NCBI GenBank assembly: GCA_029779995.1
Contig: JAKOZM010000289.1
Span: 1-28,900, forward strand
Origin: Actinomycetes bacterium
GTDB taxonomy: Bacteria; Actinomycetota; Actinomycetes; S36-B12; UBA10799
Length of the DNA: 28,900 nucleotides
Direction: 5' to 3'
The notes under the pieces were generated by a model. It did no database searches. It saw only the letters and a program-made list of their open reading frames with translations, and had not been told where the DNA came from. The position numbers and the translations under genes are program-made. Shown one piece after another: positions 1-28,900 of the stretch. How positions within the stretch are numbered: position 1 is the first letter of the stretch; every line of letters starts with the position of its first letter.

Positions 1-1269
1 AGCCAGCAGAACCACCATGACCAGCAGGACCACGATGGCCACGCCAGAGCCGGTGCCCAGCGGCACAGCCTGCCGGCGCACCAGATCGGGGGAGTCGACG
101 ACCAGTACATCGTGGGACTGCTGCGCGCTGTCGAGCGCCGACCACGGCCCCTCGACCAGCAATGTGTCGCCAGGTTCGATGCGCACCGGGTAGCCGCCCA
201 GATCGGAGCCGTTGCGGGTCATGGCCAGCACAATCAGGGAGCCTTTGATCACCTGACTCGGGCCGATCTTCTCGCCCGCCAGCTCCGAACGCGGCGGAAT
301 GAGGACCTCTGCTGCGCCGGACTTCCGGGACATGATCGATCGCTCCACGTCAGCGGCCGTCCGCACCGCCTCGACGGTCAGTCCATGGTCTAGTGCATAC
401 CGTGAGATCACATCGACATCGCCGACTGCGGTCAGCCGGTCACCAGCCTCGATGTGGCCCTCGGAGGTTGGTTGGTCCTTCGTCCCCTCGGTCACGGTGA
501 TGATGCGCATGCCTTGGTACCCCGATAGGTCCCAGCCGACGCGCAGCCTCCCGATTTCGGCGGACGCGGTGCCCACCCGCAGGTGGACCACGTTGTCCAG
601 TGAATAGGACTCGACCAGCGTTCGTGCCAGCCCGGACAGGTTGGGCGGGGCAGTCTCGGACTGCCGGTCCGGGACCAACCGGTCGCCGAACAGCAGCACG
701 ATCGCGATGGTACCGACCACAACAGGAATCCCGACCAGGGCGAACTCCGCGAAACCGAATGCACCCACCCCGGCGTCGGCGGCTGCCTCCGAGATCACCA
801 CATTGACCGGACTGCCGGTCAGCAGCAGCAACCCGCCCGCACTGCCAGCAAAGGCCAGCGGCATCAGCAGCCGCGACGGTGGGTAGGAGCGCCGCAGCGC
901 CATGACGACGACCATGGGGAGCAAGGCGGCCACCGAGCCGTTCAGCCCGATCAATGCAGTCAGGCCGGCAGCCAGCAGCATCGTGAGTAGCAGAAGGCGC
1001 CGCATGGTCCCCGCGCGAGTGACCAAGGACTGACCTAGCCAGGTGGTGACACCGCTGGCGTCCAAGCCCTCGCTGACGATGAACAATGCAGCGATCAGCA
1101 GGACCGCGGGATCGGCGAATCCAGCCAACGCCTGCGGCAGTGTCAATACCCCGGTGCCGTACAGGGTGAGGGCGGCACCAACAGCCACGAGCTCAACGGG
1201 GAACCGGTTGCTGATGAACAGCACCACCACCCCGGCCAGGACCAGCAGCGTGATGGTCGAGTCGGTCAT
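1..1269 (-). CDS. SLC13/DASS-type permease with two RCK_C domains (partial, 3' end off window)
   Basis: Integral membrane protein, probably an anion or carboxylate permease of the ArsB/NhaD/SLC13 (CitMHS-like) superfamily. I translated the minus strand from the ATG at 1267-1269; the frame stays open to base 1, giving 423 visible residues. Residues 1 to about 200 hold hydrophobic helices with loop motifs usual for the family (an FADPAVLLIA stretch near residue 51 and LLTGSPVNVVISEA near 150). Residues about 220-295 and 317-394 look like two TrkA-C/RCK_C regulatory domains in the central loop, and hydrophobic sequence resumes near 405. The ATG overlaps the stop of the upstream YfcC-like gene (ATGA, 1266-1269), so the two are probably co-translated with arcA. 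The substrate cannot be read from sequence. The operon suggests arginine/ornithine catabolism, but this family mostly carries carboxylates or sulfate. Confidence 0.82.
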   Translation of the reverse strand, partial: MTDSTITLLVLAGVVVLFISNRFPVELVAVGAALTLYGTGVLTLPQALAGFADPAVLLIAALFIVSEGLDASGVTTWLGQSLVTRAGTMRRLLLLTMLLAAGLTALIGLNGSVAALLPMVVVMALRRSYPPSRLLMPLAFAGSAGGLLLLTGSPVNVVISEAAADAGVGAFGFAEFALVGIPVVVGTIAIVLLFGDRLVPDRQSETAPPNLSGLARTLVESYSLDNVVHLRVGTASAEIGRLRVGWDLSGYQGMRIITVTEGTKDQPTSEGHIEAGDRLTAVGDVDVISRYALDHGLTVEAVRTAADVERSIMSRKSGAAEVLIPPRSELAGEKIGPSQVIKGSLIVLAMTRNGSDLGGYPVRIEPGDTLLVEGPWSALDSAQQSHDVLVVDSPDLVRRQAVPLGTGSGVAIVVLLVMVVLLA

Positions 1270-2828
1270 CCCAGGCTGGCCGAGATCGCGATGACGATGG
1301 ACACCACGACGAACAGCCCGAGGATGAGCGGCCACACGAAGCGTAGGTACTTGTCGTACCCGACCTTGGCGATGGCCAAGCCGCCGACCACGACCACGCT
1401 GGTCGGCGACCACATCAGCGTCAGGCCATGGCCCATGATCCAGGCCGTTATGGTCGTGGACCGGGACACCTGCGCGAAGTCTGCCAGCGGCGCCAGCAGC
1501 GGCATCGCCAGCGCCGCGTGACCGCTACTGCTCGGGATCAGGAAGGCCAGCGGGATGTTGATGATGATCGTCACCACCGCGAAGAGTGCGGCACCCGCTC
1601 CGCTGACCAGGCTCTCCATGAAGTTCAGGATGGTCGCCAGCGTCTGGGTGTTGTTCATAATCACCGAGACGCCGCCGGCGAGCAGCACCACGAGTGCCGG
1701 ACCCATCATGTCTGAGGCGCCAACAGCGATCAGCCGGACGATCTCCTTTTCCTTCATGCGGGCCACCAGCCCGACCAGCAGCGAGGCCACGATGAACAAC
1801 ATCGCCAGTTGCGGGAACCACCAGTCGAGTTGGAACGCGAACGGTTCGGCACTCGTCTCGTGTTCGTAGAGGTACTCCGCGGGCCCCGTGGTACCACCGA
1901 ACAGGCTGGACCATGGGATGACCGAGTAGATCATCAGAGCAAAGGCGAACACGGTGATGACCAGCACCCACTTCTGCGTACCCGTGAGTTGAGCTTCCAC
2001 GTTGCCGTGTTCCAGGTCGTCGGCCGCCTGGTCAGTGGCTGTCTCGTCGTCGGGATCGTCCCAGCCGACCAGTGACGCCGAAGGGTCCTTGCGGACCTTG
2101 GCGGCGTAGCGCAAGACCCAGCCCACCGACATCGCCGTGATGATGACCCACAGGATGAGTCGCAGCAGGATGCCGTCGCCGATCCCGACCCCCGCCTCGC
2201 CAGCCGCGACGCCGATCGAGAAGGGGTTGACGGTCGCTCCCATCACGCCGGCCAGTGCTCCAATGATGATCATTGCTGAGGTGGTCAGGCGGTCATAGCC
2301 CAGCGCGGCCATCAGCGGGATGAATAGGGCGTAGAAGCCCAGCGTCTCCACCGAGAAGCCCATGGTGGAGCCGAGCAGGGAGAACAGCACCATCACGGCC
2401 GTGATCAACAGCCAGCCCTTGCTGCGCAGCCGGTTGGCCAGCTGCGCGACCGCGACCTCGAGGCTCTTCGTGGCGAAGGACACCGAGATGAAGGCGCCGA
2501 TCGCCATGATGAACACGATGACCCCGATCTGACCGAACATCCGGCCGACGGTCTCGGTGTCCACGAAATCGGTCTCGAGGTTGAACAGACCGTAGATGCC
2601 GTTGATCGGGGAGAGCAGCAGTTGCTGGACGGACTCACCGAAGGTCAGCGGTGATGGCACCTGCTGGTAGGTGCCAGGCAGAGGGGCGCCGTCGGCATCG
2701 AGGCTGTACTTGCCGGACGGGATGAAGAGCGCGGCAAACCAGACCAGGAACGTGACGATGGCCAGCGTGGTGACCGCTGACGGGAACTCGAACTTCTTCT
2801 TCTGTTTCTCCCGCACCTGCTCAGCCAT
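1266..2828 (-). CDS. YfcC/DcuC-family carrier, probable arginine/ornithine or basic amino acid transporter
   Basis: A polytopic membrane protein of 520 residues from the ATG at 2826-2828, resembling the YfcC family (DcuC superfamily, PF03606). It opens with a charged cytosolic tail and a KFEFPSAVTTL segment, then a helix ending at FIPSGKY, which is characteristic of YfcC-type carriers. More than ten hydrophobic segments follow, with a hydrophilic loop rich in Asp/Glu at about 255-285. An in-frame TTG at 2835-2837 would add three residues; I prefer the ATG, although its ribosome site is weak (GTAGGT about 10 bases upstream). The gene begins about 10 bases after the arcA stop. YfcC-like carriers recur beside arginine deiminase genes and are thought to exchange arginine and ornithine/citrulline; the role here is inferred from that context. 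It overlaps the SLC13-like gene by four bases. Confidence 0.85.
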   Translation of the reverse strand: MAEQVREKQKKKFEFPSAVTTLAIVTFLVWFAALFIPSGKYSLDADGAPLPGTYQQVPSPLTFGESVQQLLLSPINGIYGLFNLETDFVDTETVGRMFGQIGVIVFIMAIGAFISVSFATKSLEVAVAQLANRLRSKGWLLITAVMVLFSLLGSTMGFSVETLGFYALFIPLMAALGYDRLTTSAMIIIGALAGVMGATVNPFSIGVAAGEAGVGIGDGILLRLILWVIITAMSVGWVLRYAAKVRKDPSASLVGWDDPDDETATDQAADDLEHGNVEAQLTGTQKWVLVITVFAFALMIYSVIPWSSLFGGTTGPAEYLYEHETSAEPFAFQLDWWFPQLAMLFIVASLLVGLVARMKEKEIVRLIAVGASDMMGPALVVLLAGGVSVIMNNTQTLATILNFMESLVSGAGAALFAVVTIIINIPLAFLIPSSSGHAALAMPLLAPLADFAQVSRSTTITAWIMGHGLTLMWSPTSVVVVGGLAIAKVGYDKYLRFVWPLILGLFVVVSIVIAISASLG

Positions 2829-2838
2829 GATCGTCAAC

Positions 2839-4152
<1,314 letters not shown>

Positions 4153-4222
4153 TCACAAGTTCGCCAGCATTCAGCCGCTGGTGGCGTCCTGTTCACTCAA
4201 TCCGTCGAAGGGGAAGAACCTC

Positions 4223-5290
4223 GTGTGGCACCTCGATATCCCCTGCTCGTCCGAGTTGCGTCATATGGCAGAACTGCGTGACACACAGGTCGCATCTGTT
4301 TATCTGCCCACCACTCCGGTGAGCCCGCAGGCACGCCAGGATGCGACCGTGTTCAGCAATCTTATTGGCGCCATCGACGAACCTGCCATCGCCGAACTGC
4401 TCGGGGACCTTGTGGACGACGAAGCCTTCTGGGACAGCCAAGGACACGGGTTGGGCGTCATCGCGACGCCGCAGCGGATGTGGATCTACCGACTTCCCTC
4501 TCAGGTCGACGCAGTCGTGCAGGTTGCCGACCGGGCGAAGATCCTGCCTTTGGTGGGGGCTGCCAGCAAGATTCGTTCCTGCCACGTGCTGGTTCTCTCC
4601 GAAGGTGGTGCCCGATTGATCGACGTGTCGCAGGAACTGCCGCCGCAGGAGATCCGCGTGGCCGACATGCCCAAGGACGCGGCCAGCCACGCCGGCAAGG
4701 CCAGCATCGGTGACCGATCGCACTCGGGCCGCTTGGTCGGTTCGGAGGGGAAGAAGGTGCACATCCGCAGTTACGCGCGCGCTGTGGACGATGCCCTGCG
4801 TCCCCTGCTGCATGGTGACGACCAGCCGCTGGTACTCATCGCTACCGAGCCTGTTGCCTCGATCTTCCGCAGCGTGTGTTCGTACCCGCATCTGGTCGAC
4901 GTCGGTGTCGAGGCAAACGGCGACAAGATGACAGAGGTGGAGATCGCCGAGGCGGTCGCGCCGGTGTTGCTTGCGGTGCAGCGGCAGCGCGCGACTGAGC
5001 TGGCCGACCTTGTGGACCAGCGCCGCGGTCAGCAGCGAGTACTGAGCGACCTGGCCGACGTTGCCCGGGCGGCAACGATGGGTGCAGTGGACACACTGAT
5101 CGTGGACCGGTTGGCCAACGAGGGTGGCAGCGTCGATGAGGCGGGGAACCTGGTGCTCGAGGACGGCGGGATCAACGTCGTCGATGAGGTCGCACGCCGG
5201 GTGCTGACCAATGGTGGCCGGGTGCTGGCCCTCGACGAGGACGACCTGCCTGGTGCGAGCGTCACAGCTGTGCTTCGCTGGACTGTGTGA
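4223..5290 (+). CDS. baeRF-like protein (bacterial archaeo-eukaryotic release factor family)
   Basis: A soluble protein of 355 residues resembling the baeRF families, bacterial relatives of archaeal/eukaryotic release factor aRF1/eRF1 and Pelota, suspected of acting in ribosome rescue or translation quality control. Evidence is the N-terminal layout: a helix with ELRHMAELRD, then strand ASVYLPTTP, a GVIATPQRMWIYRLP strand pair near residue 85, and C-terminal alternating segments ending in LIVDRLANEGG and GGRVLALDEDDLPG, as in eL30-like/AANH-type folds. I chose GTG at 4223 because GAAGGGGAA lies 7-15 bases upstream and the preceding helix is part of the family fold; an ATG at 4265 is the alternative. 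The frame is open upstream to 3794 but that part is antisense to arcA. The stop overlaps the next gene start (GTGA). Family recognition is by eye. Confidence 0.62.
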   Translation: MWHLDIPCSSELRHMAELRDTQVASVYLPTTPVSPQARQDATVFSNLIGAIDEPAIAELLGDLVDDEAFWDSQGHGLGVIATPQRMWIYRLPSQVDAVVQVADRAKILPLVGAASKIRSCHVLVLSEGGARLIDVSQELPPQEIRVADMPKDAASHAGKASIGDRSHSGRLVGSEGKKVHIRSYARAVDDALRPLLHGDDQPLVLIATEPVASIFRSVCSYPHLVDVGVEANGDKMTEVEIAEAVAPVLLAVQRQRATELADLVDQRRGQQRVLSDLADVARAATMGAVDTLIVDRLANEGGSVDEAGNLVLEDGGINVVDEVARRVLTNGGRVLALDEDDLPGASVTAVLRWTV

Positions 5291-5535
5291 GTTTCGACGA
5301 CGACTGGGTGAGTGACGCCGCGCACAGGGAGCAGTCTGCGCGCGACCGGGATCTCGAAGCCAAGCGTGCACGGTGGGCGCAGCAAGACCGGGCCGATCTG
5401 CAGGGCCGTGGAGAGGCCGTGAAGCGCGCGGCCAGGGCGCGCCGGACCGAGCGGTGGCGCAAGTCATGGCCGTGGCTGGTGTTCTTCGGGGTGGCTGCGC
5501 TTCTCATCGGTGTGTCGCGGCTGCTGGGGTTTTAG
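5287..5535 (+). CDS. Small single-helix membrane protein
   Basis: An 82-residue protein I do not recognise. It starts at a GTG that overlaps the stop of the baeRF-like gene (GTGA, 5287-5290), so it is very probably translated by coupling. Residues 1-57 are highly charged, dominated by Arg, Ala, Asp and Glu, and probably a long helix. Residues about 58-80 form one hydrophobic helix (WPWLVFFGVAALLIGVSRLL) at the extreme C-terminus, so it is likely a tail-anchored or single-pass protein with the charged part in the cytoplasm. Its last four bases overlap the convergent J-domain gene on the other strand. Confidence 0.7.
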   Translation: MSFDDDWVSDAAHREQSARDRDLEAKRARWAQQDRADLQGRGEAVKRAARARRTERWRKSWPWLVFFGVAALLIGVSRLLGF

Positions 5536-5966
5536 CGTCGACTCCGGGTGCGAGCGACCACCCACCAAGAGATCGCCCCAAAGACCGCGAGGCTTGCCGC
5601 GAACACCGGCAGGAAGTAGGGCCCAGCGATCGTTGAGAGCATGAAGATCGCCCCAGACACGGGCAGGATCCAGTAGAGCGCCCGCCGCGAACCCCAGATG
5701 TTGGGCGGGGGTGCTGGAGCATGGGCGTGCCTGTCGTAGTGGTCGACGTAGAGCACGTGCTCGTCGGTGGGAAGGTAGGGGTTGGGCAGGGCACCGCTGG
5801 CGTACGCGCTGGCCCGCTTCGCCGCCGCGGCCAAGTCCCGGAAGGCCGCCTCGTCGCCGCCGGCATCCGGGTGCAGGCGCCGTGCGGCGGCTCGGTAGGC
5901 GGCCTTCACGTCGGCCTCGCTGGCTGTGGGCGCAAGGCCCAGCACGGCGAACGGGTCTGGCGCCAT
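5532..5966 (-). CDS. Membrane-anchored J-domain (DnaJ-like) protein
   Basis: A 144-residue protein with an N-terminal J-domain (about residues 4-60) carrying the essential HPD motif at 32-34, preceded by the basic helix II (VKAAYRAAARRL). It therefore should stimulate an Hsp70 (DnaK) ATPase, with the action tethered to the membrane. A Pro/His-rich linker at about 72-92 leads to two hydrophobic segments (about 95-115 and 118-137) and an Arg-rich tail. No Gly/Phe or zinc-finger region is present, so it is a class III J-protein. The ATG is at 5964-5966, seven bases after the stop of the truncated ATPase remnant on the same strand. It converges tail-to-tail with the small membrane protein, overlapping by four bases. 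Confidence 0.85.
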   Translation of the reverse strand: MAPDPFAVLGLAPTASEADVKAAYRAAARRLHPDAGGDEAAFRDLAAAAKRASAYASGALPNPYLPTDEHVLYVDHYDRHAHAPAPPPNIWGSRRALYWILPVSGAIFMLSTIAGPYFLPVFAASLAVFGAISWWVVARTRSRR

Positions 5967-5973
5967 GCCCCCA

Positions 5974-6294
5974 CTATGCGCCGACCGGCTGCCCGCGGCC
6001 AGAGGGGCGAGCGCGACCTACGGCTTTGTCGACCTCGATCACGACGACCGGAACCAGCGCCAGCCCCGCGGCGATCAACCACTGGCCCCCGGTGAGTGGC
6101 ACCGTATCCAGGATGACGTTGAGCATCTGCCATTGCACTGCGAACCAGCTCAGCACGATCGGCACGAGCAGCCACAGGTAGTACGGCAGGTACGGGCCGA
6201 CCCACAACGGGATCAGAGCCCGGCGCACTGCCGCGGCGATCAGCACAGTCGTCAGGCACGTCGTCAAGAACGCGGTCGTCTGCGCCGGCCCGTT
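5974..6294 (-). pseudogene. 3' remnant of a P-type cation-transporting ATPase (Cation_ATPase_C domain)
   Basis: The visible protein segment (about 105 residues) matches the C-terminal membrane domain of Ca2+/cation P-type ATPases: a TTAFLTTCL helix, a WLLVPIVLSWFAVQWQML helix, an amphipathic ILDTVPLTGGQWL segment and a last helix ending VVIEVDKAV. Everything before it (actuator, phosphorylation and nucleotide domains, including the DKTGT loop) is absent. Upstream of about 6294 the DNA instead reads on the opposite strand as a TauD C-terminus. The frame stays open to 6387, but those extra 31 codons are antisense to the tauD remnant. A cation ATPase cannot work from this piece. I interpret it as one side of a deletion or misjoin scar. 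A small protein could still be made, but I see no convincing start. Confidence 0.72.
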
Positions 6295-6583
6295 CACCCC
6301 GTCCGCACCGCGAGCGGGGCGCAAGAGCCTGTTCGTCAACGCGGGCTTCACCCGGCGCATCGAGGCACTGTCCGAGGCTGAGAGCAAACACCTGCTGGAG
6401 ATCTTCTACGCGCACATCACCAAGCCGGAGCACACGGTACGCATTCAGTGGCAGCCCGGTGACGTGGCCTTCTGGGACAACCGCAGCACGGTCCACTACG
6501 CGACGTACGACTATCCGGGGTTCCACTGGGTCATGCAGCGGGTGACTCTGGCCGGGGACGCGCCGGTTGGGGCCGTGCACTGA
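6295..6583 (+). pseudogene. 3' remnant of a TauD/TfdA-family dioxygenase, frameshifted
   Basis: Reading the plus strand, 6317-6583 encodes the C-terminal end of a taurine dioxygenase-type Fe(II)/2-oxoglutarate enzyme: GRKSLFVNAGFTRRI, then ITKPEHTVRIQWQPGDVAFW, a DNRSTVHYATYDY segment carrying the distal iron-binding His, and a final VMQRVTL strand, ending at TGA 6581-6583. Just before it, 6295-6309 encodes HPVRT in a different frame, matching the HPVVRTHPETGRKSL segment of intact TauD with a few bases lost. The N-terminal two thirds, including the HxD iron ligands, are missing and the junction abuts an ATPase remnant on the other strand. The next gene is an intact TauE/SafE exporter, so this was probably a sulfonate-utilisation pair (TauD releases sulfite, TauE exports it). 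Confidence 0.8.
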
Positions 6584-6604
6584 AGGCGTAGGTTCACCCT
6601 TAGC

Positions 6605-7375
6605 GTGGAATGGGTCTTCGGTTTCCTGGCCGGTGTGGTGATCGCTGCGGTCACCACTCCGGTAGGCGTCTCCGGCGCCGTGTTCCTCCTACCGTTCCAG
6701 TTGACGGTTCTCGGGGTCCCCAGCCCCGCGGTCACGCCGACAAACCTGTTGTACAACGTGGTCTCGGTGCCCGGTGGATTGTTGCGCTACTCGCGCACCG
6801 GCACCTTGCGGTCTCCTTTGACGGTGTCGATCCTGCTGGGGACCGTGCCCGGGGTCGTGGTGGGAGCCCTCGTGCGGGTCTTCGTGCTGCCTGACGGTGC
6901 CGCTTTTCGCTTGCTCGTGGCCGCCCTGTTGCTGCCGTTGGGGGTGTGGTTGCTGTTACGTGGTCAGCCCGCGGGGGATGAGCGGTATGTTTCGCCGGCC
7001 CTGGTCAGTGCTTTGGGCCTGGCGGCTGGACTCGTGGGAGGTGTCTACGGCATCGGGGGTGGCGCACTGCTCGCGCCCATCCTGGTGGGACTGGGATGCA
7101 GCGCGATCCGAGTCGCGCCCGCAACGCTGGTAGCCACCTTCGTGACCTCCGCTGTGGGAGTCGTGACCTACCTGGTCCTCGGTTGGCTGGGCCACCCGCA
7201 AGCCGCACCGATCTGGGGCATCGCGTTGGCGTGCGGACTGGGTGGCCTGATCGGTGGTTACGCCGGGGCGGCCATACAACCTCGCGTCTCCGGTCGACTC
7301 CTGCGCAGGTTGCTCGGGGCTGTCAGCGTCGCGCTGGCGATCGCCTACCTGGCGATGTCGCTCGGCTGGTCGTGA
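6605..7375 (+). CDS. TauE/SafE (TSUP, DUF81) family sulfite/organic-anion exporter
   Basis: A 256-residue integral membrane protein with about eight hydrophobic helices and an internal repeat, typical of the TSUP family (PF01925). The N-terminal half has TTPVGVSGAVFLLPFQ and the C-terminal half GGVYGIGGGALLAPILV, the paired glycine-rich helices that mark this family, followed by a GGLIGGYAGAAI motif. Members export sulfite or sulfoacetate or take up organosulfur compounds. The GTG start at 6605 lies 22 bases after the stop of the tauD remnant, so the substrate was probably sulfite released from taurine or another sulfonate. With the dioxygenase broken, its present substrate is open. The next gene, a patatin-like lipase, follows after about 50 bases on the same strand. 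Confidence 0.9.
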   Translation: MEWVFGFLAGVVIAAVTTPVGVSGAVFLLPFQLTVLGVPSPAVTPTNLLYNVVSVPGGLLRYSRTGTLRSPLTVSILLGTVPGVVVGALVRVFVLPDGAAFRLLVAALLLPLGVWLLLRGQPAGDERYVSPALVSALGLAAGLVGGVYGIGGGALLAPILVGLGCSAIRVAPATLVATFVTSAVGVVTYLVLGWLGHPQAAPIWGIALACGLGGLIGGYAGAAIQPRVSGRLLRRLLGAVSVALAIAYLAMSLGWS

Positions 7376-7424
7376 TGGTCATGCAGCGTGGCTCTTGCAA
7401 TCGGAGCGTGACATATTGTCGTGC

Positions 7425-8318
7425 ATGCGGGTCGGACTGGCACTGGGCGGCGGTGGACTCACGGGCACGGCCTTCCATGCCGGGGTTCTGACGGCACTCG
7501 CCAGCTATTTCGACGCTCGTGAAGCGGACTTGATCGTGGGGACCTCCGCGGGCTCCACGTCGGCGGCGCTGATGCGATCGGGCTTCCCCCCGGGCGATTA
7601 CGTCGCACGGGTTTGTGGCCAGCGTCTGTCGGCGGAAGGCCGCCGTATCCTGGGCGCGCTGCCACCGTTGGCCGCGCCCAAGGACGCCGGTCCTCGCGTC
7701 GCGCGGCCAGCCTCGGTAGAGGTCCTGCGCCACGTCGCGATGCGGCCGTGGCGTTATCCACCCGGTGTATCTGTGTCGGGTCTGCTGCCTGCCGGAACCC
7801 GGCCCATGGATGGTGTGAACCTCTTCCGGGCGATCTTCGACGACTGGCCCGCCGATCCCACCTGGATCGTCACGTTGGACCTGGAGGCGGGTCGCCGGGT
7901 CGTCTTCGGCCGCGACCTGTTCGCCCCCGTCGCCGACGCGGTTGCAGCCTCCTGCGCGGTGCCGGGCTACTACGAGCCGGTCACCATCGAGGGTCGGCGT
8001 TATGTCGACGGCGGCGCCTGGTCGATGGTCAGTCTGGACCTGCTCGCTGATCAGAACCTGGACCTCATCATCTGCTCGGCCCCCATGTCCACCGCGGACT
8101 GGTTCGCGCGGGATTTCGGCAACGCGTCCAGAGTGCCCTGGCGCGCGCAACTGGACCGGGAACGCCGCAAGATCTCCGACCGGGTCATCATCGTGGCGCC
8201 GGACAAGACCATGCGCGCGGTCATGGGCAGTACCGCGATGGACGGCTCTCGCCGTGCGCCCGTCGCAAAGGCCGCACAGGAGTACGCAAGCGTTGTCTTT
8301 GAGCGGGCGGGGCTCTAG
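7425..8318 (+). CDS. Patatin-like phospholipase family protein
   Basis: A predicted serine acyl hydrolase of 297 residues in the patatin/RssA-like family. The oxyanion-hole loop GGGGLTG is at residues 8-14, the nucleophile elbow GTSAG at 39-43 (Ser41), and the catalytic Asp in DGG at 195-197, giving a complete Ser-Asp dyad. No signal peptide or clear membrane helix is seen, so it is probably cytosolic or peripheral, acting on lipid acyl esters. I start at the ATG at 7425, directly before the first beta strand; a TTG at 7416 with GGAG about 10 bases upstream would add three residues. A TATTGT hexamer a few bases before the ATG would also fit a leaderless transcript. The frame is open back to 7254, overlapping the exporter gene, without homology. 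Confidence 0.88.
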   Translation: MRVGLALGGGGLTGTAFHAGVLTALASYFDAREADLIVGTSAGSTSAALMRSGFPPGDYVARVCGQRLSAEGRRILGALPPLAAPKDAGPRVARPASVEVLRHVAMRPWRYPPGVSVSGLLPAGTRPMDGVNLFRAIFDDWPADPTWIVTLDLEAGRRVVFGRDLFAPVADAVAASCAVPGYYEPVTIEGRRYVDGGAWSMVSLDLLADQNLDLIICSAPMSTADWFARDFGNASRVPWRAQLDRERRKISDRVIIVAPDKTMRAVMGSTAMDGSRRAPVAKAAQEYASVVFERAGL

Positions 8319-8330
8319 GACTCTGCGCCC

Positions 8331-8965
8331 TCACGACAGTGCAGCGGATTCTCGCGGCCGAGGCGAGTACCTGCCAGACACGTGGTAGTTCAGTTCTGGC
8401 ATGGCGTGCTGCCAGCGCTGCGCACCCACCTCGGCCAGTAGGTCGGGAAGCATCTGGGCGGTAGCCAGCGCGTCCCCCAATGCGGTGTGGGCTCCGACGA
8501 CGTCCACGCCTGCCCACTGGCACACGGTGGCGAGTCTGTGGTTGGGCAACTGGAGGTTCTGCTGGGCAAGAGGCAAGGTGTCCAGAGCCGGCAGCCGGGG
8601 TACGCGGATCCGGCTGCGATGGAACTCGGCGCTCAGGAACGCCTCCTCAAAGCGGGCGTTGTGTGCCACCACGATCACACCGTCGAGCCAGGCCAGGATC
8701 GACCGGGCGATCTCCGGGAAGGTGGGAGCGTCGTGCAGCATGGCCGTGCGGATCCCGTGCACTGAAGTCGGTCCTGGCGCCGCAAGGGATTCACCAGAGT
8801 CTCGAAGACCCCCAACTCCCTGCCGAAGGCATCGCTGCGCACGATCGCGATCTCCACGATCCGATCCGTGCCGCGGGCGTCGAACCCCGTCGTCTCCAGA
8901 TCGATGACCGCGAACCCGCGATGTAGGTGAGAATGTGCGCCGGTGGGCGTCGGAAATGTGAACAT
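8331..8965 (-). pseudogene. DEDDh 3'-5' exonuclease (DnaQ/Pol III epsilon-like), single-base frameshift
   Basis: Two minus-strand frames together make one DnaQ-like exonuclease. From the ATG at 8963-8965 the first frame gives a normal N-terminus with Exo I motif FAVIDLETTGFD and continues to ETLVNP. The second frame resumes at PGPTSVHGI and carries Exo II (VVAHNARFEEAFL) and Exo III (HTALGDALATAQML with the catalytic His and Asp), ending at TGA 8331-8333. The frames switch within eight bases at 8778-8785, where nine would keep the frame, so one base appears to be missing. All DEDDh residues are otherwise present, hinting at a sequencing or assembly error or a very recent mutation. An intact protein would be about 211 residues, acting on single-stranded DNA or RNA ends. 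It is divergent from tspO. Confidence 0.85.
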
Positions 8966-9037
8966 GTGCCCCGCTCCTGTCTGTCGGAGCCGACCGTAGA
9001 TGGGGGTTGTGACAAGAAATCGGGGCAGAGTGTCCAC

Positions 9038-9508
9038 ATGGTGAAAACCCTGCTCGTAGCAACGAATCTGGGGATCCTGGCCATCTACGTGGTGGGCTCG
9101 GGTCTGTGGGTCTCCAGCGGTGGCGGCTACTACCGTTCGCTGGAACAACCGAGTTGGCAGCCGCCTGATGTGGTGTTCGGCATCGCCTGGCCGTACAACT
9201 TCGCGATGCTCGGCATCGTCGGCACGCTGGTGGTACTCAATTCGGGGGGTGGTGCCCGCGCAGTGTGGCTCGGTTGTTTCGCGGCCAGCGTGGTGGCGGC
9301 GTTGGCCTGGGCGAACCTCTTCTACATCCAGCAGAACCCGGCCGCCTCGGCGATCGCGTTGACTATTGCGGCAGCGCTGACCATACCCATGGTGGTTGTG
9401 GCGTTCAGGTACAACGTGTGGGCGGGGGTGGCCATGCTTCCCTACCTGGCATGGCTGTGTGTCGCCACGTCGCTGGCATATGGTTACGCCGCGCTCAACC
9501 CGAGTTGA
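9038..9508 (+). CDS. tspO: TspO/MBR family membrane protein
   Basis: A 156-residue membrane protein of the tryptophan-rich sensory protein / mitochondrial benzodiazepine receptor family, which binds porphyrins and cholesterol-like ligands and is linked to tetrapyrrole handling and stress. The signature is PSWQPPDVVFGIAWPYNF near residues 32-50, matching the conserved WxPPxxxFxxxW loop, and five hydrophobic helices can be counted. The ATG at 9038 places the first helix at the N-terminus; the frame is open back to 8927 but that part overlaps the exonuclease. The ribosome site is weak (GGGGCAG). It is divergent from the exonuclease, leaving 72 bases for both promoters. No tetrapyrrole gene is adjacent. 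Confidence 0.9.
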   Translation: MVKTLLVATNLGILAIYVVGSGLWVSSGGGYYRSLEQPSWQPPDVVFGIAWPYNFAMLGIVGTLVVLNSGGGARAVWLGCFAASVVAALAWANLFYIQQNPAASAIALTIAAALTIPMVVVAFRYNVWAGVAMLPYLAWLCVATSLAYGYAALNPS

Positions 9509-9570
9509 GCTGGTGATACCTGCTGGCTACCGACGCTGCTGTCCGAGCGGTGAAGATCGCCGCCGGGATG

Positions 9571-9582
9571 GGTCCTAGGACC
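9571..9582. promoter_or_regulatory. Perfect palindrome GGTCCTAGGACC, candidate operator
   Basis: A 12-base perfect inverted repeat in the 136-base gap before the secreted-protein gene. Bases 9578-9587 (GACCAAGGTC) form a second, overlapping perfect repeat. A plausible -10 hexamer CATAGT lies at 9616-9621, which puts the palindrome roughly 45-50 bases upstream of a likely transcription start, a usual place for an activator of the NarL/DevR type. The binding protein is unknown; the response regulator at 11675 is a candidate only by proximity. Confidence 0.4.
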
Positions 9583-9644
9583 AAGGTCGTCTACCGGTGA
9601 GGCATCGTGCGCGGCCATAGTGAGATCAACCCCAAGGAGGAACC

Positions 9645-10388
9645 ATGCTCGTCAAGCCCATAATCGCCGCATCAACGGGACTACTCATCGCCCTACCGCT
9701 GGCACCGGCGCTGGCCAAGGACGCCGGTGCCGAGGTCCGTACCACCGGCCAGTGCAGCGGCTCAGCGACCTGGAAACTGAAGGTCAAGGATGACGACGGC
9801 GGCGTCGAGGTCGAGTTCGAGGTGGATTCGAATGTCGTCGGACAGGCGTGGGACTACACCCTCTCCGGGCCTGGTGGGCAGGTGGCAAGCGGCACCCGTA
9901 CGACCTCGGCCCCCAGCGGGTCCTTCAGCGTCGAGGTGCGCACCTCTGGTGCGGTGACGGACACCTTCACCGGCGTAGCTACGTTCAACGGTCAAACCTG
10001 CGACACCGGCGTGAGCCCCAACCCCAACCCGAGCCCCACCGACGACGACCCCAGCGGTGACGACGACGGCACCGACGACAAGGGTGGCCGCAATGATGAC
10101 AACCGGGGCCGCGGAGAACGGGTCGAAGGCACCTGTTCGGACGACTCCGTGGCGGCTGTGCTGCGTGTGAAGCCGAAGTGGGCGGTGCTGCGGGTTGACA
10201 CCGACAGTCGTGGTGAGAAGTGGGCCTATGAGATCCGGCGTGGTGGCGATGTCGTGAAGCAGGGCACCGCACGGACCAAGGGCGGCAAGTCCATGTTCAA
10301 GGTCAAGGCCAAGAGCCGCAGCGCCGGAAAGTTCACGGCCACCGCGCAGAAGGTTGGCAGCGACGACTCCTGTGAGATCACTAGCTGA
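9645..10388 (+). CDS. Secreted protein with two copies of a cysteine-bracketed beta domain
   Basis: A 247-residue exported protein that I do not recognise. The signal peptide is residues 1-24, with likely cleavage after ALA. Two domains of similar layout follow. Domain 1 is about residues 35-121 (Cys37 and Cys119) and domain 2 about 162-247 (Cys164 and Cys243). Each begins G-x-C, alternates hydrophobic residues as beta strands, has a W-x-Y-x-[IL] motif in the middle (70-73 and 193-197) and ends with the second Cys, so each is probably closed by one disulfide. The linker (about 124-160) is rich in Asn-Pro repeats, then Asp, Gly and Arg. The ribosome site AAGGAGG at 9634-9640 is near ideal, suggesting strong expression. 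A histidine kinase gene follows 27 bases later, so it could be part of an extracytoplasmic sensing unit. Confidence 0.85.
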   Translation: MLVKPIIAASTGLLIALPLAPALAKDAGAEVRTTGQCSGSATWKLKVKDDDGGVEVEFEVDSNVVGQAWDYTLSGPGGQVASGTRTTSAPSGSFSVEVRTSGAVTDTFTGVATFNGQTCDTGVSPNPNPSPTDDDPSGDDDGTDDKGGRNDDNRGRGERVEGTCSDDSVAAVLRVKPKWAVLRVDTDSRGEKWAYEIRRGGDVVKQGTARTKGGKSMFKVKAKSRSAGKFTATAQKVGSDDSCEITS

Positions 10389-10415
10389 TCAAGGGTAGGT
10401 GCCACAATCGAGGGC

Positions 10416-11678
10416 GTGCCGGGCGGCGGAGTGCGTAAGGAGGTCTTGGCCTTCGCCGTCCCCGGCTTTGTCCTGTTGGGTCTGCTCGCTGCTCTGAGTT
10501 TCTGGGTTGCCCGTAACGTCGCCAGTCAGGAGTCGGTGCGCGACGCGGTCATCTACGCTCAACAGGCCGAGGCCATGACCATCCGTCCGCACCTGCAGGC
10601 GGGTCTGGCTTCCGGTGACCCGCAGGCTGTGGCGGCTCTCGACCGGGTCGTGCGGCAGCGGCTGCTCAAGGACCCGACCGTCACGGTGCGCCTGTGGGCA
10701 TCCGACGGGACGATCGTGTACTCGGACAAGCCGGAGCTGATCGGGCAGAAGTTCGACCTCGGCGCGGAGGAGCTTGAGGTGCTTCGGGACGGTGGCACGG
10801 ATGCCGAAGTCAGCGATCTGACCAAACCGGAGAATCGCTTCGAGACTGCCTACGGCGAGCTCGTGGAGGTCTATCTGCCGACCCAGGGTCCGGACGGTAC
10901 CTATCTGCTGGAGGTCTATCAGCGACAGGCCTTCTTGGAGGCCCAGACGGCCACGATGGTGCGGGCACTGGCGCCGACCATCGTCGGGGCGCTGGCTGTA
11001 CTCGCCGGGATCTTGTTGCTCCTCGCGTGGCGCATGGCCAGGCGCCTGGATCGCGACCGGCAACAGCGCGAGGATCTGCTGCTGTACGCGGTGAATGCCA
11101 GCGAGGCGGAGCGTCGGCGGATCGCGGCGGACCTCCACGACGGCGTGGTCCAGGACTTGGCGGGTGTCTCCTTCGGCCTCACCGCGCTGGCCCACAGTCA
11201 TCCCGACGTCGAGACGCAACTGGCGACGGCCGCTGATCGCACCCGCAAGGCTGTGGGTTCACTGCGCACTTTGTTGGTGGACATCTATCCGCCCAATCTG
11301 CGGAACGCCGGCCTCACCGCCGCGATCGAGGATCTCGCGAACGGTCTGGCTGCGCAGACACGTCTGGATCTGCAGCCGGGCCTGGACCTCGACGACACCA
11401 GTCAGCAGGCGTTCTACCGGATCGCACGCGAGGCCACCCACAACATCGCCAAGCACGCGCAGGCGTCCCAGGTGGATATCACCCTGCGCAGGTCCGGACC
11501 GGTGGTGGCACTCGAGGTGAGCGACGATGGCCACGGTTATGTCCCCGGCGAGGCGGCTGGCGGCCATGTCGGACTGGCTCTGATGAATGATCTGGCTGCC
11601 CAGGTCGGCGGCGAGCTCACGGTCACGTCAGCGCCGGGGCAGGGGACCCACGTGTCGTTCAGAATGGAGTGCCCATGA
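10416..11678 (+). CDS. NarL-type sensor histidine kinase
   Basis: A 420-residue membrane sensor kinase. An N-terminal helix (about residues 8-30), an extracytoplasmic sensor domain (about 31-180) of mixed alpha/beta type with a VRLWASDGTIVYSD strand pair reminiscent of Cache/PAS-like domains, and a second helix (about 187-207) are followed by a HisKA_3 dimerisation domain with the phospho-acceptor His241 in ADLHDGVVQDLAG. A HATPase_c domain follows, with the N box at REATHNIAKHA and G box at VSDDGHGY and GGHVGLALM. It starts at GTG 10416. The stop overlaps the response regulator start (ATGA at 11675-11678), making the pair coupled. The ligand is unknown; the upstream secreted protein is a candidate partner. 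Confidence 0.93.
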   Translation: MPGGGVRKEVLAFAVPGFVLLGLLAALSFWVARNVASQESVRDAVIYAQQAEAMTIRPHLQAGLASGDPQAVAALDRVVRQRLLKDPTVTVRLWASDGTIVYSDKPELIGQKFDLGAEELEVLRDGGTDAEVSDLTKPENRFETAYGELVEVYLPTQGPDGTYLLEVYQRQAFLEAQTATMVRALAPTIVGALAVLAGILLLLAWRMARRLDRDRQQREDLLLYAVNASEAERRRIAADLHDGVVQDLAGVSFGLTALAHSHPDVETQLATAADRTRKAVGSLRTLLVDIYPPNLRNAGLTAAIEDLANGLAAQTRLDLQPGLDLDDTSQQAFYRIAREATHNIAKHAQASQVDITLRRSGPVVALEVSDDGHGYVPGEAAGGHVGLALMNDLAAQVGGELTVTSAPGQGTHVSFRMECP

Positions 11679-12301
11679 TCACCGTCGTGGTGGCCGATGA
11701 CCACGCCGTCGTCCGCGAGGGGCTGTCCGCGCTGGTGTCCAGTGAGGATGACCTGGAGGTGGTGGCCACCGTCGATTCCGGCGAAGCGGCTGTGCAAGCC
11801 GTGCTGACTCAATGCCCTGATGTCGTCCTGATGGACCTCGCGATGCCCGGAATGGGCGGGGTTGCGGCTACGGCAGAGATCATGGCGAACTGCGAGGTCA
11901 GTGTGGTGGTGCTCACCACCTTCGCGGAGTCGCAGCGGGTACTCGCCGCGCTGGACGCCGGCGCCGTGGGCTACATGCTCAAGGATTCTTCGGGGGCAGA
12001 CCTCATCGCCGGGATCCGCTCGGCTGCTGCTGGGGGATCACCGCTGGACCCAAGGGTCGCGCGTACTCTTGTTGAGGCTCGGCATTCTCCAAGGTCACAG
12101 CAGGCCCGTCTGACCGACAAGCAGAAAGAGGTGCTCGACTTGGTCGCCCGAGGGATGTCGAATCGGTTGATCGCCCGTCAGCTCGGCATCAGCGAGAAGA
12201 CCGTCAAGTCGCATCTCACAACGATCTACTCGGCCATCGGCGTCACCGACCGCGTGCAAGCGGCGCTGTGGGCCACGCAGGGACGGGCCCCCGATGCTTG
12301 A
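11675..12301 (+). CDS. NarL/LuxR-family response regulator
   Basis: A 208-residue two-component regulator. The receiver domain (1 to about 120) has the acidic pair VVADDH near the N-terminus, phospho-acceptor Asp54 in VVLMDLAMPG, the conserved Thr in VVLTTF and Lys in YMLKDSS. The C-terminal LuxR-type helix-turn-helix (about 142-205) reads LTDKQKEVLDLVARGMSNRLIA then ISEKTVKSHL, the standard recognition helix. The ATG at 11675 is coupled to the kinase stop; a GTG at 11669 would add two residues. The last eight bases overlap the start of the TMEM165/GDT1-family gene, implying the transporter is made with the signalling pair and perhaps responds to the same cue. Confidence 0.95.
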   Translation: MITVVVADDHAVVREGLSALVSSEDDLEVVATVDSGEAAVQAVLTQCPDVVLMDLAMPGMGGVAATAEIMANCEVSVVVLTTFAESQRVLAALDAGAVGYMLKDSSGADLIAGIRSAAAGGSPLDPRVARTLVEARHSPRSQQARLTDKQKEVLDLVARGMSNRLIARQLGISEKTVKSHLTTIYSAIGVTDRVQAALWATQGRAPDA

Positions 12302-12872
12302 GGCGATCCTGCTCAGTTTTGGGATCATCTTCGTGGCTGAACTGGGCGACAAGTCCCAGTTGACGGCGATGACATTCGCGGCGCGGTACGGCTTCTGGCC
12401 GGTGGTCACCGGGATCGTGGCAGCGACCGCGGCACTGATGTTCATATCCGTGAACCTGGGCCGGATCCTGGGCGACGTGCTGCCGCGCGGGTGGATCTCG
12501 CTGCTGGCAGGCGTGGCATTCATCGGCTTCGCACTGTGGACTCTGCGCGGTGACGACGACGATGAGGACACCGACGAGCTCGATGAGCCGAGGGGGCACT
12601 TGGGGATCGCCCTGGCCGTCGGTGGTGCCTTCTTTCTGGCTGAGCTCGGCGACAAGACGATGCTGGCGACTTTCACCCTGGCCACCGGCAATGACTGGTT
12701 CGGCACGTGGGTGGGCGCGACGCTGGGGATGGTGAGCGCCGACCTCCTGGCGATCGCACTCGGCGCCTGGCTGGGCCGGACCTTGCCGACCAACTACATC
12801 AAGTACGGGGCGGCGACGTTGTTCTTCCTCTTCGGTGCGCTGCTGCTGTGGGAGGGTGTGCGCGCGTTCTGA
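12294..12872 (+). CDS. TMEM165/GDT1 (UPF0016) family Mn2+/Ca2+ transporter
   Basis: A 192-residue membrane protein with the two hallmark motifs of the UPF0016 family, ELGDKSQ (residues 16-22) and ELGDKTM (117-123), each at the end of a hydrophobic helix and thought to bind the divalent cation. Six helices form two inverted repeats, separated by an acidic loop (about 87-99, GDDDDEDTDELDE) that itself could bind metal. Bacterial relatives export Mn2+ (MneA type), and eukaryotic TMEM165/Gdt1 exchange Mn2+/Ca2+ for H+. The ATG at 12294 lies inside the end of the response regulator (8-base overlap). I see no Mn riboswitch. The kinase-regulator-transporter layout suggests signal-dependent metal export, which is inference. 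Confidence 0.92.
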   Translation: MLEAILLSFGIIFVAELGDKSQLTAMTFAARYGFWPVVTGIVAATAALMFISVNLGRILGDVLPRGWISLLAGVAFIGFALWTLRGDDDDEDTDELDEPRGHLGIALAVGGAFFLAELGDKTMLATFTLATGNDWFGTWVGATLGMVSADLLAIALGAWLGRTLPTNYIKYGAATLFFLFGALLLWEGVRAF

Positions 12873-13238
12873 GCTGCCCATGGCCGGCGTCCCCCCAGGC
12901 GTTCGTCTGGCTCGTTGGTTCGGCGTGTCGCGGCCGGATGTGACGAACGGCTGTGCGCCCGCCGACGGGGCTCTTCGCCTTCGAGGGTCCAGGCGTGGTG
13001 GCGTGACTGCATCGAGGTGGTGGTGATGGGCGGGTCACGGGGTTCATGACGGCGGCCGCGGTGGTACTGCCCGACCGGATCGGGGTTGTCCCCAGGGCTG
13101 TGGGATCGGGCGCACGGAAATGTCAGACCCTGCTCGTAGGTTTGGGGTGTCACCGTGGTGGTGGCCATCAGCTCGTGGAGCGACGTCGCAGGGGGTGTCC
13201 CCTGGTTCGACACGGATCGCGGTTGGAGGTGACGGCCG
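12873..13238. other. Non-coding leader/spacer before the DUF222/HNH gene
   Basis: About 366 bases without a convincing gene; the open frames here are short or antisense and match nothing I know. An 8-base perfect inverted repeat (CGTTCGTC at 12901-12908, GACGAACG at 12943-12950) brackets 34 bases. Closer to the gene, 13121-13150 (TGTCAGACCC, then a TAGGTT hexamer at 13137-13142) resembles the recurring upstream sequence I recall for actinobacterial DUF222 genes and probably holds the promoter. GGAGGT at 13225-13230 is the ribosome site, eight bases before the ATG. Confidence 0.5.
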
Positions 13239-14450
13239 ATGGGCTTCTTTGAGGTGCCGGCCTCGGCGTTGCGGCGTGCGAGGCTGGCCGAGGAGTTGCC
13301 GGTGGAAACCCCGGCGGTGTTCGAGCAGTTGTCCGGGCAGGTGCTGGCGCTGCCCGATCCGGGGGAGTTGACCGCCGAGCAGCGCCTGGGCGCGGTGCAG
13401 GCCGCGGCCCGTCTGCAGACGATGGTGGAGGCCTACCAGACCCAAGTGGCCGGGGTGTGTGACGCGCAGCAGGACTCCCGGGTGTTCGCCGCGGGGACGA
13501 CGGGGTCGATGGTGGCGGCGTTGACCGGGCAGAACCGGGCGGTGGGTTCGGCGATCGTGGGGCGGGCCCGGGATCTGCGGGGCATGCCGCACGTCGCGGA
13601 CGCCTACCGGGCGGGGGAGATCACGGGCCGGCATGTGCACCTGTTGTGCCGCGCCGCCGGGCGCCTGCCCCGGTTCGCGGTGTTGGAGGCGGACCTGGTC
13701 GCGGCGGCGGCGGTGATCGAACCGGCCGTACTGGCCCAGGTCCTCGCGGTGTTGGTTGCGCAGGACCGCCCGGAGGCCCCGGATGAGGATTATCGGGCGG
13801 CGCGGGCCAAACGCGGCCTGCACCTCTCGGATCTGGGCAACGGGTTGTACCGGGTGGATGGGCATCTGGATCAGGTGGCCGGGGCGCGGCTGCGCGACGC
13901 CCTGGCTTCGTTCACCGACCCGCCGGCTGTTGGTGATGACCGCACCCCGAGCCAGCGCCTGGCCGACGCGTTGGATGATCTGGTCAGTGCGGCACAGGCC
14001 AACACCAAACCGTTGGGGGTGTCGGGGGTGACGGTGCTGGTCGATGCCGAACAGTTGCCGGAGGGTGTCGGGGCGCGGCTGGAGGATGGCACTCTGCTGG
14101 GCCCGGACAGTTTCGCGTTGCTGGCTTGTTCGGCGGTGGTGTCGGTGATCCTGGGGGTGCGCCGGGCGGGCACGTTCGTCCCGTTGGCGTTGGGCCGCAC
14201 GCAGCGCCGCGCCAGTCACGCGCAGTGGGCGGCACTCATCGCCCGGGATCGAGGCTGCGTGCGCTGCGGGCGGGCGGCCCGCGGCTGTCACGCCCACCAC
14301 ATCGTGGCGTGGGCCGCGGGAGGCCGCACCGACGTCGATGCGATGTGTCTGCTGTGCCCACGGTGTCACGGCGATCTGCACAACGGCCGGTTCACCATCG
14401 AGATGGTCGGCGGCATCCCGCAGTGCGTGGCCGTGCGGCGAAGAACCTGA
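13239..14450 (+). CDS. DUF222 domain-containing HNH endonuclease (13E12 repeat family)
   Basis: A 403-residue protein with the DUF222 domain (about residues 30-320) followed by an HNH nuclease domain. The DUF222 part is Ala/Leu-rich and helical, with the typical LQTMVEAYQTQ and GEITGRHVHLLCRAAGRLP segments. The HNH part has CVRCG, HAHHIVAWAAGG and LCPRCHGDLHNG (about 342-390), giving two Cys pairs for a zinc ion plus the catalytic His and Asn-like positions. These genes are multicopy in many actinobacteria and are suspected to be selfish or defence-related nucleases, but no function is established. Codon use is even more GC-biased than its neighbours. The ribosome site GGAGGT is strong. I see no terminal repeats or target duplication. 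Confidence 0.92.
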   Translation: MGFFEVPASALRRARLAEELPVETPAVFEQLSGQVLALPDPGELTAEQRLGAVQAAARLQTMVEAYQTQVAGVCDAQQDSRVFAAGTTGSMVAALTGQNRAVGSAIVGRARDLRGMPHVADAYRAGEITGRHVHLLCRAAGRLPRFAVLEADLVAAAAVIEPAVLAQVLAVLVAQDRPEAPDEDYRAARAKRGLHLSDLGNGLYRVDGHLDQVAGARLRDALASFTDPPAVGDDRTPSQRLADALDDLVSAAQANTKPLGVSGVTVLVDAEQLPEGVGARLEDGTLLGPDSFALLACSAVVSVILGVRRAGTFVPLALGRTQRRASHAQWAALIARDRGCVRCGRAARGCHAHHIVAWAAGGRTDVDAMCLLCPRCHGDLHNGRFTIEMVGGIPQCVAVRRRT

Positions 14451-14470
14451 GCCGGCCCACCCGGGCCGGC
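14451..14470 (+). terminator. GC-rich hairpin directly after the HNH gene
   Basis: A perfect 8-bp stem (GCCGGCCC / GGGCCGGC) with a 4-base ACCC loop starts one base after the TGA of the DUF222/HNH gene. There is no T-run, which is common for actinobacterial terminators. It would work in either orientation. Confidence 0.55.
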
Positions 14471-14765
14471 CAGACGCCCAGCGTCAGCACCACGGGAGCT
14501 GAAACCAACGGACTCGTTAACACGGGCAATGACCCTGGCGCCAGCTTGTGATGCGGTGCTGATGGCTCGTGCCCAGACGACGTGGAGCCCGTCGCTATTG
14601 GGCAACGCCCGCAGCAGGATAGGCGGTACGGCCGGCCTGAATGATCACCGCTGGCGGCTGCCGCCCGGCGTTGGGGCCGGGCACAGTGTGCCAGGCGACA
14701 CCGTGACCCGCCGGCCGTGGCGTCAACCGTTTGCCGGTGGCCGTCGACCGCGCGAAGGTGAGCCC
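14471..14765. other. Gene-free convergent spacer
   Basis: This 295-base stretch lies between the 3' ends of the HNH gene and the ECF operon. No frame in it looks like a protein I know. A second hairpin (GCCCGGC at 14663-14669, 6-base loop, GCCGGGC at 14676-14682) could terminate the minus-strand ECF operon, ending about 80 bases downstream of its last stop. Confidence 0.4.
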
Positions 14766-15605
14766 CTAAACCCGCGGCTCGGCGGCCTTCATCGGTGCGC
14801 CGGGCGTGAGCGGTTCGAATCGCACGGGCGCCTCGAACGCCGCGCGTCTGGTCGCCCTCCGGACAGCCCTCAGTAGCACGGGCCCCGCCACCAGGGTCAG
14901 GGCTGCGGTGAGGATCGCGCGCGGGATGTCCCAGCCCAACGACGTGGCCACCGTGAAGGCCAACCAGCGGCCCAGGTTTTCGCTCAAGGGTGCCCCTGCG
15001 ACGAACGACAACTCGCTCTGCCCGCCCAACGCCCAAGGCCAGAACGACAGATTCATGAGCAGTCCATACAGCAGCGAGCCGACTGCGCCATAGCCCATGA
15101 GCATCACGATCTCGGCCCGGCCCCGGATCTGGGGGAGGAGCCCGGCACCCATGGCGAACCAGCCAGCGGCAACCATCTGGAATGGCAGCCACGGGCCGAC
15201 CCCGGCAGTGAGCAGTGCGGATGTGAACAGGGCCAGGCTGCCCAGTGCAAACCCGAACGCCGGCCCCAGCGCCCGGCCGCCCAGCAGCAGCACCACGAAC
15301 ATCGGCTCGAGACCCGCGACACCGGCCCCGAGCGGGCGCAATGCGGTGGCCACGGCGGCCAGCACGGCCAGCATGGCAATGCCCTTCGCGTCGAGACCGC
15401 CGCTGCTGACGTCGGCGAACAGCACGGCCACCACCAGGGGCAGCAGGAGGGCGAAGAACCACGGCGCGTCGGTCGCGTGATCGGCCGCCAGGCTGGCTGG
15501 TGTGACGACGAATGGCCAAAAGAATGCGATCAGTCCCACGAGGCTCACGCCCGCGAGGGCTGCAACGGTGCGCGGCCGCGGTGCGATGGCGTGCAGTTGT
15601 GTCAT
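14766..15605 (-). CDS. ECF transporter substrate-binding S component (probably cobalamin, CbrT-like)
   Basis: A 279-residue membrane protein with about six hydrophobic helices and the loops expected of an energy-coupling factor S component: LGGRALGPAFGFALGSLALFTSA, then GPWLPFQMVAAGWFAMGAGLLP, the aromatic/Gly pattern of the ECF S superfamily. It should bind the vitamin and be driven by the EcfA/EcfT module encoded directly upstream. The ATG at 15603-15605 overlaps the ATPase stop (ATGA, 15602-15605). A C-terminal tail of about 35 residues rich in Arg and Pro follows the last helix. Assignment to cobalamin rests on the riboswitch at the head of the operon and on CbrT being the S component linked to B12 in other bacteria. 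A precursor such as cobinamide is equally possible. Confidence 0.82.
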   Translation of the reverse strand: MTQLHAIAPRPRTVAALAGVSLVGLIAFFWPFVVTPASLAADHATDAPWFFALLLPLVVAVLFADVSSGGLDAKGIAMLAVLAAVATALRPLGAGVAGLEPMFVVLLLGGRALGPAFGFALGSLALFTSALLTAGVGPWLPFQMVAAGWFAMGAGLLPQIRGRAEIVMLMGYGAVGSLLYGLLMNLSFWPWALGGQSELSFVAGAPLSENLGRWLAFTVATSLGWDIPRAILTAALTLVAGPVLLRAVRRATRRAAFEAPVRFEPLTPGAPMKAAEPRV

Positions 15606-17182
15606 AGCGAACACGCTTCTTCGACCGTCAGCACGGGCAGCGGACTGAGCACCTTCTGGATTTGCGGGGCGAAAGCCGGGGAGGATGTGAGGGCCGTCCG
15701 CACGTCGGCATCTGTGACCACCTCCCCGTCGGCCAGCACGATCACCCGATCGCCGACCAGGGCCACGAACTCCACATCGTGGGTAGCCACAAGGACGCTG
15801 GCACCCAGGTTCGCCAACCGATCGAGCCACCGAGAAAAGGCGACTTTGCCTGGGTAGTCCAGGCCTCGGGTCGGCTCGTCGAGAAGCACGATCCGAGGGG
15901 TTGCTGCGAGTTGGATCGCCAGCGCGAGCGCGAGTTGCTGCCCCGCGCTGAGATCACGGGGGTGGGTGTCCACGGCCACCGTGTCCACCAGATCTTGTAG
16001 TCGGTTCAGTGCTGACCCGGCGGGCTGGCCGGCGTCCCGGTCGGTGGCCGCACACTCGGCGGCCACCGAATCGGTGTAGAAGAGGTCAGTCGGATCCTGC
16101 GGAACGTAGGCGATGCGGCTGATCAGGTCGCCACCCTGCAGGGTCGCTGGATCGCGGCCGTCCACAGCCACCCGGCCAAGGTCGGGTCGGCGAGTGCCTG
16201 CCAGCACGTTCATGAGTGTGGACTTGCCAGCCCCGTTGCGGCCCATCAGTGCGGTCACCTGTCCGGCTCGCAGGTCCACCTCAACATCACGCAGTGCGTC
16301 CTCACGGCCGTATCGGACGCCGGTGTGAGCCAGGCTCGCCAGCACAGCAGCACCGGTGCGACGCGCAGGAGCGCTGAAAGGCAGAGACCGCAGGTCAGCG
16401 GCACGGCGGCGGGCCGCCCGCACGCTCAGCGGCAGCGGATCCCAGCCGAGGGCGTGGCCCAGTCTCACCACCGGGGGCTGCAAGCCGTGGCCGGCCATGG
16501 CATCGGCCGGGTCCTGCAGCGTTGCGATGGGAGCGTCGAGCCGGATGACGTGATCGGCGAACTCGATGACCCGTTCCAAGCGATGTTCAGCCATGACTAC
16601 CGTGATGGCTAGGTCGTGCACGAGGCGCTGGATTGCGGCCAGCACCTCTTCGGCGGCCGTGGGGTCCAGGGCGCTTGTTGGTTCATCGAGGACGAGCACC
16701 GCAGGCCCGCTGGTCAGCGCGGCTCCGATGGCCACCCGCTGCTGCTCACCTCCGGAGAGCGTGTCCAACGGCCGTTGCCGTAGTGCCACCAGACCGAGCA
16801 TGTCCAGGGTCTCCTCGACCCGTCGGCGCATCACATCGGGGGCGTATCCCAGGGACTCCATGGTGTAGGCCAACTCGTCCTCCACGGTGTCCGTGGTGAA
16901 TCCCGCCCGCGGGTTCTGACCCACGGTGCCCACCACCCCCGCCAGATCACGGGGGGCGTGCGTGCGCGTGTCCATGCCCGCTACCTCTACTCGGCCGGCC
17001 AAGGTACCTCCGGTGAAGTGCGGCACCAGCCCGTTGAGCAGATTCAGGAACGTTGACTTGCCACACCCCGTGCGGCCGATGACCAGGACGAGGTCGCCCT
17101 CGGGAATCTGCAGGTTCAGCCCGTCCAGCACTGGTCCGGCAGCCCCGTCGTGGGTGAAGGTGACGTCTTCGACCTTGATCAC
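15602..17182 (-). CDS. ECF transporter double ATPase (fused EcfA1-EcfA2)
   Basis: A 526-residue protein with two complete ABC ATPase domains in one chain. Domain 1 (about 1-230): Walker A GRTGCGKST, signature LSGGEQQR, Walker B VLVLDEPTSALD. Domain 2 (about 275-510): Walker A GRNGAGKST, a slightly divergent signature LSAGQQLALA, Walker B IVLLDEPTRGLD, then the switch His in VATHDVEF. It powers vitamin uptake with EcfT and the S component. I start at GTG 17182, which overlaps the EcfT stop (GTGA) and has GGAG six bases upstream; a GTG at 17194 is the alternative. The frame is open far upstream (to 17473), but only antisense-like sequence lies there. Confidence 0.93.
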   Translation of the reverse strand: MIKVEDVTFTHDGAAGPVLDGLNLQIPEGDLVLVIGRTGCGKSTFLNLLNGLVPHFTGGTLAGRVEVAGMDTRTHAPRDLAGVVGTVGQNPRAGFTTDTVEDELAYTMESLGYAPDVMRRRVEETLDMLGLVALRQRPLDTLSGGEQQRVAIGAALTSGPAVLVLDEPTSALDPTAAEEVLAAIQRLVHDLAITVVMAEHRLERVIEFADHVIRLDAPIATLQDPADAMAGHGLQPPVVRLGHALGWDPLPLSVRAARRRAADLRSLPFSAPARRTGAAVLASLAHTGVRYGREDALRDVEVDLRAGQVTALMGRNGAGKSTLMNVLAGTRRPDLGRVAVDGRDPATLQGGDLISRIAYVPQDPTDLFYTDSVAAECAATDRDAGQPAGSALNRLQDLVDTVAVDTHPRDLSAGQQLALALAIQLAATPRIVLLDEPTRGLDYPGKVAFSRWLDRLANLGASVLVATHDVEFVALVGDRVIVLADGEVVTDADVRTALTSSPAFAPQIQKVLSPLPVLTVEEACSL

Positions 17183-18231
17183 GCTGTGCTCCACGGCATT
17201 GGTGGTGGCGGAGTGAAGGTGGCAGGCAGGGCGGCGGCGAGGACGGCGGTTGTCGCCAGCAGAGGTAGCGTCGGCCACGTCAACGGCACAGTGATCGTCC
17301 CGGTAGCGCTGAGCAGAACGGCGGCACCCGCCAGTACTCCGGTGCCGGCAGCCAACGTCTCCGGCCAGCGCCACGGATCGGGTCGATAGCGGGTGCGAGC
17401 CGTCCAGCGACCAGCGACCAGGATGCCGCCCACCGCCAGGGCCATCCCGATGACGAGCAGGGCCCAGCCCCAACCGCTGGCGCCGAGTACGGCGAACAGG
17501 CCAAGTGCGATGCCGACCAGGCCTGCCAGGACCAGCGTGGCCTGCAGCGCCCGTTCACCGGGACGCACCGCAGTGGTGCGACCGTACCCGCGGGTGTCCA
17601 TCGCGGCCGCCAGGTTGATCGCGTCATCCAGGGACGACTCCAGCACGGGAACCGCCGCCTCGGACATCGCGCGCAGCCCGCGCGTCGGCCGTCCCCGCAG
17701 GCGGCGGGCCTGCATGACGCGGCGGACATTGATCATGATGCGAGGGGCCAACGAGAGGGCCACCACTGCTGCCACCCCTACGTGATACAGCCCGGCGGGC
17801 AGCGCCTTCAGCAGTCGCACGGGACTGGCCAGGGAATTGGCAGCACCCACGCAGATGAGCAGCACAGCCAGTTGCGCGCCCTGAATGAACGCGATGGCCA
17901 CCATTTCAGCGGTCACGACACCCCCGATCGTCACCCCGGCCATCCATTCCGGCAGTCCGATGCTTGGCAGGGTGAACAGCGTCGTCGTCCCCACCCGCAG
18001 ACCGAAGACGATTCCGAAGAGGATCCGGATGACGATTGCGAACAGGGCCAGGCGCACAAAGACACTGAACGCCCGGGCCCACTGGGCCTGCGGCCGCCGG
18101 GCCATCACGACCAGGGTCGCGACAGCGGCGATGAGACCGAGCAGCAACGGATTTGTGGTTCTGGTGGCGGCCGCACCAAGCCCCAAGGCCCAGACCCACC
18201 AGGCCCCCGGATGCAGCCACCGCGAACTCAC
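17179..18231 (-). CDS. ecfT: ECF transporter transmembrane subunit EcfT (CbiQ family)
   Basis: A 350-residue membrane protein of the CbiQ/EcfT family that couples the ATPases to the S component. The two cytoplasmic coupling motifs are visible: ARRLRGRPTRG near residues 175-185 and the second, DTRGYGRT, near 212-219, following SSLDDAINLAAAM. Hydrophobic helices lie before and after these coupling helices. The C-terminal part (about 230-335) carries extra helices beyond the minimal EcfT core, ending in a Pro-rich tail. Its ATG (18229-18231) overlaps the stop of the upstream secreted protein gene by four bases and its stop overlaps the ATPase start, so the operon is tightly coupled. Confidence 0.92.
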   Translation of the reverse strand: MSSRWLHPGAWWVWALGLGAAATRTTNPLLLGLIAAVATLVVMARRPQAQWARAFSVFVRLALFAIVIRILFGIVFGLRVGTTTLFTLPSIGLPEWMAGVTIGGVVTAEMVAIAFIQGAQLAVLLICVGAANSLASPVRLLKALPAGLYHVGVAAVVALSLAPRIMINVRRVMQARRLRGRPTRGLRAMSEAAVPVLESSLDDAINLAAAMDTRGYGRTTAVRPGERALQATLVLAGLVGIALGLFAVLGASGWGWALLVIGMALAVGGILVAGRWTARTRYRPDPWRWPETLAAGTGVLAGAAVLLSATGTITVPLTWPTLPLLATTAVLAAALPATFTPPPPMPWSTA

Positions 18232-19049
18232 TCTCGCCCCCGCCTGGCGAGCAGGGCCAGTCCGAGTAGGGCCGCGATCATGGCGGCGCCGATCGCGGCG
18301 ATCCAGGCCGGCGTCTGGGGTGTCGAATCCTTCGGGGTGGCCGACTCCACGGCCAACGCCACGGGGGAGGGGGCGGTCGCGGTCGTCGTCGCCGAGGGCG
18401 ACGCGCTGGCTGGTGCGGTCGGGCTGGCAGAGGGACTGCTCGGATCGGCCAATTCAGGGATGGCCGGCGCTGGAACGACCGGTGCCACTGGTGTGGTCGC
18501 GGGCACGCTCGGTTTCGCCGAGGGGGGCTTGGGCGACGCCGAGCGAACCGACTGGCCAGGGCACTCCGTGGCGGGGAAGCCGGCGATGCCGCAGATCAAC
18601 CCGCTGCTGTGGAAACGCAGTTCGGCGACCTGCTGCAGCACCTGCAGACCCGTAGCGCTCTCGGGGGCGGTGAGGCACTGCACGGAAGTGGCTGGAGGAG
18701 TCTCACCCACCGGAGCGATACCCGCAGGGCCATAGTCGAGGACCAGCGCGACCCGTTTTTGACCCACCGGAGCGGCCGGCTGTCCGGGGCACAGTGCTTC
18801 ATAGGAACTGGCCGTACCCGGCGCGGTGGCCTGGGATCCGTCCTGCGGCGAGACGACGAACCGGTAGCCTTCGACGCCGGCGTCGGGCGGCACGCGGAAA
18901 CCCGAGCCGCGCGAGGAGTACGTCCACGTGTCACCCCCGACCCAGTAGGACCAGTACCGGTAGGTGGTCTCGGCCTGGGCGGCGCCCGGGAGCAGCGCGG
19001 GGGCCAGGAGCACCGCCACGCCGATCCCGAACGCCAGCCGTCGGATCAT
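18228..19049 (-). CDS. Secreted, membrane-anchored protein resembling the SCO2322 family
   Basis: A 273-residue exported protein. The signal peptide is residues 1-26 (cleavage after AQA). A folded domain (about 27-170) opens with TTYRYWSYWVGGDTWTYSS and has VEGYRFVVS and several Cys residues (CPG, VQCL, GLICG, TECPG). A Pro/Ser/Ala/Thr-rich stalk (about 172-240) follows, then one hydrophobic helix (about 246-266) and an Arg-rich stop-transfer end, so the domain is displayed outside the membrane on a stalk. The start resembles what I recall of SCO2322-type proteins found beside ECF genes in actinobacteria. It overlaps the preceding toroid gene and the following ecfT by four bases each, so a role as an extracellular partner of the vitamin transporter is likely but unproven. 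Confidence 0.72.
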   Translation of the reverse strand: MIRRLAFGIGVAVLLAPALLPGAAQAETTYRYWSYWVGGDTWTYSSRGSGFRVPPDAGVEGYRFVVSPQDGSQATAPGTASSYEALCPGQPAAPVGQKRVALVLDYGPAGIAPVGETPPATSVQCLTAPESATGLQVLQQVAELRFHSSGLICGIAGFPATECPGQSVRSASPKPPSAKPSVPATTPVAPVVPAPAIPELADPSSPSASPTAPASASPSATTTATAPSPVALAVESATPKDSTPQTPAWIAAIGAAMIAALLGLALLARRGRE

Positions 19050-20083
19050 CGCTTGGTCGCCGCCAACCGTTTCACGAGGTTCATGTCACCGAAGTCTTTC
19101 GGATTCTCGCCTGTGGCGTTGGCCAGCAGGATCAACAGCGCCAGAGAGCCCGGCGCGTCATCCCCGGCGCCTGAGATCCACGAATCCGCGTCCTTCTTGA
19201 GGAATCTCACGGTCGTCTGGACGGCCTTGCGACCGGATCCAGCGTTTGCCAGGGCCAGCGCAGCCGAGGCAGTGCCGGCGTAGTCCGTACCGGGGTACCC
19301 CCCGCCGTAGGGCAGAGCGCCATCGAGTTTCTGCAGGCGTTTGTGGAGGTAGCCCAGAGCGGCTCCGTCCGCGCTTGCCTTGTCGTTGGCCTTTCCCGAG
19401 CACTTCAGAGACGGTGCCGATGGCCGGATGCGCACTGGTGCCGGCAGCGTCATACCGCCGCCCAGCCACAGGGCCGCCTGTGCGGTGGCCCCGTCATTGG
19501 GTGCCGGCAGGCTGGTGTCGAATTGCATCGCACCTCGCTTGGCCTTGGGCGCCGCGCAGCGCAACTGCACCTCGCGCAGGTAGGACTGCTGTGGTGAGCG
19601 GGTCACCAGGCTCATCGCAGCGATGGCCAGAGCCGTGGAGGCCGTGTCGGAGGTGGCGCCGGCTTCGGGGAAGTAGGCGAAGCCATTGTCCGGGTTCTGC
19701 TTGGTGGCGATCCAGCGGGCGGCCCGCTTGGCCTGTTTGCGGTTGCCGGTCTGCGCCAGAGCGGCAACCGCGAGTGCGGTGCCGTTGAGTTCCTGACCCG
19801 TCAGGTTCGCTGCGTCGGCCGGCTGGCAGGGCACCGACAGGTCGGTGCGGTACTCCATGAAGCCGCCGTCAGCACACTGCTGCTTCTTCAACCAGCGCAC
19901 GGCATCGCCGGGCACCTTCTGACCGGCGGCAGTCAACGCCAGGATCGACAGCGACTGCCGGTACACGCCGTCGTAGGTGGGGTCGCCGGCGCCGTACAGG
20001 CCGGAGTCGGCAGCTTGGGCCGGGACGGCTGACAGTAGAACTCCGCCAGCGGCGGCTATTGTCACGAGGGATTTGATGAACAC
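19046..20083 (-). CDS. Secreted alpha/alpha-toroid repeat protein (prenyltransferase/squalene-oxidase-like), candidate B12-binding protein
   Basis: A 345-residue exported protein; signal peptide residues 1-24 (cleavage after AQA). Repeated helical units carry the QxxDGGF-type turns typical of terpenoid-cyclase/prenyltransferase toroids: QQCADGGFMEY, KQNPDNGFAYFPEAG, then SDTASTALAIAAM and YAGTASAALALANAG, repeating at roughly 60-90 residue spacing. The catalytic acid motifs of cyclases are not seen, so it is probably a binding protein. It is the first gene after a cobalamin riboswitch and runs into ECF transporter genes. Animal intrinsic factor and transcobalamin use the same alpha6/alpha6 toroid to bind B12, which makes cobalamin capture the leading idea. 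The GTG start at 20083 has AAGGAG six bases upstream. Confidence 0.8.
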   Translation of the reverse strand: MFIKSLVTIAAAGGVLLSAVPAQAADSGLYGAGDPTYDGVYRQSLSILALTAAGQKVPGDAVRWLKKQQCADGGFMEYRTDLSVPCQPADAANLTGQELNGTALAVAALAQTGNRKQAKRAARWIATKQNPDNGFAYFPEAGATSDTASTALAIAAMSLVTRSPQQSYLREVQLRCAAPKAKRGAMQFDTSLPAPNDGATAQAALWLGGGMTLPAPVRIRPSAPSLKCSGKANDKASADGAALGYLHKRLQKLDGALPYGGGYPGTDYAGTASAALALANAGSGRKAVQTTVRFLKKDADSWISGAGDDAPGSLALLILLANATGENPKDFGDMNLVKRLAATKR

Positions 20084-20128
20084 GCGTTGCTCCTTAACAG
20101 CGGTCGCAACGACCGTCAGGCACGCGTG
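20081..20128 (-). promoter_or_regulatory. Candidate expression platform masking the ribosome site and GTG start
   Basis: In the minus-strand RNA, CACGCGU (20128-20122) is fully complementary to ACGCGUG (20087-20081), which contains the GTG start codon. Between them sit a perfect hairpin CGGUCG-UUG-CGACCG (20115-20101) and the AAGGAG ribosome site (20095-20090). Folding this way would close off translation start. This is drawn by eye, not computed. Confidence 0.4.
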
Positions 20129-20171
20129 AACGTGACCGGGCCGTCTGTAACCTCGACAGAAATCGGGCCGT

Positions 20172-20285
20172 TTCCGTAGATGCCAGGTGCTCCGACTGTG
20201 ACGGTTGCGGGTCAGTGCCGGGTTTCCACCGGTCTTCCCCTGGACTCATCCGGTAACGCGCCTCCAGTTAAGCAGGTTCCCTCAC
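20172..20285 (-). promoter_or_regulatory. Cobalamin (B12) riboswitch
   Basis: On the minus strand the leader of the toroid-ECF operon carries the conserved cobalamin-riboswitch core: GGGGAAGACCGGTGGAAACC (20240-20221), then the B12-box-like ACCCGCAACCGT (20212-20201) in its actinobacterial form, then GGAGCACCTGGC (20193-20182). A CTGGA/TCCAG pairing encloses the upstream part. The gene start is about 100 bases downstream, leaving room for an expression platform. The outer limits given are approximate. The class is well known to repress B12 uptake or synthesis genes when adenosyl- or other cobalamin binds. Confidence 0.87.
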
Positions 20286-20335
20286 GTCTGTGTGACAGCG
20301 GTGTCCGTGATCTTGCTGCGGGTGGCGCGGAACCC

Positions 20336-20653
20336 TCAGTCGTCGGTCAGATTCCTCATGGCATTCAGGGCGGTGACGGCCATCTTGTGTTTGGTCTTGG
20401 CGGCCTCGAGTTTCGCGCTGATCTCGTCCACGTCGGCTCGGGCTGCCGAGACAGCAGCCTCCGTGCGCTGACGCACGAAGCCGGCATGGTCGGCGATCGG
20501 GCGGGTGAGGGTGTCCACCGTCTTGTCGCCGGTCTCGACGAGGCGCAACTTCGTTTGGGCGCCGCTCAGATCCGCTTCGAGTTCATCCACATCGGCCTTG
20601 GTCTTGGACACTGCCGCTTGAGCCCTGCTCAGGGCACTACTGGTGATCCCCAT
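20336..20653 (-). CDS. Small coiled-coil protein of unknown function
   Basis: A 105-residue protein I do not recognise. It is almost entirely charged and Ala-rich with heptad-like spacing (two long helices, about 8-40 and 62-95, split by a short segment with LTRPIADHAG), so it probably forms a helical hairpin or coiled coil. It has no signal peptide, membrane helix or Cys. The ATG is at 20651-20653. It sits between the 59-aa gene upstream and the riboswitch downstream on the same strand, so it is probably the last gene of the aldo/keto reductase unit. Confidence 0.65.
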   Translation of the reverse strand: MGITSSALSRAQAAVSKTKADVDELEADLSGAQTKLRLVETGDKTVDTLTRPIADHAGFVRQRTEAAVSAARADVDEISAKLEAAKTKHKMAVTALNAMRNLTDD

Positions 20654-20675
20654 GACGCCATGATCTCACCGGCTT

Positions 20676-20855
20676 TCAGGCGGGTTGCAGGCTCATGGGT
20701 CCGTAGACGACGCGTCCCTCCTGGAAGAGCGAAACGCTCTCCACCCCGCCAGCGAGCAGATCCCGCCACACCTCACCCAGCCAGGTCTCCGCATCCGCCT
20801 GGGAGGGGAAGGTGGCCGAGGTCTCGCCCGTGGAGTAGATCCAGCGCCACGTCAC
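20676..20855 (-). CDS. Conserved-looking 59-aa actinobacterial protein
   Basis: A short gene of 59 codons translated by hand from the GTG at 20853-20855 to the TGA at 20676-20678. The product begins VTWRWIYSTGE, has an amphipathic helix (DAETWLGEVWRDLLAGGV), then a strand pair SVSLFQEGRVVYGPMSL. The pattern of an FPSQADAETWLGE helix followed by VxLxxxGRxVYGPMSL resembles small conserved hypothetical proteins I recall from actinobacteria. The GTG overlaps the stop of the aldo/keto reductase (GTGA, 20852-20855), strongly supporting translation by coupling. Function unknown. Confidence 0.72.
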   Translation of the reverse strand: MTWRWIYSTGETSATFPSQADAETWLGEVWRDLLAGGVESVSLFQEGRVVYGPMSLQPA

Positions 20856-21850
20856 GGGCGCTCCTGCGGGGATCGGGTGAAGCTCGGATCGCGCGTGACG
20901 ACGTCACCGAGCGCCTCGTCGATGGCCGCCATGGTGTCCGCATCGAGGCGAACCCCGCTGGCCTTGACGTTGTCGGCGATCTGCTCCGGGCGGGTGGCTC
21001 CGATGATCGCCGCGCTGACATTCGGATTCTGCAGGACCCAGGCCAACGCCAATTGCGCCATGTTCATCCCGTTCTCGGCAGCGATTGGCTCCAAAGCAGC
21101 CACGGCGGTCAGGATCTCGTCGCTGAGCAGGCGTTTGATGAAACTGGACCCCTGGGTGTCGGTGGCGCGAGAGCCCTCCGGCGGTGGTTGGCCGGGCTTG
21201 TACTTGCCGCTGAGCACCCCTTGCGCCATGGGCGACCAGACGATCTGCCCGATGCCGTGAGTCTCACAGGTCGGCACCACTTCACCTTCGATGACCCGCC
21301 ACAGCATGCTGTACTGCGGCTGGTTGCTCACGATCCGGTCGAAACCCATCTCGGCGGCGAGGTCCACGGCCGCCTGGATCTCCTCGGCGCGCCACTCCGA
21401 CACGCCCACGTAGAGAACCTTGCCCTGCCGAACGAGGTCGTCGAACGCCCGCAAAGTCTCCTCCAGCGGCGTCGCATAGTCGTATCGGTGGGCCTGGTAG
21501 AGGTCGATGTAGTCGACGCCGAGGCGGCGCAGGGAGCCATTGCAGCTCTCCATGATGTGCTTTCGGGACAACCCGCGATCGTTGCGGCCCGGACCGGTGG
21601 GCCAGTAGACCTTCGTGAAGATCTCCAGGCCCTCGCGCCGCTGGCCGTGCAGGGCTTTGCCCATCACCTCTTCGGCCTTGGTCGCCGCGTAGACGTCGGC
21701 GGTGTCGAAGGTGGTTATGCCAGCGTCGAGGGCGGCGTGCACGCACTCCACAGCGCGGTCCTCCTCGATCTGATTGGCATGGGTGATCCAGTTGCCGTAA
21801 GCCATCTCGCTGACCAGTAGGCCGCTGTTGCCGAGGTGCCGATGCTCCAT
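20852..21850 (-). CDS. Aldo/keto reductase (YghZ / K+ channel beta-subunit-like)
   Basis: A 332-residue NADPH-dependent oxidoreductase with a TIM-barrel fold. The catalytic tetrad is visible: Asp49 and Tyr54 in FDTADVY, Lys80 in IFTKVYW, His121 in QAHRYD. C-terminal cofactor motifs (WSPMAQGVLSGKY and PNVSAAIIGATRPEQI) fit the Kvbeta/YghZ branch, which reduces methylglyoxal-like or other small carbonyls. The ATG at 21848-21850 has AAAGGA upstream. The stop overlaps the 59-aa gene. Substrate cannot be told from sequence. Confidence 0.94.
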   Translation of the reverse strand: MEHRHLGNSGLLVSEMAYGNWITHANQIEEDRAVECVHAALDAGITTFDTADVYAATKAEEVMGKALHGQRREGLEIFTKVYWPTGPGRNDRGLSRKHIMESCNGSLRRLGVDYIDLYQAHRYDYATPLEETLRAFDDLVRQGKVLYVGVSEWRAEEIQAAVDLAAEMGFDRIVSNQPQYSMLWRVIEGEVVPTCETHGIGQIVWSPMAQGVLSGKYKPGQPPPEGSRATDTQGSSFIKRLLSDEILTAVAALEPIAAENGMNMAQLALAWVLQNPNVSAAIIGATRPEQIADNVKASGVRLDADTMAAIDEALGDVVTRDPSFTRSPQERP

Positions 21851-21899
21851 GCGGGGGTCCTTTCGTTCGCGGCGGTACTGGTACCCGCCGCCCGTGCCC

Positions 21900-22508
21900 C
21901 TAGGCCTTCTTCTTGGGCTGTACCGGCTTGCCGCCTGCCTTGACCTTAGGCGGTGGTAGCCGCAGCCGCCGGATCTGCAGCGCCCGCATCCCTGCGTAGA
22001 ACATGGTGCCCTTGCGTTCAGCGGGGTCCGGGAAGGCGACGGCCAGCTGCTTGCGAAGGCGCAGCAGCAGGATGGTCATGTCCACCACAAGCAGTAGCAG
22101 CATGAGGAACCAGACGTAAGACACGATGGTCTGCACCGTGGAATTGCGGAAAAGGCCCACCAGGAGCACTACGACGGCCAACGGGATGAAGAACTCACCG
22201 AGCGTCCAGCGGCTGTCCACGTAGTCGCGCACGAACTTGCGCACCGGTCCCGCGTCGCGAGCCGGGAGAGCTCGCTCATCCCCGGCCATCAGCGCTGCTC
22301 GGGCCTCGTTGCGCTGGTCGCGGGCCTGCTCGCGCTCGATCTTGCGGCGAGCTTTGGGGTCGGTGGGACCCTTCAACGCCCGCTTGCGGGCCTCCTCAGC
22401 CTCCTTGCGCGTGGGCGTCGGGCGACCCTTGCCCACCGGGGCGCCATCGCTATCTGTCTGCGGTGGTGGCGCGGGGGCTTGCGCGTCCTTCTTGCCCAGT
22501 CCGAACAT
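21900..22508 (-). CDS. DUF3043 membrane protein
   Basis: A 202-residue actinobacterial membrane protein of the DUF3043 family, function unknown. The N-terminal half is cytosolic and charged: a Pro-rich stretch, then GKGRPTPTRKEAEEARKR and a long basic helix through the Arg/Glu/Gln-rich REQARDQRNEARAAL. Two hydrophobic helices (about 118-137 and 142-163) follow, then a basic tail with a Lys-rich end. The ATG at 22506-22508 begins MFGLGKK, typical for the family. TACAGT (22519-22514) ends six bases before the ATG, fitting a -10 box for a leaderless transcript. It is divergent from pspA, sharing an 88-base intergenic region. Confidence 0.88.
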   Translation of the reverse strand: MFGLGKKDAQAPAPPPQTDSDGAPVGKGRPTPTRKEAEEARKRALKGPTDPKARRKIEREQARDQRNEARAALMAGDERALPARDAGPVRKFVRDYVDSRWTLGEFFIPLAVVVLLVGLFRNSTVQTIVSYVWFLMLLLLVVDMTILLLRLRKQLAVAFPDPAERKGTMFYAGMRALQIRRLRLPPPKVKAGGKPVQPKKKA

Positions 22509-22596
22509 GCAAGCACTGTACGACGCGTGCGCTGCGTCGCGATTACCCCCTAGGCTTGCGTTGACGAGCGTTTTCCACCGAAAGGACGATACGCGC

Positions 22597-23376
22597 ATGG
22601 GGATGTGGCAGCGGTTCACGATGATCTTCAAGTCGAAGGCGAACAAGGCGCTGGATCGCGCCGAGGATCCGCGCGAGACCCTCGACTACTCCTACGAGAA
22701 GCAGTTGGAGTTGCTGCAAAAGGTTCGCCGGGGTGTCGCTGACGTCGCGACCTCGCGCAAACGCCTGGAACTGCAGATCGGCCAGTTGGACCAGCAGTCG
22801 GCCAAGCTCGAGTCGCAGGCCAAGGCGGCACTGTCGCAGGGCCGCGAGGACCTGGCGCGGGAAGCGTTGACCCGGCGCAGTGCGCTGACAGTCCAGCTGC
22901 AGGATCTGCACGCTCAGTTGGCTGGGCTGCAGGACCAGGAGGAGAAGCTCACCCAGGCGTCGCAGAGGTTGCAGGCCAAGGTCGAGTCCTTCCGCACCAA
23001 GAAGGAGACCATCAAGGCGACGTACTCCGCAGCCGAGGCCCAGACGAAGATCAACGAGGCTTTCTCCGGCATCTCGGAGGAGCTCGGGGATGTGGGGCTG
23101 GCCATCCAACGGGCTGAGGACAAGACCCAGGCCATGCAGGCGCGTGCTGGCGCGATCGACGAACTGCTCGCTTCCGGGGCCCTCGACGATGCCACCGGCA
23201 CGACCAAGGATTCCATCACCGCGGAGCTGGAGCGGATGTCCAGCAACAGCGAGGTGGAGGACACGTTGGCTGCCATGAAGGCCGAGATCGGCGGCGGCAC
23301 GGCCAGTCCCGCAGTGGAGGCGGCAGGTGCACCGGCCGTGGAGGCCCCCGCCCCCAAGCCGGCCCAGGAGTCCTGA
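22597..23376 (+). CDS. pspA: PspA/IM30 family envelope-stress protein
   Basis: A 259-residue ESCRT-III-like protein that coats and protects the inner face of the cytoplasmic membrane under stress. It has the usual short amphipathic N-terminus (MGMWQRFTMIFKSKANKALD), then long coiled-coil helices (about 25-225) with the DPRETLDYSYEKQLELLQKV start, and an Ala/Pro-rich C-terminal tail. The ATG at 22597 has GAAAGGA upstream; the frame is open back to 22237 but overlaps DUF3043 on the other strand. The stop overlaps the pspAA start by one base (TGATG). Homologues in mycobacteria and corynebacteria are controlled by ClgR; I could not identify a ClgR site with confidence. Confidence 0.94.
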   Translation: MGMWQRFTMIFKSKANKALDRAEDPRETLDYSYEKQLELLQKVRRGVADVATSRKRLELQIGQLDQQSAKLESQAKAALSQGREDLAREALTRRSALTVQLQDLHAQLAGLQDQEEKLTQASQRLQAKVESFRTKKETIKATYSAAEAQTKINEAFSGISEELGDVGLAIQRAEDKTQAMQARAGAIDELLASGALDDATGTTKDSITAELERMSSNSEVEDTLAAMKAEIGGGTASPAVEAAGAPAVEAPAPKPAQES

Positions 23377-23648
23377 TGATCGTTCGCATCATGGGGGAGG
23401 GTCAGTACCGCGTCGATGATGTCGTGATCGAACGGCTCAATGAACTCGACGATGCCCTCGAGGAGGCACTGGCCGACGAGGCGGCCTTCCCCGCGGCACT
23501 GTCGGCGTTGCTCAGCGCCGTTCGCATGGAAGGTGAGCAGTTGGCCGATGATGAGCTGGTCACGTCCGACGTGGTGCTGCCGTCGGGGGATGCGACTGTT
23601 GACGAGGTGCGGGCACTACTGACCGATGAGGGTCTGATTCCCGACTGA
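23376..23648 (+). CDS. pspAA: PspA-associated protein PspAA
   Basis: A 90-residue soluble protein matching the PspAA domain that accompanies PspA in actinobacteria and other groups. Characteristic stretches are MIVRIMGEGQYRVDD at the start, LNELDDALEEAL in the middle and VRALLTDEGLIPD at the end. It probably binds PspA and tunes its membrane or regulatory function. The ATG overlaps the last base of pspA, so the two are coupled. A gap of 103 bases follows before htpX. Confidence 0.9.
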   Translation: MIVRIMGEGQYRVDDVVIERLNELDDALEEALADEAAFPAALSALLSAVRMEGEQLADDELVTSDVVLPSGDATVDEVRALLTDEGLIPD

Positions 23649-23751
23649 GGAGCACACGGGAACCAGTTTCCTTACCGACTGTTAACGCCGATTCCGCAGA
23701 GGGCGAACTGGCAGGCACTAGTCGTTGTCGTAACCGTGGGAGACTTGAGTC

Positions 23752-24645
23752 ATGAAGTCGCGGTACGCATCGGACGCAGGTCTGACAGCTCGCATGACAG
23801 GCACTATGTTCATGCTGGGTCTGCTGTACGTCGTTTTCATCGGTCTGCTGATCGCCGTCGGGCTGAATGCGGGTTTCGTCCTCATCCTGGCGATCGGACT
23901 CCTGTTCGCGCAGTGGTACTTCTCCGACACGGTCGCACTGCACTCCATGGGCGCCCGTGAGGTCACCCCGGATCAGGCACCGCAGTTGCACGGCGTCATC
24001 GACAGGCTGTGTGCCATGGCCGACATGCCCAAGCCACGGGTGGCCATCGCCGACACCGACATGCCTAACGCCTTTGCCACGGGGCGTAGCCCGAATCGCT
24101 CGGTGGTGTGTGTCACCACCGGCCTGCTGCGCCGCCTCGATGAGGAAGAACTCGAAGGGGTTCTGTCGCACGAACTCTCCCATGTCGCCCACCGCGACGT
24201 CCTGGTCATGACGCTTGCCAGCGTCTCGGGTGTGGCGGCAGGGTTCCTGACCCGATTCGCCTTGTGGGGCGGCCTGAGCCGGGGTCGAGACCAGAACACG
24301 GCGCTGATGGGCGTGCTCGTCCTCGCCGTCTCGGCGCTGGTCTATGCGGTCTCCTTCGTCCTGACCCGCACGCTGTCGCGATATCGCGAACTGTCAGCTG
24401 ATCGGGCCGGCGCCCTGCTGACGGGCCGGCCCAGTGCCCTGGCCAGCGCCCTGCAGAAGGTCACTGGGGAGATGGCCGCGATCCCGACCCGCGACCTGCG
24501 CCAGGCTGAGCCCCTGAACGCCTTCTTCTTCGCCCCCGCGTTCACGAACCGGAAGAGTCTCGCCAGCCTCTTCGCGAGCCATCCCCCGCTGGAGAAACGC
24601 CTGGAGCAGCTCGCAAAGATCTCCACCCAACTCGGAAGCAACTGA
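23752..24645 (+). CDS. htpX: M48 family membrane zinc metalloprotease HtpX
   Basis: A 297-residue membrane protease that degrades damaged membrane proteins. Two N-terminal helices (about 18-37 and 41-57) precede the zinc site HELSH (His140, Glu141, His144) with the third ligand Glu213 in YRELSADRAG. A further hydrophobic pair lies at about 152-172 and 184-205. The C-terminus ends with the usual SHPPLEKRLEQL motif. The ATG at 23752 has GGGAG about eight bases upstream. It lies between pspAA and pspAB, the arrangement known from actinobacteria, and serves the same membrane-stress response. Confidence 0.96.
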   Translation: MKSRYASDAGLTARMTGTMFMLGLLYVVFIGLLIAVGLNAGFVLILAIGLLFAQWYFSDTVALHSMGAREVTPDQAPQLHGVIDRLCAMADMPKPRVAIADTDMPNAFATGRSPNRSVVCVTTGLLRRLDEEELEGVLSHELSHVAHRDVLVMTLASVSGVAAGFLTRFALWGGLSRGRDQNTALMGVLVLAVSALVYAVSFVLTRTLSRYRELSADRAGALLTGRPSALASALQKVTGEMAAIPTRDLRQAEPLNAFFFAPAFTNRKSLASLFASHPPLEKRLEQLAKISTQLGSN

Positions 24646-24647
24646 CG

Positions 24648-25208
24648 ATGGGTCTGTTCGACTCCCTGATGGGCCGCAGCCAACCTGCGAAGCCGAACCT
24701 GGACCAGTTGTTCGCCATCCCCTCGGCCGCCATCACGCTGCAGGTCAGTCTCGACGCCCTGCCCACCGGCACAGGTACGGTGGCGTTCCGGGCCCCGGAG
24801 GGCAAAGCGTTCGCTGATGTCATCGCGGATGTTGAGCAATTGTTGACGGCGACCTCGAACCCGGAGCTACAAGCCACGCAGGACACGTACGGATACACCT
24901 GGCTGACCATTCGCAATGCTGACATCTCCGACTTGGTCAACGGTCTGCATGCTGTCAATGTCTCGTTGCAGGATGCCGGGTTCGGCCCTCAGCTGCTGTG
25001 TTCGCTGGTGAGCTTTCAACGCGGGGATCAGCCGTTTGCGCTGGTGTACCTCTACAAGCGGGGCACTTTCTATCCCTTCGCGCCCAAGGGGGAGCCGCGC
25101 CGCGACAACATCCTCGAACTGCAGTTGCGGGACCTGCTGGCCTCAGACCTCCCGCTGGAGGCCGACATGACTCGATGGTTCCCCGTCTGGGGAGCGCCGG
25201 GTCTCTGA
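24648..25208 (+). CDS. pspAB: PspA-associated protein PspAB
   Basis: A 186-residue soluble protein matching PspAB, the second accessory protein of the actinobacterial Psp system, commonly next to htpX. It begins MGLFDSLMGRSQPAKPNLD, has a FAIPSAAITLQ strand and a central VAFRAPEGKAFADV segment, and ends with a DMTRWFPVWGAPGL-type motif. No membrane helix. Its ATG lies two bases after the htpX stop, so the pair is co-transcribed. Biochemical role unknown; it is presumed to act with PspA/HtpX at the membrane. Confidence 0.9.
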   Translation: MGLFDSLMGRSQPAKPNLDQLFAIPSAAITLQVSLDALPTGTGTVAFRAPEGKAFADVIADVEQLLTATSNPELQATQDTYGYTWLTIRNADISDLVNGLHAVNVSLQDAGFGPQLLCSLVSFQRGDQPFALVYLYKRGTFYPFAPKGEPRRDNILELQLRDLLASDLPLEADMTRWFPVWGAPGL

Positions 25209-25214
25209 CCTACT

Positions 25215-26405
25215 TCAGTCGCCGCGGATGGCACCCACCCCAGGGAGCGCCAGCATCCGGTCCAGCGCAACACGGGCCCAATGGGCGGTGTCCGGGTCGA
25301 CGCTGATCTGGTTGACCACGCGATCCTCGGCCAGACTCTCCAAAGCCCACACCAGGTGGGGCAGATCGATGCGGTTCATGGTCGAGCAGTAGCAGATCGT
25401 GCGATCCAGGAACATCACCTGCTTGTCCGGGTGCTGATTGGCCAGGCGGCGCACGAGGTTCAACTCGGTGCCGATGGCCCATGCGCTGCCGGGTTCGGCG
25501 GCCTCCAAGGTCTTGATGATGAACTCCGTGGAGCCCACAAAGTCGGCCTTCTGGACCACTTCATGACGACACTCAGGGTGAACCAGAACGTTAACCTTGG
25601 GGACCTTTGCCCTGATCTCGTCCACGCTCTCCTCGGTGAACCGGCCATGCACGCTGCAGTGGCCCCGCCACAGAATCATGCTGGCGTCGCGGATCTGCGC
25701 TGTGCTGAGTCCGCCATTGGGCTTGTGCGGGTCGAAGACCACGCAGTCATCGAGGCTCAGTCCCATGTCGAGGACGGCGGTGTTACGTCCGAGGTGCTGA
25801 TCGGGTAGGAACAGCACTTTCTCGCCCTTCTCGAACGCCCATTCCAGCGACTGCTTGGCATTGCTCGACGTACAGATGGTGCCGCCGTTGCGCCCCGTGA
25901 ACGACTTGATGGCTGCGGTGGAGTTCATGTAGGTCACCGGCACAGTGAGGTCGGCGACGCCGGCGGCCTGCAGACAACGCCAGGCGGAGTCGACCTGGTC
26001 GGCGGCTGCCATGTCGGCCATCGAGCACCCAGCGGCCATGTCTGGAAGCACGACGGTCTGCTGATCACCGGTCAGGATGTCGGCGCTCTCGGCCATGAAG
26101 TGCACACCGCAGAAGACGATGAACTCACTGTCGGGCTTGGCGGCGGCCATCTGGGCCAGTTTGAAGGAGTCCCCTGTCACATCGGCGAACTCGATGACCT
26201 CGTCGCGCTGATAGTGGTGCCCGAGGATGAAGGCGCGCTCACCCAGCGTCTGCTTGGCGACACGTGCCCGCTGGACGAGGTCAGGGTCACTGGGGGCGGG
26301 CAGATCCCCGGGGCAGTCGACCCCTCGCTCGCTGAGGGTGTCCGTCGCCTGGCCCAGCAGCAACAGCAGGGCGGACGGTTCCGGTTCGACAAACGTTTTC
26401 GTCAC
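25215..26405 (-). CDS. nadA: Quinolinate synthase A
   Basis: Condenses iminoaspartate with dihydroxyacetone phosphate to quinolinate in de novo NAD synthesis, using a [4Fe-4S] cluster. The 396-residue protein has FILGHHYQRDEV, FCGVHFMAESADIL, TICTSSNA and the C-terminal ICYCSTMNRI segment, which include the three cluster cysteines of NadA. HPEC and GTE motifs are also present. The GTG start is at 26403-26405. nadB and nadC are not in the window, so nadA stands alone here. It converges with pspAB (6-base gap). The neighbouring Fe-S gene erpA could supply its cluster, which is inference from context. Confidence 0.96.
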   Translation of the reverse strand: MTKTFVEPEPSALLLLLGQATDTLSERGVDCPGDLPAPSDPDLVQRARVAKQTLGERAFILGHHYQRDEVIEFADVTGDSFKLAQMAAAKPDSEFIVFCGVHFMAESADILTGDQQTVVLPDMAAGCSMADMAAADQVDSAWRCLQAAGVADLTVPVTYMNSTAAIKSFTGRNGGTICTSSNAKQSLEWAFEKGEKVLFLPDQHLGRNTAVLDMGLSLDDCVVFDPHKPNGGLSTAQIRDASMILWRGHCSVHGRFTEESVDEIRAKVPKVNVLVHPECRHEVVQKADFVGSTEFIIKTLEAAEPGSAWAIGTELNLVRRLANQHPDKQVMFLDRTICYCSTMNRIDLPHLVWALESLAEDRVVNQISVDPDTAHWARVALDRMLALPGVGAIRGD

Positions 26406-26440
26406 ATTTCCATGCTCTCAGGTGGGCACCCCGGTTGCCC

Positions 26441-26770
26441 AGAGCGTTTGCGAGCGGCGAACGCCGCGGCCGATCCCAGGCAGGGGTTCAGGTTCGCCCC
26501 TTTCGTTCAGATGCGCCGGATCGGAATGGGCGATCCTGAACGGTTGGGGCGTAGCTGGCCACAAACTGCGACGCACGTGCCCTTCGAGCGGAGAGCGTTT
26601 GCGAGCGGCGAACGCCGCGGCCGATCGCAGGCAGGGGTTCAGGTTCGCCTCCTTCGTTCAGATGCGCCGGATCGGAATGGGCGATCCTGAACGGTTGGGG
26701 CGTAGCTGGCCGCAAACTGCGACGCACGTGCCCTTCGAGCGGAGAGCCGCGAACGCGGCGATGATCCCAC
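26441..26770. repeat. 151-bp tandem repeat, two full copies and a truncated third
   Basis: Copy 1 is 26441-26591 and copy 2 26592-26742; by eye they differ at only four positions. A third copy starts at 26743 with the same AGAG and soon diverges. Each full copy contains a hairpin GCGGCG-AA-CGCCGC (26454-26467 in copy 1) and a larger imperfect inverted repeat (26486-26498 with 26529-26541, 12 of 13 paired). In copy 3 the hairpin reads GCCGCG-AA-CGCGGC (26746-26759), different bases but still fully paired. It lies in the nadA-erpA divergent gap. Open frames across it look spurious. Confidence 0.85.
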
Positions 26771-26843
26771 GATTGTCCGGTGACAAGGCCGATAGAGCTT
26801 GTCCGGATCCTGTGGCACTATTGGAATACGTGGCAGGGATACC

Positions 26844-26866
26844 GGCGTTACCCGTCATGTAACGCC
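26844..26866. promoter_or_regulatory. 8-7-8 perfect inverted repeat before erpA
   Basis: GGCGTTAC (26844-26851) and GTAACGCC (26859-26866) are perfect inverted repeats around a 7-base centre. The element ends a few bases before the GAAAGGA ribosome site of erpA, so it could be a repressor operator or an RNA hairpin in the leader. Confidence 0.5.
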
Positions 26867-26884
26867 TTCGAAAGGACCATTTGG

Positions 26885-27226
26885 ATGAGCACTGAGACCC
26901 AGAGCGGCGTCGTTCTTACTGATGCTGCGTCGAGCAAGGTTGCGACTCTGCTGCAGCAGGAGGGCCGAGATGATCTGGCTCTGCGGATCGCCGTTCAGCC
27001 CGGCGGCTGCTCCGGACTGCGCTACCAACTCTTCTTTGACGAGCGCACTCTTGATGGCGACACCCGCCTCGACTTCGACGGCGTGACCGTAGTGGTTGAT
27101 CGCATGAGCGGACCGTACTTGGGTGGGGCGACCATCGACTTCGTGGACCAGATCGACAAGCAGGGGTTCACCATCGACAACCCCAACGCCACCGGCTCCT
27201 GCGCCTGCGGGGATTCGTTCCACTAG
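26885..27226 (+). CDS. erpA: A-type Fe-S cluster carrier (ErpA/IscA/HesB family)
   Basis: A 113-residue carrier that delivers Fe-S clusters to apo-enzymes. The three ligands are Cys42 (GGCSGL), Cys106 and Cys108 (SCACGDSF), at the usual spacing. The ATG at 26885 has GAAAGGA about nine bases upstream; the frame is open back to 26780, but that sequence carries the inverted repeat and no homology. The TAG stop is followed three bases later by the TTG start of aat. Neighbouring nadA (an Fe-S enzyme) and the tusA/cysteine-desulfurase-like pair place it in a sulfur/Fe-S block. Confidence 0.95.
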   Translation: MSTETQSGVVLTDAASSKVATLLQQEGRDDLALRIAVQPGGCSGLRYQLFFDERTLDGDTRLDFDGVTVVVDRMSGPYLGGATIDFVDQIDKQGFTIDNPNATGSCACGDSFH

Positions 27227-27229
27227 GTC

Positions 27230-27844
27230 TTGGCTGATCAACTCGACGACACCGTCTGGATCGGCAGCAACGTCACCGTCGAGCAGATGCTCGACGGCTA
27301 CCGGCGGGGACGTTTCGCGATGCCCTACATCGTGGATGACATCTACTTGTGGATGTCACCGAAACAGCGCGCCATCCTGCCTTTGGACCGCCTGCGGGTG
27401 ACGCGCAGCCTGCGTCAGTCGACGAAGCGCTACACGGTCACTTTCGATCGGGAGTTCGATGTGGTCCTTGAGCACTGCGCGAACCCTGACAGGCGAGGCG
27501 GTTGGATCACGGAGTTGCTGGCTGCAAACTATCGGACGATGTTCAACAGCGGCTACGCGCACAGCGTCGAGGTCTGGGACGACCAAGGGCAGATCGCCGG
27601 AGGTCTGTTCCTCGTGAATGTGGGCGGTCTGGTCTCGGGGGAGTCCATGTTCCACGTGGGCCGTGATGCCTCAAAAGTCGCCTTGGTGGCTCTCGTGCAG
27701 CGACTGCGCCAGGCTGCGGAACCCGTATTGCTGGACACTCAGTGGCGCACGGATCATCTGGCGACGCTTGGCGTGATCGAGGTGCCGCGCAAGAAGTACT
27801 TGACGATGCTGCCGGCGCTGGTCAACCGTCCGAACGTGCTGTAA
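27230..27844 (+). CDS. aat: Leucyl/phenylalanyl-tRNA-protein transferase
   Basis: Transfers Leu or Phe from tRNA to N-terminal Arg/Lys of proteins, marking them for ClpS-ClpAP in the N-degron pathway. The 204-residue product has the family motifs MLDGYRRGRFAMPY, WMSPKQRAILPLD, GWITELLAANY, NSGYAHSVEVW and the catalytic-site region GGLVSGESMFH, ending with LLDTQWRTDHLATLGVIEVPR. The TTG start at 27230 lies three bases after erpA. It is rather short at the N-terminus; the usual GGDL-type segment is replaced by DDTVWIGSNVTVEQ. Its last 23 bases overlap tusA on the other strand. Confidence 0.93.
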   Translation: MADQLDDTVWIGSNVTVEQMLDGYRRGRFAMPYIVDDIYLWMSPKQRAILPLDRLRVTRSLRQSTKRYTVTFDREFDVVLEHCANPDRRGGWITELLAANYRTMFNSGYAHSVEVWDDQGQIAGGLFLVNVGGLVSGESMFHVGRDASKVALVALVQRLRQAAEPVLLDTQWRTDHLATLGVIEVPRKKYLTMLPALVNRPNVL

Positions 27845-28049
27845 CCACCTGGAACTCCCAGTACCCCTCGTGGTGGACAATGTCGGCCAAGCGCGCCGAT
27901 CGCATCCGGCACCAGGCGGGAACGTCGGTCAGCGCGACCGGATCGTCGCTGAGTAGGGTCAACCGGGCACCCTCGGGAGCAGATCGGGCAGCCCGCCCCA
28001 ACTCGACCACGGGGTAGGGGCACAACAGCCCCCGAGCATCGATGATCAC
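27822..28049 (-). CDS. tusA: TusA-family sulfur carrier
   Basis: A 75-residue sulfur relay protein. The persulfide-forming Cys10 lies in LLCPYPVVEL, the CPxP motif that defines the family, followed by a helix and the strand LTLLSDDPVALTDVPAWC typical of TusA/SirA. It would accept sulfur from a cysteine desulfurase. The GTG start at 28047-28049 overlaps the stop of the cysteine-desulfurase-like gene (GTGA). In some actinobacteria I recall the two as one fused protein, so the coupling here fits. The 3' end overlaps aat by 23 bases. Confidence 0.92.
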   Translation of the reverse strand: MIIDARGLLCPYPVVELGRAARSAPEGARLTLLSDDPVALTDVPAWCRMRSARLADIVHHEGYWEFQVVTARSDG

Positions 28050-28900
28050 AGGTCCTGAGTTCCCATCTCACGACGTACCTGCGCCACGACGGCAACGAAT
28101 GCGTCGATGAACGCCTCCACGGCGGCCTCCGGGAGTCCAGGAGGCAGTCCCAGGCGGACATTCCCGCTGGTCAAGGCGCCGATGGCGCTCAGAACATGGC
28201 TGGGCTGGCCGCTGCGGGACGCACAGGCCGAGCCACTGCCCACGGCGTACCCTTGGGCGTCCAAGCGCGTCTGCAGGGCTTCAGCATCGATGTAGAGCAC
28301 GGAGATGCTCAGGATGTGTGGCGCGTCGTCGTGCTGCCCACCGTGGATCTGCACATCGGGGACTTCTGCGCGGATGCGCTCAACAATGCGTTTCACCTGC
28401 CGTCGCGCAGTTATCCGATCGGTCGGTGCGGCGCTCTGCCACCGTTCCATCGCCAGGCCCGCGGCCACGGCCGCCGGCACATTGTCAAACGGCACGGAGC
28501 GGCGGTTGTCCCGGCTGACCACGGCGACCGCGCCCGCGGTGGCGCCGACTGCCCGTGGATCGAAGATCAACCGGTCCCAGTACGGCAAATCCAGCCATCC
28601 CCAGGCGCTAGTGGCATCAAGAACCACGGCTGACCCGCAGGCCGCAGCCCAGCCTCCGAAATCCGGTTGCACCGTGCCGATCTCCTGGTTGACCGCGCTC
28701 GTGACCACAACTGCTCGGTCCGGCAGGTCCAACAGTCGCCCGCGACTGTCAACGCCCACTACCGTATGGGCGACACCGGCCTGCGCCGCAGCATTGACAC
28801 TGCTCTGCTGCAAAACGATGGCATCGGCCTGTCCGGTCACCACCACCTCATAGGCCCTGCGGGTGAGCACGTCGAGCACGGCATGCGCCACAGCGGTCGG
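28046..28900 (-). CDS. Cysteine desulfurase-like (class V aminotransferase fold) protein lacking the PLP lysine; 5' end off window
   Basis: At least 284 residues, open through the right edge; roughly the first 85-90 residues of a normal protein are missing. The fold is clear from the VNQEIGTVQPD segment, VVLDATSAWGW, PFDNVPAAVAAGLA, the substrate-Cys loop GSACASRSGQPSHVL and NVRLGLPPG. However, where NifS/IscS enzymes have SAHK with the PLP-binding Lys, this protein reads FDPRAVGATAG with no Lys. The His that stacks on PLP is replaced in LQQSSV (normally EHSSV), and the PLP-binding Gln after the Asp is Ser (DATSA). It probably cannot hold PLP covalently. The catalytic-loop Cys is kept and the gene is coupled to tusA, so a sulfur-relay or scaffold role is possible. 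Confidence 0.75.
   Translation of the reverse strand, partial: PTAVAHAVLDVLTRRAYEVVVTGQADAIVLQQSSVNAAAQAGVAHTVVGVDSRGRLLDLPDRAVVVTSAVNQEIGTVQPDFGGWAAACGSAVVLDATSAWGWLDLPYWDRLIFDPRAVGATAGAVAVVSRDNRRSVPFDNVPAAVAAGLAMERWQSAAPTDRITARRQVKRIVERIRAEVPDVQIHGGQHDDAPHILSISVLYIDAEALQTRLDAQGYAVGSGSACASRSGQPSHVLSAIGALTSGNVRLGLPPGLPEAAVEAFIDAFVAVVAQVRREMGTQDL

Follow-up and report, generated by a model that had tools for sequence, protein, structure and literature searches.

A putative corrinoid uptake operon

The window, as we call the whole stretch of 28,900 nucleotides that was analysed, carries an operon which we consider likely to serve corrinoid (B12) uptake, with an exported toroid protein and a membrane-anchored protein with a permuted beta domain forming a two-chain cage of the intrinsic factor/transcobalamin kind that would feed an ECF importer. 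To our knowledge, little is known of the extracellular capture of scarce B12 by Gram-positive bacteria. A riboswitch is followed by five genes on the reverse strand:

20177..20252 (-), AdoCbl-II cobalamin riboswitch aptamer (Rfam RF01689, 44.9 bits against a gathering threshold of 36.5, E 6.4e-8)
20090..20095 (-), AAGGAG, 6 bases before the GTG start, resembling a ribosome-binding site in sequence and putatively acting as one
19046..20083 (-), exported toroid protein (alpha6/alpha6) of 345 aa, SCO2321-like, with a signal peptide at about residues 1-24 as judged by eye
18228..19049 (-), exported protein of 273 aa with a stalk and membrane anchor, SCO2322 family (NCBIfam NF040672)
17179..18231 (-), EcfT (CbiQ family) transmembrane coupling protein (PF02361, 32.8 bits against a cut-off of 25)
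15602..17182 (-), fused EcfA-EcfA' ATPase (two ABC_tran stretches, PF00005, and TIGR01166 cbiO, all over cut-off)
14766..15605 (-), ECF S component, 279 aa (PF12822, 32.1 bits against a cut-off of 30.7)

All four junctions between these genes are 4-base overlaps (ATGA, GTGA, GTGA and ATGA); the start of the fused EcfA gene was set from its overlap with the EcfT gene, and that of the S component from the ATGA overlap. The ECF transporter set is complete in the window, since EcfT, two EcfA domains and an S component are each over their Pfam cut-offs. The operon coordinates, gene order and overlaps described in the initial annotation were all recovered, and the cobalamin riboswitch proposed there exceeds the Rfam gathering threshold. 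The leader RNA folds no better than its shuffles (z 0.56), while a scan for promoters and terminators and another for tRNAs found none. Next to the operon, on the side of the S component, a DUF222/HNH endonuclease gene (window 13239-14450) runs on the opposite, forward strand.

Conservation of the operon

A genome scan returned 525 stretches encoding relatives of the toroid, of which the best 80 were kept. Rfam detected a cobalamin-class riboswitch before the toroid in all seven loci scanned, and a riboswitch model was built from these seven and the window, with matches accepted at E < 1e-6. By this model 78 of the 80 loci carry the riboswitch upstream of their toroid (71 of 73 among those outside model building), the exceptions being L049, with a 17-bit fragment only, and L070, where the sequence begins inside the gene. 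The association of riboswitch and toroid is thus more than chance; toroid homologues consistently lacking B12 riboswitches, which the initial annotation had named as evidence against its proposal, are not what these loci contain. The anchored protein follows the toroid in 77 of the 80 loci by tblastn (it is missing in L013, L034 and L070) and in 78 by HMM, EcfT was seen in 67 and the S component in 55. Ten of the 13 loci without EcfT break off no more than about 550 bases after the last visible operon gene, the other three being L007, L024 and L070. L007 and L024 have riboswitch, toroid and beta protein, and in the stretch covered downstream no ECF gene was detected; in L070 (900-1800) the toroid gene seems by eye to pass into unrelated coding sequence, so that the contig may be chimeric. 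Three loci are titled Rubrivirga (L006), Bifidobacterium breve (L011) and Acidobacteria (L030), odd sources for such operons, and their contigs are perhaps misbinned.

Co-occurrence was also counted in 198 genomes sampled evenly across the phylum Actinomycetota, to which G001, the Candidatus Nanopelagicales genome with L001, belongs. The toroid was found in 57 of them (E 1e-10), SCO2322 in 32 and DUF4430 in 34. SCO2322 or DUF4430 is present in 49 of the 57 genomes with a toroid versus 14 of the 141 others, a difference whose significance is inflated by shared ancestry, and 27 of the 32 genomes with an SCO2322-type match have a toroid within 5 kb. On inspection, four of the eight toroid genomes with neither match have a natural-order beta domain (L185, L186, L187 and L189); as for the rest, the contig ends in L184, L183 has toroid and ECF genes with no beta protein seen, and L188 and L190 have a lone toroid. 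Rfam found a cobalamin riboswitch in four of these eight exceptions (L184-L187).

The toroid protein

The hydropathy script finds a hydrophobic stretch at the N-terminus of the window toroid. Its model has 12 predicted helices (pLDDT 89.6) and its listed structure matches are filled by toroid folds, so that the prediction agrees with the alpha6/alpha6 toroid of transcobalamin/intrinsic factor type binders in fold class only. The closest matches in both sequence and fold, among those listed, are squalene-hopene cyclases and drimenyl diphosphate synthase; no transcobalamin is among the 50 structure matches listed of 994 chains aligned, where unlisted families are possible. Against NCBIfam SCO2321_fam (NF053823) the protein scores 215.8 bits, below the cut-off of 300. 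PF01122 (Cobalamin_bind) has no match in the window toroid up to E 10, and among its relatives it was found in 2 of 32 proteins of set A1 and, up to E 1, in 4 of 13 of set A6, the best at 2.1e-5. A search of viral contigs gave no toroid relative.

Class II terpene cyclases carry the acid motif DxDD. This motif is missing from the window toroid, and only one of the 100 proteins P0001-P0100 (P0001 being the window's own) possesses it. Hydrophobic N-terminus, predicted fold and missing motif agree with the earlier description of a signal-peptide-bearing toroid without obvious cyclase acid motifs.

The anchored protein and its permuted beta domain

The second exported protein is over the cut-off of NCBIfam SCO2322_fam (138.7 vs 85 bits). 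Hydrophobic stretches at both its N- and C-terminus (hydropathy script) and a Pro/Ser/Thr-rich stalk bear out the stalked, membrane-anchored secreted protein of the initial annotation. In its AF2 model block means are 84-98 over residues 31-160, with a whole-protein mean of 77.4. Three parts can be placed on the window:

18765..18971 (-), residues 27-95: beta domain, A half, matching DUF4430 in its C-terminal half
18552..18764 (-), residues 96-166: beta domain, B half, matching DUF4430 in its N-terminal half
18237..18308 (-), residues 248-271: membrane helix at the C-terminus, beyond the Pro/Ser/Thr-rich stalk

Between operon-equivalent proteins the two halves stand in swapped order. The comparisons support a strand order of b4-b5-b1-b2-helix-b3 in the beta chain, against b1-b2-helix-b3-b4-b5 in natural DUF4430 proteins. 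Linked through its natural-order relatives, the anchored protein is a circularly permuted relative of the DUF4430/transcobalamin beta-domain family. A first permutation test left the A half unsupported, 71 of 300 shuffles reaching its score. The gain from swapping the halves varied with the set (75.6 vs 22.5%, 67.8 vs 41.2% and 42.5 vs 28.0%; in further sets 49.9 vs 37.7%, 76.5 vs 49.3% and 81.2 vs 59.5%), and it was because of the natural-order relatives that the permutation was decided.

DUF4430 is the bridge between the window proteins and transcobalamin. It recalls transcobalamin-1 and -2 weakly (E 0.16 and 0.57, with an unrelated chain at 0.27), and residues 94-163 of the anchored-protein model align to residues 313-381 of transcobalamin 2v3n. 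Direct sequence searches from the window proteins gave no path to transcobalamin, one of them in a list of the best 60 of 75 matches; the SCO2322, permuted and natural-order profiles did not find it in the PDB, and the beta model found no credible counterpart by Foldseek in PDB or BFVD. In Pfam, neither the window protein nor the permuted members match PF14478 directly; PF28005.1 is precomputed for SCO2322 relatives, and PF28005 was unmatched in the Pfam copy searched. A protein of 394 aa (P0172) consists of a shortened toroid running into a permuted beta domain. In the genome of L001 and L152 the beta gene is split over two frames, by a frameshift or an assembly error.

Natural-order and fused relatives

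Rfam finds a cobalamin riboswitch in all of the loci L101-L110; in L101-L109 it precedes the DUF4430 gene by about 2.6-3.5 kb. DUF4430, EcfAA and toroid lie in one run in nine of these ten loci (the contig of L104 ends), with a separate S gene in eight of the nine and S fused to the toroid in L110. Of these loci only L103 and L107 gave an EcfT match by phmmer, and in the others a gap of suitable size presumably holds the gene. In L102 riboswitch and DUF4430 are separated by an ORF (4573-7254) that matches PQQ_2 beta-propeller and DUF5719 families. In L116 the riboswitch is followed by a single ORF that combines a toroid with repeats resembling DUF4430, each below its Pfam cut-off; after it come DUF4430, an ORF that looks like EcfT by eye, EcfAA and S.

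Toroid and beta domain, which are two genes in the window, form a single chain with the toroid first in L136, L186 and L187, whose operons are each preceded by a cobalamin riboswitch; in the last two a small DUF4430-like gene stands between riboswitch and fused gene. An ECF S component and an exported toroid share one ORF in L110 (3917-5953), P0111 and P0112. Among L133-L151 a riboswitch was found upstream in 18 of 19 loci, by Rfam or riboswitch model R1; none was found in L146, whose contig begins 237 bases before the toroid ORF. L133, L135 and L150 have riboswitch, beta protein and ECF genes with no toroid nearby.

Nine DUF4430 loci have no toroid (L111-L115 and L117-L120). Rfam finds a riboswitch in two of them, L114 and L119, and R1 gave only weak matches in the eight other than L119; since so few have a riboswitch, DUF4430 may also serve other ligands. 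Giant ORFs matching DUF4430 (about 1540-1850 aa) lie beside ECF genes in L119 (3836-8449), L117 (1634-7174) and L118 (7907-13411); the one in L119 has an AdoCbl-II riboswitch where it starts and matches Ig-like and beta-propeller families as well.

Proposed mechanism and alternative explanations

We propose that, when B12 is scarce, the riboswitch would allow expression and the cell would export the alpha6/alpha6 toroid and the stalked, membrane-anchored beta domain. The corrinoid would be clamped between the two, a soluble toroid on one side and an anchored beta chain on the other; unanchored itself, the toroid is probably kept there with the help of the ligand. The loaded complex would present or release the corrinoid to the S component, and the EcfT/EcfA motor would drive its transport through the membrane. 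We infer corrinoid binding, contact of toroid with beta chain, hand-over and riboswitch response from the arrangement of the parts. The two-chain clamp and hand-over were proposed because split intrinsic factor, according to PMC6257451, still binds B12 tightly, and the proteins joining S component and toroid fit a direct hand-over. The initial annotation had inferred here a possible bacterial counterpart of the toroid and beta architecture of intrinsic factor, and this is supported by the permuted DUF4430 relationship and by the fused toroid-beta chains in operons with riboswitch and ECF genes; the reading is consistent with everything tested, which is not yet proof.

It is conceivable, but improbable, that the DUF4430-type beta protein, or else the S component, captures B12 by itself, and that the toroid has some other role at the surface, for example as a scaffold, in preventing loss or in partnering a different ligand. 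The three loci with riboswitch, beta protein and ECF genes and no toroid nearby would agree with this, as would ECF-CbrT of Lactobacillus, described in PMC5997447 as a B12 transporter of S component plus ECF module; however, the toroid lies within 5 kb in most SCO2322-type genomes (27 of 32), and it is fused to beta in L136, L186 and L187 and to S in L110, P0111 and P0112. Slightly less probable again is the import of another B12-linked ligand in place of complete B12, for instance cobalt, or else cobinamide or some other precursor or breakdown product of corrinoids. Some metal transporters are also preceded by B12 riboswitches (PMC2667541), and the substrate of an ECF system is unreadable from sequence; phmmer with the S component as single sequence found no ECF chain in the PDB up to E 10, S components being so divergent that a relation to CbrT may escape such a search. 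On the other hand, PF12822 is the sole Pfam family that it matches up to E 10, which argues against an S component of the CbiM metal type, and a large cage would presumably be needless for a metal ion.

Least credible of all is a reading in which the toroid would be a squalene cyclase/prenyltransferase-type enzyme that is exported and shares the operon by accident. Its closest listed matches are indeed such cyclases and the drimenyl synthase, but DxDD is missing from the window toroid and from 99 of P0001-P0100, the protein is exported, and the gene is tightly linked to B12 riboswitches and ECF genes; the terpene-cyclase reading was dropped because of the missing motif and the linkage to B12.

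Returning to the two-chain cage, we extend it tentatively, and with rather more doubt than conviction, to an actinobacterial family of surface B12 receptors built from intrinsic factor/transcobalamin modules, which would occur split, fused, wall- or membrane-anchored, fused to S and, in one branch, permuted; they would share ancestry with the animal carriers, and in split forms the vitamin would glue the chains together before hand-over to the ECF importer. If the proposed two-chain receptor were borne out, a receptor module could be named for a large set of actinobacteria including Streptomyces, and a function would be given to the SCO2321 and SCO2322 families, both without an assigned role, and to at least some DUF4430 proteins. 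It would also offer a natural two-chain model of intrinsic factor and a natural circular permutation with both orders retained at the same operon place, and would raise the question of the origin of the animal B12 carriers.

Comparison with known systems

NCBIfam SCO2321_fam and SCO2322_fam are the named families of the two exported proteins, and their names give no function. Among the open-licence PMC papers listed, no title or abstract start describes this toroid/beta/ECF system, and the tags SCO2321-SCO2325 lead only to what is, by its listing, a skin-delivery peptide paper. DUF4430 leads to six papers, one of which concerns vertebrate B12 binders. The BtuG and DUF4465 lipoproteins of Bacteroides capture B12 at the surface before the transporter (PMC6143338, PMC10404256 and PMC13398666); these are Bacteroides systems, likened to the window proteins by description only.

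ECF-CbrT of Lactobacillus delbrueckii is a vitamin B12 transporter for which import has been demonstrated (PMC5997447). It shares EcfT, the EcfA pair and an S component with the window system; there, several S components are served per motor, whereas in the window motor and S component are in one operon with two exported proteins.

Animal transcobalamin, intrinsic factor and haptocorrin have the same building blocks, a toroid and a DUF4430-type beta domain, both exported. Transcobalamin carries DUF4430 at its C-terminus (PMC4350170), and L136, L186 and L187 resemble it in having toroid, then beta, in one chain, while cleaved intrinsic factor works as two chains. The window system differs from the animal carriers in that its toroid is nearer in sequence to cyclases than to transcobalamin, the two parts are encoded by two genes, the beta chain is permuted and membrane-anchored, and an ECF importer is coupled to them.
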